Below, in pieces: positions 1 through 64,000 of a DNA stretch of 64,000 nucleotides. The DNA lies in the NCBI RefSeq assembly GCF_021026335.1, contig NZ_JAJNCY010000001.1, positions 1-64,000 of the forward strand, written 5' to 3'. Both the position numbers and the translations under genes were made by a program. How positions within the stretch are numbered: position 1 is the stretch's first letter; the number at the start of each line of letters is the position of its first letter. Source of the DNA: Rhizobium sp. C1 (GTDB lineage Bacteria > Pseudomonadota > Alphaproteobacteria > Rhizobiales > Rhizobiaceae). The notes below the pieces were generated by a model. That model was given only the letters and a program-made list of their open reading frames with translations. It was not told the origin of the DNA and did no database searches.

Positions 1-98
1 CACTTCACCAGACCCGAAAGCCGCTCCAGACGACCTCCACCGCCCTGCGGCATCAGCGCATCCACAAAACTGAACTGCCCAGACCCTCGAACCGACAT
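1..98 (-). CDS. IS5-type transposase, N-terminal fragment (cut by window edge)
   Basis: Reading leftward from the ATG at 96-98, the product begins MSVRGSGQFSFVDALMPQGG and continues with RLERLSGLVK before the window ends. The pattern FVDAL(L/M)P..G...RLERL..LV resembles the N-terminus of IS5-group DDE transposases as I remember them. A GGAGAGG Shine-Dalgarno lies 6 bases upstream of the ATG. The inverted terminal repeat should lie between here and about position 155, but its partner is outside the window and I cannot define it. Only about 32 residues are visible, so the family call rests on a short match. Confidence 0.55.
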   Translation of the reverse strand, partial: MSVRGSGQFSFVDALMPQGGGGRLERLSGLVK

Positions 99-157
99 CG
101 CATCCTCTCCAAACCGCTGCAAACCAAGTGAATCACATCACCCGAATTTTGCAACGG

Positions 158-195
158 TCCCCTTGTGGGGGAGATGGCGGCAGCCAGAGGGGGAG
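158..195. repeat. RIME-like intergenic palindrome fragment
   Basis: The stretch contains CCCCTTGTGGGG followed by GAGATGGCGGCAGCCAGAGG. This is the typical half of the palindromic intergenic elements of Rhizobiaceae (RIME type). It sits directly beside the presumed end of the insertion sequence, so the element may have served as an insertion target or been truncated by it. Confidence 0.5.
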
Positions 196-323
196 CCGTT
201 GACACCGGAGCTTTCCGGATCACTTCAGAAGGTTGTGTACCGCTTTGCCGTCGCGCGACCTTGCCAATCTCCGCCCACTCTGGTCTGTCTCCCTCCACAA
301 CCAGATCAACATCCGGCCCCATC

Positions 324-1496
324 ATGCTCAAAGATTTCTCCCCGCAAGCCTTCACCATGGGGCTGCTTGCCGCATTCGTCGGCTTTGCCAGTTCGTTTGC
401 CGTCATCCTGCACGGTCTGACGGTCGTCGGCGCGACACCCGGGCAGGCGGCTTCGGGGCTGGCGGCGCTTTCGGTGGCGATGGGGGTTCTCGGGATCATC
501 CTGTCGGTGTGGACGCGGATGCCGGTGTCGGTCGCGTGGTCGACGCCGGGGGCGGCGCTGCTGGCGGGCACTGGGGCGGTGGCCGGTGGGTTCGGCGTGG
601 CGGTCGGGGCGTTTCTGGCGGCGAATGTGCTGGTTGTGATTGCGGGACTGGTTCGGCCGGTCGGTAATGCGGTGACGAAGATCCCGCAGGCCGTGGCGAG
701 CGCCATGCTGGCGGGCGTGCTGATGGAACTGTGTTTTGCGCCGGTGAAGGCCGTGGCCGCATTCCCGGCGGCGGGGCTGATCATCTTTGCCGCCTGGGCG
801 ATTGCCGGCGCCTGGAACCGCTTGATGGCGGTGCCGGCGGCGCTGCTCGCCTTTGCGGCGATCACCGTCTATCAGTTTCCGGCAGGGGCCTTTACTAGCC
901 TCCCGGCGACAAGTCTGCCGTTCGAATGGGTCACGCCGGGGTTCACGTGGCAGTCGATGATCTCGATTGCCGTGCCGCTCTTCTTCGTGACCATGGCCTC
1001 GCAGAACATTCCGGGCATCACCGTGCTCAAGGTCAATGGCTTCGAGCCGCCGCCGGGGCCGCTGCTCGCGGGGACCGGGATCCTCACGATCCTCGCCGCG
1101 CCCTTCGGCGGCCATAGCGTATGCCTCGCTGCCATCACGGCTTCCATGTGCGCCGGGCCGGATGCGCATCCGGAGCCGCGTCGGCGCTACTGGTCGGCGA
1201 TCATGGCAGGCATCTTCTACGTTCTCTTCGGTCTCTTCACAGGCTTCATCACCTGGTTTGTCGCACAGGCACAGCCGATCCTCATTGAGGCGGTTGCTGG
1301 GCTAGCGCTCTTCGGGGCCTTCTCGGCCTCGGCCAGTGCCGCCTTCAAGGACCCTGATACGCGCGAGGCGGCGGCCGTCACCTTCATGGTCACGGCGTCC
1401 GGCCAGAGCTTTGCCGGTGTCTCCGGCGCCTTCTGGGGGCTGCTTGCGGGGGTCGCGGTTTATGCACTCGGAAAGGGCATCAAGCGGAAAATTTGA
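324..1496 (+). CDS. BenE-family benzoate/H+ symporter-like permease
   Basis: The 390-residue product is a very hydrophobic polytopic membrane protein with 10-12 predicted helices. Gly/Ala-rich segments such as GLTVVGATPGQAASGL and the ending SGQSFAGVSGAFWGLLAGV are characteristic of BenE (benzoate:proton symporter) proteins. I chose the ATG at 324 (MLKDFSPQAF) because upstream in-frame sequence to 165 is low-complexity and overlaps the RIME repeat. The Shine-Dalgarno is weak. No benzoate catabolic gene is nearby, so the substrate is unproven; BenE homologues in rhizobia often stand alone. The gene ends 44 bases before the leuA leader and probably forms its own unit. Confidence 0.8.
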   Translation: MLKDFSPQAFTMGLLAAFVGFASSFAVILHGLTVVGATPGQAASGLAALSVAMGVLGIILSVWTRMPVSVAWSTPGAALLAGTGAVAGGFGVAVGAFLAANVLVVIAGLVRPVGNAVTKIPQAVASAMLAGVLMELCFAPVKAVAAFPAAGLIIFAAWAIAGAWNRLMAVPAALLAFAAITVYQFPAGAFTSLPATSLPFEWVTPGFTWQSMISIAVPLFFVTMASQNIPGITVLKVNGFEPPPGPLLAGTGILTILAAPFGGHSVCLAAITASMCAGPDAHPEPRRRYWSAIMAGIFYVLFGLFTGFITWFVAQAQPILIEAVAGLALFGAFSASASAAFKDPDTREAAAVTFMVTASGQSFAGVSGAFWGLLAGVAVYALGKGIKRKI

Positions 1497-1504
1497 TCAA
1501 GCGC

Positions 1505-1533
1505 TTGCCAATTTCGCGGGCAACGGGTATATG
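1505..1533 (+). promoter_or_regulatory. Predicted sigma-70 promoter of the leuA leader
   Basis: TTGCCA (1505-1510) and TATATG (1528-1533) are separated by exactly 17 bases, giving a near-consensus -35 and a moderate -10. The expected start point, 7-8 bases downstream, falls at about 1540-1541, which is the A of the leader-peptide ATG. The leader would therefore be translated without a 5' untranslated region. A short palindrome, CAAGCGCTTG (1498-1507), overlaps the -35 and could be an operator, but this is weak. Confidence 0.55.
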
Positions 1534-1540
1534 CAGCGCC

Positions 1541-1666
1541 ATGACGAACAGCTTGAAGAAATTTTCGAACGAAATCGCCCGCGGCCATCAGGTCATGCGG
1601 AGCCGTTCTGCTGCCGTCAAATCGCTTCTTCTTCTCGGCCTTACGCGCGGTTGCCGGGTCCTCTGA
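1541..1666 (+). CDS. Leucine-rich leader peptide of leuA (leuL-like)
   Basis: The frame encodes 41 residues and ends AAVKSLLLLGLTRGCRVL, with seven leucines. Four are consecutive codons CTT CTT CTT CTC at 1626-1637 and the last codon before TGA is also Leu. The cluster of regulatory-amino-acid codons directly before a biosynthetic gene is the hallmark of ribosome-mediated attenuation. There is no good Shine-Dalgarno before the ATG at 1541, but the predicted transcription start coincides with it, as described for the leaderless trpL of Sinorhizobium. An internal ATG at 1595 would give a 23-residue peptide with the same Leu run. Confidence 0.75.
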   Translation: MTNSLKKFSNEIARGHQVMRSRSAAVKSLLLLGLTRGCRVL

Positions 1667-1830
1667 AGAAGCGCCCGGCGGCCGAAAGACCGCCTCGGGC
1701 TCTCAAATCGCTTCTTCGCAATCACCCCATGAACTGAATTTCGGGCCGTTTTGCCCGCATTCGTGTATCGCCAAACCTGCGCCCGTGCGCTAAGAGCGAT
1801 CGCGACTGGAAGTTTCGAGAAGAAGCGATG
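1623..1830 (+). promoter_or_regulatory. leuA leader attenuator with alternating complementary 9-mers
   Basis: Four segments alternate. A: CGCTTCTTC at 1623-1631, inside the leader Leu codons. B: GAAGAAGCG at 1665-1673, overlapping the leader stop codon. C: CGCTTCTTC at 1709-1717. D: GAAGAAGCG at 1819-1827, which is the leuA ribosome-binding site directly before the ATG. C:D pairing extends to 11 bp and enters the AUG; A:D can reach 12 bp. B:C is closed by an inner GC stem (1673-1681 with 1690-1700). A further small hairpin, CGGGC-cgtttt-GCCCG, lies at about 1742-1757. No U-run follows any stem, so control of translation rather than of termination is inferred. A ribosome stalled on Leu codons covers A, B:C forms and D is open. 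A ribosome at the stop codon covers B, so C closes D. Confidence 0.65.
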
Positions 1831-3528
1831 ATCAAGCAGACCTACCACCCCCAGGACGGCATGCCGAATGCAGGCGTGAAGTACCAACCCTATCCGCAGA
1901 TTGCCCTGCAGGACCGCACCTGGCCTTCCAAGACCATCGTGACGCCGCCGATCTGGTGCTCGGTCGACCTGCGCGACGGCAATCAGGCGCTCATCAATCC
2001 GATGGGCCATGATCGCAAGGCGCGGATGTTCCAGCTGCTGCTCGACATGGGCTTCAAGGAAATCGAGATCGGTTTCCCCTCCGCCTCACAGACCGATTTC
2101 GACTTCGCCCGCTGGTGTGTGGAAGAGGGCGGTGTGCCGGAAGATGTCTCCCTGCAGGTGCTGGTCCAGTGCCGGCCGGAGCTGATCACGCGGACCTTCG
2201 AGGCGCTGGAAGGCGCGACGAAGCCGATCGTGCATTTCTACAACTCGACCTCCGAACTGCAGCGCCGCGTGGTGTTCGGCAAGGATGTTGCCGGCATCAA
2301 GCAGATTGCCGTCGATGCGGCCAAGATGATCCGCGACATGGCCGAGAAGGCCGGCGGCGGTTTCCGTTTTGAATATTCGCCGGAAAGCTTCACGGGCACG
2401 GAACTCGAAGTGGCTTTGGAAATCTCCAATGCCGTCATCGAGGTCATGCAGCCGACCCCGGATAACAAGCTGATCCTCAACCTGCCGGCGACCGTCGAAA
2501 TGGCGACGCCGAACATCTATGCCGACCAGATCGAATGGATGTGCCGCAATATCCACGATCGCGGCAATGTCATCGTCTCGCTGCATCCGCATAACGACCG
2601 CGGCACGGGCATCGCTGCCACCGAACTCGGCCTGATGGCGGGTGCTGACCGTGTCGAGGGCACGCTGTTCGGCAATGGCGAGCGCACCGGCAATGTCGAT
2701 ATCGTGACGCTTGCGCTGAACATGTTCACGCAAGGCGTGGATCCGAAGCTCGACTGCTCCGACATCGAGCGGATCAAGGCCGTCTATGAATATTCGAACG
2801 AGCTGAAAATCCCGGAACGTCATCCTTATGTCGGCGAACTGGTCTACACGGCCTTCTCAGGCTCGCATCAGGATGCGATCAACAAGGGCATGAAGGCGAT
2901 CAAGGTTGCCAACAAGCCGCTCTGGGAAGTGCCCTATCTGCCGATCGACCCGCAGGATGTCGGCCGCTCCTACGAGGCGATCATCCGCATCAACTCGCAG
3001 TCGGGCAAGGGCGGTATCGCCTATATCATGCAGGAAGATTACGGCATCAACCTGCCGCGCAACCTGCAGGTCGAGTACCGCGACGAAATTCAGCGGATCA
3101 CTGACGAAGAGGGCGTGGAAGTTCAGCCGAAGCGCATCTACGATCACTTTATCGAGCGCTATGTGACGCAGCCGGGCGCACGGCTGAAGTTCGTCGATCA
3201 CCATTCCTATGTCGATTCGGCGCATCCGGGTCTGCGCATCGTCGCGGCCGAGATTACCGACAAGGGCGAGAAGAAGCGGATCGAGGGCAGGGGAACCGGG
3301 CCCATCGACGGTTTCGTCAATGCGCTCTCGACCTATCTCGGCTTCGAGATGACGGTGAATGATTACTCCGAGCACTCGCTCCAGCATGGCTCGAATGCCT
3401 CGGCCATCTCCTATGTCGAAGTCTCTGCCAAGGGCCGCAAGCTCTTCGGAGCCGGCATCAATACCAATATTGTGACCTCGTCACTCGAGGCCATCGTGTC
3501 GGCGGCCAACAGGCTGATTTCCGAGTAA
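1828..3528 (+). CDS. leuA: 2-isopropylmalate synthase
   Basis: This is the first committed enzyme of leucine synthesis: it condenses acetyl-CoA with 2-oxoisovalerate. The 566-residue protein has the DRE-TIM/HMGL-like barrel, with the signature DLRDGNQALINPM near residue 45 and the metal-binding LHPHNDRGTG near residue 255. A C-terminal LeuA dimer/allosteric domain follows (about 430-566). The length and the start IKQTYHPQDGMP fit the longer LeuA type seen in proteobacteria and actinobacteria. The start is supported by GAGAAGAAG just upstream, which is also the target of the leader described here. The gene is monocistronic and ends at a strong terminator hairpin. Confidence 0.96.
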   Translation: MIKQTYHPQDGMPNAGVKYQPYPQIALQDRTWPSKTIVTPPIWCSVDLRDGNQALINPMGHDRKARMFQLLLDMGFKEIEIGFPSASQTDFDFARWCVEEGGVPEDVSLQVLVQCRPELITRTFEALEGATKPIVHFYNSTSELQRRVVFGKDVAGIKQIAVDAAKMIRDMAEKAGGGFRFEYSPESFTGTELEVALEISNAVIEVMQPTPDNKLILNLPATVEMATPNIYADQIEWMCRNIHDRGNVIVSLHPHNDRGTGIAATELGLMAGADRVEGTLFGNGERTGNVDIVTLALNMFTQGVDPKLDCSDIERIKAVYEYSNELKIPERHPYVGELVYTAFSGSHQDAINKGMKAIKVANKPLWEVPYLPIDPQDVGRSYEAIIRINSQSGKGGIAYIMQEDYGINLPRNLQVEYRDEIQRITDEEGVEVQPKRIYDHFIERYVTQPGARLKFVDHHSYVDSAHPGLRIVAAEITDKGEKKRIEGRGTGPIDGFVNALSTYLGFEMTVNDYSEHSLQHGSNASAISYVEVSAKGRKLFGAGINTNIVTSSLEAIVSAANRLISE

Positions 3529-3551
3529 GACGGGTTCCAAGCGAGACCTTT

Positions 3552-3584
3552 GCGCCGTGCCGGATCTCCGGCGCGGCGCTTTTG
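3552..3584 (+). terminator. Rho-independent terminator of leuA
   Basis: GCGCCGTGCCGG (3552-3563) pairs with CCGGCGCGGCGC (3568-3579) with one G-U pair and a 4-base loop, followed by TTTT. It begins 24 bases after the leuA stop codon. Confidence 0.85.
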
Positions 3585-3773
3585 TCATCGCAGCCACGAA
3601 AACACCATTTCCAGAAGCGTCGCGCCGCCAATGGGCGCAACCAGCATCAGGACCAGATTGAAGCCAGTGATCCAGAAAAGGACTTTCTGCTGGTTCAGGG
3701 TCAGCTGCGGCCTGGGGTGGGGCTCGCGTTCAGGCTTGCCTGAGGGGCCAAATCCGTTTGTATCCAGCAACAT
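3585..3773 (-). CDS. Small single-pass membrane protein, function unknown
   Basis: The 62-residue product has a polar, proline-rich N-terminal part and one hydrophobic helix near the C-terminus (VLFWITGFNLVLMLVAPIGG). I prefer the ATG at 3773 because TGGAG lies about 10 bases upstream; a TTG at 3791 would add six residues. It converges on leuA, with its stop codon directly beside the leuA terminator. I do not recognise a family. It may be a conserved small membrane protein of Rhizobiaceae, but that is not established here. Confidence 0.55.
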   Translation of the reverse strand: MLLDTNGFGPSGKPEREPHPRPQLTLNQQKVLFWITGFNLVLMLVAPIGGATLLEMVFSWLR

Positions 3774-3869
3774 CGGCGCAATTCTCCACAATATCGGTGA
3801 CTACGCTGAGGGCGGGCGAGCGGATTTCATGAACCGATCCGGCACGCTCTTGCTGGCGTAGACCACCAG

Positions 3870-4034
3870 ATGGAAAAGGCTCGGCCCAAAAAGAAAAGCG
3901 AACTCCCGCAGAAAGTCTGTGCGGTCTGCGGAAGACCATTTGTCTGGCGGAAGAAGTGGGCGCGGGACTGGGACACCGTGCGCTATTGTTCAGAGCGATG
4001 CCGGCGCGGCAAGGGGCGACATGAGATGTCCTGA
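3870..4034 (+). CDS. DUF2256 family small zinc-finger-like protein
   Basis: This 54-residue frame encodes a Lys-rich start and then [20 protein letters not shown] followed by [10 protein letters not shown]. The paired Cys motifs (C-x2-C and C-x3-C around a W/R-rich core) are the DUF2256 signature; the domain probably binds zinc. The function is unknown. DUF2256 genes often lie near photolyase/cryptochrome genes, but none is visible here. The Shine-Dalgarno is poor. It ends 14 bases before the convergent stop of the GGDEF-EAL gene. Confidence 0.75.
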
Positions 4035-4048
4035 AGACACCGGGGCAT

Positions 4049-6031
4049 CTAGCCCCAATGCGTTGCCGCCCTGTGCGCCAGAACGGTGGCAAGGGGTTCC
4101 GGCCGGCCGAGATAATAGCCCTGCATTGTATTGACGCCCAGACGCTTGAGAAGTTCGACCTGGGTTTTGGTTTCGACCCCTTCGACCAGGACATGAACGC
4201 CGCGATTGCGCAGCAGCCGCACCATGTCATGCAACATGCTGGAGCCGCGCGTTGTCTCGCAGTCGTGAAGGAAGGCGCGGTCGATCTTGACGACGTCGAA
4301 ATCGAAGCGGCGCAGCCACGCAAGGCCGGCGAAGCCGGTGCCGAAATCGTCGAGCCAGACCTGAACACCGAAGGAGCGCAGCTGCTCGATATTCTTCTGC
4401 GCCTGTGTTTCCAGCGCGATATCGATGCCTTCCGTCACCTCGAGCGCCAGTTTCTTTGGCGAAATGCCATACTGGCCGATGATCTCGGTGACCTGAAGCG
4501 GGAAGCCCGGCGTCTTGAGCTGGACGGCCGAGACGTTGACCGAAACGACCTCGCCCAGACCGTGGGTCGCGATGTCGTGGCAGGCACGCTCGATCGCCCA
4601 GCGGCCGAGCTGGTGGATCGCGCCGGTCTGTTCTGCAACGGGAATGAAAACCGCGGGGCTGATCACGCTGCCATCGAAATCGCGCATCCGCATCAGGCTC
4701 TCATAGCCGATGACGTCATTGGACTTCGTGTCGATGAACGGCTGATAGACCAGGGAGACGAGATTGCGCGAAATGGCGAGCTTGAGCAATTCGGCGAGGT
4801 TCTTGCCGGAGGCGTCGCGGGCGGCTTCCGTCGGATCGTAGATCGTGAAAGTGGCGCGGCCGGCAAATTTCGAGGTGTAGAGCGCGCGGTCGGCCTGCTG
4901 GAGCAGAATTGTCAGTTCCAGGCTGCCATCGTTGCGCGTCATCGTCGCGCCGGCACTGATCGTGATGATATGACGGTCGTCTCCGCGATCCGGATGCGGG
5001 ATGGCCAGCGCTTCCACGCGCCGGCAGAAAAGTTCGGTCAGTTCCACCAGACGTCCTGGGGAATTGACCTTGGACAGGATCACGAATTCCTCGCCGCCAT
5101 GCCGGCCCGCGACGGCGCCAACCTCTGCCGCCGTCTCCGAAAACAGGCGCGCCAGCGCAATCAGACATTCATCGCCTGCGTGATGTCCAAGACTGTCGTT
5201 AAAGCGTTTGAAATAGTCGACGTCGATCAGGATCAGGCCGATCTGTTCGTTTTCCGCAAGGCCGTTGCGCGTCAGGTTCAGGAAGTCCTGGCTGATGGCG
5301 CGGCGGTTGCGCAGGCCCGTCAGCGGATCGGTCTCGGCAATTTTTTCGAGCTGTTGACCCTTCTCGATCGCCACCTTCTCCTGAATTTGCGCCTGCAGGG
5401 AGTGCAGGAAGGAGTTGTAACGTTCCAGGCTCAGGCGCCAGGAGAGATAGAGCGAAAAGGCCAGGATCGAGACAAAGTAGAGAGACAACACCCAGCGCGC
5501 GATGTCGTTCGTATCGAGCGAAACCATCAGGCCATAGACGAAGGCGAACGTCACCGTCGCAGACGAAAGCGCGGAGAGCCAGAACCGAAAATTGAAAAAC
5601 AGGTTGGCGCCCAGGACGAAAATCGTCCCGAAGATCATGAATTGCGAAAGCGTGACCTGCTGGCCCGTCTGCAGAGCCGGGATGAGCCAGCCGATTGCGG
5701 CCACCACTATTCCCAGCGCAGCTGAAAGATGGATCAGGGGCAGCGATCTTGTGTTTCTGGCGGCCAGTTCGACAACGGCCACAAACAGAATGCCTACGCC
5801 GAGGCGCACCATGATCAGGGTGTTGGCGACGTCGGGCAGGAGCAGATAATCGAGGAAACAGAAGAGGCTGTTGACGAAGGCGGCGGCGACGATGCCGAGA
5901 CGGACCGTGCGGATATTCTGCTCGGCGTCGCGCTGCATGAGCAACGATAGCAAAAAGGGATCGGCCGGCTTCCACCAAGGTCGATGCAGGGCTGCGACTG
6001 CGCGTCGCGCGACTTCGTCAGTCAGCTCCAT
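4049..6031 (-). CDS. Membrane-bound diguanylate cyclase/phosphodiesterase (GGDEF-EAL)
   Basis: The 660-residue protein has about five or six N-terminal transmembrane helices (roughly residues 45-205), a linker, a GGDEF domain with an intact GGEEF active loop at about 312-316, and a C-terminal EAL domain. The EAL signature reads ESL (E at about 444). The other phosphodiesterase residues are present: NVSAVQLK, LALEVTEG, WLDDFGTG, VKIDRAF, EGVET and QGYYLGRP. No RxxD inhibitory site precedes GGEEF, so product feedback on the cyclase is probably absent. Both activities look possible. I start at the ATG at 6031 behind AAAAGGG; a GTG at 6067 would add 12 residues. Its product could feed control of the polysaccharide locus at 40-54 kb, but that is only inference. 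Confidence 0.93.
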   Translation of the reverse strand: MELTDEVARRAVAALHRPWWKPADPFLLSLLMQRDAEQNIRTVRLGIVAAAFVNSLFCFLDYLLLPDVANTLIMVRLGVGILFVAVVELAARNTRSLPLIHLSAALGIVVAAIGWLIPALQTGQQVTLSQFMIFGTIFVLGANLFFNFRFWLSALSSATVTFAFVYGLMVSLDTNDIARWVLSLYFVSILAFSLYLSWRLSLERYNSFLHSLQAQIQEKVAIEKGQQLEKIAETDPLTGLRNRRAISQDFLNLTRNGLAENEQIGLILIDVDYFKRFNDSLGHHAGDECLIALARLFSETAAEVGAVAGRHGGEEFVILSKVNSPGRLVELTELFCRRVEALAIPHPDRGDDRHIITISAGATMTRNDGSLELTILLQQADRALYTSKFAGRATFTIYDPTEAARDASGKNLAELLKLAISRNLVSLVYQPFIDTKSNDVIGYESLMRMRDFDGSVISPAVFIPVAEQTGAIHQLGRWAIERACHDIATHGLGEVVSVNVSAVQLKTPGFPLQVTEIIGQYGISPKKLALEVTEGIDIALETQAQKNIEQLRSFGVQVWLDDFGTGFAGLAWLRRFDFDVVKIDRAFLHDCETTRGSSMLHDMVRLLRNRGVHVLVEGVETKTQVELLKRLGVNTMQGYYLGRPEPLATVLAHRAATHWG

Positions 6032-6289
6032 ATTACCCTTTTCCCTCGATATTGGCGGTTTCCTCACCCTTAGGGATTCAGCGTCCGATCTTTACCTGCA
6101 GATGTCTCTTTTACTGCCATTTCTGCTAACTGCCGGTAAACGAAACAAGCTGCTTTCTTGCCAAGGGTTTAGATCGAGATAAGCAGAAAGATGCAAATTA
6201 ACCAAAATTTAATTAAAAACTTCCTTATCATGCGAATTGCGATAGGCTTTGTCTGTGAATGTAAGGCGCTCGATTGAGGAGTTGCGTAG

Positions 6290-7333
6290 ATGCAGTCGAC
6301 GAAATCGCATATCGATGAGCAGAGCATGATCACCCCGGCCCTGGTTGCCAGATTGGGCAGAGGCGCCCAAGAGGTCATTGACGAGGTCAAGCTGCGAGAG
6401 AAGCGGGCCCAGCTTGCGCTGGTTCTCGAACTGGCGCGCCAACGCTTCGAACGCCACGCCGACACGAGCGAGACTGTCGCCCGTCTGGCCGCTGATCTGC
6501 ATGATCTGCGAATTTCTTCCGGCGCCGGTGTCTGGAAGCATCTGATCCCGGTGGCGCAGGCCCATCCCGTATCACAATTCCTGTTGCAGGATCCCTTCAC
6601 GAAATGGTCGTTTGAAAAACCGCGCGGCTATTCGGGCGATGCCGGCCTTCTCGACATCATCTACAAACACCCCGCAGCCGCGGAGGTCGTGGCCGCCGCT
6701 TCCAGTCTGGGGTCTGAGATCTTCGCTTATACGGTCGAGGCAACCACGTCTGTCGCCGCGCGGGAGCGCCGTGAAATTCTGGCGAAAGAGGTGGATGCGG
6801 CTTCTGCCCACGCGGAGAAGGCCGAAGTTCTGGCGGTTGCCTGCGGCTATCTTCGCGAGGCAGAGCTTTCCGAGTCGTTCCAATCGGGCCGGCTCGGCCG
6901 CTGGGTTGCGCTCGATCAGGACGCCGAGAGCGTTGATGTCGTTGCACGGGCCAATCCCGGAACGTCGATCCTCCCGATGGTCGGCAATGTCAGCGGGTTG
7001 ATGCGCCGCAGCTATGATCTCGGCACGTTCGATCTCGTCTATGCATCGGGTCTCTATGACTATCTGCCTTATGCGGTGGCAGTGCGTCTCACGCAGCGTC
7101 TCATCGAGATGCTGAAGCCGGGCGGGGCTTATCTCTTTGCCAATTACAGTCAAGAGATCCGGACCGACGGGTACATGGAAACCTTCATGGACTGGCCACT
7201 GCTGCTGAGATCGGAAGCGGATATGTGGCAGATCGTCAACGCCGCCGTCGATCGCAACAGGGTCGATGTCGATGTCTTCTACGGTGAGAACCGCAATATC
7301 GTTTACACGCGCATCCGCAGAAAGAGTGCGTGA
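6290..7333 (+). CDS. Class I SAM-dependent methyltransferase, EF/3-OH-PAME-type family
   Basis: The 347-residue protein has a helical N-terminal region, then FTKWSFEKPRGYSGDAG near residue 105, and a Rossmann-like C-terminal half with FDLVYASGLYDYLPY and LKPGGAYLFANYS. The PRGY(A/S)GDA motif recurs in proteins annotated as extracellular factor 3-hydroxypalmitate methyl ester biosynthesis proteins and in many uncharacterised class I methyltransferases. The substrate is therefore open; a signalling fatty-acid ester is one possibility. GAGGAG lies 7 bases before the ATG. The AT-rich region upstream holds a possible promoter (TTGCGA at 6237, 17-base spacer, TGTAAG at 6260). A strong terminator follows. 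Confidence 0.75.
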   Translation: MQSTKSHIDEQSMITPALVARLGRGAQEVIDEVKLREKRAQLALVLELARQRFERHADTSETVARLAADLHDLRISSGAGVWKHLIPVAQAHPVSQFLLQDPFTKWSFEKPRGYSGDAGLLDIIYKHPAAAEVVAAASSLGSEIFAYTVEATTSVAARERREILAKEVDAASAHAEKAEVLAVACGYLREAELSESFQSGRLGRWVALDQDAESVDVVARANPGTSILPMVGNVSGLMRRSYDLGTFDLVYASGLYDYLPYAVAVRLTQRLIEMLKPGGAYLFANYSQEIRTDGYMETFMDWPLLLRSEADMWQIVNAAVDRNRVDVDVFYGENRNIVYTRIRRKSA

Positions 7334-7408
7334 CTGATATCCAGCTGTCCTGCCCCGCCTGCGGGCGCGGCCGGACAGCGGGCGCATGACAGATCCCATT
7401 TTCCCTTG

Positions 7409-7441
7409 CCCGGCCCCGCTATCTGCATGGCCGGGCTTTTT
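7409..7441 (+). terminator. Rho-independent terminator after the methyltransferase gene
   Basis: CCCGGCC (7409-7415) pairs with GGCCGGG (7429-7435), followed by CTTTTTC. A second GC-rich stem (about 7346-7379, TGTCC...GGACA) lies between the stop codon and this hairpin. Confidence 0.8.
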
Positions 7442-7451
7442 CATGCCGGGG

Positions 7452-9260
7452 TCACCGCTGTTCGAGATAGGCGCGCCAGCCCCCGAAGCTCGTGATGTCC
7501 TCTGCGCCGGCGAGGCCTGCACTCTCGCACAGGAATCCCTTGACGGTCGCTCCGCCTTCCAGCTGGATCGTCCCGATGCCGAGCGGCGAGGGGATGCCCT
7601 CCATGAATTCCCCGAAGCGCGCGAGCGGGATCGACCAGACTTCGAGCGCAATGGGCGCGCCATCTTCCCTGCGCACCAGCCCCGGCCGTTTCGGCGGGCC
7701 GCCGGCCAGCGCGTAGAGGCGGTATTGCGGAGCGGTGCGGCCGGCGTAGAGGAAGCGGCCACCCCGACCGGCGACCTCGTGGTTGAGCGGCAGGCCGCCC
7801 ATATGCGCGCCGACAAGCGCCACGGCCATCTCGCCCGCATCAGGCCCGGGTAGCGAGGTTGCCGCGTTCTGCGCTGGCAGCGGCCAGTCAGTCGCTCCGA
7901 GCACCACGTCTGCGCCCTCATGCAGTGTGCGGGCGATGCCGGCAAGCAGCCCGTCCGCGCCGCTTTTGCCGAGCAGCGTCACGCTACCGGGACGGCCATC
8001 CCTGCGGGTCGCCACAGGTACGGCGATGCCGGCCATGTCGAGCAGGTTGACGAAATTGGTGTAGGTGCCGAATTTCGAGTTGGGACCGATCGGGTCCGCT
8101 TCCAGATCCTTGACGCTGAAGAAGCGGGGGATGGTCGGTACGCAAAGGCAATCTACCGCCTCAAGCAGCGGCTCGGCCTTCCGCTTGAGGTCCGCCAGAC
8201 GGTAGATGCCCTTGAATGCGTCGGCGGCGGAAAGCTTTTCAGCCCCGCCGATGATCTGGCGCGTGACCGGATGCATGATCTCCGGACGCTCCTTCATGAT
8301 GCTTTCCGTGGCTGCATAGCGCTCGGCTACCCATGCGCCCTCGTAAAGCATGGCCGCGACCTGATAGAGCGGTGTGAAGTCGATCTCGATGATTTCGTGG
8401 CCCAGTTTCTTCAGCACTTCGCAAGTCGCGGTGAAGGACGCGGCCTGGGCGTCGTCCCCGAAGAAGATCCGGGTCTTTTCGTCCGGAACGCCTATCCGCA
8501 AACCCTTGGCGGGCGTCGTCACCTTCATCGGCGCAAAGCGCTTCGAATAGGCGTCGGTCACGTCGTAGCGTGTCGCGGCTGCAAAGGCAGCGAAGGCGTC
8601 GTCGACAGTCAGCGCGAAGATGGAGATCGTGTCGAGCGTACGGCAGGCCGGCACCATGCCGGTGGCCGAAAGGCTGCCAAGCGAGGGCTTGAGGCCGACA
8701 ATGTTGTTCAGCGCTGCCGGAACCCGGCCGGAGCCGGCCGTGTCGGTGCCCAGCGAGAACGTGACAATGCCGCGCGCGACCACGACGCCGGAACCGCCGC
8801 TCGATCCGCCGGGTACGATTTCAGGGTCGATGGCATTCTTGGGTGCCGGATAGGGGGTGCGCACACCGACAAGGCCGGTGGCAAACTGATCGAGATTGGT
8901 CTTGCCGATGACAATCGCGCCGGCTTCCTTCAGGCGCGCCACGACAAAGGCGTCTTCGCCGGCCTGATAGGCGAAGTCCGGGCAGGCGCAGGTGGTCGGC
9001 ATGCCGCCCACGTCGATATTGTCCTTAACGGCGAAAGGGATGCCCCACAGCGGCTTTGCGGCGTCATAGGCCCCGAGGGCTGCCGCCGCGGCAACCGTTT
9101 CAGCCTCTGCGGGCAGGTGGATGAAAATGCCGGGATCGTTCGCAAGCCGAATGCGGCGATAGACTTCGGCGACGACGGCCTCGGGTTTGAGGCCGCCGGC
9201 ATAGGCGTTGTGCAGCGATGACAGGGTAAAGGGCAGGCTTTCGATATTCACAGGCGTCAT
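7452..9260 (-). CDS. atzF: Allophanate hydrolase
   Basis: The enzyme hydrolyses allophanate to ammonia and carbon dioxide and completes biuret breakdown. The 602-residue length fits AtzF. The N-terminal amidase-signature domain shows AVKDN (Lys79), GGSSGGSGV (Ser153) and GTDTAGSGR (Ser177). The spacing between these three residues matches the K91/S165/S189 triad I remember for Pseudomonas AtzF. A separate C-terminal domain (about 460-602) contains YALAGGPPKRPGL and GFLCESAGL, typical of the AtzF C-terminal lobe. It is the last gene of the leftward biuret/ABC operon; the cupin gene ends 7 bases upstream. Confidence 0.95.
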   Translation of the reverse strand: MTPVNIESLPFTLSSLHNAYAGGLKPEAVVAEVYRRIRLANDPGIFIHLPAEAETVAAAAALGAYDAAKPLWGIPFAVKDNIDVGGMPTTCACPDFAYQAGEDAFVVARLKEAGAIVIGKTNLDQFATGLVGVRTPYPAPKNAIDPEIVPGGSSGGSGVVVARGIVTFSLGTDTAGSGRVPAALNNIVGLKPSLGSLSATGMVPACRTLDTISIFALTVDDAFAAFAAATRYDVTDAYSKRFAPMKVTTPAKGLRIGVPDEKTRIFFGDDAQAASFTATCEVLKKLGHEIIEIDFTPLYQVAAMLYEGAWVAERYAATESIMKERPEIMHPVTRQIIGGAEKLSAADAFKGIYRLADLKRKAEPLLEAVDCLCVPTIPRFFSVKDLEADPIGPNSKFGTYTNFVNLLDMAGIAVPVATRRDGRPGSVTLLGKSGADGLLAGIARTLHEGADVVLGATDWPLPAQNAATSLPGPDAGEMAVALVGAHMGGLPLNHEVAGRGGRFLYAGRTAPQYRLYALAGGPPKRPGLVRREDGAPIALEVWSIPLARFGEFMEGIPSPLGIGTIQLEGGATVKGFLCESAGLAGAEDITSFGGWRAYLEQR

Positions 9261-9267
9261 TCTCTTT

Positions 9268-9603
9268 TCACTCGAGGATTTTCACGGGCTTGGCCCACTG
9301 GATGAGGATCACGCAACCTTCTTGCGACTGAACGGAGTGTACGGTTCCTTGCGGATTGGTGACGAGGGCTCCCGTTTCGTAAAGCCCGTTTTCGTCACTC
9401 TGGGACCCTTCGAGCACAAGAATGGTCTCGAGGCCCTCATGAATATGGGCAGGGACTTCCGCGCCGGGCTGATAGCGCAGCAGCGCCAGTTCCGGTTCGC
9501 CGCGCACGAGACGGCAGATTTCGACGCCGTCTCGGAAGTATTCGAACTGGCATTCCCGCCAGCCGCCTTGCAGGAATTCGGGCATGTTGATCGCAGTTGT
9601 CAT
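9268..9603 (-). CDS. Small cupin protein of the biuret/allophanate operon
   Basis: The 111-residue single-domain cupin has the metal-site pattern [20 protein letters not shown] and [15 protein letters not shown], as in ChrR-like anti-sigma cupins. The ATG at 9603 overlaps the stop of the preceding hydrolase gene by 4 bases (ATGA), so translation is probably coupled. A small metal-dependent isomerase, hydrolase or ligand sensor is possible; no function is established. Its place between the cysteine hydrolase and atzF suggests a role in handling a pathway intermediate. Confidence 0.8.
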
Positions 9604-10262
9604 GACAGGGCCTCCACGATGCTGGAAACGGGGGCCACCCAGCCGACGATCGCGCCCTGCGCGGTCATCATGTCGATGGCGGCCTTCTTGAATTCGGGGA
9701 AATAGCTTTCGGTCGCGTCCTCGGCGAGCAGGCATTCATAGCCTCGGTCGTTCGCCTCGCGCATGGTCGTCTGCACGCAGACTTCCGTCGTTACGCCGGC
9801 AAAGACCAGCTGGGTGATGCCGCGCTCCTTCAGCATGTCGCCAAGGGGCGTGGCGTAGAACGCGCCCTTCCCGGGCTTGTCGATGACGATCTCGCCTTCT
9901 TGTGGGTAAAGCTCGGGCACGATATCGGCGCCCGGCTCGCCGGAAATCAGGATGCGGCCCATCGGGCCCGGATCGCCGATGCGGAGCTTCGGATTGCCGC
10001 GATCCTTCTTGGCCGGTGGGCAGTCGGCAAGGTCGGGCCGGTGGCATTCGCGGGTGTGGACGATGGTCAGCCCGGCCTTGCGGAAACCGGCAATCAGCGC
10101 GGCAGTGGCCGGGATGATGGCCTGCAGGCGGGTCACGTCATTGCCAAGAGTTTCGCCGAAGCCGCCCGGCTCGACAAAATCGCGCTGCATGTCGATGACG
10201 ATCAGCGCCGTCTTCTTGCGCTCGAGGTTGAAGTCGAAGGGTCGTGCCTTGATCGTCGCCAT
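9600..10262 (-). CDS. Isochorismatase-family cysteine hydrolase (biuret-hydrolase paralogue)
   Basis: The 220-residue protein has the isochorismatase-fold triad: Asp24 (VIDMQRDF), Lys129 (IDKPGKGAF) and Cys162 ([17 protein letters not shown]). It is clearly related to the second hydrolase of this operon but differs in the substrate-lining segment after GHRPDL. It may act on a different ureido compound (for example ureidoacrylate- or N-carbamoyl-like amides), on biuret, or be redundant. The start overlaps the ATPase stop by 1 base (TGATG) and the end overlaps the cupin start, so it is tightly embedded in the operon. Confidence 0.88.
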
Positions 10263-11803
10263 CAGTGATGCCCTGCCATGTATTTGCCGATCTCGCCGAT
10301 TTCGGCGCTCGCCGCCGGTGTCTCATAGGCGATGTGCCCTTCCGACATGACGAGGATTCTGTCCGACAGTTCAAGGATCTCGTCGAGGTCCTCGCTGATC
10401 AGCAGCACGGCGGTTCCGGCATTGCGGGCGGCCATGATGCGGGCGCGGATTTCGGCGACCGCCGAGAAGTCGAGGCCGAAGCAGGGATTGGCGATGACCA
10501 GCAGATCGACCTCGCCGGTGAGTTCGCGGGCGAGCACGGCGCGCTGCACATTGCCACCGGAGAGCGAGGCGATCTGCGAGGCAAGCGAGGCGGTCTTGAC
10601 TTTGTATTCGCCGACCAGACGCGCGGCCTCCGCCATCATGCGGCGGGTGTCGAGCCAGAACTGGTTCTTGCCGCCCCTGGCGTCGAAATCGCGGAAGAAG
10701 ATGTTTTCGGCGACCGTCATCTTCGGGGCGCAGGCATTTTTCAGTGGCTCTTCCGGCAGGTAGCGGACATTGAATTTGCGGGCCTCGGTGCGGGTGGCCT
10801 TGTAGGGTGTATCCTTGACACGGATTTCGCCCTCGTCCAGCGGGCGCTGACCGGCGAGCATCTGCATCAGTTCCATCTGGCCGTTGCCGGAAATGCCGGC
10901 AATGCCGACGATTTCGCCGGCCTTGACCTTGAGATCGCCGATCTCGATGGTCTTGAAGCCGGAGCGGTCGGGGGCCTTGGCACCCTTGACCTCAAGGACG
11001 ACATTGCCGGAGGTCTCGACGCGCTTGGCGGAGCGGACGAGTTCCTTTTCGCCGATCATCATCGCGGCCATGTCGGCGGTCGAGAGGTCTGCGACCTTGC
11101 CGCCGCCGGCATATTCGCCACGCCGAAGCACGGACACCTCATCGGCGAAGGCGGTGACCTCGCGGAACTTGTGGGAAATCATCAGGCAGGTGAGATCGCC
11201 TGACGTGGTGAGCCCACGCACCATGCCGAGCAGTTCATCGGATTCGGACGGTGTCAGCACCGAGGTCGGCTCGTCGAGGATGAGGAACTTGCGGCCGAGA
11301 TAGAGCTGCTTCAAAAGTTCGAGCTTCTGCTTCTCGCCGGCGGCAAGCCGTCCGACCGGGACATCGAGCGGCACCTGGAAGGGCATCGTGGCCATGAAGG
11401 CGGCAAGAGCTTCGCGCTCGCGCGCCCAGTTGATTTTCGCCGGCACGTCGGCGCGGCTGATGACGAGGTTTTCGGCAGCGGTCAGCGAGGGCACCAGCGT
11501 GAAATGCTGGTAGACCATGCCGAGCCCGAGATCGTGCGCGGCGCGGGGATGGGCAACCTCGACCTCGCGGCCATCGACCGTCAACTGACCCGATGTGGGC
11601 TGGTAGAAGCCCATGATGCATTTGACCAGCGTCGATTTGCCGGCGCCGTTTTCGCCCAGCAGCACATGGAAGGAGCCGGCGGGCACCTTGATCGAAACAT
11701 CGCGGAGCGCCGTGAAATTGCCGAAGCGCATGGTCATGCCGAGCGTTTCGAGCGAAAGCGCGCGGGTCGGCGGGTGAGGAGTCTTGTCGAGCACGTGGTT
11801 CAT
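10262..11803 (-). CDS. ABC transporter ATPase, two-domain (BMP/nucleoside-type uptake)
   Basis: The 513-residue protein carries two ABC domains in tandem. The first has a full Walker A ([11 protein letters not shown]) and Walker B ([12 protein letters not shown]). In the second the phosphate loop is replaced ([14 protein letters not shown]) and the signature is [16 protein letters not shown], as usual for carbohydrate/nucleoside-type uptake ATPases. It works with the two permeases and the BMP-type binding protein upstream. The ATG at 11803 overlaps the biuret hydrolase stop (ATGA). Interleaving with hydrolase genes suggests the transporter imports the hydrolases' substrate. Confidence 0.92.
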
Positions 11804-12477
11804 GGCAGGGCGCTCACCAGTTTTTCGCTGTCGGAGACGGAGCCGAAGACACCGCCCTGCATCTTGACCATCTTGATCGCGGCAGCATGGTTGCCCGGAT
11901 CGGTCGCGCCGCAGCAGTCCTCCAGGATCAGGCATTCGAAGCCGCGGTCGTTGGCCTCGCGCATGGTGGTCGAGACGCAGACATCGGTGGTGATGCCGGT
12001 GAGGATGATGTTCTCGATGCCCTTGGTGCGCAGGATCAGTTCGAGGTCCGTGGCGCAGAAGGAGCCCTTGCCGGGCTTGTCGATAATGATCTCGCCGGCG
12101 ATGGGATAAAGCTCGTCGATGATGTCCCAGCCCGGTTCGCCGCGCACGAGGATGCGGCCGCAGGGGCCGAGATCGCCGATGCCGGCGCCGATCTGCTGCG
12201 AGCGCCAGCGTTTGTTGGGCGGCAGGTCGGAAAGGTCGGGGCGGTGGCCTTCGCGGGTGTGGATGATGTGGTAGCCCTTTTCGCGCATGGCGGTCAGGAC
12301 CTTCTTGATCGGCTCGATCGGCGCGCGGGTCAGTGACAGGTCATAGCCCATCTTGTCGACATAGCCGCCTGGCCCACAGAAATCGGTCTGCATGTCGATG
12401 ATGATCAGCGCGGTGTTTTGCGGGCGCAGGTCGCCGTTATAGGGCCAGAGATAGGGGTCTGCCTTGACGGTGGTCAT
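11800..12477 (-). CDS. biuH: Biuret amidohydrolase (biuret hydrolase)
   Basis: The enzyme converts biuret to allophanate plus ammonia. The 225-residue isochorismatase-fold protein has Asp28 (IIIDMQTDF), Lys134 ([10 protein letters not shown]) and Cys167 ([19 protein letters not shown]). All three sit exactly 8 residues earlier than the D36/K142/C175 triad I remember for Rhizobium leguminosarum Biu[14 protein letters not shown] at the N-terminus also looks like that protein. Co-occurrence with atzF supports biuret over other ureides. It lies between the permease gene (18 bases) and the ATPase gene (4-base overlap). Confidence 0.9.
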
Positions 12478-12495
12478 CGTTGCGGTCTCCAGTCG

Positions 12496-13419
12496 TTATT
12501 TGGTGATGCTGAGTTCGCCGGGGGCCGAGGTCATGGCCCGCGTGGTCGAACTGGTGGCAATGAGAAGGCCGAGCGTCAGGACATAGGGCGCGGCGTAGAA
12601 GAGGTAATAGCCCTGCGTGACGCCGACGGATTGCAGCGCCGGGCCGAGTGCGCCCGCACCGCCGAAGAGAAGCGAGGCATAGGCGCAGTTGATCGGGCTC
12701 CAGCGGGCGAAGATCACGAGCGCCACGGCCATCAGGCCTTGCCCCGAGGAGATGCCTTCGTTCCAGCTGCCGGGATAATAGAGCGAGAGATAGGCCCCGC
12801 CGATGCCGGCCAGCGCCCCGCCGGCGGCGGTCGACCAGAGGCGGACGCGGTTGACGTCGATGCCGAGCGCGCGGGCGGCGTCGGCACTGTCGCCGGCGAC
12901 GCGGATGGTCAGGCCGACCTTGGTGTTCTTGAGCATCCAGGAGGCGGCGATGGCGAGCGCGATGCCGGCGATGAAGAGAACATTGACACGAAGGGCTGCC
13001 TGCACCTGCGGCACGTCGGACCACCAGCCGAGCGAGATGGCCGGCAGATGCGGGGCGACGGGCTGGATGTAGGGCTTGCCGAAAAAGAAGGCGAGGCCGG
13101 AACCGAAGATCATCAGCGCAATGCCGAGTGCGATGTCGTTCACCTTGGGCAGCTTGCAGATCCAGCCATGAAAGAGGCCGAAAAGCATGCCGAAGAAGGC
13201 GGCAGCGAGAAGGCCGATCCAGGCGGAATTGGTCTGGTAGGCAACCGCATAACCGCTCATCGCGCCGAAGACGAGAGTGCCTTCGAGGCCAAGGTTGACA
13301 CGACCGGAGCGTTCCGTCAGCGCCTCGCCGACGGAGACGAAGATGAAGGGGGTGGAGACGCGGATCGCGCCGCCGAGAATGGCAAGGGGCACGCCCCAGA
13401 GACCTATATCGGTCGTCAT
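12496..13419 (-). CDS. ABC transporter permease (BMP/nucleoside type)
   Basis: The 307-residue permease has about eight to nine membrane helices and the conserved motif EALTERSGRVNLGLEGTLVFGA near the N-terminus. This is characteristic of the second permease of BMP/nucleoside-type uptake systems, as is the loop GDSADAARALGIDVNRVRLW. The start overlaps the stop of the preceding permease gene by 4 bases, so the two are made as a coupled pair. Confidence 0.92.
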   Translation of the reverse strand: MTTDIGLWGVPLAILGGAIRVSTPFIFVSVGEALTERSGRVNLGLEGTLVFGAMSGYAVAYQTNSAWIGLLAAAFFGMLFGLFHGWICKLPKVNDIALGIALMIFGSGLAFFFGKPYIQPVAPHLPAISLGWWSDVPQVQAALRVNVLFIAGIALAIAASWMLKNTKVGLTIRVAGDSADAARALGIDVNRVRLWSTAAGGALAGIGGAYLSLYYPGSWNEGISSGQGLMAVALVIFARWSPINCAYASLLFGGAGALGPALQSVGVTQGYYLFYAAPYVLTLGLLIATSSTTRAMTSAPGELSITK

Positions 13420-14528
13420 GCGCTGGCTCCCTTCATGAGCTTGACGATGCTGACCCTGTCCTGCCGCGCGTCGGAGAGAAGGATGGTGATGAAGACGATG
13501 CCTTCGAGCACGAGGATGGTGGCGTCGGGCAGATCGAGGCGACGCTGGATCAGGCCGCTGGAGGCCTCGAAGCCGGCAAAGACGATAGCGGCGGGAATGA
13601 TGGCGAGGCCGTTATGCCGGGCAAGGAAGGCGATGAGGATGCCCGTGTAACCATAGCCGGCGGCGAGCGAGGCATTGGCCGAGCCGTGCACGGCGGCGAC
13701 CTCGAACATGCCGGCGAGCCCGGCGAAAGCGCCACCCAGTGCGGTGAAGCCAATCATCAGGAGACCTGCCGGAAGGCCTTGAATTTGCGCGGCTTTCACG
13801 TTGCCACCGACGATGCGGGCGGCAAAGCCCCAGGTGGTGCGCTCGATGAGCAGCCAGCAGACGATGCAGCCGATGATGCCGACGGCAAGGCCCCAGTGAA
13901 CGCCGACGCCGGGGATTTCGCCGATGCGCCATGCATCCGGCAGCGGCGCAGTCGAGGGCTTGTTGAGGCTCGCCGGATCGCGCAGCGGTCCTTCCACAAG
14001 GTGGTTCATGAGCGCGATGGCGATATAGGCCATGAGGAGCGAGGAGATGGTTTCGTTGACGCCGCGAAGGTGCCGCAACGCGCCGATGCCGCCGATCCAC
14101 GCGCCACCGACAACGCAAGCGGCGATGGCCATGAAGATGATGCCGATCGGGCCGGGGAGGCCCGGCGCGAGCATGGCGACCGCGCCGGCGGCCACGCCAC
14201 CCAAAACGATTGCGCCTTCACCGCCGATGATGACGAGGCCGAGACGGGCGGGCAGAGCGACACAAAGGGCGGCCAGAAGGAGAGGGGCGGCGCGGGCGAG
14301 TGTATTCGTCCAGGAGAAGGCGGTGCCGAACCCGGCCTTGTAGACGATCTGGAAAAACTCGATCGGCGACTTGCCGAGGAAGAGAAGAAAAATCGAGAAG
14401 ATCGACATGCCGACGAGGAGCGCCGCAAGCGGCAGCAGTACCGCGTCCAGCTTGCGGGCAAACGTTTCGGCCGTCTCGGCATTGATGGCACCCGTCGCCG
14501 GGGCGGCAAGTCCTGCTTCGGTGGTCAT
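13416..14528 (-). CDS. ABC transporter permease (BMP/nucleoside type)
   Basis: The 370-residue partner permease has a long N-terminal cytoplasmic segment, then about ten helices. ARLGLVIIGGEGAIVLGGVAA is the homologue of the EAA-like loop in this family, and GGNVKAAQIQGLPAGLLMIG follows. A gap of 324 bases separates it from the binding-protein gene and holds a perfect 9-bp hairpin. The flanking genes leave no doubt about the role; the transported solute is inferred to be biuret or a related ureide. Confidence 0.92.
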   Translation of the reverse strand: MTTEAGLAAPATGAINAETAETFARKLDAVLLPLAALLVGMSIFSIFLLFLGKSPIEFFQIVYKAGFGTAFSWTNTLARAAPLLLAALCVALPARLGLVIIGGEGAIVLGGVAAGAVAMLAPGLPGPIGIIFMAIAACVVGGAWIGGIGALRHLRGVNETISSLLMAYIAIALMNHLVEGPLRDPASLNKPSTAPLPDAWRIGEIPGVGVHWGLAVGIIGCIVCWLLIERTTWGFAARIVGGNVKAAQIQGLPAGLLMIGFTALGGAFAGLAGMFEVAAVHGSANASLAAGYGYTGILIAFLARHNGLAIIPAAIVFAGFEASSGLIQRRLDLPDATILVLEGIVFITILLSDARQDRVSIVKLMKGASA

Positions 14529-14852
14529 GGCCTGTTGTTCCTTCGGGTCTTGGTAGGAGCTGCGCGCCGGGTAGCGCGCAGCCAGGTCCAGTCTTTCGGT
14601 TTGTGGGAGCGGAAGCGGAATTCCGGGCAGTGTTCAGCCCGCGTTCGCCTTGCGCCGCCTATCCCTCGGAGAGTTTCCGGAAATGGCTCTCCCAGGAGAC
14701 CTGAGGTGCGGGCGGCTCGTCTCGCGAATCCGCCTGAAGCACGAAGAAGTCTGCCGAGCGTGGTGGGAGCATTGGGATTAAGGCCCATGATGCGAAACCT
14801 GATCCGCTAGCCCTTCGCCTCCCAAGCGATGTCGAAGAACCTGAAAAGCCCA
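14529..14852. other. Intercistronic gap with a strong hairpin
   Basis: No gene is supported in this 324-base stretch between the binding-protein gene and the first permease gene. GCTGCGCGC (14559-14567) and GCGCGCAGC (14574-14582) form a perfect 9-bp stem with a 6-base loop just upstream of the permease start. Such hairpins after a binding-protein gene commonly stabilise its mRNA and lower expression of the membrane genes. An open frame crossing the gap is Arg-rich and does not look coding. Confidence 0.6.
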
Positions 14853-15977
14853 TCATGAGGTCGACCCGATGACGCCTTCGACGAGGTAGTTCATGCTCTC
14901 GAGCTTGACGTCGGTCTCGGCGAAAGCCTCGCCGTCCTTCGCGACGACATTACCCTTGTTGTCCTTCAGTGGCCCCTTGATCACGGAGAAGCCGCCCTTG
15001 AGGATGGTGGCCTGGGTCGACTCGAACTGCTTGCGCGAGGCTTCGCTGACAGCGGGGCCGAGCGGGCTCATCTTGATGAAGCCTTCGGAGAGGCCGCCGC
15101 GCACGAAGTTCGGGATCGTCTCGCCCTTGAGCGTGGCGTTGACCATGTCGGTATAGACCTTGCCCCAGTTCCATTCGGCACCGGTAAGGTACTTTTCCGG
15201 CGCAAGCTTCGACTGGTTGGCGTGATAGCCGCAGAGATACATGCCGCGGCCGGCGCCGGTTTCCATGATGACCTTGGGGCCGTCGACATGGCAGGTGACG
15301 ACATCAACGCCCTGATCGGCCAGCGCGTTGGTGGCTTCCGCTTCCTTGACGGCCAGCGACCATTCGCCGGTGAAGATGACCTGGCAGGTGATGGTCGGAT
15401 CAACCGCGCGTGCGCCGAGCAGGAAGGAGTTGATGTTCAGCAGGACCTGCGGGATCGGCTTGGCGGCGACGAAGCCGATCTTCTTCGTCTTGGTGGCGTG
15501 GCCGGCGGCGATGCCGTTCAGATACTGCCCCAGGCCGATATAGCCGAAATAGGAACCGACATTCTTCGGGTTCTTTTCAGTCCAGAGACCGCCGCAGTGC
15601 TCGAAGCGGACGTCCTTGTATTTCGGCGCCAGCGTCAGGATATGGGGGTCGAAATAGCCGAAGGAGGTGGGGAAGAGGAGTGTCGCGCCATCGAAATTGA
15701 TCATCGATTCCATCGTCTTCTGGACATCGACGGTTTCCGGCACACGCTCTTCCTCAACGACCTTCACGCCGGGGATCTTCTTGACGATCGCGGCACCCTC
15801 GGCATGCGACTGGTTGTAGCCGTAATCGTCCTTCGGGCCGACATAGATGAAACCGACGGTAAGACCGGCTGCGCGGGCCATGCCGCCCGGAAGCAGGCTG
15901 GAAGCGGCGGCAAGGCCGGCGACGCCGGCTGAAGTCTTCAGAAATTGGCGGCGATTGGGTGTCCAGATTTTCGTCAT
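14853..15977 (-). CDS. BMP-family ABC transporter substrate-binding protein, Tat-exported
   Basis: The 374-residue periplasmic protein starts MTKIWTPNRRQFLKTSAGVA, a twin-arginine signal with a cleavage region near GGMARAAG. The mature part begins TVGFIYVGPKDDYGYNQSHA, the BMP (PnrA/Med) fold that binds nucleosides, purines and, by genome context, other nitrogen compounds. The upstream in-frame extension is discarded because the Tat signal begins at this ATG. It is the first gene of the leftward operon and is divergent from the LysR gene. Confidence 0.93.
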   Translation of the reverse strand: MTKIWTPNRRQFLKTSAGVAGLAAASSLLPGGMARAAGLTVGFIYVGPKDDYGYNQSHAEGAAIVKKIPGVKVVEEERVPETVDVQKTMESMINFDGATLLFPTSFGYFDPHILTLAPKYKDVRFEHCGGLWTEKNPKNVGSYFGYIGLGQYLNGIAAGHATKTKKIGFVAAKPIPQVLLNINSFLLGARAVDPTITCQVIFTGEWSLAVKEAEATNALADQGVDVVTCHVDGPKVIMETGAGRGMYLCGYHANQSKLAPEKYLTGAEWNWGKVYTDMVNATLKGETIPNFVRGGLSEGFIKMSPLGPAVSEASRKQFESTQATILKGGFSVIKGPLKDNKGNVVAKDGEAFAETDVKLESMNYLVEGVIGSTS

Positions 15978-16159
15978 TGCAATGCTCCCCGGTGCGGTTC
16001 GAAAAGTTTCAAAATTGATTTCCTCTGCGCGCCCCTGCCTCTGATAAAGACCGTCGCGCCTCAACGACAGGCACACGTTATTAGGATGGCGGTGCAAATG
16101 TCTTGTGCTATGTTTTGGCCAGACCGCTGCAAAAAATGCAGCAGGAGGACAAGACGACA
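15978..16159. promoter_or_regulatory. Divergent promoter region of the biuret operon and lysR gene
   Basis: This 182-base intergenic stretch must contain both promoters and the LysR-type binding sites. AT-rich segments lie at about 15998-16022 and 16095-16117. I see no dyad of T-N11-A type that stands out enough to mark. Confidence 0.5.
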
Positions 16160-17068
16160 ATGCGCCACCTGACGACCTTCCGCTACATCGATGCCGTGGT
16201 GAAAGCCGGTTCCATCCGGGGTGCGGCAGAAAGCCTTGCCATCACCTCCACCGCGCTGAACCGGCGTATTCTGGCGATCGAGGATGAGCTCGGGGTTCCC
16301 ATCTTCGAGCGGCTGCCGCATGGGGTCCGGCTTTCGAGCGCAGGCGAGCTGCTGATCCATCATATTCGCAACCAGATGTCCGATATGGAACGTGTGCGCT
16401 CACAGATCGCCGACCTGTCCGGTGTGCGGCGCGGGCATGTATCGATTGCCTGCAGTCAGGCGCTCTTGCCCTATTTCCTGCCGATGGAGATTTCGCTTTA
16501 CCGCAAGGAGCATCCGAATGTGACCTTCGGCGTACACGTGCGCGACCGCGAGGCGGCTGAGCGGGCGCTGGTCGATCATACGGCTGATATCGCCATTGTG
16601 TTCGAGCCAGTGCGGCTTGCCGATTTCATGACGCTGATGCGGGTGTTCCAGCCGGTCTATGTGGTCATGGGACGGGATCATCCGCTGGCGGCGAAGGATG
16701 TCTTGCGGCTCAGCGATTGTCTAGCCTATCCGATCGCGCTGCCAACCGCTCCCTATGGGGTGCGTCATCTCATCGACATGGCGCTGCTGACCGCCTCCGT
16801 GCGGGTGGAGCCGGTGATCGAATCCGACAGTTTCGAATTCCTCCGAAATCATGCGGTGGCGGAGAATATTCTGTCCTTCCAGATACCCATCGGCCTTTCG
16901 GAGCAGACAAGCACCGGCGAGCTTGTTTCGCGCCCGCTGGATCGACGCGATGTGCCAGCTGGAGTGCTCTACATGGGGCAGTTGAAGGGGAGAACCCTGC
17001 CGGTAGCGGCCGCGCGTTTCGCCGCGCAGCTTTCGGCGTCGCTGGCGGCAAAGTTCGAGGTCTCCTGA
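16160..17068 (+). CDS. LysR-family transcriptional regulator of the biuret operon
   Basis: The 302-residue protein has an N-terminal winged helix (MRHLTTFRYIDAVVKAGSIR, then AAESLAITSTALNRRILAIE) and a LysR effector domain with VSIACSQALLPYFLP. I chose the ATG at 16160 because AGGAGG lies 11 bases upstream; earlier ATGs at 16103 and 16136 lack this. Divergence from the binding-protein gene makes it the likely regulator of the ABC/hydrolase operon, responding to biuret or another pathway metabolite. Confidence 0.9.
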   Translation: MRHLTTFRYIDAVVKAGSIRGAAESLAITSTALNRRILAIEDELGVPIFERLPHGVRLSSAGELLIHHIRNQMSDMERVRSQIADLSGVRRGHVSIACSQALLPYFLPMEISLYRKEHPNVTFGVHVRDREAAERALVDHTADIAIVFEPVRLADFMTLMRVFQPVYVVMGRDHPLAAKDVLRLSDCLAYPIALPTAPYGVRHLIDMALLTASVRVEPVIESDSFEFLRNHAVAENILSFQIPIGLSEQTSTGELVSRPLDRRDVPAGVLYMGQLKGRTLPVAAARFAAQLSASLAAKFEVS

Positions 17069-17075
17069 AACGCGA

Positions 17076-17099
17076 AACGGCGCCCCGAGGGGCGCCGTT
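17076..17099. terminator. Hairpin terminator between convergent lysR and MFS genes
   Basis: AACGGCGCC and GGCGCCGTT form an 11-bp stem, including CC/GG pairs, around GA. It begins 8 bases after the LysR stop and can serve both strands. There is no long T-run. Confidence 0.6.
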
Positions 17100-17130
17100 C
17101 CTGCAGTTTGCGGATGACCAGGCCGTCCGA

Positions 17131-18483
17131 TCAGTCGTCCATCGTGTCCAGCTTGCGGCTGAATGCGATGGCACCCATGGTGCAGACGGCGCCGGAGAGC
17201 AGATACATGCCGACATAGGCGACGCCGAAGGACGTAGCGAGGCCGAGCGCGACGAGCGGGGCAAAGCCTGCGCCGATCAGCCATGCCATATTGGATGTCA
17301 GCGCCGCACCGGAGTAGCGGTACACCTTGCCGAAGCGCGAGGCGACCGCACCGGCGGCCTGGCCAAAGGACAGGCCGAGGAGCGCAAAGCCGATGATGAC
17401 GAAGGCATCAAGCCCACGCGCGCCAAACGACAGCAGGACCGGCGCAATGATGCTGAAGATGGCGATCAACACGGCGGACACCGTCAGCTGGCCGCGGCGG
17501 CCGATCTTGTCGGCGAGCAGGCCAGACAGGACGATCGTACCCGTGCCGACGATCGCGCCGACCAATTCAACCAGCAGGAAGCTGGAGATGTCATGGTCTG
17601 TGGTGAGCGTCACCCAGCTCAGCGAGAAGATGGTGACGAGGTGGAACATGGCGAAGCTGGCAAGCGGCGTGAACGTGCCGATCAGCAGGTCGACGCCGTG
17701 GTTCTTCACGAGATCGACCGTACGCACGGGGACAAGTTCTGCCCGGTCGAGAAGCGCGCCGAATTCCGTGGACGCGACAAGGCGAAGGCGGGCGAAAAGG
17801 GCCACGACGTTGATAGCGAAAGCGACGAAGAACGGGAAGCGCCAGCCCCATTCCAGGAAGTCGGCCTGGCTGATCGCCGAGTGGAAGTAGGCGAATAGGC
17901 CGGCTGCGAAGATGAAGCCGATCGGCGCGCCGAGCTGCGGCATCATGGCGTACCAGCCACGACGATGCGGCGGGGCGTTGAGCGCGAGAAGCGAGGCCAG
18001 ACCGTCCCAAGCGCCGCCGAGCGCGAAGCCCTGGCCGAGACGGAAGACGATGAGAAGGGCGATCGCCCAGTGGCCGATTTCGTTATATCCCGGCAGGAAG
18101 GCCATGGAGGCGGTGGAGCCGCCGAGGACAAGGAGGGCGGCGACGAGCTTGGTGCCGCGGCCATAGGCACGGTCGATCGCGGTAAATACCACCGTGCCCA
18201 CGGGACGGGCCAGGAAGGCGAGAGAGAAGACCGCGAACGACAGGAGAGTGCCTGTCAGGCGGTCGGTGAAGGGAAAGAAGAATTGCGGGAAAACAAGGAC
18301 CGAGGCGATCCCGTATACAAAGAAGTCGAAGAATTCCGATGATCGGCCGATGATCACGCCAAGCGCGATATTACCGGGGTCAACCGTGCTGTCGGCATTG
18401 ATCTGCCGCGCATCGCGCTCGCTGGACGACGAGCTGGGCGAGAACGAACTGGGGTGGTCTGCTGTAGCTGTGTATGAACTCAT
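17131..18483 (-). CDS. MFS transporter, metabolite:H+ symporter type
   Basis: The 450-residue protein has 12 membrane helices and a Ser-rich N-terminal tail. GRSSEFFDFFVYGIAS starts helix 1 and DRAYGRGTKLVA is the signature loop between helices 2 and 3, as in the MHS subfamily (ProP, ShiA, KgtP-like). The ATG at 18483 is preceded by AGGAGGAG. It is divergent from cyoA and convergent with the LysR gene. The substrate is unknown; organic acids or osmolytes are usual. Confidence 0.88.
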   Translation of the reverse strand: MSSYTATADHPSSFSPSSSSSERDARQINADSTVDPGNIALGVIIGRSSEFFDFFVYGIASVLVFPQFFFPFTDRLTGTLLSFAVFSLAFLARPVGTVVFTAIDRAYGRGTKLVAALLVLGGSTASMAFLPGYNEIGHWAIALLIVFRLGQGFALGGAWDGLASLLALNAPPHRRGWYAMMPQLGAPIGFIFAAGLFAYFHSAISQADFLEWGWRFPFFVAFAINVVALFARLRLVASTEFGALLDRAELVPVRTVDLVKNHGVDLLIGTFTPLASFAMFHLVTIFSLSWVTLTTDHDISSFLLVELVGAIVGTGTIVLSGLLADKIGRRGQLTVSAVLIAIFSIIAPVLLSFGARGLDAFVIIGFALLGLSFGQAAGAVASRFGKVYRYSGAALTSNMAWLIGAGFAPLVALGLATSFGVAYVGMYLLSGAVCTMGAIAFSRKLDTMDD

Positions 18484-18526
18484 AGGCTGCTCCTCCTGCA
18501 GAAAACGCGGCTGCGGACATTTTGTT

Positions 18527-18555
18527 TCGAACCAAATTCTCCCAAATTGGTTCGA
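18527..18555. promoter_or_regulatory. Inverted repeat upstream of the MFS gene
   Basis: TCGAACCAA (18527-18535) and TTGGTTCGA (18547-18555) form a perfect 9-bp inverted repeat with an 11-base spacer, 44 bases upstream of the MFS start. The geometry suits a dimeric repressor; which one is unknown. Confidence 0.45.
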
Positions 18556-18646
18556 CTCCCGAAGCGGCGTCTTGAAGAACACTATGCGCCTGCAAAATTG
18601 CTGCGTCAAATGGCCTCATGAGCAATTGCAACCTAAATCGTCAAAG

Positions 18647-18672
18647 CACTTTAACATCAATGTCTTAAAGTG
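18647..18672. promoter_or_regulatory. Inverted repeat in the MFS-cyo intergenic region
   Basis: CACTTTAA (18647-18654) and TTAAAGTG (18665-18672) form an 8-bp inverted repeat with a 10-base spacer, inside the most AT-rich part of the 319-base divergent region. It could serve either promoter. Confidence 0.4.
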
Positions 18673-18742
18673 TTCTCGAACGCACAAGGCCTAAATTCGC
18701 CACAATTTTTCTTGCGCTGCGGCAACTCAGCCTATGGCGTTC

Positions 18743-18756
18743 TTGATCCATATCAT
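18743..18756 (+). promoter_or_regulatory. FNR/FixK-like box upstream of cyoA
   Basis: TTGATCCATATCAT matches the FNR/FixK consensus TTGAT-N4-ATCAA at 9 of 10 fixed positions. It lies 46 bases upstream of the cyoA start. Oxygen-dependent control of a low-affinity quinol oxidase by such a regulator would be sensible, but one half-site is imperfect. Confidence 0.4.
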
Positions 18757-18802
18757 TTACCTGCCCGTTTTGGGAGGGAAGGGATGAAGCTGGAATCAGA
18801 AA

Positions 18803-19783
18803 ATGCGACCTGAAACAAAGATGTTCTCAAAGGCGGCGCTCGTTGCGGCACTGGCCTTGCCTCTTGCTTCCTGCAACATGGTAGTGATGTCGCCGTCGGG
18901 CGATATTGCGGCGCAGCAACGCGACCTCATCGTGATCTCGACTGTGCTGATGCTCCTGATCGTGGTTCCGGTCATCTTCCTGACGCTGTTTTTTGCCTGG
19001 CGCTATCGCCAGTCCAATACGACAGCCAAGTATGATCCCGAGTGGCACCATTCAACCCGTCTCGAGGTTGTTATCTGGTCTGCGCCGCTGGCAATCATCA
19101 TCGCGCTGGGCGCCATCACCTGGATCAGCACCCATACGCTCGACCCCTACCGTCCGCTCGAGCGGATCGCGGAAGGGCAGCCTCTCTCGGCCGGCCACAA
19201 GCCCTTGACGGTTGAAGTCGTGGCGCTCGACTGGAAGTGGCTCTTTATCTATCCCGAGCTCGGCATTGCCTCCGTCAATGAGCTGGCCGCTCCGGTCGAT
19301 ACGCCGATCCGCTTCAAGATCACCTCCGCTACCGTGATGAACTCCTTCTACATTCCGGCGCTCGCTGGCCAGATCTACGCCATGGCCGGCATGGAGACGA
19401 AGCTTCACGCCGTGATCAACAAGCCGGGCGAATTCGAAGGCTTCTCAGCCAACTATTCCGGTGCCGGGTTCTCCCACATGCGTTTCAAGTTCCATGGTTT
19501 CGACCAGGCGGGCTTCGACAAGTGGGTTGCCGACGTGAAGGCCGGCGGTGCGACGCTTGACCGTGCGACCTACATGCAGCTTGAAAAGCCGAGCATCAAG
19601 GAGCCCGTGCGCCATTACGCCTCCACCGACGCGTCGCTTTACAGCAAGATCGTCGATATGTGCGTCGAGCCGGGCAAGATGTGCATGAGCGAGATGATGG
19701 CGATGGACAAGGGTCTGATCTGCCGCATTCCGGAGCCGACGACTGCTGCGCGTGAGGAAAAGGCCATCCGGCCCGCCACCTGA
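18803..19783 (+). CDS. cyoA: Cytochrome bo3 ubiquinol oxidase subunit II
   Basis: The 326-residue lipoprotein has a signal ending LPLASC (Cys24 would be lipidated), two membrane helices (about 40-65 and 85-108) and a periplasmic cupredoxin domain. The DWKWLFIYPELGIASVN motif near residue 145 is typical of CyoA. The CuA ligands of cytochrome c oxidases are absent, as expected for a quinol oxidase. The alternative start MFSKAAL six codons later is equally possible. It is the first gene of cyoABCD. Confidence 0.95.
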   Translation: MRPETKMFSKAALVAALALPLASCNMVVMSPSGDIAAQQRDLIVISTVLMLLIVVPVIFLTLFFAWRYRQSNTTAKYDPEWHHSTRLEVVIWSAPLAIIIALGAITWISTHTLDPYRPLERIAEGQPLSAGHKPLTVEVVALDWKWLFIYPELGIASVNELAAPVDTPIRFKITSATVMNSFYIPALAGQIYAMAGMETKLHAVINKPGEFEGFSANYSGAGFSHMRFKFHGFDQAGFDKWVADVKAGGATLDRATYMQLEKPSIKEPVRHYASTDASLYSKIVDMCVEPGKMCMSEMMAMDKGLICRIPEPTTAAREEKAIRPAT

Positions 19784-19802
19784 TCCGTATACCTGAAGAG
19801 TC

Positions 19803-19843
19803 CCGGCCGCTTCCCTTGCGCTTCAGGCGCTCCCAGCGGCCGG
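19803..19843 (+). other. Intercistronic hairpin between cyoA and cyoB
   Basis: CCGGCCGCT (19803-19811) pairs with AGCGGCCGG (19835-19843), with a smaller GCGC/GCGC stem in the loop. No T-run follows, so it probably modulates mRNA stability or the ratio of subunits rather than ending transcription. Confidence 0.5.
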
Positions 19844-19886
19844 TTGAACACAATTTCATTTGCAAGAACAAAGTTGAGGTAATCCG

Positions 19887-21881
19887 ATGACTGCGGATTG
19901 GACATCATTGCTGTTCGGGAAGCTCACTCTCGAAGCCATTCCCTATCATGAGCCCATTCTTGTCGTGACCTTTATCGGGGTGGCGATCGGCGGGCTGACC
20001 GTGCTGGGCGCGCTCACCTATTTCCGCCTCTGGGGCTATCTCTGGAAGGAATGGTTCACGTCGATCGACCACAAGAAGATCGGCATCATGTACATCGTAT
20101 TCGCCATCATCATGCTGCTCCGCGGTTTCGCAGACGCGCTGATGATGCGCTTCCAGCAGGCGATCGCCTTCAACGGCAATGAAGGATATTTCCCGCCGCA
20201 TCACTACGACCAGGTGTTTACCGCGCACGGCGTGATCATGATCTTCTTCGTGGCGATGCCGTTCGTGACGGGTCTGATGAACTTCGTCGTGCCGCTGCAG
20301 ATCGGCGCCCGCGACGTGTCCTTCCCCTTCCTCAACAACTTCTCCTTCTGGATGACGGTTGCCGGCGGCATCATCGTGATGATCTCGCTCTTCGTCGGTG
20401 AATTCGCAAAGACCGGCTGGCTCGCCTATCCGCCGCTCTCCGACATCACCTACAGTCCGGATGTCGGGGTGGATTACTACATCTGGGGTCTGCAGATCGC
20501 AGGTATCGGGACATTGCTATCGGGTGTGAACCTGATCGCGACCATCCTCAAGATGCGCGCGCCCGGCATGTCCATGATGAAGATGCCGATCTTCACCTGG
20601 ACCGCTTTCTGCACCAACATCCTGATCGTCGCAGCCTTCCCGGTTCTGACGGCCGTGCTCGCACTGCTGACGCTCGACCGTTATGTCGGCACGCATTTCT
20701 TCACGAACACGGATGGCGGCAGCGCCATGCTCTACGTGAACCTGATCTGGATCTGGGGCCACCCGGAAGTCTATATCCTCGTGCTGCCGGTCTTCGGCGT
20801 CTTCTCGGAAGTCGTTTCGACCTTCGCCCGCAAGCGCCTCTTCGGCTATACGTCGATGGTCTACGCCACGGTGGTGATCACCATCCTGTCCTACATCGTG
20901 TGGCTGCACCACTTCTTCACCATGGGCTCCGGCGCCAGCGTGAACTCCTTCTTCGGCATCACCACAATGATCATCTCGATCCCGACAGGGGCCAAGATGT
21001 TCAACTGGCTGTTCACGATGTATCACGGCCGTATCAAGTACGAAGTGTCTATGCTGTGGACGATCGGCTTCATGGTGACCTTCGTCATTGGCGGCATGAC
21101 CGGCGTTCTGCTGGCCGTTCCTCCGGCCGACTTCGTGCTGCACAACTCGCTGTTCCTGATCGCGCACTTCCATAACGTGATCATCGGCGGCGTCGTGTTC
21201 GGCGTCTTCGCCGGCATCAACTTCTGGTTCCCGAAGGCCTTCGGCTTCCGCCTGAACGCATTCTGGGGCAAGATGTCCTTCTGGTTCTGGCTCATCGGTT
21301 TCTACTTCGCCTTCATGCCGCTCTACGTGCTCGGCCTGATGGGCGTAACCCGCCGCATGAACCAGTTCGACGATCCGTCTCTGCAGATCTGGTTCATCAT
21401 TGCCGCTTTCGGTGCCTTCCTGATCCTGCTCGGCATCGGCTCCTTCATCATCCAGATCCTCTATTCGATCTGGAAGCGTGACGAGCTGCGCGACGAAACG
21501 GGTGATCCGTGGAATGCCCGGACGCTGGAATGGTCGACCTCGTCGCCGCCACCGGCATACAACTTCGCCTTCACGCCGGTCGTTCACGACGTCGACGAGT
21601 GGTGGTTCATGAAGCAGAACGGCTACAAGCGTCCGCTTTCCGGCTTCATCCCGATCCACATGCCGAAGAATACCGGCACGGGCGCCATCCTTGCGGGTCT
21701 CAGCGTTGCCTTCGGCTTCGCCATGGTCTGGCACATCTGGTGGCTGGCGCTGGTGTCCTTCGTGGCGATCATCGGCAAGACGATCCACCACACCTTCAAC
21801 TACAACCGCGATTTCTATATCCCGGCCGAAGAGGTCGCCGCTGTAGAAGCCCGCCGTACGCAAATGCTGCCCGCGGAGTGA
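19887..21881 (+). CDS. cyoB: Cytochrome bo3 ubiquinol oxidase subunit I
   Basis: The catalytic subunit carries low-spin heme b and the heme o3/CuB site; it reduces oxygen and pumps protons. The 664-residue polytopic protein shows [15 protein letters not shown] (heme ligand His), [17 protein letters not shown] (CuB His and Tyr), WLHHFFTMG (CuB His pair) and [18 protein letters not shown] (heme ligands). AGGTAATCCG precedes the ATG. It is followed after 4 bases by cyoC. Confidence 0.98.
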
Positions 21882-21885
21882 ACCG

Positions 21886-22512
21886 ATGAGCGCCAATACG
21901 CACCATACCGCCACGCCGGCAGAGGGGCTCACCTTCTACATGAAGGATGAGCACCACCCCGAACAGAGCACGATGATCGGCTTCTGGATCTACCTGATGA
22001 GCGACTGCCTCATCTTCGCGATCCTGTTTGCCACCTACGCGGTGCTCGGCCATTCCTTTGCCGGCGGTCCGACGGCAAAGGAACTGTTCGACCTGAAGCT
22101 GGTTGCGATCAACACCGCGATGCTGCTGTTCTCCTCCATCACATACGGCTTTGCCATGCTTGAGATGGAGAAGGGCAACAAGGGACTGCTGGTCAGCTGG
22201 CTTGTCGTCACCTTCTTCTTCGGCGCCTGCTTCCTCGGGATCGAACTCTATGAGTTCCATCACCTGATCGAAGAGGGCGCAGGCCCCTGGCGCAGCGCCT
22301 TCCTGTCGTCCTTCTTCACGCTCGTCGGCACCCACGGTCTGCACGTCACCTGTGGTCTCGTCTGGATGGCCGTGCTCATGGTCCAGATCAGCAAGTTCGG
22401 CATCAACCCGGCCAACAAGCGCCGCCTGATGACGCTCAGCATGTTCTGGCACTTCCTGGACGTCATCTGGATCGGCGTCTTCTCCTTCGTCTATCTTATG
22501 GGAGTCCTCTGA
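21886..22512 (+). CDS. cyoC: Cytochrome bo3 ubiquinol oxidase subunit III
   Basis: The 208-residue, five-helix subunit matches CyoC in size and motifs, for example [20 protein letters not shown] near residue 35 and the final helix [17 protein letters not shown]. It contributes to oxidase stability and has no redox centre. It lies 4 bases after cyoB and 1 base before cyoD. Confidence 0.96.
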
Positions 22513-22513
22513 T

Positions 22514-22918
22514 ATGGCGTCTCACGCACATTCGAACGCCCACGGCGATCACGGCCACCACGATCATCATCACGGCGACCATGCCAGCCACGGAACATTC
22601 GGGTCCTACATGACCGGTTTCGTGCTGTCCGTCATTCTGACGGCCATTCCGTTCTGGCTGGTCATGGGTAACGTGATCGAGGACAAGACCGTCACGGGCG
22701 TCCTGATCATGGGACTCGGCCTGGTGCAGATCATCGTTCACATGATCTTCTTCCTTCACATGGACACCAAGTCCGAAGGCGGCTGGAACATGATGGCTCT
22801 GCTCTTCACGGTCGTGCTTGTGCTGATCGCACTTTCGGGCTCGCTCTGGGTCATGCATAACCTGAACACTTACATGATGCCGGAACTGACACCGGAAGCC
22901 GCCAAGCAGCTTCCCTGA
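22514..22918 (+). CDS. cyoD: Cytochrome bo3 ubiquinol oxidase subunit IV
   Basis: The 134-residue protein has a His/Asp-rich N-terminus (HGDHGHHDHHHGDHASHG), longer than in E. coli, then three helices typical of CyoD. The His cluster could bind copper or another metal, which would be relevant to CuB loading; this is inference. No cyoE (heme O synthase) follows; a terminator and a SURF1 gene come next. Confidence 0.95.
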   Translation: MASHAHSNAHGDHGHHDHHHGDHASHGTFGSYMTGFVLSVILTAIPFWLVMGNVIEDKTVTGVLIMGLGLVQIIVHMIFFLHMDTKSEGGWNMMALLFTVVLVLIALSGSLWVMHNLNTYMMPELTPEAAKQLP

Positions 22919-22928
22919 TGTGATCCGA

Positions 22929-22963
22929 GGCGGCTCGCCTGATCGACGAGCCGCCTTTTTTCT
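22929..22963 (+). terminator. Rho-independent terminator after cyoD
   Basis: GGCGGCTCG (22929-22937) pairs with CGAGCCGCC (22947-22955), followed by TTTTTTCTTTT. Confidence 0.92.
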
Positions 22964-22995
22964 TTTGCAGTCATGGGGAGGGGAGGTTCTGGATC

Positions 22996-23763
22996 ATGAA
23001 CGATAGACCCGTCTCCGAAGATACCGTCCCCGAACCGAATGCTCCTAAAGCCCCGCGCAAATCGCGCCTCATCGGCATCGGGCTTCTGACGCTTTTCTTT
23101 TTCTCGGTCTTCATCGCGCTGGGCGCCTGGCAGATCGAGCGACTTTCCTGGAAGCTGGATCTCATCGCGCGGGTTGATGCGCGTGTGCATGCACCCGCTG
23201 CTCAGCTGCCCGACGAAGCCGCCTGGGGCTCCGTGGATGCCGCCAATGACGAATACCGGCACGTCACCGCGTCCGGCCGCTTTCTTCATGACAGGAGCGC
23301 ACTCGTCTACGCCTCGACCGAGCGCGGTCCCGGTTACTGGGTGCTGACGCCGCTGCAGCTCGACAACGGCGCGATCGTCTATGTCAATCGCGGCTGGGTT
23401 CCGACCGACCGGAAAGAGGCTTCAAGTCGCGCGGAGGGCGATACCGCAGGGCCGGTTCAGGTGACCGGCCTGCTGCGCATCACGGAGCCCGGCGGCACGC
23501 TGCTCCGCTCCAACGATCCTGCCGAGGGCCGCTGGTATTCGCGCGATGTCGAGGCCATGGGCAAGACGGCGGGGCTTTCCCGCGTTGCGCCGTTCTTCAT
23601 CGATGCGGACGACACGCCGAACCAGGGAGGCCTGCCGGTCGGCGGACTGACGATCGTCAAGTTCCCAAATTCACACCTCTCCTACGCGCTCACCTGGTTT
23701 GCCATGGCGGCGCTGTCGCTGGTGGGTGGTGCAATTCTGATTCGAGCCGAACGGCGGCGCTAA
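22996..23763 (+). CDS. SURF1-family oxidase assembly protein
   Basis: The 255-residue protein has one helix near each end (TLFFFSVFIALGAWQIERL near the start; TWFAMAALSLVGGAILI near the end) and a periplasmic loop between them, the SURF1/Shy1 topology. GAWQIERLSWK, VNRGWVPTD and GGLTIVKFPNSHLSYALTWF are family signatures. It helps assemble heme-copper oxidases, probably by heme delivery, and here it is linked to cyoABCD. GGGGAGGG precedes the ATG. It lies 77 bases beyond cyoD, after the terminator. Confidence 0.93.
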   Translation: MNDRPVSEDTVPEPNAPKAPRKSRLIGIGLLTLFFFSVFIALGAWQIERLSWKLDLIARVDARVHAPAAQLPDEAAWGSVDAANDEYRHVTASGRFLHDRSALVYASTERGPGYWVLTPLQLDNGAIVYVNRGWVPTDRKEASSRAEGDTAGPVQVTGLLRITEPGGTLLRSNDPAEGRWYSRDVEAMGKTAGLSRVAPFFIDADDTPNQGGLPVGGLTIVKFPNSHLSYALTWFAMAALSLVGGAILIRAERRR

Positions 23764-23817
23764 AAAACTTCGCAGAACCCCACAATTTCGCCTGAAACAA
23801 ACTGTGATCTCGTGAGT

Positions 23818-23833
23818 TCCAAAGCGCTTTGGA
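23818..23833. promoter_or_regulatory. LacI-type operator upstream of thuA
   Basis: TCCAAAGCGCTTTGGA is a perfect 16-bp palindrome centred on GCGC, with the AAAGCGCTTT core typical of LacI-family sites. It lies 64 bases before the thuA start. In Sinorhizobium the thu genes are under the LacI-type ThuR, which fits, but no thuR is in this window. Confidence 0.6.
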
Positions 23834-23897
23834 TTTTTCCTTGTGCCGCACCGTTTCTCTTGGCACAGTCAGCCCAACATCATCTAGGGAGAGAGTC

Positions 23898-24683
23898 ATG
23901 ACCATCCGCGTCACCGTCTGGGGCGAGAACGTCCACGAACAGAAGAGCGAAACCGTCCGCAGCATCTATCCTGACGGCATGCACAATTGCATCGCATCGG
24001 CGCTCAACAAAAACGACGGCATTCAGGCTTCGTCCGTCGTGCTGCAGGATGCCGAGCATGGCATGACCGAGGCGCGGCTCGCGGAGACCGATGTGCTGGT
24101 CTGGTGGGGTCATGCGGCGCATGGGCAGGTGGACGACAAGATCGTCGAGCGCGTCTGCGAGGCCGTCTGGTCGGGCATGGGGATGATCTTCCTGCATTCG
24201 GCGCATTTTTCCAAGCCGTTCAAGCGGCTGATGGGTGCGCCCTGCAATCTCACCTGGCGCGAGGCGGGCGAACGTGAGCGGCTGTGGGTCACCTCCCGCA
24301 ACCATCCGATCACGGCGGGCCTGCCGGATCATTTCGAGCTTGAGAACGAGGAAATGTATGGCGAGCCCTTCGGCGTGCCGGAGCCGCTGGAAACGGTGTT
24401 CGTCAGCTGGTTCCAGGGCGGGGAAGTGTTCCGTTCAGGGCTCACCTACAAGCGCGGCGCGGGCAATGTCTTCTATTTCCGCCCCGGTCACGAGACCTAT
24501 CCGACCTATCACGACGCGAATGTCCAGACCGTCATCCGTAACGCCGTGAAGTGGGCCTATAACCCGCTTGCGCGCGTCGCCAAGCCGACCGATGCGCCGA
24601 ATGTGCCGGTGGACAAGGCGCCGGAGAAGATCGAGGAGCGCGGCCCGAAGCTGCATCAGGCTGGCGAACAAGGCCTGCGGTAA
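23898..24683 (+). CDS. thuA: ThuA-domain protein, trehalose/disaccharide utilisation
   Basis: The 261-residue ThuA-fold protein (glutamine-amidotransferase-like) shows DVLVWWGHAAHGQV, GMIFLHSAHFSKPFKRLMG and NVFYFRPGHETYPTYHD. Together with ThuB it works in the 3-keto-disaccharide route of trehalose, maltose and sucrose use in Sinorhizobium and Agrobacterium. GGGAGAGAG precedes the ATG at 23898. The thuEFGK transporter genes that accompany it in S. meliloti are absent here, so this may be a stand-alone thuAB pair for a related sugar. Confidence 0.88.
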   Translation: MTIRVTVWGENVHEQKSETVRSIYPDGMHNCIASALNKNDGIQASSVVLQDAEHGMTEARLAETDVLVWWGHAAHGQVDDKIVERVCEAVWSGMGMIFLHSAHFSKPFKRLMGAPCNLTWREAGERERLWVTSRNHPITAGLPDHFELENEEMYGEPFGVPEPLETVFVSWFQGGEVFRSGLTYKRGAGNVFYFRPGHETYPTYHDANVQTVIRNAVKWAYNPLARVAKPTDAPNVPVDKAPEKIEERGPKLHQAGEQGLR

Positions 24684-24695
24684 GGAGTTGTGGAC

Positions 24696-25763
24696 ATGAC
24701 GATCAGACTTCTCATTCTCGGTACAGGCGGCATGGCCAACAATCACGCCGAAGCCTTCAAGGCCATCGACGGCGTGGAGGTCGTGGCCGGTGTGGACACG
24801 CGGCCGGTGCAGCTTGAGGCGTTTTGCGACAAGCACCAGATCGAACACCGCTTTGCCACGCTTGATGAAGCCTTGGCCTGGGGCGAATTCGACGCCGCGA
24901 CGAACGTGACGCCGGATTCCGCGCATTACGCGACCACGATGGCGTTGCTGAAGGCCGGCAAGCATGTGCTTTGCGAAAAGCCGCTTTCGACCGATTATGC
25001 CAAGGCAAAGGAAATGGCGGATGCGGCCAAGGCTGCCGGCGTCGTCAACATGGTGAACCTCTCCTACCGCAACGGGGCCGCCCTGCAGCGCGCCGCCGAG
25101 ATGGTGGCGAAGGGGATGATCGGTCCGGTCAGGCATTTCGAGGCGCAGTATCTGCAGAGCTGGTTGACGCAGGCCGCCTGGGGCGACTGGCGCACCGAGC
25201 CGCAATGGCTCTGGCGGCTCTCCTCCAAGCATGGCTCGAAGGGCGTGCTGGGCGATGTCGGTATCCACATTCTCGACTACGCAACTTTCATTGCAGGCAG
25301 CTTCCCGGTTTCGATTTCCGGCCGTCTCAAGACATTCGAGAAGGCCGAGGGCAACCGGATCGGGGAGTACGATCTCGACGTGAACGACAGCTTCGTCTGC
25401 CATCTCGAGCTTGCCAATGGTGCAATGGGCACCATCACCGCCACGCGCTTTGCTTCCGGTCACCACAACGACCTGAAGCTTTCCATCTATGGCGATGGCG
25501 GCGGACTGGAAGTGCGCTACATTCAGCACGAGAGCAAGCTTCTCGCCTGCCTCGGCTCACAGGACATGGCGACGCAGACCTGGCGCGAGATCGAGACGCC
25601 GGAGGTCAAGAAGGTCTATGAGGTCTTCATCGAAGCCATCAATGGCGACGGGCCGATGATCCCGGATTTCGAGCGGGGGGCGGCGCTGCAATTCCTGCTC
25701 GACGCGGCCGAGGAGTCGGACCGGCAGAAGGGTGCGAGTGTCGAGGTGGCGCTGGGGGCTTAA
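24696..25763 (+). CDS. thuB: Gfo/Idh/MocA-family oxidoreductase (ThuB-like)
   Basis: The 355-residue NAD(P)-dependent dehydrogenase has an N-terminal Rossmann domain (LILGTGGMANNHAEAFK), the family Lys in CEKPLSTDYAKA near residue 95, and a C-terminal alpha/beta substrate domain. AAGGAG lies before the ATG at 24696; a GTG two codons earlier is possible. The 12-base gap to thuA indicates an operon. It probably oxidises or reduces a keto-sugar intermediate. Confidence 0.88.
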   Translation: MTIRLLILGTGGMANNHAEAFKAIDGVEVVAGVDTRPVQLEAFCDKHQIEHRFATLDEALAWGEFDAATNVTPDSAHYATTMALLKAGKHVLCEKPLSTDYAKAKEMADAAKAAGVVNMVNLSYRNGAALQRAAEMVAKGMIGPVRHFEAQYLQSWLTQAAWGDWRTEPQWLWRLSSKHGSKGVLGDVGIHILDYATFIAGSFPVSISGRLKTFEKAEGNRIGEYDLDVNDSFVCHLELANGAMGTITATRFASGHHNDLKLSIYGDGGGLEVRYIQHESKLLACLGSQDMATQTWREIETPEVKKVYEVFIEAINGDGPMIPDFERGAALQFLLDAAEESDRQKGASVEVALGA

Positions 25764-25769
25764 ATGGCT

Positions 25770-25925
25770 CGGCCCTTGCGGGCCGCCCCCTCATCTGCCC
25801 TTCGGGCATCTTCTCCCCGCCGGGGAGAAGGGGAGATTGTCGCAGCTGTGCTGCTCCGCCTCTCCCCTTGGGGAGAGGGTCGCCGAGCGAAGCGGAGGCG
25901 GGGTGAGGGGGGCTTCTTGCTCCCT
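25770..25925. repeat. RIME/REP-like palindromic repeat between convergent genes
   Basis: The segment includes GGCCCTTGCGGGCC, GCCCTTCGGGC, CTCCCCGCCGGGGAG and CTCCCCTTGGGGAG stems. It begins with CCCCCTCATCTGCCC and ends with GGCGGGGTGAGGGGGG. This is a common rhizobial intergenic mosaic element. It lies between the thuB stop and the convergent alcohol dehydrogenase stop and may help end transcription. Confidence 0.8.
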
Positions 25926-25935
25926 CGGCCCAATA

Positions 25936-26967
25936 TCACAAAACAATCTGCAACTTCACATCCGTCGGCCGCGCCTCAACAGCGCGATCAAAAGCCGCCA
26001 CCGAATCCCTGAACGCGAAGGTTTCCGTGATCAGCGGCTTGAGGTCGATCTTGCCCGATGCGATGAGCGCAATCGCGCGGTCATAGACATTGGCGTATCG
26101 GAAGATCGTTTTCAGCGTCGCTTCCTTGGCCTGCAGGCCGACGATGTCGACCGGGACCGGATCGACCGGCATGCCGACCATGACGCAGGTGCCGCCGGGG
26201 GCGACCACGTTGGCGACGTCGAGCACGGCTGGCGCGGCACCCGACGCTTCGAAGACGATATCCGCGCCCCAGCCTTCTGTCGTCTGGTGCACGTAGTCGA
26301 CAAGCTTCGTGTTGCGGACGTTCACTGTTTCAACGCCCGGATAGGCGCCGATGATGTCGAGCTTCGGCTGCGCGACATCGGAGACAATGACGCGGGAGCA
26401 GCCGCCGGCGAGTGCCGAGAGCGCGGTGATCATCCCGATCGGACCGGCGCCCATGACGACGGCGGTGTCGCCCGGCTTGATGCCGGCTTTGAGGGCCGCC
26501 TGAATGCCGACGGCGAGCGGCTCCACCATCGCGCCTTCGGCGAAGCTGACATTATCCGGCAGCTTGAAGGTGAAGGCGGCAGGGTGGACGACTTCCGGCG
26601 TCAGGCAGCCATTGACCGGCGGCGTTGCCCAGAAGCGGACGGCGGGATCGACATTGTACATGCCGAGCCGCACGGCCTTGGAATTCAGATCCGGAATGCC
26701 CGGTTCCATGCAGACGCGGTCGCCGACCTTCAAATGCGTGACCTCCGCGCCAACCGCGGTGATCGTGCCTGCCGCCTCGTGGCCGAGGATCATCGGCTCC
26801 TTCACCACGAAGGGGCCGATCTTGCCGTGGGTGTAGTAATGCACGTCCGAGCCGCAGATGCCGACCGTGTGGATCGCGATGCGGACGTCGTGCGGGCCGA
26901 GGTCGAGGCTCATGGGAAAATCCCGAAGACTCAACCGGCCCTTTTCCTCCAACACAAGTGCCTGCAC
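25936..26967 (-). CDS. Zinc-type polyol/alcohol dehydrogenase (xylitol dehydrogenase-like)
   Basis: The 343-residue MDR-family enzyme has catalytic zinc ligands Cys38 ([10 protein letters not shown]) and His63/Glu64 (ILGHEAAG), and the NAD site [11 protein letters not shown]. It resembles sorbitol/xylitol dehydrogenases in which the four structural-zinc cysteines are absent: the segment after VCMEPGIPD has none. The start is a GTG placed directly after the TAA of the upstream acyl-CoA dehydrogenase gene, with GAAGGAAG inside that gene, so translation is probably coupled. Its link to beta-oxidation is unclear. Confidence 0.85.
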
Positions 26968-28107
26968 TTAAGCTGCTTCCTTCGACAGAGCCACATAGCG
27001 CGCGACATGGTAGTCCACGTCGCCGAACATATGGTCTATCATCACCAGCCGCTTGGCAAAATGGCCGACGGCATATTCCCAGGTCATGGCGATGCCGCCA
27101 TGCATCTGGATGGCCTCTTCCGCGACCAGACGGCCGATCTTGCCGGCGAGCGTCTTGGCGGACGAGACGGCCATTTCGCGCTCGACGCGCGAGCCATCGA
27201 AGCGGCCGGCGGCATTGATGACGGACGAGCGCGCCTGCTCGATTTCGAGCAGAACGGTCGCCATCCGGTGCTGCAGCGCCTGGAACTTGCCGATGACGAC
27301 GCCGAACTGCTTGCGGGTCTTTAAGTATTCGATGGTCATGTCGCGGGCGACTTCCATCGCGCCGATGGCCTCAGAGGCGAGCGCCAGATTGGCGCGGGCG
27401 ATCACCTTCTCGATGGCCGGCCATGCTTTGCCTTCCGCGCCCAGCAGCGCATCCGCGCCGACCGCGACGTTGTCGAGACGCACTTCTGCGGCATGGAGGC
27501 CGTCGATAGAGGGGTAGGAATGGCGCGCGACACCGGCGGCATCGGCGGGGACGAGGAAGAGCGAGAGGCCGTCTTCATCCCAGGCCGCCCCCGAGGAGCG
27601 GGCGGAGACGATGAGCGTGTCGGCAGCGCTGCCGTTCAGCACCACGGCCTTGGCGCCGTTCAGCACCCAGCCGTCGCCGGATTTCTTCGCGGTGGTTTCG
27701 ACATGGCTAGCATCGTAGCGGCTCTTCGGTTCGCCATGGGCAAAGGCGAGCTGCTTCGTGCCGGCGATGATCTCTTCGATGACGGCCTTCTGCTCGGCAT
27801 TGCCGAGTTCGGCGATCAGCCCGCCGCCGAGGATGGCGGTGGCGAGGAAGGGCTCGTTGACGAGTCCGCGGCCGAGTTCCTCGAAGAGAACCGTGACGTC
27901 AAAGGGCGCGCCACCAAAGCCGCCATCCTCTTCCGAAAACAGCGCGCCGATGGCGCCGAGTTTGGCAAATTGCGCCCATTTCTCCGCGCTGAAGCCGAGA
28001 TCGGTTTCGGCGGCCTTGTTGCGGGCATCCAGCGTGTAGGTGTCGGCGATGACGCGCGCTACTGAGTCCTTGAAGAGCTGGCGTTCTTCCGTGTGGGTAA
28101 AGTCCAT
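26968..28107 (-). CDS. Acyl-CoA dehydrogenase
   Basis: The 379-residue flavoprotein begins MDFTHTEERQLFKDSVARVI, typical of the acyl-CoA dehydrogenase N-terminal helical domain. A FAD/substrate middle domain follows (GAKAVVLNGSAADTLIVSAR), then the C-terminal helical bundle with QMHGGIAMTWEYAVGHFAKR. It introduces the alpha-beta double bond in CoA-thioester breakdown. It lies 14 bases after the companion dehydrogenase gene and may form a heteromer with it, as in paired dehydrogenases for branched, aromatic or sterol substrates. Confidence 0.9.
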   Translation of the reverse strand: MDFTHTEERQLFKDSVARVIADTYTLDARNKAAETDLGFSAEKWAQFAKLGAIGALFSEEDGGFGGAPFDVTVLFEELGRGLVNEPFLATAILGGGLIAELGNAEQKAVIEEIIAGTKQLAFAHGEPKSRYDASHVETTAKKSGDGWVLNGAKAVVLNGSAADTLIVSARSSGAAWDEDGLSLFLVPADAAGVARHSYPSIDGLHAAEVRLDNVAVGADALLGAEGKAWPAIEKVIARANLALASEAIGAMEVARDMTIEYLKTRKQFGVVIGKFQALQHRMATVLLEIEQARSSVINAAGRFDGSRVEREMAVSSAKTLAGKIGRLVAEEAIQMHGGIAMTWEYAVGHFAKRLVMIDHMFGDVDYHVARYVALSKEAA

Positions 28108-28121
28108 GTGCCGTGCTCCCC

Positions 28122-29318
28122 TTAAAGTCCCATGACCATTTTCGAAATGATGCCGCGCTGGATTTCGTTCGAGCCACCGAAGATGGTGATCTTGCGGTTG
28201 TTGAAGTAATCCGGCGCGACGCCGAGGGCATATTCGGGGCCAACGGGCTCGCCGTTATAGCCTTCCTCCAGCGCTTCGGAGACGAAGGGCATGGCGTAGG
28301 GGCCGATGGCGCGGCGGGCGAGATCGTTGATCGACTGGCGGATTTCCGTGCCCTTGATCTTCAGCATGGAGGAGATCGAGCCGGCAGAGGCGGCCGCATC
28401 CGGCGAGGAGAGAACGCGGAGGTTCGTGGTCGAGAGCGCGTCGAGTTCCATTTCCACCTGCGCCACGCGGGCGGCGAAATAGGGGTCGTCGGCAAGCGGC
28501 ACGCCGCGAACCGTCTCGGCTTTCGCGATGCGCTTCACCTCGGCAAGAGCCGCCTTCGATGCGCCGACGCCGGCGATGTTGGTGCGCTCGTGGGTCAGGA
28601 GATACTTGGCATAGGTCCAGCCCTTGTTCTCCTCGCCGACGAGGTTTTCGGCCGGCACGCGGACATTGTCGAAGAAGACTTCGTTGACCTCATGCGTGCC
28701 TTCCAGAAGGATGATTGGACGCACGGTGATGCCGGGGGATTTCATGTCGACCAGGATGAAGGAAATGCCTTCCTGCGGCTTGCCTTCGGTTCCGGTCCGC
28801 ACAAGGCAGAAGATCATGTCGGCGTACTGGCCGAGGGTGGTCCAGGTCTTCTGGCCGTTGATGACATAATGGTCGCCGTCGCGAACCGCGCGCGTCTTCA
28901 GCGAGGCGAGGTCGGAGCCGGCGCCTGGTTCCGAATAGCCCTGGCACCACCAGTCGGTGCCGTCGAGAATGCGCGGCAGGTAATGCGCCTTCTGTGCCTC
29001 CGAGCCGAATTTCATCAGCACGGGGGCGAGCATCTTGAGGCCGAAGGGGATGATGCGTGGCGCGCCGGCGGCGGAGGCCTCGTCATCGAAGATCTGCTGC
29101 TGGACCGGCGTCCAGTCGGCCCCGCCATATTGCTTCGGCCAATCCTGCGCCAGCCAGCCGCGCTTGTTGAGCGTGGCATGCCAGCCGACCATGTCTTCCT
29201 TGGTCAGCGTCTTGTTATGCCGCACCTTGTCGGCCAGCGCCGGCGACAGTTCCGCCTTGAGGAAGGCGCGGACCTCGGCCTGAAAGGCGAGGTCTTCTGG
29301 AGAGAAGTTCAGGTCCAT
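28122..29318 (-). CDS. Acyl-CoA dehydrogenase
   Basis: The 398-residue protein begins MDLNFSPEDLAFQAEVRAFL. It contains CQGYSEPGAGSDLASLKTRA, the FAD-binding signature, and ends with TIFGGSNEIQRGIISKMVMG, the usual C-terminal ACAD motif. GGAGGAAACAG precedes the ATG at 29318. It forms a pair with the next dehydrogenase gene in a leftward fatty-acid oxidation set. The exact chain length or substrate cannot be read from the sequence. Confidence 0.93.
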   Translation of the reverse strand: MDLNFSPEDLAFQAEVRAFLKAELSPALADKVRHNKTLTKEDMVGWHATLNKRGWLAQDWPKQYGGADWTPVQQQIFDDEASAAGAPRIIPFGLKMLAPVLMKFGSEAQKAHYLPRILDGTDWWCQGYSEPGAGSDLASLKTRAVRDGDHYVINGQKTWTTLGQYADMIFCLVRTGTEGKPQEGISFILVDMKSPGITVRPIILLEGTHEVNEVFFDNVRVPAENLVGEENKGWTYAKYLLTHERTNIAGVGASKAALAEVKRIAKAETVRGVPLADDPYFAARVAQVEMELDALSTTNLRVLSSPDAAASAGSISSMLKIKGTEIRQSINDLARRAIGPYAMPFVSEALEEGYNGEPVGPEYALGVAPDYFNNRKITIFGGSNEIQRGIISKMVMGL

Positions 29319-29332
29319 CTGTTTCCTCCTTC

Positions 29333-29356
29333 GAGTCTGTCTGGCCAGACAGACTC
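29333..29356. promoter_or_regulatory. Perfect 24-bp palindrome upstream of an acyl-CoA dehydrogenase gene
   Basis: The half-site GAGTCTGTCTGG is followed directly by its reverse complement, 15 bases before the dehydrogenase start codon and 61 bases after the thiolase stop. It could be a repressor operator for an internal promoter or an RNA hairpin covering the leader. The lack of a loop favours a DNA-binding site. Confidence 0.5.
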
Positions 29357-29417
29357 TCGTTTCTCTTGCTTCCGCTTGTCTATCGGGAAAACCGGTTCCC
29401 ACTTTTCCCTGACAAGC

Positions 29418-30599
29418 TTAGTAAATCTCGATCAGCCCAGCAGCGCCCTGGCCGCCGGCGATGCACATGGTGACGACGGCGTATTTGATGCCGCGGCGCT
29501 TGCCTTCGTAAAGGACATGGCCCACCTGACGCGCACCTGTCATACCATACGGATGGCCGATCGAGATGGATCCGCCGTTGACGTTGTAGATGGCCGGATC
29601 GATGCCGAGGCGGTCGCGGCAATAGAGCGCCTGGCTTGCGAAGGCTTCGTTGAGCTCCCAGAGGCCGATGTCGGAGACCTTGAGCCCGGCGCGTTCGAGC
29701 AGCTTCGGCACGGCGAAGACGGGGCCGATGCCCATTTCGTCGGGCTCGCAACCGGCCACGACGAAGCCGCGGAAGGCGCCCATGGGCTCAAGCCCGCGCT
29801 TCTCGGCTTCCTTGGCTTCCATCAGCACGGAGGCGGAGGCTCCGTCGGAGAGCTGCGAGGCATTGCCGGCGGTGACGAACTGGCCGGGGCCGCGCACGGG
29901 TTCAAGCGCGCGAAGGCCTTCGAGCGTCGTGGAAGGGCGGTTGCAGCCGTCCTTGTCGAAGGTGACTTCGTGATAGCTGATCGCCTTGGTTTCCTTATCC
30001 TGCACGGCCATCTTGGTGGTCATGGCGATGATTTCATCCGCGTGGCGTCCTGCCTTCTGGGCCTCTGCGGTGCGCATCTGGCTCTGATAGGAATATTCGT
30101 CCTGCGCCTCGCGCGAGACGTTGTAGCGGCCGGCAACGATGTCGGCGGTCTCAATCATCGGCATGTACATGGCCGGCTTGTGTGCCAGCATCCATTCGTT
30201 CTCGTACATGAACATGTTGAGGTGGCTCTGGACGATGGAGATCGATTCCAGCCCGCCCGCCAGCATGGCCGGGGCGCCATATTGGGTGATCTGGGAGGCG
30301 GCCTGGGCAATAGCAAAGAGGCCGGAGCCGCAATGGCGCGACACGGTGCCGCCGGTCATCGAGAGCGGCAGGCCGGCGCGGACGCCGATATGGCGGGCAA
30401 TGTTGCCGCCGGTGGCGCTTTCCGGCATCCCGCAGCCGAAGATCGCGTCTTCGAGCAGGTTCGGGTCGATGCCGGCGCGCTCGACGGCGGCTTTGGCCGC
30501 AGCCGCGCCGAAGTCGGCGCCATGGGTGGCGTTGAGTTCGCCCCGGAAGGCTTTCGTGATGCCCGTGCGGGCGGTGGAGAGAATGACGGCTTCGCGCAT
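29418..30599 (-). CDS. Acetyl-CoA acyltransferase (thiolase)
   Basis: The 393-residue thiolase cleaves 3-ketoacyl-CoA in the last step of beta-oxidation. Cys90 (SRHCGSGLFAIAQ) is the acyl-accepting residue; NEAFASQ, GGSISIGHPYGMTGARQ (His) and the C-terminal CIAGGQGAAGL (Cys) complete the active site. AAGGA lies upstream of the ATG at 30599. It is second in the leftward set after the fadJ-like gene, separated from it by a palindromic repeat. Confidence 0.95.
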   Translation of the reverse strand: MREAVILSTARTGITKAFRGELNATHGADFGAAAAKAAVERAGIDPNLLEDAIFGCGMPESATGGNIARHIGVRAGLPLSMTGGTVSRHCGSGLFAIAQAASQITQYGAPAMLAGGLESISIVQSHLNMFMYENEWMLAHKPAMYMPMIETADIVAGRYNVSREAQDEYSYQSQMRTAEAQKAGRHADEIIAMTTKMAVQDKETKAISYHEVTFDKDGCNRPSTTLEGLRALEPVRGPGQFVTAGNASQLSDGASASVLMEAKEAEKRGLEPMGAFRGFVVAGCEPDEMGIGPVFAVPKLLERAGLKVSDIGLWELNEAFASQALYCRDRLGIDPAIYNVNGGSISIGHPYGMTGARQVGHVLYEGKRRGIKYAVVTMCIAGGQGAAGLIEIY

Positions 30600-30631
30600 C
30601 GTGTGGTTCCTTTGAACGTCTCTGTTTGCAG

Positions 30632-30806
30632 CTGACCCCCTCACCAAGCCTGCCTAGCCAATCGCTTGCGCTCTTGGGGCAGGCTATCCTCTCCCACAAG
30701 GGGAGAGGAAGTGTGGAGGCCGCCTCTTCCCTTGTGGGAGAGGAAGCGATTTCAACATCTTAGCTTCAGCTAAGTGTTAGAAATCGCAGGTGAGGGGGTT
30801 CGCCCC
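30632..30806. repeat. RIME/REP-like palindromic repeat between fadJ-like and thiolase genes
   Basis: The element is bounded by CCCCCTCACC and GGTGAGGGGG. It contains CTCTCCCACAAGGGGAGAG and TCTTCCCTTGTGGGAGAGG stems, and GCTTCAGC at the centre of a further stem. It lies within the fad gene set and may attenuate read-through or process the mRNA. Confidence 0.75.
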
Positions 30807-30815
30807 CGATGTGTT

Positions 30816-32930
30816 TCATTCACTCCCATTGAGGCTCGAGAAATTCTTGCCGCTGGCCACCAGATCCTCGATCAGCTTGGCGGGAGCCCAGAAGTCCGGG
30901 TCTTCCTTGCCAAACTCGCGGATGTCGGCGAGCACCTTGTCGAGACCGCGCATGTCGGCATATTTCATCGGGCCGCCGCGATAGCGCGGCGATCCGTAGC
31001 CGGCGAGCATGACGACATCGACGTCGAGCGGGCGGAGCGCAATGCCTTCCTCGACCACCTTCGCACCCTCGTTGATCATGGCCGCCATGTAGCGGCGCAT
31101 GATCTCGTCGGCCGAGAGTTCCGGCTTCTGCGGGATGCCCTTTTGTCTGCGAATGTCGTCGATGGCCGCGAGGAATTCGGGGTCTTCGATGCCCTTGCGC
31201 GCGCCGGCGGGGTAGATGTAGCAGCCGCGGCCGGTCTTCTGGCCGAAGCGACCCTGTTCGGCGAGCCAGTCCAGATATTCAAAGGCATAGCGGCCCTCGT
31301 AGCCTTCGGCGATGCGGCGCTTGCGGGCCATGAAGCCGATGTCGAGGCCGGCGAGGTCTCCCATCTGGTGCGGACCCATCGGATAGCCGAAATCGACGAC
31401 CGCCTTGTCGATCGCATAGGGGCTCGTGCCTTCCTCGACCATGTGGGCGGCGATGCGCAGATAGCGTTCCAGGATGCGGTTGCCGATGAAGCCGTCGCAG
31501 ACGCCGGCGCGGACGCCGGTCTTGCCGAGCTTCTTGGCGAGCGCAAAGCCGGTGGCCAGCGCATCCGGCGACGTCTTGTCGGCGACGACGATCTCCAGAA
31601 GCTTCATGATATGGGCGGGCGAGAAGAAGTGCAGGCCGAGCACGCTTTCCGGCCGGCTTGTCATCGCCGCAATCTGGTTGATGTCGAGATAGGACGTGTT
31701 GGACGCGAGGATCGCGCCGGGCTTGGCGACCTTGTCGAGCGTCGTGAATACGCCCTTCTTGACCTCCATGTCCTCGAAGGCCGCCTCGATGATGAGATCG
31801 CAATCGGCAAGCGCGTTGAAGTCGGTCGTCACCGAATAGAGTTCGTTGGCGAGGCGGTCGCGATAGGCCTGATCGTATTTGCCGCGGGCGACGCCGTCGT
31901 TCAGCACCTTCTCGACATTGGCGCGGCCGCGCGCGGCCTGTTCCTCGTCGCGCTCGACCATGGTCACCGGCAGGCCGGCGAAGAGCATGGAGAGCGTGAT
32001 GCCGGAGCCCATCGTCCCGCCGCCGACAACGCCGGCCTTTTTGATCTCCTTCGCCTGACCGGCTTCAAGGCCGGGGACCTTGGAGACCGCGCGTTCGGCG
32101 AAGAAGGCGTGGATGAGGGCTTCGCGCTGGGGATCGGCGAGAAGCTTCATGAAGATGGCGCGCTCGCCCTTCATGCCGTCCGAGAAGGGCACGTTGGCGG
32201 CAAGCTCCAGCGCATCGATGCAGGCGACGGGCGAGATCTGGCCGCGCGCCTTGCCGGCTACGGCGGCGCGCATGCCGTCGAAGAAGGCCTTGTCGCCCTT
32301 GCGGGCAGCGACCTTCTCGTCGTTCTGGCTGATGCGGCGCGGTGCCATGCCCTCGTCGATCATCTTCCGCGCAAAGGCGAGGCCGGCGGCCTTGGGGTCC
32401 GCGCCTTCATCGAGCAGATCGAAAATGCCGAGCTTGAGGGCTTCTCCGACGGAGACCTGACGGCCGGTGGTGGCGATGTCGGCAGCGGCTTCAAAGCCGA
32501 TCAGGCGCGGCAGGCGCTGGGTGCCGCCGGCGCCCGGAATGAGGCCGATATGGACTTCCGGCAGGCCGATCTTCGCGCCCTTCATGCCGACGCGGTAATG
32601 GCTGCCGAGCGCGAGTTCGAGGCCGCCACCAAGGGCGGTGCCATGAACGACGGCGACGACGGGCTTCGACGCGTCTTCCACCTTCTGGATGACGTCGGGC
32701 AGGAAGGGCTCAAGCGCGGCCTTCCCAAATTCCTTGATGTCGGCGCCGGCGACGAAGGTGCGTCCGGCGCAATAAAGCACAGCGGCTTTCGCGCTGGTTT
32801 CGGCTTCGAAGGCTGCGATTGCATCGACCACACCGGTGCGGACCGCCACCGAGGCGGCGTTGACCGGGGGATTGTCGATTTCAATCAGGAAGATATCGCC
32901 TTCAAGGCTCGTCTTGACCGCTTGGCTCAT
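30816..32930 (-). CDS. fadJ: Bifunctional enoyl-CoA hydratase/3-hydroxyacyl-CoA dehydrogenase
   Basis: The 704-residue multifunctional protein has an N-terminal crotonase domain ([35 protein letters not shown] with the catalytic Glu). An NAD-binding 3-hydroxyacyl-CoA dehydrogenase domain follows ([32 protein letters not shown] with the catalytic His), then two C-terminal helical domains. It performs steps two and three of beta-oxidation. I start at [11 protein letters not shown] (32930) behind AGGAACC; an ATG nine codons earlier is possible. It is the first gene of the leftward fad set. The symbol is by family; FadB is an alternative name. Confidence 0.93.
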
Positions 32931-33264
32931 GCCGGGGGTTCCTTCTTGTAATGTCATATGGCTGCGGGGTGCGGTTTCTGGATAACCCGGCCCCAGGAAA
33001 ATGCGCGCCGGTTCACGCCGGCGGGCGCGGGATCACGAAGGTCCGATCAGGGAGGTGGGGCGAATGCCGGAGCAGGGCAGGGGGGCTCGTGCCATCCGCG
33101 CACCTTGACGCGAGCGCCGGCCGCTTGTCGGCGCTGCTCGGTCGGGGCTTTTGCCCAGTTGGGCGGGGCCTGTCTGCATGGCTCAAACTCCTCCTTCATT
33201 CGGCTCCGGGCAAAGCCTGCCCCTCCTCGGGCGTTCGACACCGGTTTGTTGGTCGATGCCGGCG
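32931..33264. other. Gap between the fadJ-like and tetR genes; possible 48-codon frame
   Basis: No recognised gene lies here. On the minus strand an ATG at 33179, with AGGAGG 10 bases upstream, opens a 48-codon frame to 33033 (MQTGPAQLGKSPDRAAPTSG...). It is Arg/Pro-rich and resembles nothing I know. An overlapping frame starts in the AGGAGG region. A stem, GGGCAggctTTGCCC, sits just after the TetR stop and could end its transcript. The fadJ promoter should be in the right-hand part of this gap or at its left edge. Confidence 0.4.
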
Positions 33265-33960
33265 TCAGGCCGTGGGTGTTGCCCCGAGCCCTGCCAGCAC
33301 GAAGTCCGTACATTGACGGGCAATGTTTTTGCGGTCTTCCGCTGTTTCGCCGGGGCGCGGCTTGTACCAGAAGATCGGCGAGTTCAGTGTCATGAACATC
33401 AGCTGCCGGGCGATCCCGGGGTCGTCGTAATGGATCGCGCCCTCTGCCCTGGCCTCTTCCATCACCTTGCGGAACAGTGCAGAATAATGGTCGCGGGTCT
33501 CGATCAGCGCATTCAGGCGTTCCCGCTGTTCCGGCGTCGTCGAGCCGCGCAGATGGATTTCGACACCCTGCCAGACGGAATGTTGAAAGGGTTGGGTTTC
33601 TATCATCGACAGGCAGTGCGCAAACGCCATGTCGCGCAGACGCTCCATGGCAGGCGCCTCACTTTTCAGACTGGCATCGATGGCCGCATAATTGAACTGC
33701 ATGCCGACTTCGGCGACGGCGAAGAAGAGGTCGGCCTTGGAGGCGAAGAAATGGTAGATGCGTCCCTTGGTGGAGCCGAGGCGGCGGGCGACATCATCGA
33801 TGCTGGTCGAGGCATAGCCGCGCGCCATAAAACACTGCGCCGCCATGTTCAGAATGTCGATCTGGCCTTCCTCGACCAGAGCGGCCGTGAGGGTACCCGG
33901 GGAGGCAGCAACGCCGGCAATCGCCCTCGCTATGCCTTGTGTGGACGCATTCGCGGTCAT
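33265..33960 (-). CDS. TetR-family transcriptional regulator
   Basis: The 231-residue protein has an N-terminal TetR helix-turn-helix (FMARGYASTSIDDVARRLG, then STKGRIYHFFASKADLFFA) and a C-terminal ligand domain with RLRDMAFAHCLSMIETQPF. It is oriented towards the fad genes and is a plausible acyl-CoA-responsive repressor for them. It is also divergent from the carrier-protein operon. A 20-bp inverted repeat lies 60 bases upstream of its start and may be its own operator. I chose the ATG at 33960 because the HTH begins about 35 residues later. Confidence 0.88.
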   Translation of the reverse strand: MTANASTQGIARAIAGVAASPGTLTAALVEEGQIDILNMAAQCFMARGYASTSIDDVARRLGSTKGRIYHFFASKADLFFAVAEVGMQFNYAAIDASLKSEAPAMERLRDMAFAHCLSMIETQPFQHSVWQGVEIHLRGSTTPEQRERLNALIETRDHYSALFRKVMEEARAEGAIHYDDPGIARQLMFMTLNSPIFWYKPRPGETAEDRKNIARQCTDFVLAGLGATPTA

Positions 33961-34019
33961 GCGATTCCGTGCTCTCCCATTCGGAGCCGCTCCGAGACCG
34001 GCGGCTGTTGGGAAAATTG

Positions 34020-34039
34020 AACATACTACCGAGTATGTT
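34020..34039. promoter_or_regulatory. TetR-type operator between tetR and the carrier-protein operon
   Basis: AACATACT (34020-34027) and AGTATGTT (34032-34039) form a perfect inverted repeat with a 4-base spacer. ACATACT-N4-AGTATGT is a typical TetR/AcrR geometry. It sits in the 223-base divergent region, closer to tetR. It could link regulation of tetR and the carrier-protein operon. A possible -10 (GATAAT, 34148) for the latter is nearby. Confidence 0.6.
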
Positions 34040-34183
34040 GTCAAGCGGTCCCGATATGGAACACTACCTCCGGGTTAAGGAAATTTTGTCCATATTCTTT
34101 AGGTCGATTTTATCCCGCCTGTGGTTTTCTTTCGCCATCATTCTAGGGATAATATCGCGGTCTGTTTTGCGAAGGAGAAGACG

Positions 34184-34435
34184 ATGAAGGACAAGATCAG
34201 GGAACTTCTGGGCAAGCTCGGGGGACTGCCTGTAGCAGTCGACACGCTGGCGGACGGCGCGGATCTCTACGCAGCGGGTCTTTCGTCCTTTGCCTCGGTT
34301 CAGCTCATGCTCGGCATTGAAGATGCCTTCGACATCGAGTTTCCGGACCACCTTCTCAATCGCAAGTCGTTCGCTTCTATCGATGCCATCGCCGAGACCG
34401 TTACGGCAATTCTTGACGGTCAGGAAGCTGCGTGA
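34184..34435 (+). CDS. Aminoacyl carrier protein
   Basis: The 83-residue acyl-carrier-fold protein has DLYAAGLSSFASVQLMLGIE, where Ser35 is the predicted phosphopantetheine site. The local sequence GLSSFASV differs from the DSL of fatty-acid ACPs and matches the carrier proteins paired with synthetase-like ligases in Bradyrhizobium and Agrobacterium. GAAGGAG precedes the ATG. It is the first gene of a four-gene operon and overlaps the next start (TGATGA arrangement). It would carry an amino acid as a thioester. Confidence 0.88.
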   Translation: MKDKIRELLGKLGGLPVAVDTLADGADLYAAGLSSFASVQLMLGIEDAFDIEFPDHLLNRKSFASIDAIAETVTAILDGQEAA

Positions 34436-35616
34436 TGAACATGATGTCCGAGATCCGTGGGGCCGGGCTCGTAGAACGTGCCCGTCAGGTTGCCGCCATT
34501 GCGGCCAAGCATGCCGATGCCGTGGACAAGGAAGGCCGCTTCCCGCATGAGGCCGTTGCGGCGATGAAGGAAGCGCGCCTTTTTGGTATCCAGATCCCGA
34601 TCCTGCTGGGCGGCGAGGGCGCCACGATCGCAGAGATCGCCGAAATCTGCTCGATCATCGCGCAGGAATGCGCGTCCTCGGCGATGATCTTCGCCATGCA
34701 TCACATCAAGCTTTCAAGCTGCGTGTCTCACGGCACGGGCGACGAATGGCACGAAGCCTTCATGCATCGCATCGTGCGCGAGCAGCTGCTGCTTGGCTCG
34801 GCGACCACCGAAGCCGGCATCGGTGGCAACCTGCGCAACTCGATCTGCGCGATCGAGGTCGATGGCGATATCTGCCGCCTGACCAAGGAAGCGAGTGTCA
34901 TTTCCTATGGCAAATATGCCGATGCGATTCTGATCACCTCGCGAAGCCACAAGGATGCCGCTTCGACCGATCAGGTCATGACCGTGTTCCTCAAGGACCA
35001 GTATACGCTTGAGCAAACCCATGTCTGGGATACGCTGGGCATGCGCGGCACCTGCTCGGACGGATTCCTGTTCAAGGCGGAAGCACCGAGCGTACAGATC
35101 CTGCCGAAGCCGTTCGCCGAAATCGCTGCTGAATCCATGCTCGCCACCTGCCACCTTCTGTGGTCGGGCGTCTGGTACGGCATCGCGCTCAACGCCGTCA
35201 CCCGTGCGCAGGCCTTTGTTCGCGCCGCAGCGCGCGCCAATCCCGGCGTCACGCCGCCTGGCGCACTGCGTCTGGCGGAAGCCACGGCCGAGCTGCATCT
35301 GATCAAGTCCAACACCATTGCCGGCATCGAGCGTTTCGAGGCCGCCAAGGAAGATCCGGCGCAGCTGTCCTCAATGGGCTTTGCGGTGGCGATGAACAAC
35401 GTCAAGATCGCAACCTCGCAGAAAATCCTCTCGGTCATCAATCAAGCCATGATGATCTGCGGCATTGCCGGCTACAAGAACGGCACACCCTACAGCCTTG
35501 GCCGCCATCTGCGCGATGCGCATTCGGCCCAGCTGATGATTTCCAACGATCGCATCCTGTCGAACACCGCGACAATGCTCACCGTCCACAAACTCGATAC
35601 GAGCCTGATGGCTTAA
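34435..35616 (+). CDS. Acyl-CoA dehydrogenase-like flavoprotein of the aminoacyl-carrier operon
   Basis: The 393-residue protein has the acyl-CoA dehydrogenase fold ([56 protein letters not shown]). It is distant from the fatty-acid enzymes at 27-29 kb. Given its overlap with the carrier-protein gene and position before the amino acid ligase, I infer that it oxidises the carrier-bound aminoacyl group. Related flavoproteins act on prolyl-S-carrier proteins in pyrrole biosynthesis. Its reaction and substrate are not established. Confidence 0.8.
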
Positions 35617-35620
35617 CGTG

Positions 35621-36529
35621 ATGGATATGCAAGTGACTTTTCTTGATCGACTTTTTGACAGCGGCCTTCTCATCGACACCGGCGTCGAAGGCCTCTACGC
35701 CCGCTCCGGCATGTTCGAAGATGTCATCACTGGCTTCGAGCGCCTGATCGACAAGTTTTCGGGCGAAACGGGTGCCGAAGTGATCCGCTTCCCCCCCGGC
35801 ATGAACCGCAGCTATTTCGAGGGCTCGGGCTACATGAAGAACTTCCCGCAGCTGGCGGGTACCGTTCACTGCTTCTGCGGCGACGATCTGGCGCATGCCG
35901 ATCTCATCCAGTGCATGGCGGCGGGCGAAGACTGGACGGGCGGCCAGAAGGCCTCCGACATCGTGCTCACGCCGGCGGCGTGCTATCCGCTCTATCCGAT
36001 CGTCGCCAAGCGCGGCAATCTGCAGGCAGGCGGCGGTCTCTTCAACATCCAGTCCTACTGCTTCCGCCATGAGCCGTCGATGGACCCGGCCCGCATGCAG
36101 CTCTTCCGCATGCGCGAGTTCGTCCGCATGGGCAAGCCGGAGGACGTCATGGCCTTCCGCCAGGAATGGATGGAAAAGGGCAAGGAACTGATGGCGCAGG
36201 TGGCGTTGCCGGTCGATATCGACGTCGCCAACGACCCATTCTTCGGCCGCGCCGGCCGTCTCATGAAGAACAACCAGCGCGACCAGAATCTGAAGTTCGA
36301 ACTGCTCATCCCGATCACATCGGTCTCCAAGCCGACGGCCTGCATGAGCTTCAACTATCATCAGGATCATTTCGGCAAGACCTGGGACCTGAAGACCGTG
36401 GACGGCGAAACGGCGCACACGGCCTGCGTCGGCTTCGGTCTGGAGCGCATCGCGCTCGCGCTCTTCCACCACCACGGGCTCGATCCCAAGCTGTGGCCGC
36501 GTGAGGTCCGCGACGCCCTCTTCGGGTGA
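35621..36529 (+). CDS. Amino acid:[carrier protein] ligase, class II synthetase-like
   Basis: The 302-residue protein is a free-standing class II aminoacyl-tRNA-synthetase catalytic core of the archaeal-type SerRS kind, without a tRNA-binding domain. Motif 2 region: [20 protein letters not shown]; motif 3: [12 protein letters not shown]. Zinc ligands are predicted at Cys121 (TPAAC), Glu166 (RMREF) and Cys269 (TAC). Their spacing equals the C131/E176/C279 set I remember for the Bradyrhizobium enzyme. That family activates glycine or alanine and loads it on the neighbouring carrier protein. The start is the ATG at 35621, 5 bases after the preceding stop. Confidence 0.9.
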
Positions 36530-36533
36530 TCCG

Positions 36534-37493
36534 ATGACGGGCATTCTGAACGTCACGCCCAAAGGTTATCAGCCGCATGCGCTCCATTCCCCGGAGCGCA
36601 TGTGGCCTGAAACCAATTGCTATACCGATCTCTGGATCGAGCTTCTGGCAGCGCAAGGCCTTGCGCCGCAATCCATGCTGGCCTTCACGCTGATCCAGGA
36701 TTTCGAGGGCGACCAGATGACCTTCTTCAAGGTTCCGCTGGAAGACCTTGAAACGCTTTACGGAATTGTCGTCACCGAACTGGCCATCTACGACAGGGTC
36801 GAGACCCATGTCGCGGAGCAGGCGGCGCGCGGTCGCATCTGCCTCGTCGAGATGGACTCGTTTTACATGCCCGACACGCAGGGTGTGGCTTACAAGCAGG
36901 AGCACGGCAAGACGACGGTCGCGATCAACCGGATGGATCTCGAGAACAAAGAGCTCGACTATTTCCACAATGCCGGCTTCTTCCACCTTTCGGGCGAGGA
37001 TTTCGACGGGCTGTTCCAGATGAATGCGCCGGAGGGCGGGCTGCCGTTCCTGCCCTATACCGAATTCGTCAAGCTGCCGGATTTCTATCCCGTCGAGCGC
37101 GAATTGCGCGAAGAGGCGCTTTCGCTCGGCCAGTATCACTACGACCGGCGGCCGGCCGAAAACCCGATCGCCGCCTTTTCCGCGATGTTCCCCGAGGCCG
37201 CCGCGAAAGTCGCCGAACGTCCCTTCGGCTTCTTTCATAAATATGCGTTCAATACGCTGCGGCAGGCGGGTGCGAATTTCGAGCTCTGCGGCAGCTATTT
37301 CGACTGGCTGGGGCCGGATTTTGCCGAGTCTGCCGCGCATGCGATGCGGATTTCGGAAGTGATGAAATCGGCGCAGTTCCAGCTGGCGCGGGCAGTGACA
37401 CGCAAGAAGTTCGACCCGCTGAACGCTGCGCTGGAGCCGGCGGCGGAGGCCTGGGAGAAGCTGATGGAGAGTGCGGGCAGGGCGCTGGGGTGA
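36534..37493 (+). CDS. DUF1839 family protein of the aminoacyl-carrier operon
   Basis: The 319-residue soluble protein begins MTGILNVTPKGYQPHALHSP and contains YTDLWIELLAAQGL, CLVEMDSFYMPDTQG and YHNAGFFHL-like segments typical of DUF1839. This family is a regular neighbour of the amino acid:[carrier protein] ligases. The fold may be a papain-like or transferase fold and it may take the aminoacyl group from the carrier; this is inference. It starts 4 bases after the ligase stop and is the last gene of the operon. Confidence 0.85.
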   Translation: MTGILNVTPKGYQPHALHSPERMWPETNCYTDLWIELLAAQGLAPQSMLAFTLIQDFEGDQMTFFKVPLEDLETLYGIVVTELAIYDRVETHVAEQAARGRICLVEMDSFYMPDTQGVAYKQEHGKTTVAINRMDLENKELDYFHNAGFFHLSGEDFDGLFQMNAPEGGLPFLPYTEFVKLPDFYPVERELREEALSLGQYHYDRRPAENPIAAFSAMFPEAAAKVAERPFGFFHKYAFNTLRQAGANFELCGSYFDWLGPDFAESAAHAMRISEVMKSAQFQLARAVTRKKFDPLNAALEPAAEAWEKLMESAGRALG

Positions 37494-37498
37494 GCGCC

Positions 37499-37540
37499 CT
37501 CCAATCTCCCCCTTTGTGGGGGAGAAAGATGGAGCGGGGC
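37499..37540. repeat. RIME-like palindrome fragment after the DUF1839 gene
   Basis: CTCCAATCTCCCCC and GGGGGAGAAAGATGGAG form an imperfect inverted repeat around TTTGT directly after the operon. It may act as terminator. Confidence 0.6.
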
Positions 37541-37553
37541 GCCACAAATTGTC

Positions 37554-37677
37554 CGTCATGCCGGACTTGATCCGGCATCCAGCCAGCCCGCGTCTGCGGG
37601 CTGAAAGGACTCTAGGTAAAGAGTCTTATGCGCGAAGGACTTCGCGCGCTGGATCCCGGATCAAGTACGGGATGACG
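37554..37677. repeat. Miniature palindromic element with 29-bp terminal inverted repeats and three internal hairpins
   Basis: The left end (37554-37582, starting CGTCATGCCGGACTTGATCC) and right end (37649-37677) are inverted copies with about four mismatches. Between them lie three perfect small hairpins: AGCCCGC/GCGGGCT (37585-37602), GACTCT/AGAGTC (37608-37625) and GCGCGAA/TTCGCGC (37630-37647). The terminal sequence GTCATcCCGGACTTGATCCGGGATCCAG is a repeat seen widely in alphaproteobacteria. The RNA would fold as a cloverleaf. Confidence 0.75.
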
Positions 37678-37743
37678 ACGTCATGGTGATCGCGATGACG
37701 TTCCCATTCGCTGTCGCTGGGCGACTAGATACTGAGAAAGACC

Positions 37744-40176
37744 ATGACCAACCACGCCACCCCATCCGCCCAACCGACGATCCGCCGTCTCGATGACGGC
37801 TGGGTGATGGAACTGACGCCGGCGGGGGCGTGCGTGAGCCCGGACGAGATTGTAGGGATCGAGGATTTCATCCCCGCCTTCGTCCCCGGCACAGTGGCTC
37901 AGGCGCTGGAGGCCGCCGGGCGGTTTGATCGTACAAACCCCACGCCGCTCGATGATCGCGACGCGTGGTATGTGCTGCGTCTGTATGAGGAACCGGGCGA
38001 TGCCGTCTTGCGCTTCGAGGGGCTGGCAACCGTGGCCGAGGTCTGGCTGAACGGCGATCGCATTCTTTCGAGTCAAAGCATGTACTTGAGCCATGACGTT
38101 ACCGTTCACCTTCAGGGCGGCGACCGGCTGGCAATCTGCTTCCGGGCGCTGGGCCCGCTTCTGAACAAGAAGGGGCCGCGGGCGCGCTGGCGACCGCAGA
38201 TGATCACGCCGGCGGGCGTCCGGCTGTTCCGTACCACTACACTTGGGCGCATGCCGGGCTGGTGCCCGGAGGTTCAAGCCGTCGGACCATGGAGGCCGGT
38301 TTCGGTTATCCGTCAGTTAAAAGATCAGCCGGGCGAAGCGCGGATTGCGGCGCGGCGGGATGCTCAAGGTTATGGGCATCTGACGGTGCGGATCGATCAT
38401 GCCGAGGGCGCGGTCGTGTCCTGTGCCGGGGCGACCGCCAAGGTGGTGGACGGTTCGGCTGTGCTGGTTCTTCCGGATGTGGAGGCGTGGTGGCCGCGTA
38501 CGCATGGCGAGCCAGTTCTGCACGACGTGACGCTCGAATGGGGTGGCAAAACCCTGCTGCTGGGCCGCTCCGGTTTTCGCCATATCGATGTTGACCGCGA
38601 TGCGGACGGGCAGGGTTTCGGGCTGAAGGTGAATGGTGTTCCGGTATTCTGCCGCGGCGCGGTCTGGACGACGGCGGATATCGTCAGCCTGCCGGGCGGG
38701 CGCGAGGATTATCGGCCGTGGCTTGAAAAAGCCGCGGGCGCCAACATGAACATGATCCGCATCGGCGGGACCATGGCCTATGAGCGCGCGGAGTTCTTCA
38801 AGCTCTGCGACGAACTCGGTCTGATGGTCTGGCAGGAACTGATGCTGGCCAATTTCGATTATCCGGCCAGCGACGAGGCTTGGCTCGCCGACCTGAAGCA
38901 GGAGGTCACGCAACTGCTCGACCGCACCTCTGCCTCGCCGTCGCTCGCCGTCGTCTGCGGCGGCTCGGAGGTCTACCAGCAGGCGGCAATGCTCGGCCTG
39001 CCGGAGAGCGTCTACAAATCGGACCTCACCGAAAACATCCTGCCTGAGCTGGTGCGCGAACATCGACCGGATTGCGTGTGGGTTCCAAATTCCCCCTCCG
39101 GCGGGGCAATGCCGTTTTTCCCCAATGCCGGCGTGACGCATTACTATGGCGTCGGGGCGTATATGCGACCGCTCGAAGACGCGCGCCGCGCCCATGTGCG
39201 TTTCGCCGCCGAAAGTCTCGCCTTTGCCCATGTGCCGGAGCAGGGGACTCTCGACAAGCATCTGCCCGTCGCTCCCGTGCACGATCCACGCTGGAAGGCG
39301 CGGGTGCCGCGTGACCGCGGGGCGAGCTGGGATTTCGAGGATGTGCGGGATTTCTATTTGAAGCTGCTTTACGAGGCTGAGCCGGAGCGGCTGCGGCGCG
39401 AAAATCCCGGTCTCTATCTCGATCTGTCGCGCGCGGTGACCGGCGAGGTGATCGAGGCGACCTTTGCCGAATGGCGGCGCGCGGGCTCGTCGTGCCGGGG
39501 CGCGCTTCTCTGGACGTTTCAGGATCTGTTGCCAGGTCCCGGCTGGGGCTTGGTCGATGCGACGGGCAGGGCAAAGCCTGTCTGGCATGCCGTGCGCCGC
39601 GCCTTCCGTCCGGTGCAGGTCTTGCTGACGGATGAGGGGACGAACGGGATCGATGTCCATGTCGTCAACGATCTGGGGGAGGGCAGGGATGTCACTGTCG
39701 AGCTTGTCTGCCTGCGCGATGGTGCGGTGCCCGTTGTCTCGGGGCGGCGCGATGTGACGCTTGCGCCGCATTCGGCTTCAAGAATACCGGCAACCGATCT
39801 GTTCGGCGCTTTCTTCGACACGGCCTATTCCTTCCGCTTCGGCCCGCCGTCGCATGACGTGACCCTGGCGCGGCTGATCGAGACGGCCAGCGGTGCCGAA
39901 ATTGCCAGCGCCTTCCATTTCCCGCTTGGACGTTCGGCGGCGCGGCGCGATGCGACATTCACGCTCGAACTTGTCGAGTCGGATCAGGGCTTTGCACTGG
40001 ATATCTCGACCGATCTTTTCGCTGAGACCGTTCAGATCGACGTGGCCGGCTTCGAGCTTTCCGACAACTGGTTCCATCTCGCGCCGGGCCGCCCGCGCCG
40101 CATCGTGTTCAGCGGCGAGGGCAAGCCTTCCGGCGAGGTTCGGCTCGCCGGCGGAGGCTGCGTTTCACGGTTCTGA
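37744..40176 (+). CDS. Glycoside hydrolase family 2 protein (beta-mannosidase-like)
   Basis: The 810-residue protein has the GH2 order: a sugar-binding jelly-roll (LRFEGLATVAEVWLNGDRIL), an immunoglobulin-like domain, and a TIM barrel (NMIRIGGTMAYERAEFFKLC, DELGLMVWQELMLANFDYP). The acid/base Glu409 stands in CGGSEV where beta-mannosidases have CGNNE, and the nucleophile Glu490 in RFAAESLAF. No signal peptide is present, so it is cytoplasmic. The 250-base repeat-filled gap makes membership in the carrier-protein operon uncertain. Beta-mannosidase is the best guess; substrate unproven. Confidence 0.82.
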   Translation: MTNHATPSAQPTIRRLDDGWVMELTPAGACVSPDEIVGIEDFIPAFVPGTVAQALEAAGRFDRTNPTPLDDRDAWYVLRLYEEPGDAVLRFEGLATVAEVWLNGDRILSSQSMYLSHDVTVHLQGGDRLAICFRALGPLLNKKGPRARWRPQMITPAGVRLFRTTTLGRMPGWCPEVQAVGPWRPVSVIRQLKDQPGEARIAARRDAQGYGHLTVRIDHAEGAVVSCAGATAKVVDGSAVLVLPDVEAWWPRTHGEPVLHDVTLEWGGKTLLLGRSGFRHIDVDRDADGQGFGLKVNGVPVFCRGAVWTTADIVSLPGGREDYRPWLEKAAGANMNMIRIGGTMAYERAEFFKLCDELGLMVWQELMLANFDYPASDEAWLADLKQEVTQLLDRTSASPSLAVVCGGSEVYQQAAMLGLPESVYKSDLTENILPELVREHRPDCVWVPNSPSGGAMPFFPNAGVTHYYGVGAYMRPLEDARRAHVRFAAESLAFAHVPEQGTLDKHLPVAPVHDPRWKARVPRDRGASWDFEDVRDFYLKLLYEAEPERLRRENPGLYLDLSRAVTGEVIEATFAEWRRAGSSCRGALLWTFQDLLPGPGWGLVDATGRAKPVWHAVRRAFRPVQVLLTDEGTNGIDVHVVNDLGEGRDVTVELVCLRDGAVPVVSGRRDVTLAPHSASRIPATDLFGAFFDTAYSFRFGPPSHDVTLARLIETASGAEIASAFHFPLGRSAARRDATFTLELVESDQGFALDISTDLFAETVQIDVAGFELSDNWFHLAPGRPRRIVFSGEGKPSGEVRLAGGGCVSRF

Positions 40177-40189
40177 GGCATGTTCCTCA

Positions 40190-40280
40190 CCCATGCTGAG
40201 GTACAGCCCGAGGGCAGCTTCGAAGCATCAGGCTTGTGGCAGTACCCTTCGAGGCTGCCTTGCGCGGGTGCTTCAGATGC
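40190..40280. repeat. REP-like hairpin repeat between convergent genes
   Basis: CCTCACCCATGCTGAGG, GGCAGCTTCGAAG and CTTCGAGGCTGCC produce nested stems (GGCAGC with GCTGCC). The sequence fills the space between the GH2 stop and the convergent CmcI-family gene. Confidence 0.5.
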
Positions 40281-40291
40281 AGGGCACGGGA

Positions 40292-41104
40292 TCAGACCCG
40301 TTTCAGGAAACCGTCCGGAGAGGCCGTAATGGCAAGCTTGTGCTCGAGGACCTTGTCGATTTCGAAGTGGAGCGGAGCGCCGTCGCGACCGTTTCGGCCT
40401 TCCTCTTCGAGCGCTTTCAGATAGGCCCACACGGCGGTCTTCGGATTGTTGCCCTTGCCCCACGGGCGGTCGGCGCACATAAAATCTGGCAGATCTTCGA
40501 CGCCGGTATCCCAGACGACGCAGTAGCTGCCTTTGGTGGTTAGCGGTGCATAGAGTTCGAGCTCGGCCAGAACATGTTCATGCGTGTGATTAGAATCCAG
40601 GAAAACCATGATCCGCTCATGGCCTTCCGTCTCTTTCCGGACCTTGGCGAAAACATCGTCCGCCACAGAGGAGCCTTCGATCATCGTGATCTTGTGGCGC
40701 AGCGGATGCGCGTCGATGGCGGAGCGGTTGTGGGCGCGGATATCGATGTCGATACCGACGACCTTCCGGCGGCCGGCCTTGGGGTCGAGAACCTGCCCCG
40801 CCTGCACGGCATCGCAATAGTCCAGCATGGCGAGCATCGACGCGCTCATGACCAGCGAACCGCCATGCGCGATGCCGGTCTCGATAATGAGGTCGGGACG
40901 GCAGGCCCAGATAAGCTCCTGGATGGCGTAGGTATCCTGCGGCACCTGCACGATCGGACGCCCGAGCCAGGAGAAGTTCAGCGCATAGCGATGATGAATC
41001 GCCTCGCGGTTCCAGATGTTGGAAAGACCAAGGAAATCGCGGTCTTCGCCGATACCCTTGATGTTTCTTGCGACGTATTGGCGGAATTCTTCGTTCGGGT
41101 CCAT
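40292..41104 (-). CDS. CmcI-family (cephalosporin hydroxylase-like) methyltransferase
   Basis: The 270-residue protein has the CmcI/rhamnosyl O-methyltransferase pattern: LIIETGIAHGGSLVMSASML (SAM site), VVGIDIDIRAHNRSAID, MVFLDSNHTHEHVLAELE (metal/catalytic loop) and YCVVWDTGVEDLP. Members typically O-methylate sugars in polysaccharides or lipids. It lies 71 bases after the FkbM gene in a leftward pair at the edge of the polysaccharide locus, so sugar methylation is the likely role. Confidence 0.85.
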   Translation of the reverse strand: MDPNEEFRQYVARNIKGIGEDRDFLGLSNIWNREAIHHRYALNFSWLGRPIVQVPQDTYAIQELIWACRPDLIIETGIAHGGSLVMSASMLAMLDYCDAVQAGQVLDPKAGRRKVVGIDIDIRAHNRSAIDAHPLRHKITMIEGSSVADDVFAKVRKETEGHERIMVFLDSNHTHEHVLAELELYAPLTTKGSYCVVWDTGVEDLPDFMCADRPWGKGNNPKTAVWAYLKALEEEGRNGRDGAPLHFEIDKVLEHKLAITASPDGFLKRV

Positions 41105-41175
41105 GTCCCTCGGTCCTGTTCGGGCACTGCGATGTCAGGGCAGCGCGGGTCGATCCGTGATCGCGCGGCAAAGCC

Positions 41176-42435
41176 TCATCCGCGTTCCTCCGGAATAGCG
41201 TAAATCACCGCGCCCGTCCCGCACCAGCTGTGGAGGCGGAAGAGGAAGCGGTAGCGGGTAAGCGTGTGCATCAGCCAATCCGCCGTCGCATAAAGCCCGT
41301 CGGCATTGTGATAGACGGTTGCCATCAGGATGGGCCGATGCACGGCAAGTGTCGCGGTCGCGCCCTTCAAGGCCGGAAGCTCGTGGCCTTCCAGATGTAG
41401 CTTGAGGATGGTGGGGGTGAGATCGAGTGTGTCGATGCTGGCTGTATGTCGGCTTGTCCTGCCCGTCGAAGCGATCTGCGAGGCATAGCCGAGGCCCTCG
41501 TGAAAGTTGCGGTTCTGCGGCGTCTCGTCCAGAACGGTATCGAGTACCCTGCATCTTGCGGCCTGATCGGCGGGCAGGGTGGCAAGTGTCTGGTGAAGCG
41601 TCCTCCGGCTCTGCTCGTCTGGTTCGATCGCCGTGAGCGACTGAAAGCGCCCCTGTCGCTCCTCGACAAAGCGGCGTCCCACCAGACCGTAATGCGCTCC
41701 GCCATCCAGATAGTGCTCGCTTTCCGTCAGGACAGCGAGCATCTCGGGAATGAAAAAGCGGTCGCCGACCGTCACGGGCGCGTCGCCAAAGCTCCACTCC
41801 CGGCGAAGGCGCCGCCAGGCAAGAAATTGCAGGTGGTGGGCGCGGGAACGGTCGTCGCTCCAGCCATCGAGTACGCGTGTCAATGCCGCCACCTCATCGC
41901 TCGAGAAGCGCTCCGCGCTCCAGCCGTTCGACAAGGGATGACGGTCGCGGAAGCTCTCGGCGATGTCGTAATAGGGGACCACGTGCGTCCAGCCCGCATC
42001 GCGCAGGGAGGCCTGCAGCGGGGCGAAAGGACTCGTGGCAATGCTGACGGCAAGCATGGCTTCGTGCTTGAAGGCGGGCTCTACCGCGTCGGGGTGGAGG
42101 ACCGGAATTCCGGCCCAGCCCGGATCGGCAGCGATTGTGTCCGCGTTGCGGTCGATGACGGCGGCGATGGGGATGTCCAGGTAGCGCAGGTGATCCCGGG
42201 CGAGCCGGCCGAGGTCGCCGGCGCCATAGAGAGCAAGAGGCTGGGCGGGCAGGAGAGGCTGCGTGTCGCTCTTCGCTTCCGCAATCTCCCGCAGAAGAGC
42301 CTGAGCCGCCGATCTGGATGGCGCAGATTCGAACACTCGCGCAGCCAGCAGGCCTGCGTTTTCCGGAGCGTCTGGCGTCTTTTCCCGTGCGGCGGTCACA
42401 GCGTCCCCGAGGCTGGTGAATATGGGGATTCTCAT
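41176..42435 (-). CDS. FkbM-family methyltransferase with N-terminal Rossmann domain
   Basis: The 419-residue protein has an N-terminal nucleotide-binding-like part (LALYGAGDLGRLARDHLRYL; IPIAAVIDRNADTI). The C-terminal half is FkbM-like: YLDGGAHYGLVGRRFVEE, SLTAIEPDEQSRRTLHQTL, TPTILKLHLEGHELPALKGA. Such fusions are found in polysaccharide and glycan modification clusters. I start at MRIPIFTSLGDAV (42435); the upstream frame overlaps the divergent gene's promoter. The Shine-Dalgarno is weak. It is probably co-transcribed with the CmcI-like gene. Confidence 0.8.
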   Translation of the reverse strand: MRIPIFTSLGDAVTAAREKTPDAPENAGLLAARVFESAPSRSAAQALLREIAEAKSDTQPLLPAQPLALYGAGDLGRLARDHLRYLDIPIAAVIDRNADTIAADPGWAGIPVLHPDAVEPAFKHEAMLAVSIATSPFAPLQASLRDAGWTHVVPYYDIAESFRDRHPLSNGWSAERFSSDEVAALTRVLDGWSDDRSRAHHLQFLAWRRLRREWSFGDAPVTVGDRFFIPEMLAVLTESEHYLDGGAHYGLVGRRFVEERQGRFQSLTAIEPDEQSRRTLHQTLATLPADQAARCRVLDTVLDETPQNRNFHEGLGYASQIASTGRTSRHTASIDTLDLTPTILKLHLEGHELPALKGATATLAVHRPILMATVYHNADGLYATADWLMHTLTRYRFLFRLHSWCGTGAVIYAIPEERG

Positions 42436-42619
42436 AGCAGGCAATGGCTTTCCCGTGGCTTGCCATCGGTTCGTGCTAAAGGGGATCGGCAGAGTTAGCG
42501 ATGCCTTCGCATCCGTGGTAAGGTCCGGAGGCAAGTTTGGCGCAATCGCGATCTGTTTTGGTTGGCCTATATCTGGCGCGGAAGGCCTTGACCCTTTCGT
42601 CCGCTGTTTGGAGAAAGAT

Positions 42620-43699
42620 ATGAAAGCCCAGTTGAAGCCGCGCATCAACCTCGAAGGGCGCACCGCGCTCGAGACGGTGATACCGATCGAAACGCCCTTC
42701 ATTGTCTTCATCGATCCGGCCAGTTCCTGCAATTTCAAATGCACTTTCTGCCCGACCGGTCATCGGCAGCTGATCGCCGAGACCGGCCGTTTCCAAGGCG
42801 CGATGAAGTATGACGTCTTCACCAAGGCGATCGACGATCTGGCTGGTTTCAATAAGCCGATCAAGGTTCTGCGCATGTACAAGGACGGTGAGCCCTTCCT
42901 GAACCGGCGGCTTGCCGATATGATCGACTATGCCAAGAAGAGTGGTTATGTCGACTATATCGACACGACAACCAACGGCACCTTCCTGACACCGGAGCGG
43001 CTGGGCCCGGTCATCGAGGCTGGCCTCGACAAGATCAATATCTCCGTCGACGGGATGACGCGCGAGACCTATCGCGAATTTACCGGCTTCGACTTCGATT
43101 TCGACAAATTCGTTGCCGGCGTGAAGTGGCTCTACGAGAACAAGGGGGAGATGGAAATCTCCATCAAGATTCCCGGCGAGCTCATCACCGAGCCGCAGCG
43201 GCAGGAATTCTTCGACACGTTCGGCGATCATTGCGACCGCATCTTTATCGAGAACTTCGCGCCCTGCTGGCCGGAATTCAATGTCGAGGAACGTTCGGGC
43301 ATCAAGATCGGAGAGGTCGGGATCTATCAGCAGGCACTGCGCCCGACCGATACCTGCCCCTATATCTTCTACGCGATGAGCGTGAATGCGGATGGTCTCG
43401 TGTCCTCCTGTTTCCTCGACTGGGGACGCAAGCTGATCATCGGCGATGTGCGCAAGGAATCGCTCGTCCAGATCTGGAATTCCGACAAGATGAATGCGCT
43501 GCGCCTTCAGCATCTGGAAGGCCGGCGCTGTGAAAACCAGGTCTGCAGCAATTGCGGCCAGCTGACCCATTGCCTGCCCGACAATATTGACGATCACCGT
43601 CCCATGTTGCTGGAACGCTTCCGCGAGAAGGTCAAGATTGCCGATGGCGTTGTAGCCCCCGGAGGTCTGCGCAAGAGCGTCCCGGTGGCCGCGGAATAG
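42620..43699 (+). CDS. Radical SAM/SPASM domain protein
   Basis: The 359-residue protein begins MKAQLKPRINLEGRTALETV. The iron-sulfur site is C37-x3-C41-x2-C44 (SSCNFKCTFCPTGHRQL). The C-terminal SPASM domain binds further clusters: TCPYIFYAMSVNADGLVSSC and CENQVCSNCGQLTHC. SPASM proteins modify peptides or act as dehydrogenases and epimerases on sugars, as in aminoglycoside or polysaccharide routes. Its position between glycan methyltransferases and export genes suggests sugar modification, but the substrate is unknown. GAGAAAGAT precedes the ATG. Its stop is 4 bases from the convergent hydrolase stop. Confidence 0.87.
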   Translation: MKAQLKPRINLEGRTALETVIPIETPFIVFIDPASSCNFKCTFCPTGHRQLIAETGRFQGAMKYDVFTKAIDDLAGFNKPIKVLRMYKDGEPFLNRRLADMIDYAKKSGYVDYIDTTTNGTFLTPERLGPVIEAGLDKINISVDGMTRETYREFTGFDFDFDKFVAGVKWLYENKGEMEISIKIPGELITEPQRQEFFDTFGDHCDRIFIENFAPCWPEFNVEERSGIKIGEVGIYQQALRPTDTCPYIFYAMSVNADGLVSSCFLDWGRKLIIGDVRKESLVQIWNSDKMNALRLQHLEGRRCENQVCSNCGQLTHCLPDNIDDHRPMLLERFREKVKIADGVVAPGGLRKSVPVAAE

Positions 43700-43703
43700 C
43701 CGT

Positions 43704-45482
43704 CTAGGCTTTCTGAGCCGCTTCCAGTGCCAGCCTTGCAATCTCCTCCAGCACCGTTTGCCGGGCCTGCGGCACCGTGACATTGTGATCGCTGTCGCCG
43801 AGGGAAACGAAGCGGGCGTTGGTATAGCGGTTGAGGCCCGAGAGGTCGTTACCGAAGACCATGCGGCTCTGTTCCAGGCCCGGATCGTGGCGGCCGTAGG
43901 CGATGACGACGGGGAGTTTCCTGTCCGCAAGCGTCCGGAAGGCTGCGTGTATCTGTGCTTTCAGGCGGTTTCCGGCGGAGAGGCTGCCGAGCGCCGGCTC
44001 GATCCTATTGTAGAGTTTGGCGCCGATCGCGCGAAGGATCGCAAATCCGGCGGCCTTCAGATTGACTTCGCCGCGCAGGATGCGCCGAAACGTTTCCGGA
44101 TTCATGGCGCGCTTCGAATAGTCGCCAAGCGGGCGGGCGACGTTCTTCAGTGCATCCTCCGCGGTCTTGCTCTCATCCCACACGAAGGCGTAGGAATTGA
44201 CGACCACCACACCGGCGGCCGCTTCCGGATTCGCAAGGCTGGCCCGGAAGGCATGGTAACCACCGCTGCAGCGGCCCGCCAGCACGGCGGGTCTTCCGGT
44301 GAGCGCCTTCAGTTCCTCGAGCGCAAGGACGACGTCGCGGTCAAGGCTTTTCGAATAGAGCATCTGCTCCGGATCTCCCGCAACAGCCGGGCTGTCGGCA
44401 ATGCCCGCAGCATCGAAGCGGAGGCTTGCGATCCCGCGCCGCGCCAACTCGCGCGCAATCACCGCGCCTGAATTGCCCCAGGCGGAGGCGCGGTCGTAGC
44501 TCGTCCCGACAAGCAGCACCGGCGCGCCGAGCGGTTCGCCTTCAGGCTGACAGAAGGTGCCGATGAGGCGGCCGTGTTCGGCGAAGCTGTGGCCGATCTC
44601 GCGATAGCCGTCGCCGGTGATCGGGGTCTGTGTCGCCTGCTCCGGCCGGGCGGCGTGGGCTTCAAGCGGGGATATCCCGCGCAGCCAGCGGGCGATATCG
44701 GTGGCAAGATGGGCTGGGGAGCGCGAAACCAGAGGGTTGACCACCAGAGCGTCGAAGCCGTCATAGGGCAGGCGGGTCACGGTCGCACCCTTGCCAGCCA
44801 GCGCATCGGCAAGCTGGCTGTCGCTGTCACGGCCCTTGCGGCACACGGTGAGAACGGGAAGCGGGCGTGTGAGCGTCAGGTCTGTGTCGCGCAGCTTGCG
44901 GATGGAGGCGGCGATGTTGTCCGGCATGGTCATGCCGGCAATGGAGAGTGTCGCCGTCTCCGTGTAGTCGGGACCAAGGCCGAGATCGGCGGCAATCATC
45001 TTCCACCAGAGGCCGGTTTCGCGCGCATAGATGCGGCCGGAGGTGACGGGGGCGAGAAGAGCGAGGCCCGAGAGATTGTCGATCCTCGTTTCGGCGAGGA
45101 CTGAGAGCGTGGCGCCCAGGCCGTGACCGAGCAGGACGATCTTCGATGCGCCGGAGAGGCGGCCTGTTTCGCGGGCGGCCTGCGCGATCGCATGGAGCCA
45201 GTCGTCCAGCGCGATGTCTGCGGATGCCTCGGCGGAATCCCCTGTGCCGGGCAGGTCGAAACGCATGCTGGAAATGCCTTCGGCTGCCAGCGCTTCGGAG
45301 ATCTCGCGATAGAACTTGCGCACCGACATGTCCTCGAAGCCCCAGGGGCTGACGAGAAGCGCCGCCGTGTCGGACGTGGCGGCCTGGTGGAGGGCGGGGG
45401 TGAAGATGGCGGCAGTCTGCCCGAAGCGGACGGGCTCGCCGGGATGGGGCAAAAAGGTCTCTGTCAGGATGTGGGCGTTCAT
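43704..45482 (-). CDS. Tandem alpha/beta-hydrolase-fold protein with altered nucleophile elbows
   Basis: The 592-residue protein contains two alpha/beta-hydrolase domains (about 1-265 and 290-592). In the first, the elbow reads GHGLG, so Ser is replaced by Gly121. In the second it reads GRCSG, with Cys405 at the nucleophile position. Asp (YGRHDPGLEQ) and His (LGDSDHNVTVPQ) follow and would complete a Cys-Asp-His triad. Such serine-to-cysteine hydrolases include dienelactone hydrolase. A role in acyl modification of the polysaccharide is likely but unproven. The start overlaps the flippase stop by 4 bases. Confidence 0.8.
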   Translation of the reverse strand: MNAHILTETFLPHPGEPVRFGQTAAIFTPALHQAATSDTAALLVSPWGFEDMSVRKFYREISEALAAEGISSMRFDLPGTGDSAEASADIALDDWLHAIAQAARETGRLSGASKIVLLGHGLGATLSVLAETRIDNLSGLALLAPVTSGRIYARETGLWWKMIAADLGLGPDYTETATLSIAGMTMPDNIAASIRKLRDTDLTLTRPLPVLTVCRKGRDSDSQLADALAGKGATVTRLPYDGFDALVVNPLVSRSPAHLATDIARWLRGISPLEAHAARPEQATQTPITGDGYREIGHSFAEHGRLIGTFCQPEGEPLGAPVLLVGTSYDRASAWGNSGAVIARELARRGIASLRFDAAGIADSPAVAGDPEQMLYSKSLDRDVVLALEELKALTGRPAVLAGRCSGGYHAFRASLANPEAAAGVVVVNSYAFVWDESKTAEDALKNVARPLGDYSKRAMNPETFRRILRGEVNLKAAGFAILRAIGAKLYNRIEPALGSLSAGNRLKAQIHAAFRTLADRKLPVVIAYGRHDPGLEQSRMVFGNDLSGLNRYTNARFVSLGDSDHNVTVPQARQTVLEEIARLALEAAQKA

Positions 45483-47011
45483 GGTGTGTGCACCTGAGCA
45501 TTATCGGGCGCGGCAATATCGATGAGGCGGCTATAAAGAGGGCGCAGACGCGCGGGGACACGCACCGAGAGGCTGGAAAGGGTCAGTTTGTCGACGGGGT
45601 CCACGGCGCGCATCAGGCGCAGCGCCGGGACATAGATGAGCGCCCCGGCCATAATGCCGAGCACGACGCCGCCGACGCCCGGCACGAGCAGGGTTGCGGC
45701 ATAGGCCAGCGCGGCCGTCGCCAGAGCGGCGGTGCCGATACGCAGGAGGCGCAACACGATGCCGTTGTTGTTTCCCGACTTCGGAATGTAGCGCAGGATG
45801 AATGCGCCCATGGCGATCAGCGTGATGTTGCGCATGGCGGCAGCGCCTTCGCCGCCAAGGAGGGGAACGGCGGCGAAAAGGCCTATACCCATGACGATCG
45901 CGCCGACAATCGTGGTGCGCAGACGGATGTCCTGGCGGTCCATCGCAAAGACATATTGCGTACACAGTTGCAGGAATACGGCGGCAGGGACGCCCGCGGC
46001 CAGAATGGTGACGATGAAGCCGGCCTCGCGGTAGGCGGGGCCGTAGATGCTCGTGACCAGCGGCTCTGCGACGGCGGCGAGCCCGAAGCTCATCGGAAGC
46101 GTCAGATAGGCGAAGTTGCGCATCACCGTCATCAGCAGGTCGGAATTCAGGCTGCCGTTTCTTTCGGAATGGGCGGCGTAATAGGGAACGAGGCTACCGG
46201 TCAGCTGCATCGGCAATTGCAGCGCCAGATTGGCCAGCGAGGTCGCCACCGCGTAGAAGCCCACAGCCTCCGCAGACCTGAATTCCTGCAGGAAGACGAT
46301 TTCCGGCCGCGTCAGGAAGACTGCTGCGACGATGAATTCGATGATGATGAGGGAAGAGGTGCTGGCGATCTGGCGAGGGGCCATGCCACAGCTGTCGGGT
46401 CGGTTGCGCAATACCGACAATGTCGTGAGGAACAGCGGAATCTGGCCGAACGCATAGCCCGCCAGTGCGCCTTCGATACCCCAGCCCCAGGCGCCGATGC
46501 CGACGCCCAAAACCTGAAGGATCGCGCTCAGCGCAGAGATTCGAAAGAAGGTGCCAAGTTGCTGCTCGCCGATCAGAAAGCTTTTGGCAAACGAGGCGAG
46601 CGACTGGGCGATGAACAGCCCGCCGGTCAGCAGTGCAATGGCCGGCGTGGAGGGAAGGCCGTGGCTTGGACCTTCGACATGCAGCCAGATGGTCGCGGCG
46701 ATCGCAAGAACCAGCGTCGCAAGCGTCACCGGCCAGGCGAGAAAGGCGCCAAATCCGCGCCGGGCGTTGCTGTCATAGCCTCGGGCCGCCAGCTGCGGCA
46801 GGATGCGCAGCATGGAAATGCCGGTGCCGAGTTCGGCAATGAGCGCGCCCGTCACGACCATCCAGAGCGAAAAGGCAATCATGCCGTTCGCTTCCGGTCC
46901 CAGAAAGCGGGCGACGATGACAGAGGAGACGAATCCGGTCAGCAGCAGCGCCAGGCCGGCGGCCGCATTGAGAACCGAATTCTTCACGATGCCACTATCT
47001 GCCGTCTTCAT
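45479..47011 (-). CDS. Polysaccharide flippase (Wzx/MOP type)
   Basis: The 510-residue protein has about 12-14 membrane helices and the start IVKNSVLNAAAGLALLLTGF with SSVIVARFLGPEANGMIAF, typical of Wzx/RfbX polysaccharide exporters. It would move lipid-linked repeat units across the inner membrane for polymerisation. The start MKTADSG (47011) is preceded by GGGCGTGAG. It is translationally coupled with the hydrolase gene downstream and lies 230 bases after the GT2 gene in the same direction; the gap holds nothing recognisable. Confidence 0.88.
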   Translation of the reverse strand: MKTADSGIVKNSVLNAAAGLALLLTGFVSSVIVARFLGPEANGMIAFSLWMVVTGALIAELGTGISMLRILPQLAARGYDSNARRGFGAFLAWPVTLATLVLAIAATIWLHVEGPSHGLPSTPAIALLTGGLFIAQSLASFAKSFLIGEQQLGTFFRISALSAILQVLGVGIGAWGWGIEGALAGYAFGQIPLFLTTLSVLRNRPDSCGMAPRQIASTSSLIIIEFIVAAVFLTRPEIVFLQEFRSAEAVGFYAVATSLANLALQLPMQLTGSLVPYYAAHSERNGSLNSDLLMTVMRNFAYLTLPMSFGLAAVAEPLVTSIYGPAYREAGFIVTILAAGVPAAVFLQLCTQYVFAMDRQDIRLRTTIVGAIVMGIGLFAAVPLLGGEGAAAMRNITLIAMGAFILRYIPKSGNNNGIVLRLLRIGTAALATAALAYAATLLVPGVGGVVLGIMAGALIYVPALRLMRAVDPVDKLTLSSLSVRVPARLRPLYSRLIDIAAPDNAQVHTP

Positions 47012-47241
47012 CTCACGCCCATTGGGTGTCAAACATCCCGGCACCCCGGAAAGTTTCCTGTCTGGATGCCGTGTCTCTCTTTGTTCGGGAGACGACCCGC
47101 TCAAACCCGCCGCTCGGCCCCATTGCCATGCCGTTGCCCTCGTGGCACGACGTTGTGCCATATCGGGGCAGAGCCTAGAGGTCAAAGCTTAAGACATAGA
47201 CAGATGAGGCGTTGCCGGGTCTGGCGATTTCCTGCCATGGT

Positions 47242-48162
47242 TTATCGTGGCTTAAAATTGCGCCAGCCATAGAGCCGACCGCTCAGAATGGCGCGCGAGC
47301 GACGCGCCAGCGTCTGCTTTCCGGTCGCCGTATAGACGACGATGCCTGCGGCGGGGCGCAGCAACTCCGGCAGGAATTCTAGCAGGGAATAGCCGTGGCG
47401 GCGCATGACGAAGCCCTTGCCCCGGCTGTAGCCGTGCATCTTGGAAATATGGGCATCGGGGTTGGTGTTGGGCTGTTCTTCCGGGTGGAAGCCATAGAGC
47501 GCGCGACGGAACAGACCTTTCGCGCCCTGCGAAAGGCAGCGCAGCACGAGATCCTGGCCTTCTCCGGAATTCCACGGCGTGCCGGACCCGGCTCCCAGAT
47601 CTTCATCGAAGCCGCCCGCCTTGCGGAAGGTTTCGGTGCGGAAAACGATGACCCACTCGATCAGAACGTGCCAGATGTTGCGGCGGGAAATCTCCGCGTC
47701 TTCAGCGACGAAGGAGACCATGATTTCCTTGCCGTCCCTGTTGAGCGAACGGCCGGAATAGATGTCGGCCGGCTCCGTGGCGATAAGGCGGCGCAGTGTC
47801 TTCAGGAACTCGGGCGGATACCAGCTGTCGTCGTCGGGAAAGAGCAGCCAGTCTCCTGCGGCATGGCGCGCACCGAGATTGCGTCCGCGGTCGAGACCTT
47901 TTTCGAGCGATCTGACATGGCGGATGGGAAAGCGTCCCTCATAGGCCGCAAGGATGGGAACCAGCCTGTCGTCCTGGTTCTGGTCGACGACGATCAGTTC
48001 GAAGCCATCGTCGTTCTGGGCGCTCAGTGTATCCAGAAGAAGCCGCATCTCCTGATCGCGGCCGAGAGTCGAGGCGACCATCGAGATCAGCGGCTTCGTG
48101 TCATGCATCATTGGTTGTTGCGGCATTATCGGGTCCAGGTCAGACGTCATGTGCCCGAGCAT
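47242..48162 (-). CDS. Glycosyltransferase family 2
   Basis: The 306-residue GT-A fold enzyme shows ISMVASTLGRDQEMRLLLDT, VVDQNQDDRLVPIL, GLDRGRNLGARHAAGDWLLF and the metal site FPDDDSWYP. It has no strong membrane segment and is probably an inner-membrane-associated enzyme that adds a sugar to the lipid-linked repeat unit. Several Met codons near the N-terminus (48162, 48150) leave the start uncertain, as none has a clear Shine-Dalgarno. It is divergent from the chain-length gene. Confidence 0.87.
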   Translation of the reverse strand: MLGHMTSDLDPIMPQQPMMHDTKPLISMVASTLGRDQEMRLLLDTLSAQNDDGFELIVVDQNQDDRLVPILAAYEGRFPIRHVRSLEKGLDRGRNLGARHAAGDWLLFPDDDSWYPPEFLKTLRRLIATEPADIYSGRSLNRDGKEIMVSFVAEDAEISRRNIWHVLIEWVIVFRTETFRKAGGFDEDLGAGSGTPWNSGEGQDLVLRCLSQGAKGLFRRALYGFHPEEQPNTNPDAHISKMHGYSRGKGFVMRRHGYSLLEFLPELLRPAAGIVVYTATGKQTLARRSRAILSGRLYGWRNFKPR

Positions 48163-48320
48163 AAAAGACCGGCGTTAATGATTGGCTGCGGACCTGATCC
48201 AAAGCGGAAAACATGGTGAATCGGCTCACGCTCCGGTTGACCGAATATTAATCATAATCTGCCAGTTTCGATGCCCGAAGCCATTTCTTGTTTCGTCAGT
48301 TTATCGGGATCGTATTGCGT

Positions 48321-50414
48321 ATGGATATCGACATTTTTCAACTGCCGGGCATCTTGCGTCGCCGTTGGATCTATCCAGCCGCGTCAACGGCGCTTTGCGG
48401 TGTTCTGGCGTTGGGGTTTGCATCTCTCCAGACGCCGACCTATCGCGCCAGTGTGTCGCTGATTGTCGATCCCGCTGCCCTGCAGATGCCGACCGTCGAT
48501 CCGAATGCAGCGGGGAGTGCCGGTGCTCTCACTCAGGCGACGACGGACAGCCAGCTTTACGTCATGCAGTCGGCCGAAATCCTGGGCAGCGTCGTCGACA
48601 AGCTGAATCTGCAAAACGACAGCTGGATTGCGCCGCCGCGCTCCGGCGGTTTCCTTGCGCATCTCATCGGCGGAAAGGTTCTGACCGAGGCAGAGCGACG
48701 GCGCGAGGCCATGGACGGGCTGGCAGACGATCTGTCGGTGCAGCGCGCCGACCAGTCCCTTGTCTTCGTCATCTCCGCCAAGCATCCGAATGCCAAGACT
48801 GCAGCGGATATCGCGAACGCCACGGCGGATGCCTATCTCAGCCAGATCAACGCAAGCCGCTCCGGCACGGCGCAGCGTATCGGCAATTCGCTGAAAGATC
48901 AGGCCGATGCGCTTGGCGCCAAGCTGCAAAAGGCGCAGGCGGAAGTCGAAAGCTACAAGGCGACTCACGGGCTCTATTCCACGCCCGCGGGCGGACTTGT
49001 CGCCGACCAGCAGCTTGAAGCGCTGAACCAGCAACTCGCGGCTGCCAAGACGCGCGTCGAACAGCAGAAGACGATCTACGACCAGGCCCAGAAGATCACC
49101 ATGGCCGATATTCAGGCAGGATCCATCCCCGAGGCCCTGCAATCGAATGCGCTTGTCAGCCTGCGAACCCGCTACGCGCAGCTGCTCGATTCGGAGGCGC
49201 AGCTTGCGGCCAATCTGGGCGAGCAGCATCCGCAGCTCAAGGCCGCCCGTGCGCAGGCGGCCAGCATGCGCGCCTCGATCACGGCGGAACTGGACCGGAT
49301 TCGTGCGTCTCTGAAGAACAATTACCAGCGCGCCATCGGCGACCGGGATGCGCTGCAGGCTCGTTACAACAGCATGCAAAAGACGCTGGCGCAATCCAGC
49401 GAAGCGCGAACGACGCTCATCCAGTTGCAGAACGAGGCACAGGCGCTCAAGGACATGTATCAGAGCACCCTGACCAGGGCCGAGACCCTGGGTGGAAGGG
49501 TGGCGGCGGACCCGACTTCGGCCCGCATCATTTCCGCTGCGGTTCCGCCGGTCAAACCATCGGGCGCGCCGAAGATCCTCCTTCTCATTGCCGGCCTTCT
49601 GTTCGGCGCGGCGGCGGGTTCGGCGCTGGCGGTTCTGCGTGAACTGCTCAGCCGCCCGGACAAGTCCGGTGGTCCCGGTCAGGGCCGTATGCAGCCCGCA
49701 CCCGCGCCTCAGGTGACGGAACCGAAGCCAACGCCGACGCCAACGCCGCCAACGCCGACACCGACACCGCCGCCGACGACGGCGGCGACGACGGAAGTCG
49801 CCTCGTCCGCCCCAGTCAGCAAGGCGCGGCCGAATTCGCCGGTGATCCGCATAGCCCCCGCAGCGACGCGGCTCCAGTCGCCGGTGGTGCAGGCGGCACA
49901 GTCGGAAGTCGAGCGCGCCGCCAAGACCATTCGCAGCAGCTTCGGTCGGAGCGGTGCGGCGAGCGCCGAAATCCTGTTCTATCCCGCCAGCGGCGTCGAT
50001 AATGTCGATCAGGTGATCTCCGGGGTCGCTGCGTCGCTGGTCGATCTCGGCTCCGTCGTTCTTCTGTCGGATGGCATGGAGGCAATTGCGCAGGCGCGGT
50101 CCCGTCTCGTCCGGCGCGGTCCCCGCGTCGCCCTAGCTGCGCCGCGCGATCCGCGGGATGGATCACTGCGTTATCGTGCCGCGCCCGGCACGTCACTCGT
50201 GCGCCGCGAAGATCAGGGCCCGATCGTCCATCTCGCCAACGGGGCGGGGGATGCTGCCATCGCTATGCTGCCGCACATTCTCGACCGCGCCGACGGCACG
50301 TTCATGGTCATCGGCCCTGACACGTCTGTGGACGAAATCGAGAACCTGATCGACAGCCTTTCGCAATGGGGCGGCAAGTTCCTCGGCGCGATCGTGACGA
50401 CAGGACAGGCCTGA
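48321..50414 (+). CDS. Polysaccharide co-polymerase (Wzz/GumC-type) with degenerate kinase-like C-terminus
   Basis: The 697-residue protein has an N-terminal Wzz domain with a helix at about 22-42, a long periplasmic coiled coil (about 180-390) and a second helix (about 416-440). A Pro/Thr-rich spacer follows (about 469-494, PTPTPTPP repeats), then a C-terminal domain (about 540-697) with the outline of a bacterial tyrosine kinase. The latter lacks Walker A (no GxxGxGKT) and the Tyr-rich tail. It should set chain length of an exopolysaccharide, without own kinase activity. It is followed after 1 base by the polymerase gene. Confidence 0.85.
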   Translation: MDIDIFQLPGILRRRWIYPAASTALCGVLALGFASLQTPTYRASVSLIVDPAALQMPTVDPNAAGSAGALTQATTDSQLYVMQSAEILGSVVDKLNLQNDSWIAPPRSGGFLAHLIGGKVLTEAERRREAMDGLADDLSVQRADQSLVFVISAKHPNAKTAADIANATADAYLSQINASRSGTAQRIGNSLKDQADALGAKLQKAQAEVESYKATHGLYSTPAGGLVADQQLEALNQQLAAAKTRVEQQKTIYDQAQKITMADIQAGSIPEALQSNALVSLRTRYAQLLDSEAQLAANLGEQHPQLKAARAQAASMRASITAELDRIRASLKNNYQRAIGDRDALQARYNSMQKTLAQSSEARTTLIQLQNEAQALKDMYQSTLTRAETLGGRVAADPTSARIISAAVPPVKPSGAPKILLLIAGLLFGAAAGSALAVLRELLSRPDKSGGPGQGRMQPAPAPQVTEPKPTPTPTPPTPTPTPPPTTAATTEVASSAPVSKARPNSPVIRIAPAATRLQSPVVQAAQSEVERAAKTIRSSFGRSGAASAEILFYPASGVDNVDQVISGVAASLVDLGSVVLLSDGMEAIAQARSRLVRRGPRVALAAPRDPRDGSLRYRAAPGTSLVRREDQGPIVHLANGAGDAAIAMLPHILDRADGTFMVIGPDTSVDEIENLIDSLSQWGGKFLGAIVTTGQA

Positions 50415-50415
50415 C

Positions 50416-51726
50416 ATGGCGAGCATGACGGGGACCGTTCCGCCTCTGCCCGTGGGCGGGCGCGCGCCCGTCACGCCTGAAGAGCGCGGCCAGAGCCTGT
50501 CGCGCTCCCTCTACATGCTGGCGATCATCGCCGTCCTCGGCGGGATGCTCAACAACACGTTCCTCTGCTTCGTCAACACGCGCATGTTCGCGGTGCGCGA
50601 CAGTTATGTCATGCTCGGCGAACTTGTGTGCATCGGCTGCGCGTTGATCGTCGCGCTTGATCGCAAGATTGGACTCTATCTCAGTTTCAGCGTGTTTTTC
50701 GGTTATATGCTGGTGCTGTTCGCCTTAAGGCAGCAATTCGACCCCAAGCCGATCCGCGACATTCTGGTGCCCTTCGCCTTCTATTTCGCAGGGCTCCGGA
50801 TCGCCAATCTGCGGTTTGCCGATTTTCTCGTCGCGTCTTCCGCGGTTTTCGTGGTCGCCTTCGGCATGTTCGAATATTTCGCGGTCGAGAAGTTCCTCGA
50901 TAACTTCAACGTGCTCGGCTACTATCTTGCGCGCGGGTCGCTGACACTGACCGACACATTCGGCCACACGCGCGGCCTGTTCATCAGCGGTCTGAGACCT
51001 GAGCCGCGCACGATTTTCCCGTTTCTTGGACAACACCGCGTCTCGTCGATCTTCCTCGAACCGGTATCGACGGGCAATTACGGCGTGATCATCTATGCCT
51101 GGGCGCTATTCCGGAAGGAAATGCGGATCTGGCGCTGGGTGACATTCGTCTGTGCGCTGACGCTCATCGTGTTCGCCGATGCCCGTTTCGGTCTCTATTC
51201 CTGCATTGTCATGACCTTGCTCAGGCCGTTCTTCCAGATCATCCCGCGCACGGTCTGGCTGGTGCTGCCGTTCCTCATCCTGACGCTGCTGACCATCTAT
51301 GGTCTGGTCAGCGGCACGAATGGGGGACCGAACGATATCAGCGGCCGCCTGAACGTGACGGCGCATCTGATCACGCAGCTCGGGTCAGGGGTGATCATGG
51401 GCACGGAGGTGACCGACAAGTTCACCGCGGATTCGGGGATCGCCTATTCGCTGACGCAGTTCGGGATCATCGGGTTCGTCGGGCTCTGGGCGCTCTTCGT
51501 CTTCGCGCCAGGCCGGACGGCGCGAGCATGGAATTTCCATACCATGGCGATCATCTATCTGCTGCTTCTGATGATCATCTCGAATTCGGGCTATTCGTTG
51601 AAGACCGCCGGTCTCCTATGGTTCATTCTCGGCACAGCCAACGGTGTCAGGCCGGAAGAGGACATGGTTCAGAACCCGGCACAGGACTTGTCTTCAAGTC
51701 CGGGCCCGAGAAGTGAGGCCAGCTGA
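50416..51726 (+). CDS. Polysaccharide polymerase, Wzy-like membrane protein
   Basis: The 436-residue protein has 10-11 helices and a large periplasmic loop (about 175-215, including FISGLRPEPRTIFPFLGQHR and VSSIFLEPVSTGNYG). Repeat-unit polymerases and O-antigen ligases share this layout. VSSIFLEPVSTGNYG resembles the conserved block of Wzy/ExoQ-like proteins. Sequence similarity in this class is low, so the call depends on topology and on the adjacent co-polymerase gene. Its last 58 bases overlap the convergent GH5 gene. Confidence 0.75.
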   Translation: MASMTGTVPPLPVGGRAPVTPEERGQSLSRSLYMLAIIAVLGGMLNNTFLCFVNTRMFAVRDSYVMLGELVCIGCALIVALDRKIGLYLSFSVFFGYMLVLFALRQQFDPKPIRDILVPFAFYFAGLRIANLRFADFLVASSAVFVVAFGMFEYFAVEKFLDNFNVLGYYLARGSLTLTDTFGHTRGLFISGLRPEPRTIFPFLGQHRVSSIFLEPVSTGNYGVIIYAWALFRKEMRIWRWVTFVCALTLIVFADARFGLYSCIVMTLLRPFFQIIPRTVWLVLPFLILTLLTIYGLVSGTNGGPNDISGRLNVTAHLITQLGSGVIMGTEVTDKFTADSGIAYSLTQFGIIGFVGLWALFVFAPGRTARAWNFHTMAIIYLLLLMIISNSGYSLKTAGLLWFILGTANGVRPEEDMVQNPAQDLSSSPGPRSEAS

Positions 51727-52676
51727 GGTCTGTCGCCGTCCTTGGTCGGCGTGATGTTGTTGGCCTCGGTCGCCGGCCACCAGTCACCGGCGACCCAATA
51801 GGTCCAGCCGATCCAGACATCCTTCGCCGTGTTCATGGCCTGTACCATATCGGCAATGCCCTTGAGGCATTCCGGCTTGCCGCTGCCGCCGAATTCGCCC
51901 AGGAAGCCTCGTCGCTTGTTTGTCCGTAGCCAGTCGGTCACCTTGTTGATTGCATCCAGGGCATCGGCGGCGCGCGGGCAGGTGTCGTGCGTGCCGGAGA
52001 AATCGCTGTCGAGATACTGGTGAAACTCGAAGGCGAAATTGTTCGCCGGGTCGGTGACCTTGATCATCTCGGTGGCGCTTGCTCGTTCCCATTCACGCGC
52101 GGAGGTCCATTCGACGCCCGGCACGATGATGAGATTTTTCGCGCCTGTCTCCCGGATCGCCGCAACGGCCGCGCTGGCGGCGGGCTGCCATTGGGTGGCA
52201 GGCATATGGAAGGGCTCGTTCATCAGGCCGAAATAGATGCCGTCCTGATTGGCGAATTCCTCGGCCACGCGACGCCAGAAATCGGCGAAATCGGCGTTTG
52301 AAACCACGCGCGTACCGATCTGGATGTCGTCATAGGTGGCGAAGTTGTGCGGGTCGATGATGACGCCGAGACCGGCCTTGCGCATCTGCACGACGGAAGT
52401 CTTCAGGCGGGCCAGTTCATCCGGATCGAGCGGCTGGTTGAGGATAGGCTGCAGGCGCTCCCACAGGATCGGCAGGCGCACCGTGTTCAGCTTCTTCGAG
52501 GCAAAATAGTCGATGATCTTCTGCGACGGGTAGGTGTATTTCTCGTTGATCTTGGCCCCGCGGCCGTTGAATTCCGCGCCCGACAGGTTGATGCCGCGAA
52601 AGCAGGTGGCACTCGCGGGCGCGGCCATGGAAGCCGATAGCAGAAGAGCGAGCAGGCTCCTGGTGATCATGCGCAT
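51669..52676 (-). CDS. Secreted glycoside hydrolase family 5 (endoglucanase-like)
   Basis: The 335-residue protein has a Sec signal (LLALLLSASMAAPASA) and a GH5 barrel. CFRGINLSGAEF opens the barrel; LMNEPFHMP holds the acid/base Glu154 and LGEFGGSG the nucleophile Glu261. NTVRLPILWERLQP and IIDPHNF are also typical. It probably trims the polysaccharide made by the locus, as glycanases do in many exopolysaccharide clusters. The ATG at 52676 follows GTGGAGAC. It lies 19 bases after the GT4 gene. Confidence 0.92.
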   Translation of the reverse strand: MRMITRSLLALLLSASMAAPASATCFRGINLSGAEFNGRGAKINEKYTYPSQKIIDYFASKKLNTVRLPILWERLQPILNQPLDPDELARLKTSVVQMRKAGLGVIIDPHNFATYDDIQIGTRVVSNADFADFWRRVAEEFANQDGIYFGLMNEPFHMPATQWQPAASAAVAAIRETGAKNLIIVPGVEWTSAREWERASATEMIKVTDPANNFAFEFHQYLDSDFSGTHDTCPRAADALDAINKVTDWLRTNKRRGFLGEFGGSGKPECLKGIADMVQAMNTAKDVWIGWTYWVAGDWWPATEANNITPTKDGDRPQLASLLGPGLEDKSCAGF

Positions 52677-52695
52677 CGTCGTTGTCTCCACAAGC

Positions 52696-53820
52696 TTATC
52701 GTTTCAGAACGCGATCGTAGAGATCGGCGTAGCGACGGGCAACATGTGTCCAGGCGTAATCGGAAGCCTCGTTCATCGCCGTCGCGCGCGCATTACCGTC
52801 CGCGACAAGTGCATCGAAACTGGCGGCAATGGCGGCCGCTGCGGCGCTCGCGTCGGAGAAGTCGGCGAGGCGCACGGTCCCGTGGCGGGCGGCCAGCGTC
52901 TGGTAGGCGTCGTTCGGATGGAGAACCGGGATCAGCCCGGCGCTCATCGCCTCGACGGCGACGAGGCCGAAGCCTTCATATTCTGAGGCCGAGACGAAGA
53001 GGCTCGTTTCGCCCATCAGATGGGCAATTTCGGTGTTGGAGGCATCGACCACCACACTGACGGCGTGTTCCAGCTTGTGCTCGGCAATAGCCTGCCTGAG
53101 ATCAGCTTCGCTCAAATCGGAGGGAACGCCGGCGATGGTCAGCCGCCATTGCGGATCACGCTCGACAAGCGCGCGTGTGGCGGCAATCAGTCGCGGCAAC
53201 TGCTTGTTGATGGAAAAACGGCCGATGGTGATCATGCCCTTGACCGGCGCTCGGCTGGCGCGATCGGCGAATTTTTCCGTATCCGTACCGTTTTCCACAA
53301 GGGTGGCCCGCGCACCGGCAATGGGCGCGAAGCGGGCGAGGTCCGACTGGCTGCAGCAGACGAGTTCGCGATAGGCAGAGGTCGAGACACGGGTGAGCGT
53401 ATTAAACCAGACCGCCTTGATCGCGGCATAGTTTCTGGTGTGAAAGAAACCGCCATGCGTGGTGGCGATCATCGGCTTGCGGTGCAGCGGCCAGCCGAGC
53501 GCCAGCGCATCGAAGAAGAAATCCACCGCATGGACGTGAACGAGATCGGCGTCGCCAAGATGTCGGAAAACCTGTGGCGCGACCGGGTAGCGCGTCGAGC
53601 CGCGCCACGGGATGCGGACGATCTCGATGCCGTCGATGATCTCGCGGGCCGGAAGCTCCTGATCGGGTTCGCCAAAGAGCCGGTTCAGCGTGACGACGCG
53701 CGATCGATAGCCGAGTTCCGGCAATTGTCTGCAGAGATTGGCCACGACGTCCTCCAGCCCGCCGCGATTCGGCAGAAACTGCCTGACGACATGGGTGACG
53801 AGCGGTTTCGGCATGGGCAT
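52696..53820 (-). CDS. Glycosyltransferase family 4
   Basis: The 374-residue GT-B enzyme shows the N-terminal PNRGGLEDVVANLCRQLPEL motif and the C-terminal donor site SASEYEGFGLVAVEAMSAG (E-x7-E type). It also shows LVHVHAVDFFFDAL and ATTHGGFFHTR. It transfers a sugar from a nucleotide donor to the lipid-linked intermediate at the cytoplasmic side. I chose the ATG at 53820 because CCGGAGA precedes it; a start seven codons earlier is possible. It forms a leftward pair with the GH5 gene. Confidence 0.9.
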   Translation of the reverse strand: MPMPKPLVTHVVRQFLPNRGGLEDVVANLCRQLPELGYRSRVVTLNRLFGEPDQELPAREIIDGIEIVRIPWRGSTRYPVAPQVFRHLGDADLVHVHAVDFFFDALALGWPLHRKPMIATTHGGFFHTRNYAAIKAVWFNTLTRVSTSAYRELVCCSQSDLARFAPIAGARATLVENGTDTEKFADRASRAPVKGMITIGRFSINKQLPRLIAATRALVERDPQWRLTIAGVPSDLSEADLRQAIAEHKLEHAVSVVVDASNTEIAHLMGETSLFVSASEYEGFGLVAVEAMSAGLIPVLHPNDAYQTLAARHGTVRLADFSDASAAAAAIAASFDALVADGNARATAMNEASDYAWTHVARRYADLYDRVLKR

Positions 53821-53994
53821 TGAGAGCAGTTCTCCGGACATTGCACGCGATCATGCGCGTGAAGCGTGTCAATTCGCTTAAAACGCAGAAGGTCGCCATA
53901 CGCAAGCAAACCTGGGGAAGCGCGAATAGCGGCTTTACCTGCCGGCTCAATCGATTAAAAGCAAAAATAGTAAGGCTGCCTTGGGAGGAAACGG

Positions 53995-54768
53995 GTGGAG
54001 CTGTTGTATAATCCGGCCTTTCTGGTGGCCGCCATTTTTGCCGTGGGGGTGGCCGGCCTTTCGAAGGGCGGATTTGCCGGGGCGGGGATCATTGCCACGC
54101 CGATCCTGGCGCTGGTCGTGCCGCCTGTCGAGGCGGCGGCGATCATGTTGCCGATCCTCCTGGTGCAGGACGCCTATAGTCTGTGGACCTATCGCGGCAC
54201 GATCGACCGGCGCAATATCGTAATCCTGCTGCCGGCCGCCGTCGTCGGTATTGCGACGGGCTATTTTCTGGCCGCCTACATGTCGGAATTCATCATCAGC
54301 GCCATCGTCGGTGTGATTTCCACCGTCTTTGCCATCCGCAGCCTGTTCTTTGCCAAGACCGAGCTGGCACCCGCCAAGAAGGCGGATGTGCCGGCGGGGA
54401 TTTTCTGGGGCGTGATTGCCGGTTTTACCAGCATGATCCTGCATGCCGGTGGGCCGCCGTTCCAGATCTATGTCCAGCCGCAGAAGCTCGAGCGTGATCT
54501 CTTCATCGGAACCAGCACGCTGTTTTTCGCCGCCGTCAACTGGATCAAGGTGCCGCCCTATCTGATGCTGGGCGAGTTGAACCTTGATATCGTGAAAGTG
54601 TCGCTGGTACTGGCGCCGCTGGCGCTGATCACCACCTATTTCGGCGTGAAGCTCGTCCGCCGGTTCTCGACAGAGAGCTTCTACAAGATCATCAACGTGC
54701 TGCTTCTGCTGGTCGGGCTGAAGATGATGTGGTCGGCAGGTGCCGAGATCGTCCGCTTCTACGCCTAG
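53995..54768 (+). CDS. TSUP-family (TauE/SafE) membrane permease
   Basis: The 257-residue protein has about eight helices and the TSUP repeats GVAGLSKGGFAGAGIIATPI and GVIAGFTSMILHAGGPPFQIY. It begins with a GTG at 53995 with GGGAGGAAAC just upstream. The family exports or imports sulfite, sulfoacetate or other organosulfur anions. No sulfur gene is nearby, so the substrate is open. Its stop overlaps the convergent DUF2793 stop by 4 bases. Confidence 0.9.
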   Translation: MELLYNPAFLVAAIFAVGVAGLSKGGFAGAGIIATPILALVVPPVEAAAIMLPILLVQDAYSLWTYRGTIDRRNIVILLPAAVVGIATGYFLAAYMSEFIISAIVGVISTVFAIRSLFFAKTELAPAKKADVPAGIFWGVIAGFTSMILHAGGPPFQIYVQPQKLERDLFIGTSTLFFAAVNWIKVPPYLMLGELNLDIVKVSLVLAPLALITTYFGVKLVRRFSTESFYKIINVLLLLVGLKMMWSAGAEIVRFYA

Positions 54769-55799
54769 AGAAATTGCAGGGCGAGTTCGTAGGCATTGAG
54801 GCCGGTCTGCAGATTGAGCGGGCCGCCGGCCATCAGCGCCACAGCGTCACCAGACGAGAGCGACAGGATGCCGGAGACGGTCGCTGTCGCCATCGGCGAG
54901 GTTGCTCCACCGGCGCTCCAGCGCAGACCCGAGGCGCTGCCATTGACGGCGAGAGCGAGAGAGGCGGCGGCGGTTGCCTGCAGGCTGGCGCGGAAAGACA
55001 CCGCATAAAGCCCGGAGGCAGGCACGATCAGCGCGTTGCCGCGTCCGCCTGCCAGCGCGCCGCCACGGGTGAAGCCCCCTTGCTGGAGGCTGAGCGTATC
55101 CACGCCGACTAGATCATTTGCGGCGAGCGTGTAGCTTGCGGCGGCCAGCGTTGCCGAGACGACCGGTCGGCCGGGCAGGCGGGCGACGCCGTCGCTGCCG
55201 AGTTCGAGGCTGATCTTCCAGGCGCTGCCGTCCGCGCTCGCCTTGAATTGCAGCGTGTCGCTGCCGAGTAGGCCGATTTCGGCCCGGCCCGACCAGCTGG
55301 ACTGGAAAAGCAGCGAGGCCGTGTCGGTTGCCGCCTGCTTGTTGAGCTTCATGCGGTGGCTACTGCCCGCATGGTTGAAGAGACTTGCCTCTGACGAAAG
55401 CGTGAAGCGGTTCGTCGCGTCCGGTGTGGCGGCAATCCCCAGCCGGTCGACGACGGGGCTGGCCAGTGGATCGACCCATGCCGTTCCGTCGAAGACCCGT
55501 GTGCGGCCGTCTAGTGCAAACCAAGCCCGCCAGCCGGCGCGGGGCACGAGGAAAATCCATGCGCCGTCAATGAAGAAAGCAAGCCGCCCGTCCTTGCCGG
55601 CAAAGGTGCCGGTGGCGGATGGTCCGATGAGGTAGAGGGCGCCTTCTGCCGGTGTGGCGGGCGGGGCTGTCAGCGTTGCGAGAATGACCGTATTCGTCGC
55701 GGCATCAAGGATTTGCAGCGCCTCGTTATGGGTGATGTGCTTCATGGCCTGCGACGGCAGGATATAGGGCAGGTTCAGGTTGGGCGTCGTGTCGCTCAT
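54765..55799 (-). CDS. DUF2793 domain protein (phage-tail-like)
   Basis: The 344-residue protein begins MSDTTPNLNLPYILPSQAMK and continues with HITHNEALQILD, the signature of DUF2793. This domain occurs in gene transfer agents and prophage-derived loci of alphaproteobacteria. The C-terminal half has C1q-like beta features (TLAANDLVGVDTLSLQQGG; LYAVSFRASLQATAAASLAL). It is alone here, with no other phage gene in sight. The ATG at 55799 follows GAGGCC; the longer in-frame extension to 56000 is not convincing. Confidence 0.8.
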   Translation of the reverse strand: MSDTTPNLNLPYILPSQAMKHITHNEALQILDAATNTVILATLTAPPATPAEGALYLIGPSATGTFAGKDGRLAFFIDGAWIFLVPRAGWRAWFALDGRTRVFDGTAWVDPLASPVVDRLGIAATPDATNRFTLSSEASLFNHAGSSHRMKLNKQAATDTASLLFQSSWSGRAEIGLLGSDTLQFKASADGSAWKISLELGSDGVARLPGRPVVSATLAAASYTLAANDLVGVDTLSLQQGGFTRGGALAGGRGNALIVPASGLYAVSFRASLQATAAASLALAVNGSASGLRWSAGGATSPMATATVSGILSLSSGDAVALMAGGPLNLQTGLNAYELALQFL

Positions 55800-56041
55800 G
55801 GCATGGCCTCGTTCGCGGGTGATGCGGACAAGGCTAGAGCCCGTGGGCAGAGCGGGGACGATTGCGAGGTGGAGAGCTGAAAATGTTGGCTTTTTGGGCG
55901 CGGGCGTCCATGGCGTCTTCTCTCCCACAAGGGATGCGAGGAGCTCTCTTACGTCGTTTAACGTAATCGTCCGCTGCGCCTTGCGCTTGAACGCTTTCAC
56001 CGCCCGTGCTTTTGATAGTCCATGCCAGTGAAGCGACAGAG

Positions 56042-59000
56042 ATGACGGCCAGACAGCGTATCATACCCGTTCGGCGGGACTATAACCGCTGGGTGGCGAA
56101 CCAGACGCTGGAAGATTATGCGCTGCGCTTCACGGCCAAGAGCGCGCGGCAATATTCCTCCGCGCGGATCTCTCAAACGGCCATCGGGGCGATTTCGTTT
56201 CTGGCGCTGGAGGCGGTTGGCGGGGCCATCACGCTTTCCTCCGGTACGACCAATGCGATCTTCGCGACCGTTGCGGCCTGTCTGCTGCTCCTCGTCATCG
56301 GCACACCGATCAGCCGCTATGCCATTCGGCACGGGGTGGATATCGATCTTCTGACGCGCGGTGCCGGCTTCGGCTATATCGGCTCGACAGTGACCTCGCT
56401 CATCTATGCGAGCTTCACCTTCATGCTCTTCGCCATTGAGGCGTCCATCATGACCGGGGCGCTGGAGTTGGCTTTCGGCATTCCGCCATGGCTCGGCTAT
56501 GTCGTTTCGGCGCTGGTCGTCATTCCGCTGGTCACGCACGGGGTGCGCCTGATCTCGCGCTTCCAGCTGCTGACTCAGCCTGTCTGGATCGTGCTTAATA
56601 TCCTGCCCTTCATCTTCATCGCCTTTGCCGACTGGCAGAAAGTAATCCTGTGGCTCGGCTTTTCCGGGGTGGGACATGCGCCGGCACCCCAGGGGCAGTT
56701 TGCGCCTTTCCATCTCGCCGAATTCGGTGCGGCCTCCGCAGTAATCCTCGGGCTGATGTCGCAGATCGGAGAGCAGGTGGATTTTCTGCGCTTCCTGCCC
56801 GCCGATCACAAGCCGGCGACGATCCGGCAGCGCATCATGCGGTTTCTCGCCGGGCCCGGCTGGGTGGTGGTTGGCGCGCCAAAGCTTCTGGCCGGGTCGT
56901 TTCTTGCGGTACTGGCGCTCTCCTCCGGCGTACCGTCTGGTTCGGCGGCCGATCCGGCACATATGTATGTCACCGCCTTTGGCTACATGGTGCCGAACCA
57001 TACCGTGGCGCTCGGCCTGACTGCGGCCTTCGTGGTTGTCTCGCAGCTGAAGATCAACGTGATGAATGCCTATGCCGGGTCGCTCGCCTGGTCGAATTTC
57101 TTCTCACGCCTCACGCATAGCCATCCCGGTCGCGTCGTCTGGCTTTTCTTCAACGTGGCGATTGCGCTTCTTCTGATGGAGCTCGGCATCTACCGGCTGC
57201 TAGAAGAGACGCTGGGCGTCTTCTCGATCATCGCGGCCGCCTGGCTCTGCACGATTTCCGCCGATCTATTCATCAACAAGCCGCTGGGGCTTGCCCCGCC
57301 GGGGATAGAGTTCAAGCGGGCGCATCTCTACGACATCAATCCTGTCGGTACGGGCTCGATGCTGATCACGGCGGCGATTGCGCTTGCTGCGCATTTCGGC
57401 GCCTTCGGCGATCTGGCGGCATCGCTCGCGATCTATATCGCACCCGTGGTTGCCTTCATTGCCGCGCCCGCCATCGCCTGGGCCACGAAGGGCAAGTATT
57501 ACCTTGCACGCAAGCCGCGGGCACAGTGGAAGAACCTTTCCACCATCACCTGTTCAATCTGCGAACATCCGTTCGAGCCGGAGGATATGGCGTGGTGCCC
57601 GGCCTATTCCGCGCCGATCTGTTCGCTCTGCTGCTCGCTCGACAGCCGCTGCCACGATCTGTGCAAGCCGAAGGCGCGGCTGAAATATCAGGTGGGGCAG
57701 GCGGCGGCTGCCGTCCTGCCCGAGCCTGTGGTCGCGAAGCTTTCGACACGGCTCGGGCGCTATCTGATGACGGCCAGCGTGGCCATCGCAGCCATTGGCG
57801 CCATTCTCTGGATGATTGCGGCGCGGGCAAGCCGCGGTGCGCCGGAAACCGCGCATGTGGTGGACGACATCACGCTCGCCGTCTTCTTTGTCTTCTCCAT
57901 TCTGGCCGGCATCGCCGCCTGGTTCTTCGTTCTGGCGCATGACAGCCGGGTGGTGGCGGAAGAGGAATCGACCCGACAGAACTCGCTGCTGCTGCGCGAA
58001 ATCGCCGCTCACCGCAAGACTGACGCTGCGCTGCAGGACGCCAAGGATGCGGCGGAAGCGGCCAACCGCGCCAAGAGCCGCTATGTGGTCGGCTTGAGCC
58101 ACGAATTGCGCACACCGCTCAATGCCGTGCTTGGCTATGCGCAGATCCTCGAGCGCGACGCGACGATCCCGCAGCCGCGCCAGTCGGCGATCAAGGTGAT
58201 CAAGCGCTCGGCCGAGCATCTCTCCGGCCTGATCGACGGCTTGCTCGACATTTCCAAGATCGAGGCGGGGCGATTGCAGGTCTATCAGGGCGAGGTCAAT
58301 ATTCACGACTTCCTCGACCAGATCGTCGACATGTTCCGCCCGCAGGCGCAGGCCAAGGGTCTGGAATTCCTGTTCGAGCGCCAGCCTGCTCTGCCGCGCC
58401 ATGTGCGCACCGATGAGAAGCGGCTCAGGCAGATCCTCGTCAATGTGATTTCGAACGCACTCAAATTCACCGACGAGGGGCGCGTCAGCGTACGGGCGGA
58501 CTATCGCAGCCAGGTTGCGACCTTCACCATTTCGGACACCGGGCGCGGGATTTCGGAAGCGAACCTGCCGCATATCTTCGAGCCGTTCCAGCGCGGCGAT
58601 GCCGACAGTATCCGGCCAATGCCGGGGCTCGGGCTCGGGCTGACGATCACGCGGCTGCTGACGCATATGCTCGGTGGAGAGATTGCCGTCACCAGCAAGC
58701 CGGAGGAGGGGACGACCTTTTCGATCCGCCTCGGCCTTCCGCCGGTCAACCGCGCAGGTGTGGCAGAAAGCGCGGAAAGATCGGTCAGGGGCTACGCCGG
58801 TGTCCGGCGAACGGTGGTGGTGGTGGACGACAATGCCGATCATCGCGATCTGATGCTGGAAATCCTTCAGCCGCTCGGCTTCACGGTTCTGACGGCCGAG
58901 GGCGGGGGCGAGTGTCTGGCGCTGGTCTCGGCTTGTACGCCTGACCTCTTCTTTGTCGATATTTCCATGCCGGGCATGAATGGCTGGGAACTGGTGCGGC

Positions 59001-59431
59001 GTCTCAGGGATGGCGGAACGCGCGCTCCGATCCTGATGCTCTCGGCCAATATCGGCGACGGAGCGAGTGCTGCAGCGGAGACAGGCCATGACGACACGAT
59101 TGCCAAGCCTTTCGACATCAAGCAGCTTTACGCCAAGCTGCAGCTGCATCTGAAGCTGACATGGCTTTACGAGGATGAGGTTGAAGCGGTTACAATCGAG
59201 GCCGTCGCGCCACAGCCGATCCGCGCGCCGTCGCCGTCGCACCTGCGCGAACTCGTTCAGCTGGGCGAGATCGGCTATATCCGCGGCATTGAAAGCAAGC
59301 TGGCGGAAATGGCGCAAGATCCGGCTTATCGGCCGTTTGCCGAGGCGCTGGGGGAATATGTGAAGGCATTCGACATGGCAGGTTATGCGCGGTTTCTGGA
59401 CGGCATGAAAACGGAGACCGCCGATGGCTGA
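56042..59431 (+). CDS. NCS1 transporter-histidine kinase-receiver fusion
   Basis: The 1129-residue protein opens with a complete NCS1 (cytosine/purine permease-like) domain of about 12 helices (about 1-480: DLLTRGAGFGYIGSTVTSLIY, QLKINVMNAYAGSLAWSNFF). A Cys-rich, zinc-finger-like segment follows at 504-541 (CSICEHPFEPEDMAWC, CSLCCSL, CHDLC). Two more helices, a HisKA domain with His687 (SHELRTPLN), HATPase_c and a receiver with Asp973 (FVDISMPG) complete it. It should sense a substrate through transport or binding and signal to the next gene's response regulator, with which it overlaps by 8 bases. Confidence 0.9.
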   Translation: MTARQRIIPVRRDYNRWVANQTLEDYALRFTAKSARQYSSARISQTAIGAISFLALEAVGGAITLSSGTTNAIFATVAACLLLLVIGTPISRYAIRHGVDIDLLTRGAGFGYIGSTVTSLIYASFTFMLFAIEASIMTGALELAFGIPPWLGYVVSALVVIPLVTHGVRLISRFQLLTQPVWIVLNILPFIFIAFADWQKVILWLGFSGVGHAPAPQGQFAPFHLAEFGAASAVILGLMSQIGEQVDFLRFLPADHKPATIRQRIMRFLAGPGWVVVGAPKLLAGSFLAVLALSSGVPSGSAADPAHMYVTAFGYMVPNHTVALGLTAAFVVVSQLKINVMNAYAGSLAWSNFFSRLTHSHPGRVVWLFFNVAIALLLMELGIYRLLEETLGVFSIIAAAWLCTISADLFINKPLGLAPPGIEFKRAHLYDINPVGTGSMLITAAIALAAHFGAFGDLAASLAIYIAPVVAFIAAPAIAWATKGKYYLARKPRAQWKNLSTITCSICEHPFEPEDMAWCPAYSAPICSLCCSLDSRCHDLCKPKARLKYQVGQAAAAVLPEPVVAKLSTRLGRYLMTASVAIAAIGAILWMIAARASRGAPETAHVVDDITLAVFFVFSILAGIAAWFFVLAHDSRVVAEEESTRQNSLLLREIAAHRKTDAALQDAKDAAEAANRAKSRYVVGLSHELRTPLNAVLGYAQILERDATIPQPRQSAIKVIKRSAEHLSGLIDGLLDISKIEAGRLQVYQGEVNIHDFLDQIVDMFRPQAQAKGLEFLFERQPALPRHVRTDEKRLRQILVNVISNALKFTDEGRVSVRADYRSQVATFTISDTGRGISEANLPHIFEPFQRGDADSIRPMPGLGLGLTITRLLTHMLGGEIAVTSKPEEGTTFSIRLGLPPVNRAGVAESAERSVRGYAGVRRTVVVVDDNADHRDLMLEILQPLGFTVLTAEGGGECLALVSACTPDLFFVDISMPGMNGWELVRRLRDGGTRAPILMLSANIGDGASAAAETGHDDTIAKPFDIKQLYAKLQLHLKLTWLYEDEVEAVTIEAVAPQPIRAPSPSHLRELVQLGEIGYIRGIESKLAEMAQDPAYRPFAEALGEYVKAFDMAGYARFLDGMKTETADG

Positions 59432-60338
59432 GCCGCGTGACATTGTTCTCATTGTCGACGACAGCCCGGAGGCTCTCGGGTTCCTGACCGATGCACTGGA
59501 ACAGACGGGCTTTTCCGTACTGATCGCGACATCGGGGCAGGCGAGTATCAATATTGCTGGCAAGATCACGCCGGATATCATTCTCATGGACGCGGTCATG
59601 CCCGCGATGGACGGGTTCGAGACCTGCCGCCGCCTGAAGGCCGATGCTGCGATTGCCCCCGTGCCGGTCATCTTCATGACGGGGCTGACCGAAACCGAGC
59701 ATGTCGTCCACGCGCTGGAATCGGGTGGCGTCGACTATTTGACGAAACCGATCAATATCGATGAACTTCGCGCCCGCATCCGGGTTCATCTCGCCAATGC
59801 CCGTTCGGCGCAGCATGCTCGCGTGGCGCTCGATGCCGCGGGGCGGCATCTGATGGCGGTGACGGCGGATGGTGAGCTGAAATGGGCCACGCCGCAGGCC
59901 TCGCGGCTTCTCAACCTCGCCTCCGGCAGCGAAGCGGGGCAGGTGGCGATTACGCAGGAGATCGCGCGCTGGCTCGGCGCGCGCTCAAGTGCCGGCTTCT
60001 CGATCGACGCGCCGCTTGCCATCGGATTGGGTGATCGGGCGAGCCTGCATCTCAACTATCTCGGCGAAGTCGGCGCCAATGAAATCCTCTTCCGCATCAC
60101 ATCGGCCAACAAGGAGGCCGACGACGAAATCCTGAAGCGTCAGTTCGGGCTGACGGGGCGCGAGGCCGAAGTGCTGGTATGGATTTCCAAGGGTAAGGCC
60201 AACCGCGATATCGGCGAGATCCTGGGGCTCTCATCGCGCACGGTGAACAAGCATCTGGAGCAGATTTATGTGAAGCTCGGGGTGGAGAACCGGGCGTCCG
60301 CTGCGGTGAAGGCGGCGGCTGTGCTGCATGAGGGGTGA
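59424..60338 (+). CDS. Response regulator, receiver-LuxR/NarL type
   Basis: The 304-residue protein has an N-terminal receiver (VLIVDDSPEALG; phospho-acceptor Asp56 in LMDAVMPAMDG; Lys in YLTKPINIDEL). A middle linker with PAS-like outline (about 130-230) and a C-terminal LuxR helix-turn-helix (LTGREAEVLVWISKGKANRD; SRTVNKHLEQIYVKLGVENR) follow. It is the obvious partner of the NCS1-type kinase. Target genes may include the acyl-CoA synthetase nearby, as in other transporter-kinase systems that control acyl-CoA synthetases, but this is inference. Confidence 0.92.
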   Translation: MAEPRDIVLIVDDSPEALGFLTDALEQTGFSVLIATSGQASINIAGKITPDIILMDAVMPAMDGFETCRRLKADAAIAPVPVIFMTGLTETEHVVHALESGGVDYLTKPINIDELRARIRVHLANARSAQHARVALDAAGRHLMAVTADGELKWATPQASRLLNLASGSEAGQVAITQEIARWLGARSSAGFSIDAPLAIGLGDRASLHLNYLGEVGANEILFRITSANKEADDEILKRQFGLTGREAEVLVWISKGKANRDIGEILGLSSRTVNKHLEQIYVKLGVENRASAAVKAAAVLHEG

Positions 60339-60371
60339 GGGGCGCATACTCGCCCTATTGTCTAGATCGCA

Positions 60372-60403
60372 TAAAATACGTATTTTAGGTGAAATACGTA
60401 TCT
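60372..60403. promoter_or_regulatory. Tandem operators of the toxin-antitoxin pair
   Basis: TAAAATACGTATTTTA (60372-60387) is a perfect 16-bp palindrome. A second copy of AATACGTATC, imperfect, is centred 18 bases downstream (about 60398). Both overlap the expected promoter, 10-40 bases before the antitoxin start, as usual for autoregulated TA operons. Confidence 0.65.
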
Positions 60404-60413
60404 GAGGTCTGCG

Positions 60414-60665
60414 ATGAAAAAGTTCACCTTCTCCGACATGAACCGAGCGTCCGGCGAAATCCTGGAAGCGGCCTTGATCGAGCCTGTGGCGCTGACCAAG
60501 CGCGGCAAGGAGAAGCTCGTGATCCTGAATGCAGCGACCTATGAGCGGCTGAAAGGGCAGGGGCATACGAAAGCCTATGGCCTCGATGATGCGCCTGACG
60601 CAGTGCATGACGAATTGATGGCCGGGCTGGATGCCATCCTTGACGAAAACGGTCCCGATGTTTGA
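60414..60665 (+). CDS. Type II antitoxin, Phd/YefM-like
   Basis: The 83-residue protein begins MKKFTFSDMNRASGEILEAA and has VALTKRGKEKLVILNAATYE. This is the Phd/YefM pattern of an N-terminal DNA-binding domain with a flexible acidic C-terminus (AILDENGPDV). It should bind both the toxin and the upstream palindromes. It overlaps the toxin gene by 8 bases. Confidence 0.82.
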   Translation: MKKFTFSDMNRASGEILEAALIEPVALTKRGKEKLVILNAATYERLKGQGHTKAYGLDDAPDAVHDELMAGLDAILDENGPDV

Positions 60666-61053
60666 ACGAGGGCAGATCGTTCGCTTCTTCTATCTCTGGA
60701 AAAGGCAAGCCGACGCCGGTGAGGAGACTGGCCGCAAAGCGCGCCCTGCCTGCATCGTCGTCAAAACGCTGGATAATCCGGGTGCGGTCTTTCTGTTTCC
60801 CATCACATCGCAACAACCCGATGCAGACCGGCTGCACCTGGCCTTCGGTGAAATGGAATGCCGTAGGGCGGGTCTTGCCTATCCCTGCTGGATCATTCTG
60901 GACGAGTATAATCGGGTGGAACTGGACAAGGCTTTCGATTTCGAGGCGACGCAGCCCATTGGAAGTGTCAGCCCTGCTTTCCTGGCGCGTATTGCAGCGA
61001 CCGTGAAAGAGGCAGCGCGGATGCGCCGCCTCTCTGGCGTAGCGCGCTCGTAG
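60658..61053 (+). CDS. Type II toxin, PemK/MazF-like
   Basis: The 131-residue protein begins MFERGQIVRFFYLWKRQADA and has GRKARPACIVV and VFLFPITSQQP, the PemK/MazF-fold start of mRNA interferases that cleave transcripts in the ribosome-linked or free state. CWIILDEYNRVEL follows. The fold call is reasonable but the catalytic Arg/Thr residues cannot be fixed confidently. It is translationally coupled with the antitoxin gene and converges on the acyl-CoA synthetase gene. Confidence 0.72.
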   Translation: MFERGQIVRFFYLWKRQADAGEETGRKARPACIVVKTLDNPGAVFLFPITSQQPDADRLHLAFGEMECRRAGLAYPCWIILDEYNRVELDKAFDFEATQPIGSVSPAFLARIAATVKEAARMRRLSGVARS

Positions 61054-61059
61054 CGCCCC

Positions 61060-62697
61060 TCACAACCCCTTCGCCTGTTCTCGCAGAATGAACTTCTGGA
61101 TCTTCCCCGTCGAGGTTTTCGGCAGCGACCCAAACACGATGGTCTTGGGGGCCTTGAAGTGGGCCATGTTAGCGCGGCAGAAGGCGATGAGGTCGGCTTC
61201 GGTGACAGTGGCGCCGTCCTTCAGGCCGACGAAGGCGCAGGGGGTTTCGCCCCATTTTTCGTCCGGCTTGGCGACGACGGCGGCTTCCATGACCGCGGGA
61301 TGGCGATAGAGGACGCCTTCGACTTCGATGGAGGAGATGTTTTCGCCGCCGGAGATGATGATGTCCTTGGAGCGGTCCTTGATCTGGATATAGCCGTCCG
61401 GATGCATGACGGCCAGGTCGCCCGAGTGGAACCAGCCGCCGCTGAAGGCCTTGTCGGAGGAGGAGGGGTTCTTGAGGTATCCGCGCATGACATTGTTGCC
61501 GCGGAAGAAGATCTCGCCCATCGTTTCGCCGTCTGACGGCACAGGCTCCAGCGTTTCGGGATCGGCGACCATCAGACCGTCGAGCACGGTGTAGCGTACG
61601 CCCTGCCGGGCCTTCAGCCGCGCCTTTTCGGAAATGTCGAGATCGTTCCATTCGTCATGCCAGGCGCAGACGACGGCGGGGCCGTAGGTTTCGGTGAGGC
61701 CATAGGCATGGGTCACGTCGAAGCCGAGCTTTTCCATCGCCTCGATCACCGCAGCGGGCGGGGCGGCGCCAGCCGTCATGATCGAAACCTTGTGGTCTAT
61801 GCCTTGCTTGAGCGCGTCGGGCGCGTGGGCCAGCAGGTTGAGAACGATCGGGGCACCGCAGAAATGCGTCACCTTCTCGCGCTTGATCAGATCGTAGATC
61901 GGCTCGACGCGGACGGCGCGCAGGCAGACGGAGGTGCCGGCGGCGGCAGCGATGGTCCAGGGAAAGCACCAGCCGTTGCAGTGGAACATCGGCAGGGTCC
62001 AGAGATAGACCGGATGCTTGCCCATGCCCCAGTCGAGGATATTGCCAAGCGCGTTGATATAGGCGCCGCGGTGATGGTAGACGACGCCCTTCGGGTCGCC
62101 CGTCGTGCCGGACGTGTAGTTGAGGCTGATGGCGTTCCACTCGTCCGACGGCCAGGTCCAAGCGTCGTTTTCATCGCCTTCGGAAAGCAGCTTGTCATAG
62201 GTGTCGCTGCCGATCATGTGGCTCTCGGGCCATGTCGCGTCCTCGATATTGATGACCGGAATGTCGCGGCCGGAAATGTGGATCGCCTGTTCGGCAACGC
62301 CTGCAAATTCCGGATCGACCATCACCATCTTGGCTTCGGCGTGATTGAGGATGAAGGCAATTGCCGCGGCGTCGAGGCGGGTGTTGATCGTGTTCAGCAC
62401 GCCCCCGGTCATCGGGACGGCGAAATGCGCCTCGAACATCTCCGGGATGTTGCCGGCAATCACAGACACCGTGTCGCCGAGGCCGATGCCGCGGCGCTTC
62501 AGGCCGCTCGCGACCTTGCGGACGCGCGCCCAGGTCTCGGCCCAGGAGCGGCGGATGTCGCCGTAAACGACGGCGGTTCTGTTGGGGTAGATCGCAGCCG
62601 TGCGCTGGATGAAACCCAGCGGCGTCATGGCGCTGTAATTGGCGTCATTCTTATCGAGATCGTGTTCGTAAATACTGTGTGCCGAATGGATATTCAT
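61060..62697 (-). CDS. Acyl-CoA synthetase (AMP-forming)
   Basis: The 545-residue adenylate-forming enzyme has LNYTSGTTGDPKGVVYHHRG (phosphate loop), HAYGLTETYGPAVVC, GGWFHSGDLAVMHPDGYIQI (ribose-binding Asp), and the catalytic Lys in PKTSTGKIQKF. It activates a medium- or short-chain acid to its CoA ester; sequences of this type include methylmercaptopropionate and medium-chain fatty acid ligases. The ATG follows GGAGGACGC. The substrate is unresolved. It is transcribed leftward and is convergent with the TA pair. Confidence 0.92.
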   Translation of the reverse strand: MNIHSAHSIYEHDLDKNDANYSAMTPLGFIQRTAAIYPNRTAVVYGDIRRSWAETWARVRKVASGLKRRGIGLGDTVSVIAGNIPEMFEAHFAVPMTGGVLNTINTRLDAAAIAFILNHAEAKMVMVDPEFAGVAEQAIHISGRDIPVINIEDATWPESHMIGSDTYDKLLSEGDENDAWTWPSDEWNAISLNYTSGTTGDPKGVVYHHRGAYINALGNILDWGMGKHPVYLWTLPMFHCNGWCFPWTIAAAAGTSVCLRAVRVEPIYDLIKREKVTHFCGAPIVLNLLAHAPDALKQGIDHKVSIMTAGAAPPAAVIEAMEKLGFDVTHAYGLTETYGPAVVCAWHDEWNDLDISEKARLKARQGVRYTVLDGLMVADPETLEPVPSDGETMGEIFFRGNNVMRGYLKNPSSSDKAFSGGWFHSGDLAVMHPDGYIQIKDRSKDIIISGGENISSIEVEGVLYRHPAVMEAAVVAKPDEKWGETPCAFVGLKDGATVTEADLIAFCRANMAHFKAPKTIVFGSLPKTSTGKIQKFILREQAKGL

Positions 62698-62832
62698 TGC
62701 GTCCTCCCAATATCGCGTCCGGGCATCTCGCGCGCAACGTGGTTACCGCCTGCGCCGATGCTCCATCTCCCTGCCGCATCTTCTATCCTCCCGATGCGGG
62801 GCCGTAACTACAACTTTGGGATGGATTTTGAC

Positions 62833-62867
62833 AAAAGAAAAGGCCCGGTGCGAACGACACCGGGCCT
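62833..62867 (-). terminator. Rho-independent terminator of the binding-protein gene
   Basis: On the minus strand AGGCCCGGTG and CACCGGGCCT (62858-62867 and 62841-62850) form a perfect 10-bp stem with a 7-base loop, followed by TTTCTTTTG. It lies 30 bases beyond the binding-protein stop. Confidence 0.93.
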
Positions 62868-62897
62868 CTGCTGGTCCGTCAGGACAGAAGGGTCGGC

Positions 62898-64000
62898 TTA
62901 GAGGCCGGTTTCCTTGTAGGTGTACTTGCCATCGGAGCCCTTGCCCCAGGTGTACATCGTGTAGTCCGGACGGGTGATGTCGCCCTTGGCGTCGAAGCCG
63001 ATGTCGCCGATCACGGTCTTGAACGGACCCTTGGACTTGGCGGCTTCCGCAACAGCGGTCGGATCGGTCGAGCCAGCGGCCTTGGCTGCCTGCGCGATGA
63101 TCTGAACGGCTGCGTAGGAGTAGAGCGTGTAGGCTTCCGGCTCGAAGCCGGCCTTGCGGAACTTCTCGACAGCTTCCTTGGCGTTCGGGTTATTGCGCGG
63201 ATCCGGCGGGAAGGTCATCAGCGTGCCGTTGACGGCGTCGCCGGCGATCGAGGCCAGTTCGTTCGAGGTGATGCCGTCGCCCGACATCATCGTGGCCTTG
63301 ACGCCCTGGTCGGCCATCTGGCGCAGGATCAGGCCGGCTTCTGTGTGCAGGCCACCGTAATAGACCATGTCTACGCCGGCGCCCTTCATCTTGGCGATGA
63401 GCGCGGAGTAGTCCTTTTCGCCCGGCTGAATGCCTTCATACATCACTTCGGTGATGCCGGCGGCGTTGAGAGCCTTCTTGGTTTCGTCAGCGAGGCCCTG
63501 GCCATAAGGCGTCTTGTCGTGAACGATAGCAACCTTGGCCTTCGGGAAGTGCTTGGCGATGTAAGCGCCGGCAACTGCGCCCTGCTGGTCGTCACGGCCG
63601 CAGGTACGGAACGTGTTCCACAGACCGCGCTCGGTGAACTTCGGGTTGGTCGAAGCGGGCGTGATCTGCATGATGCCGTTTTCGGCATAAACTTCAGACG
63701 CCGGGATCGAAACGCCGGAGTTGAAGTGACCGACGACGAACTTCACGCCGTCAGCAACGAACTTGTTGGCAACCGAGATGCCCTGCTTCGGGTCGGAAAC
63801 GTCGTCGCCGAGTTCAATGGCGACCTTCTCGCCGTTGATGCCGCCGGCAGCGTTGATGTCTGCGACAGCCTGCTCGGCACCCTTCTGAAGCTGCGCGCCG
63901 AAAGCGGCGTTCGGGCCAGTCAGGGGGCCGGCAACGCCGATGAGCAGGTCAGCCCGGGCGGCGCCGCTATAGGCAACCATTGCGACCAGCGCAACGGCGG
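62898..64000 (-). CDS. Branched-chain amino acid-type ABC transporter substrate-binding protein (5' end outside window)
   Basis: The visible 367 residues lack only the first part of the signal peptide; the frame stays open to the window end ([16 protein letters not shown], cleavage after ARA). The mature protein starts [20 protein letters not shown], the LivJ/LivK periplasmic-binding fold (peripla_BP_6), with [20 protein letters not shown] and [20 protein letters not shown]. It binds leucine, isoleucine, valine or related amino acids for a liv-type transporter whose other genes would be beyond the window. It ends at a strong terminator. Confidence 0.93.

Follow-up and report, generated by a model that had tools for sequence, protein, structure and literature searches.

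A conserved leader RNA upstream of leuA in Rhizobium and its relatives, probably a leucine-sensing translational attenuator

Near the beginning of the window, as we call the whole 64-kb stretch of DNA analyzed here, a leucine-rich leader ORF of 41 codons that is predicted to be translated (1541-1666, plus strand; MTNSLKKFSNEIARGHQVMRSRSAAVKSLLLLGLTRGCRVL, with its stop codon at 1664-1666) precedes leuA (1828-3528, plus strand), whose 566-aa product, 2-isopropylmalate synthase, scores above the cut-off for TIGR00970 (leuA_yeast). The Leu codons CTT CTT CTT CTC of the leader lie at 1625-1636 and an additional CTT at 1640-1642, which confirms the 41-codon leader with a run of four Leu codons described in an earlier interpretation made from the letters alone (the sequence-only reading). 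That reading had also reported four 9-mers in alternating order, and all of them are present: CGCTTCTTC begins at 1623 and 1709, and GAAGAAGCG begins at 1665 and 1819. Their arrangement goes beyond what chance would give. Alternating A-B-A-B 9-mers within 290 nt appeared in 0/2000 dinucleotide shuffles, the longest repeat in any shuffle being 7, and in the other 290-nt stretches of the window, taken in steps of 10, the alternating repeat never exceeded 7.

We refer to the plus-strand regions around these 9-mers as segments A to D. Segment A (1621-1636) is the Leu codon run with its 5' flank, and holds the putative sensor codons as well as a candidate anti-Shine-Dalgarno strand. Segment B (1665-1673) overlaps the leader stop codon. 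Segment C (1707-1717) can be the partner of B or a candidate anti-Shine-Dalgarno strand for leuA, and segment D (1817-1830), the leuA Shine-Dalgarno region and start codon, is complementary to A and C. The C:D helix has 11 bp (1707-1717 with 1819-1829) and takes in the AU of the AUG, as the sequence-only reading had it. Because the same 13 nt (AAATCGCTTCTTC) occur in both A and C, at 1619 and 1705, D has A as a second possible partner (13 bp, 1621-1633 with 1817-1829); A:D enclosing B:C is the minimum-energy fold of 1541-1850 when no constraint is set. Two further helices lie between these segments. In P1, a 5' arm within the leader ORF (segment 1, 1648-1659, plus strand) pairs with 1673-1684 (segment 2, plus strand), so that B sits in the P1 loop, its last base being also the last base of P1. 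Segment 2 serves in addition as the 5' arm of P2, whose 3' arm is at 1688-1700 (plus strand); P2 is the inner stem of the B...C hairpin and excludes P1. Among 4227 Rfam families none matched any part of the window at the gathering score, and none matched 1500-1900 to E = 5. Our covariance model R1 gave no second site in the same genome at E <= 1, with 150 of 5531 first-look candidates scored. Across the order, where 18 candidates were scored per genome, it matched 7 genomes out of 199, a result that does not serve as a negative.

Relatives were collected by a LeuA search of named genomes, and the sample is skewed to near relatives because the best LeuA matches were taken (the best 80 of 588). 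One of them (L070), whose contig begins 3 bases before the match, was dropped; the 85 sequences compared consist of the remaining 79, five same-genus genomes and the window. Their record titles name Rhizobium, Sinorhizobium, Agrobacterium, Shinella, Hoeflea, Mesorhizobium, Phyllobacterium, Brucella, Ochrobactrum, Aurantimonas, an uncultured Bartonella and Pleomorphomonas, and one reads just "Alphaproteobacteria bacterium". A LeuA match occurs in 146/151 genomes of the family, the upstream regions read being those among the 85. The sequence-only reading had asked for a comparison of the segments among relatives. In 85/85 sequences there is a Leu-rich leader ORF that ends in a core made of the P1 5' arm, the stop codon, the purine-rich B and the P1 3' arm, a count anchored on motifs that were written after the sequences had been read (7 variants of each of two motifs, every one allowing at most 3 mismatches). 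The element is also readable ahead of leuA in S. meliloti strain Ak57 (L155). The comparison indicates that this regulatory RNA is real and is conserved in every relative examined (85 sequences). In a few loci, for example L037, other codons interrupt the Leu run. The final Leu codon, followed by A in the window (CTTA, 1640-1643, plus strand), is a CTT at a fixed distance from P1 in 84/85 loci, and the A follows it in at least 90% of the 64 aligned loci. The last 14 codons before P1 hold 482 Leu codons over the 85 loci, of which 272 are CTT and 51 CTG; leuA of the window has 37 Leu codons, 23 of them CTG and one CTT.

We aligned the 85 sequences on the leader ATG, taken as the most upstream in-frame ATG at most 130 nt from P1. 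A motif like CTTGC (at least 4/5) lies ahead of this ATG in 77/85 loci, compared with 30% in shuffles, and a CTATAA-like box (at least 5/6) in 33/85, compared with 5%. Relative to the ATG, T is found at -13 in 61/85 loci, A at -12 in 60/85 and C at -1 in 71/85, and an SD-like motif was seen upstream in 3/85. The predicted promoter of the leader transcript in the window comprises TTGCCA (1505-1510), a 16 nt spacer and GTATAT (1527-1532) on the plus strand, 1505-1532 in all; a generic sigma-70 scan of 1400-1900 found no promoter, the predicted one included. From these positions the leader RNA would start at the leader AUG or no more than 1-2 bases from it, and the leader ORF is probably translated from a leaderless mRNA. 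The trpL of S. meliloti is leaderless (PMC10117765; leuA is absent from its main text).

Helices were evaluated on a hand-picked alignment of 64/85 loci. RNAalifold predicted the 12-bp P1 unaided on this 64-sequence alignment, with 99.5% of 768 cells paired. Its double changes affect 3 pairs, a number reached by 11/500 shuffles, and 29 cells against a shuffle mean of 7.5 (0/500). For B:C, 93.5% of 444 cells are paired in the 64 loci, the innermost counted pair being unpaired in 22/64. Its covariation score was reached in 0/500 shuffles, and double changes affect 5/7 pairs and 20 cells, against a shuffle mean of 4.5 (0/500). B and C change jointly: the window has GAAGAAGCG with CGCTTCTTC, L087 of the same genus GAAAGAGCGC with GCGCTCTTTC, L079 GGGGCG with CGCCCC, and L030 TAAGGAGC with GCTCCTTA. 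P2 is present in the best local fold of 84/84 scored loci (1/85 was omitted for the position of C), a count without shuffle control, and a U-A or A-U replaces the common pair at positions 7, 8 and 9 of segment 2 in 4, 1 and 3 loci, respectively.

Because kinship inflates shuffle tests, we also used a permutation in which the pairing of each strand with its own partner is compared with its pairing with the partners of other loci. It was run on 45 representatives with 6-mer overlap below 0.25, which are still related, so that the p-values are inexact. The cognate excess was -2.68 kcal/mol for P1 and -2.5 kcal/mol for B:C (0/5000 permutations each), and -0.56 kcal/mol for segment 2 with the P2 3' arm (p 0.003). 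In the same 45 representatives no cognate preference was found between the P1 5' arm and the P2 3' arm (+0.12 kcal/mol, p 0.72), in B:D (-0.2, p 0.11) or in A:C (-0.03, p 0.42). By these comparisons P1, B:C and P2 co-vary. P1 and P2 are mutually exclusive because they use the same strand, and keeping both is what a switch needs. A:B had been considered for the role of segments 1 and 2, and was not supported in the 45 representatives (cognate excess -0.3 kcal/mol, p 0.085).

C prefers its own D. The cognate excess of C:D was -1.24 kcal/mol, with p 0.0005 and 0.0002 in two runs and 0/10,000 in a third; shuffling D brought it to 0.01 +- 0.27, and six flanking windows gave p 0.08-0.37. Before the final test the leuA starts were reassigned by hand in 16 loci (and in three more separately), and with the first assignment of starts p was 0.0012 (all 85). 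C:D reaches -9 kcal/mol or lower in 65/85 loci and is weaker than -6 kcal/mol in five (L042, L057, L072, L078 and L079). A:D showed a similar excess, -1.26 to -1.28 kcal/mol (p 0.0002 and 0.001). Its six other control windows were not significant, and shuffled D still gave -0.49 +- 0.39 (lowest of 15, -1.16); part of the A:D signal is composition. When 17 leader windows of 20 nt were set against D, the Leu run gave p 0.013 and 0.001, C 0.001 and its neighbour 0.054, and the remaining 13 had p >= 0.125. The C:D and A:D signals are not independent, since A and C resemble each other. The actual Leu codons also beat the mean of random CTN codons in pairing with D in 36/45 loci (mean -2.06 kcal/mol), compared with 7, 13, 13 and 16 of 45 for four control windows; this test drew CTN evenly, and a preference for CTT/CTC of other cause would give the same result. 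The permutations thus indicate that C and A pair preferentially with their own D, the control being less clean for A.

These tests bear on the pairing scheme of the sequence-only reading, which had been partly right. B:C and C:D as alternatives are supported, and the covariation check on relatives that it had suggested was positive for both. Its A:B as the first alternative was not borne out, as the relatives keep a 12-bp P1 just downstream of the Leu codons; it had missed P1, the inner P2 and the possibility that the Leu codons pair with the Shine-Dalgarno site of leuA. By eye, a possible hairpin formed by a TTGCCATCGC...GATCGGYTATGGCA-like stretch between C and leuA was noticed in several Rhizobiaceae, such as L006 and L030, and is not clear in the window.

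A different leader type was found among 40 leuA upstream regions from other families of the order (Hyphomicrobiales; L106-L145). In 34/40 the leader ends in the Leu run, one or two residues, P and the stop codon, and keeps CTTA; the six left out are L111, L112, L132 and L135, without a leader by the pattern, and L121 and L145, which the pattern misread. TCAGGGG or TTAGGGG, complementary to the stop region, follows in 31/34. In the 34 loci the Leu run prefers its own leuA Shine-Dalgarno site (p 0.018; control window 0.48). CTTA thus recurs amid unrelated surroundings, and its A is unexplained by the structures tested. Most other families among 111 sampled genomes of the order have only a LeuA about 27% identical to that of the window, which is of the TIGR00970 type. 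L106-L110 have a LeuA 60-62% identical and yet carry the other-family leader, so that gene type and leader type are not simply linked. Leu-rich leaders were also observed before leuA genes 50-53% identical to that of the window: on a Shinella sumterensis plasmid (L159) the leader ends in LTGGRRA and a stop; on a Cupriavidus metallidurans megaplasmid (L158) it ends in LPIGCRA and a stop, and its GGTCGCCGGGCC and GGTTGCCGGGCC are similar to the P1 5' arm; and on a Sphingomonas parapaucimobilis plasmid (L156) it ends in LRLIRP and a stop, like the other-family type. A Burkholderia locus (L157) has no obvious Leu-rich leader.

The best reading of the Rhizobiaceae locus, and in our judgement a likely one, is a leader-peptide-dependent translational attenuator of leuA. 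We infer its order of events, ribosome footprints, leader translation, leucine regulation and the switch itself as follows. Two pyrimidine-rich strands, the Leu codon run A and the downstream strand C, would be able to hide the leuA Shine-Dalgarno site. With ample leucine, ribosomes would traverse the leader and stop at 1664-1666, covering B; C would then be free for D, A would be uncovered behind the ribosome and also able to pair with D, and leuA would be off. With the leader untranslated, A:D around B:C, or P1 together with C:D, would likewise keep leuA off. When Leu-tRNA is short, the ribosome would wait on the Leu codons and cover A, and at the last Leu codon the foot of P1 as well. Segment 2 would then enter P2 and the B:C hairpin, B would hold C, and D would be open. 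A ribosome short of leucine thus probably opens leuA, and this reasoning supports the logic of the sequence-only reading, by which a stall at Leu turns leuA on and arrival at the stop codon turns it off.

The modeled energies agree with this scheme in part. We folded the leader with a ribosome assumed to extend 12 nt beyond the first base of the A-site codon and to block everything upstream. In the window, the predicted cost of opening the leuA start is 16.1 kcal/mol when the leader is untranslated and 15.3 with the ribosome at the stop, and it falls to 8.9 with a stall at the last Leu codon and to 10.2-11.0 at the four earlier ones. Over the 85 loci the predicted median is 9.65 without translation, 7.17 with the ribosome at the stop and 5.83 with a stall at the last Leu codon. 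The modeled difference, stop minus stall, exceeds 1 kcal/mol in 47/85 loci and is below -1 in 8/85; L081 is opposite in direction (stalled 19.9, stop 16.0). The predicted minimum fold of the stalled state in the window keeps C:D, so B:C must be assumed to form first, before D is transcribed. The modeled switch therefore has mostly the right direction and a modest size, and at equilibrium the model makes a weak switch.

Concerning termination, the interval from the Leu run to leuA contains a hairpin with a T tract in 1/85 loci (L049, not the window), and TTTTT occurs anywhere from P1 to leuA in 9/85. A simple scan of the plus strand from 1400 to 1900 gave no terminator-like site, in line with the claim of the sequence-only reading that no U-run follows the stems. 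Its preference for Shine-Dalgarno sequestration over an intrinsic terminator gains support from this scarcity and from the cognate pairing of C with D. The absence of an intrinsic terminator in 84/85 loci would also suit Rho-dependent attenuation, in which the leader ribosome would govern Rho loading on the roughly 160 untranslated nt that separate the leader stop from leuA, the helices would guide it and Shine-Dalgarno pairing would be secondary. For a DUF1127 gene of S. meliloti, attenuation that depends on translation and presumably on Rho has been put forward (PMC12218461). This explanation does not predict the match of C and the Leu codons to their own leuA Shine-Dalgarno region, although that match is not a test of Rho itself, and we regard it as unlikely.

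Another possibility is that the RNA is a protein- or ligand-binding pseudoknot in which the leader peptide has little weight. P1 and B:C could coexist, with B in the P1 loop, as an H-type pseudoknot, and such coexistence could alter the mechanism. A protein was also favoured for the LEU element, found upstream of leuA in Actinobacteria, because leader mutations of Streptomyces leuA had either some effect inconsistent with classical attenuation or none (PMC1262725, citing Craster 1999). However, the same authors did not find the candidate protein outside Actinobacteria, a Leu-rich leader is present in 85/85 loci with the last CTT at its fixed place in 84/85, and P2, which is incompatible with P1, co-varies too, as a switch needs. 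We therefore consider the pseudoknot quite improbable as the main device.

Classical transcription attenuation with an intrinsic terminator, already disfavoured, appears very unlikely. The leader is rich in the regulated amino acid, the helices are mutually exclusive, the 1:2, 2:3, 3:4 layout is that of trp-type attenuators, and the genome's own trp and ilvB leaders look to be of that kind; against it stand the single terminator (L049) and the few TTTTT tracts among the 85 loci, found by a detector that recovers both positive controls. The controls, U-tract terminators that follow this genome's trp and ilvB leaders, were found with the same kind of scan (2/2), which also calls three unrelated sites farther upstream of trp. 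A trp-leader pattern modeled on the S. meliloti peptide found nothing, and the trp and ilvB genes were located by family instead (L146/L148). Their leaders read MKNALTIANWWWAR (trp) and MNKMISLIVVGRRMGRMV (ilvB), each followed by a stop, with the AUG, by eye, about 10 nt past a promoter-like box. That the four 9-mers are a chance outcome of Leu codons and a purine-rich Shine-Dalgarno site is hardly conceivable, for although A and D are repetitive and of low complexity, 0/2000 shuffles reproduced the pattern and B and C change jointly in relatives such as L087 and L079, which already refutes chance for these two segments.

If the translational attenuator is correct, leucine synthesis in the sampled Rhizobiaceae (Sinorhizobium, Rhizobium, Agrobacterium, Mesorhizobium and relatives) would gain a regulator that lies outside the 4227 Rfam families, and leuA would be controlled at translation, unlike what the trp and ilvB leader terminators of the same genome suggest. 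The rnTrpL/peTrpL system of S. meliloti and the trp and ilvB attenuators of Rhizobiaceae resemble the leuA leader in having a promoter near the leader AUG and codons for the amino acid, and they too work through alternative helices. In the same genome, U-tract terminators follow the trp and ilvB leaders, whereas none is predicted for leuA, which therefore appears different in kind. In E. coli, the leu attenuator (leuL) places a Leu-rich leader ahead of leuA and has an intrinsic terminator, in contrast with the leuA leader of the window, which has no Rfam match. In translational attenuation of the ermC type, in antibiotic-resistance genes, stalling in a leader ORF likewise frees the Shine-Dalgarno site of the next gene; there a drug arrests the ribosome, whereas for leuA of the window the cause would be leucine starvation. 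In T-boxes the uncharged tRNA binds directly, without a leader peptide. For actinobacterial ileS, translational T-boxes have been proposed in which a lack of the amino acid opens the Shine-Dalgarno site (PMC1262725).

Among the literature matches listed, considered by title and abstract opening and with subscription papers mostly outside, no leuA leader switch is described for Alphaproteobacteria. Vitreschak et al. 2004, on proteobacterial attenuators, and Craster et al. 1999 may mention alphaproteobacterial leuA. The sequence-only reading knew of no description of such a mechanism. In the closest known system, the actinobacterial LEU element, a base stem between the Leu run and the Shine-Dalgarno site is described that encloses a pseudoknot or an alternative hairpin (PMC1262725, Seliverstov et al. 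2005). The window and the LEU element have in common leuA, a leader ORF with a Leu run, the pairing of this run with the leuA Shine-Dalgarno site and no reported terminator. Of the two inner structures of the LEU element, the alternative hairpin on the same base stem has its counterpart in B:C with P2 in the window, and P1 with B:C could form the pseudoknot, although P2, which excludes P1, co-varies too. The window differs in belonging to the Alphaproteobacteria, in its longer leader peptide (41 codons), in the extra strand C that can pair with the Shine-Dalgarno site and in the statistical support for each helix.

We also examined four actinobacterial leuA leaders, from plasmid-labelled records of Tsukamurella, Nonomuraea, Nocardia and Microbacterium. 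All have a Leu run, and they measure 13-16 codons by the last in-frame start, longer starts being possible in two. A hairpin of -28 to -36 kcal/mol comes right after the Leu run and spans the stop codon (shuffles 0.003-0.023). Pairing of the Leu run with the Shine-Dalgarno site is better than in shuffles for Microbacterium (0.027) and borderline for Nocardia (0.083), while for Nonomuraea (0.23) and Tsukamurella (0.45) it does not exceed them; a B:C-like pairing beats shuffles in 2/4. Judged by its sequence and predicted helices, the architecture of the window matches the description of the LEU element; common descent is a separate question. The comparison would reopen the question of leader translation in the LEU element, which was put aside by its authors in 2005 (PMC1262725); in the leaders compared here, both the cognate pairing and the choice of codons suggest that the Leu codons are an anti-Shine-Dalgarno strand. 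More broadly, and tentatively, it is possible that the Leu codons both sense leucine and hide the leuA Shine-Dalgarno site, that a stalled ribosome opens the gene by occupying this anti-Shine-Dalgarno strand, that the choice of CTT/CTC is set by the pairing, and that such switches, often on leaderless leaders, form one old class, shared by Alphaproteobacteria, Betaproteobacteria and Actinobacteria, that first came to light as the LEU element, the Rhizobiaceae adding C as a backup lock. For the locus itself, the comparison points most likely to a translational leucine-sensing attenuator that is LEU-like but occurs in another phylum and has an extra locking strand.
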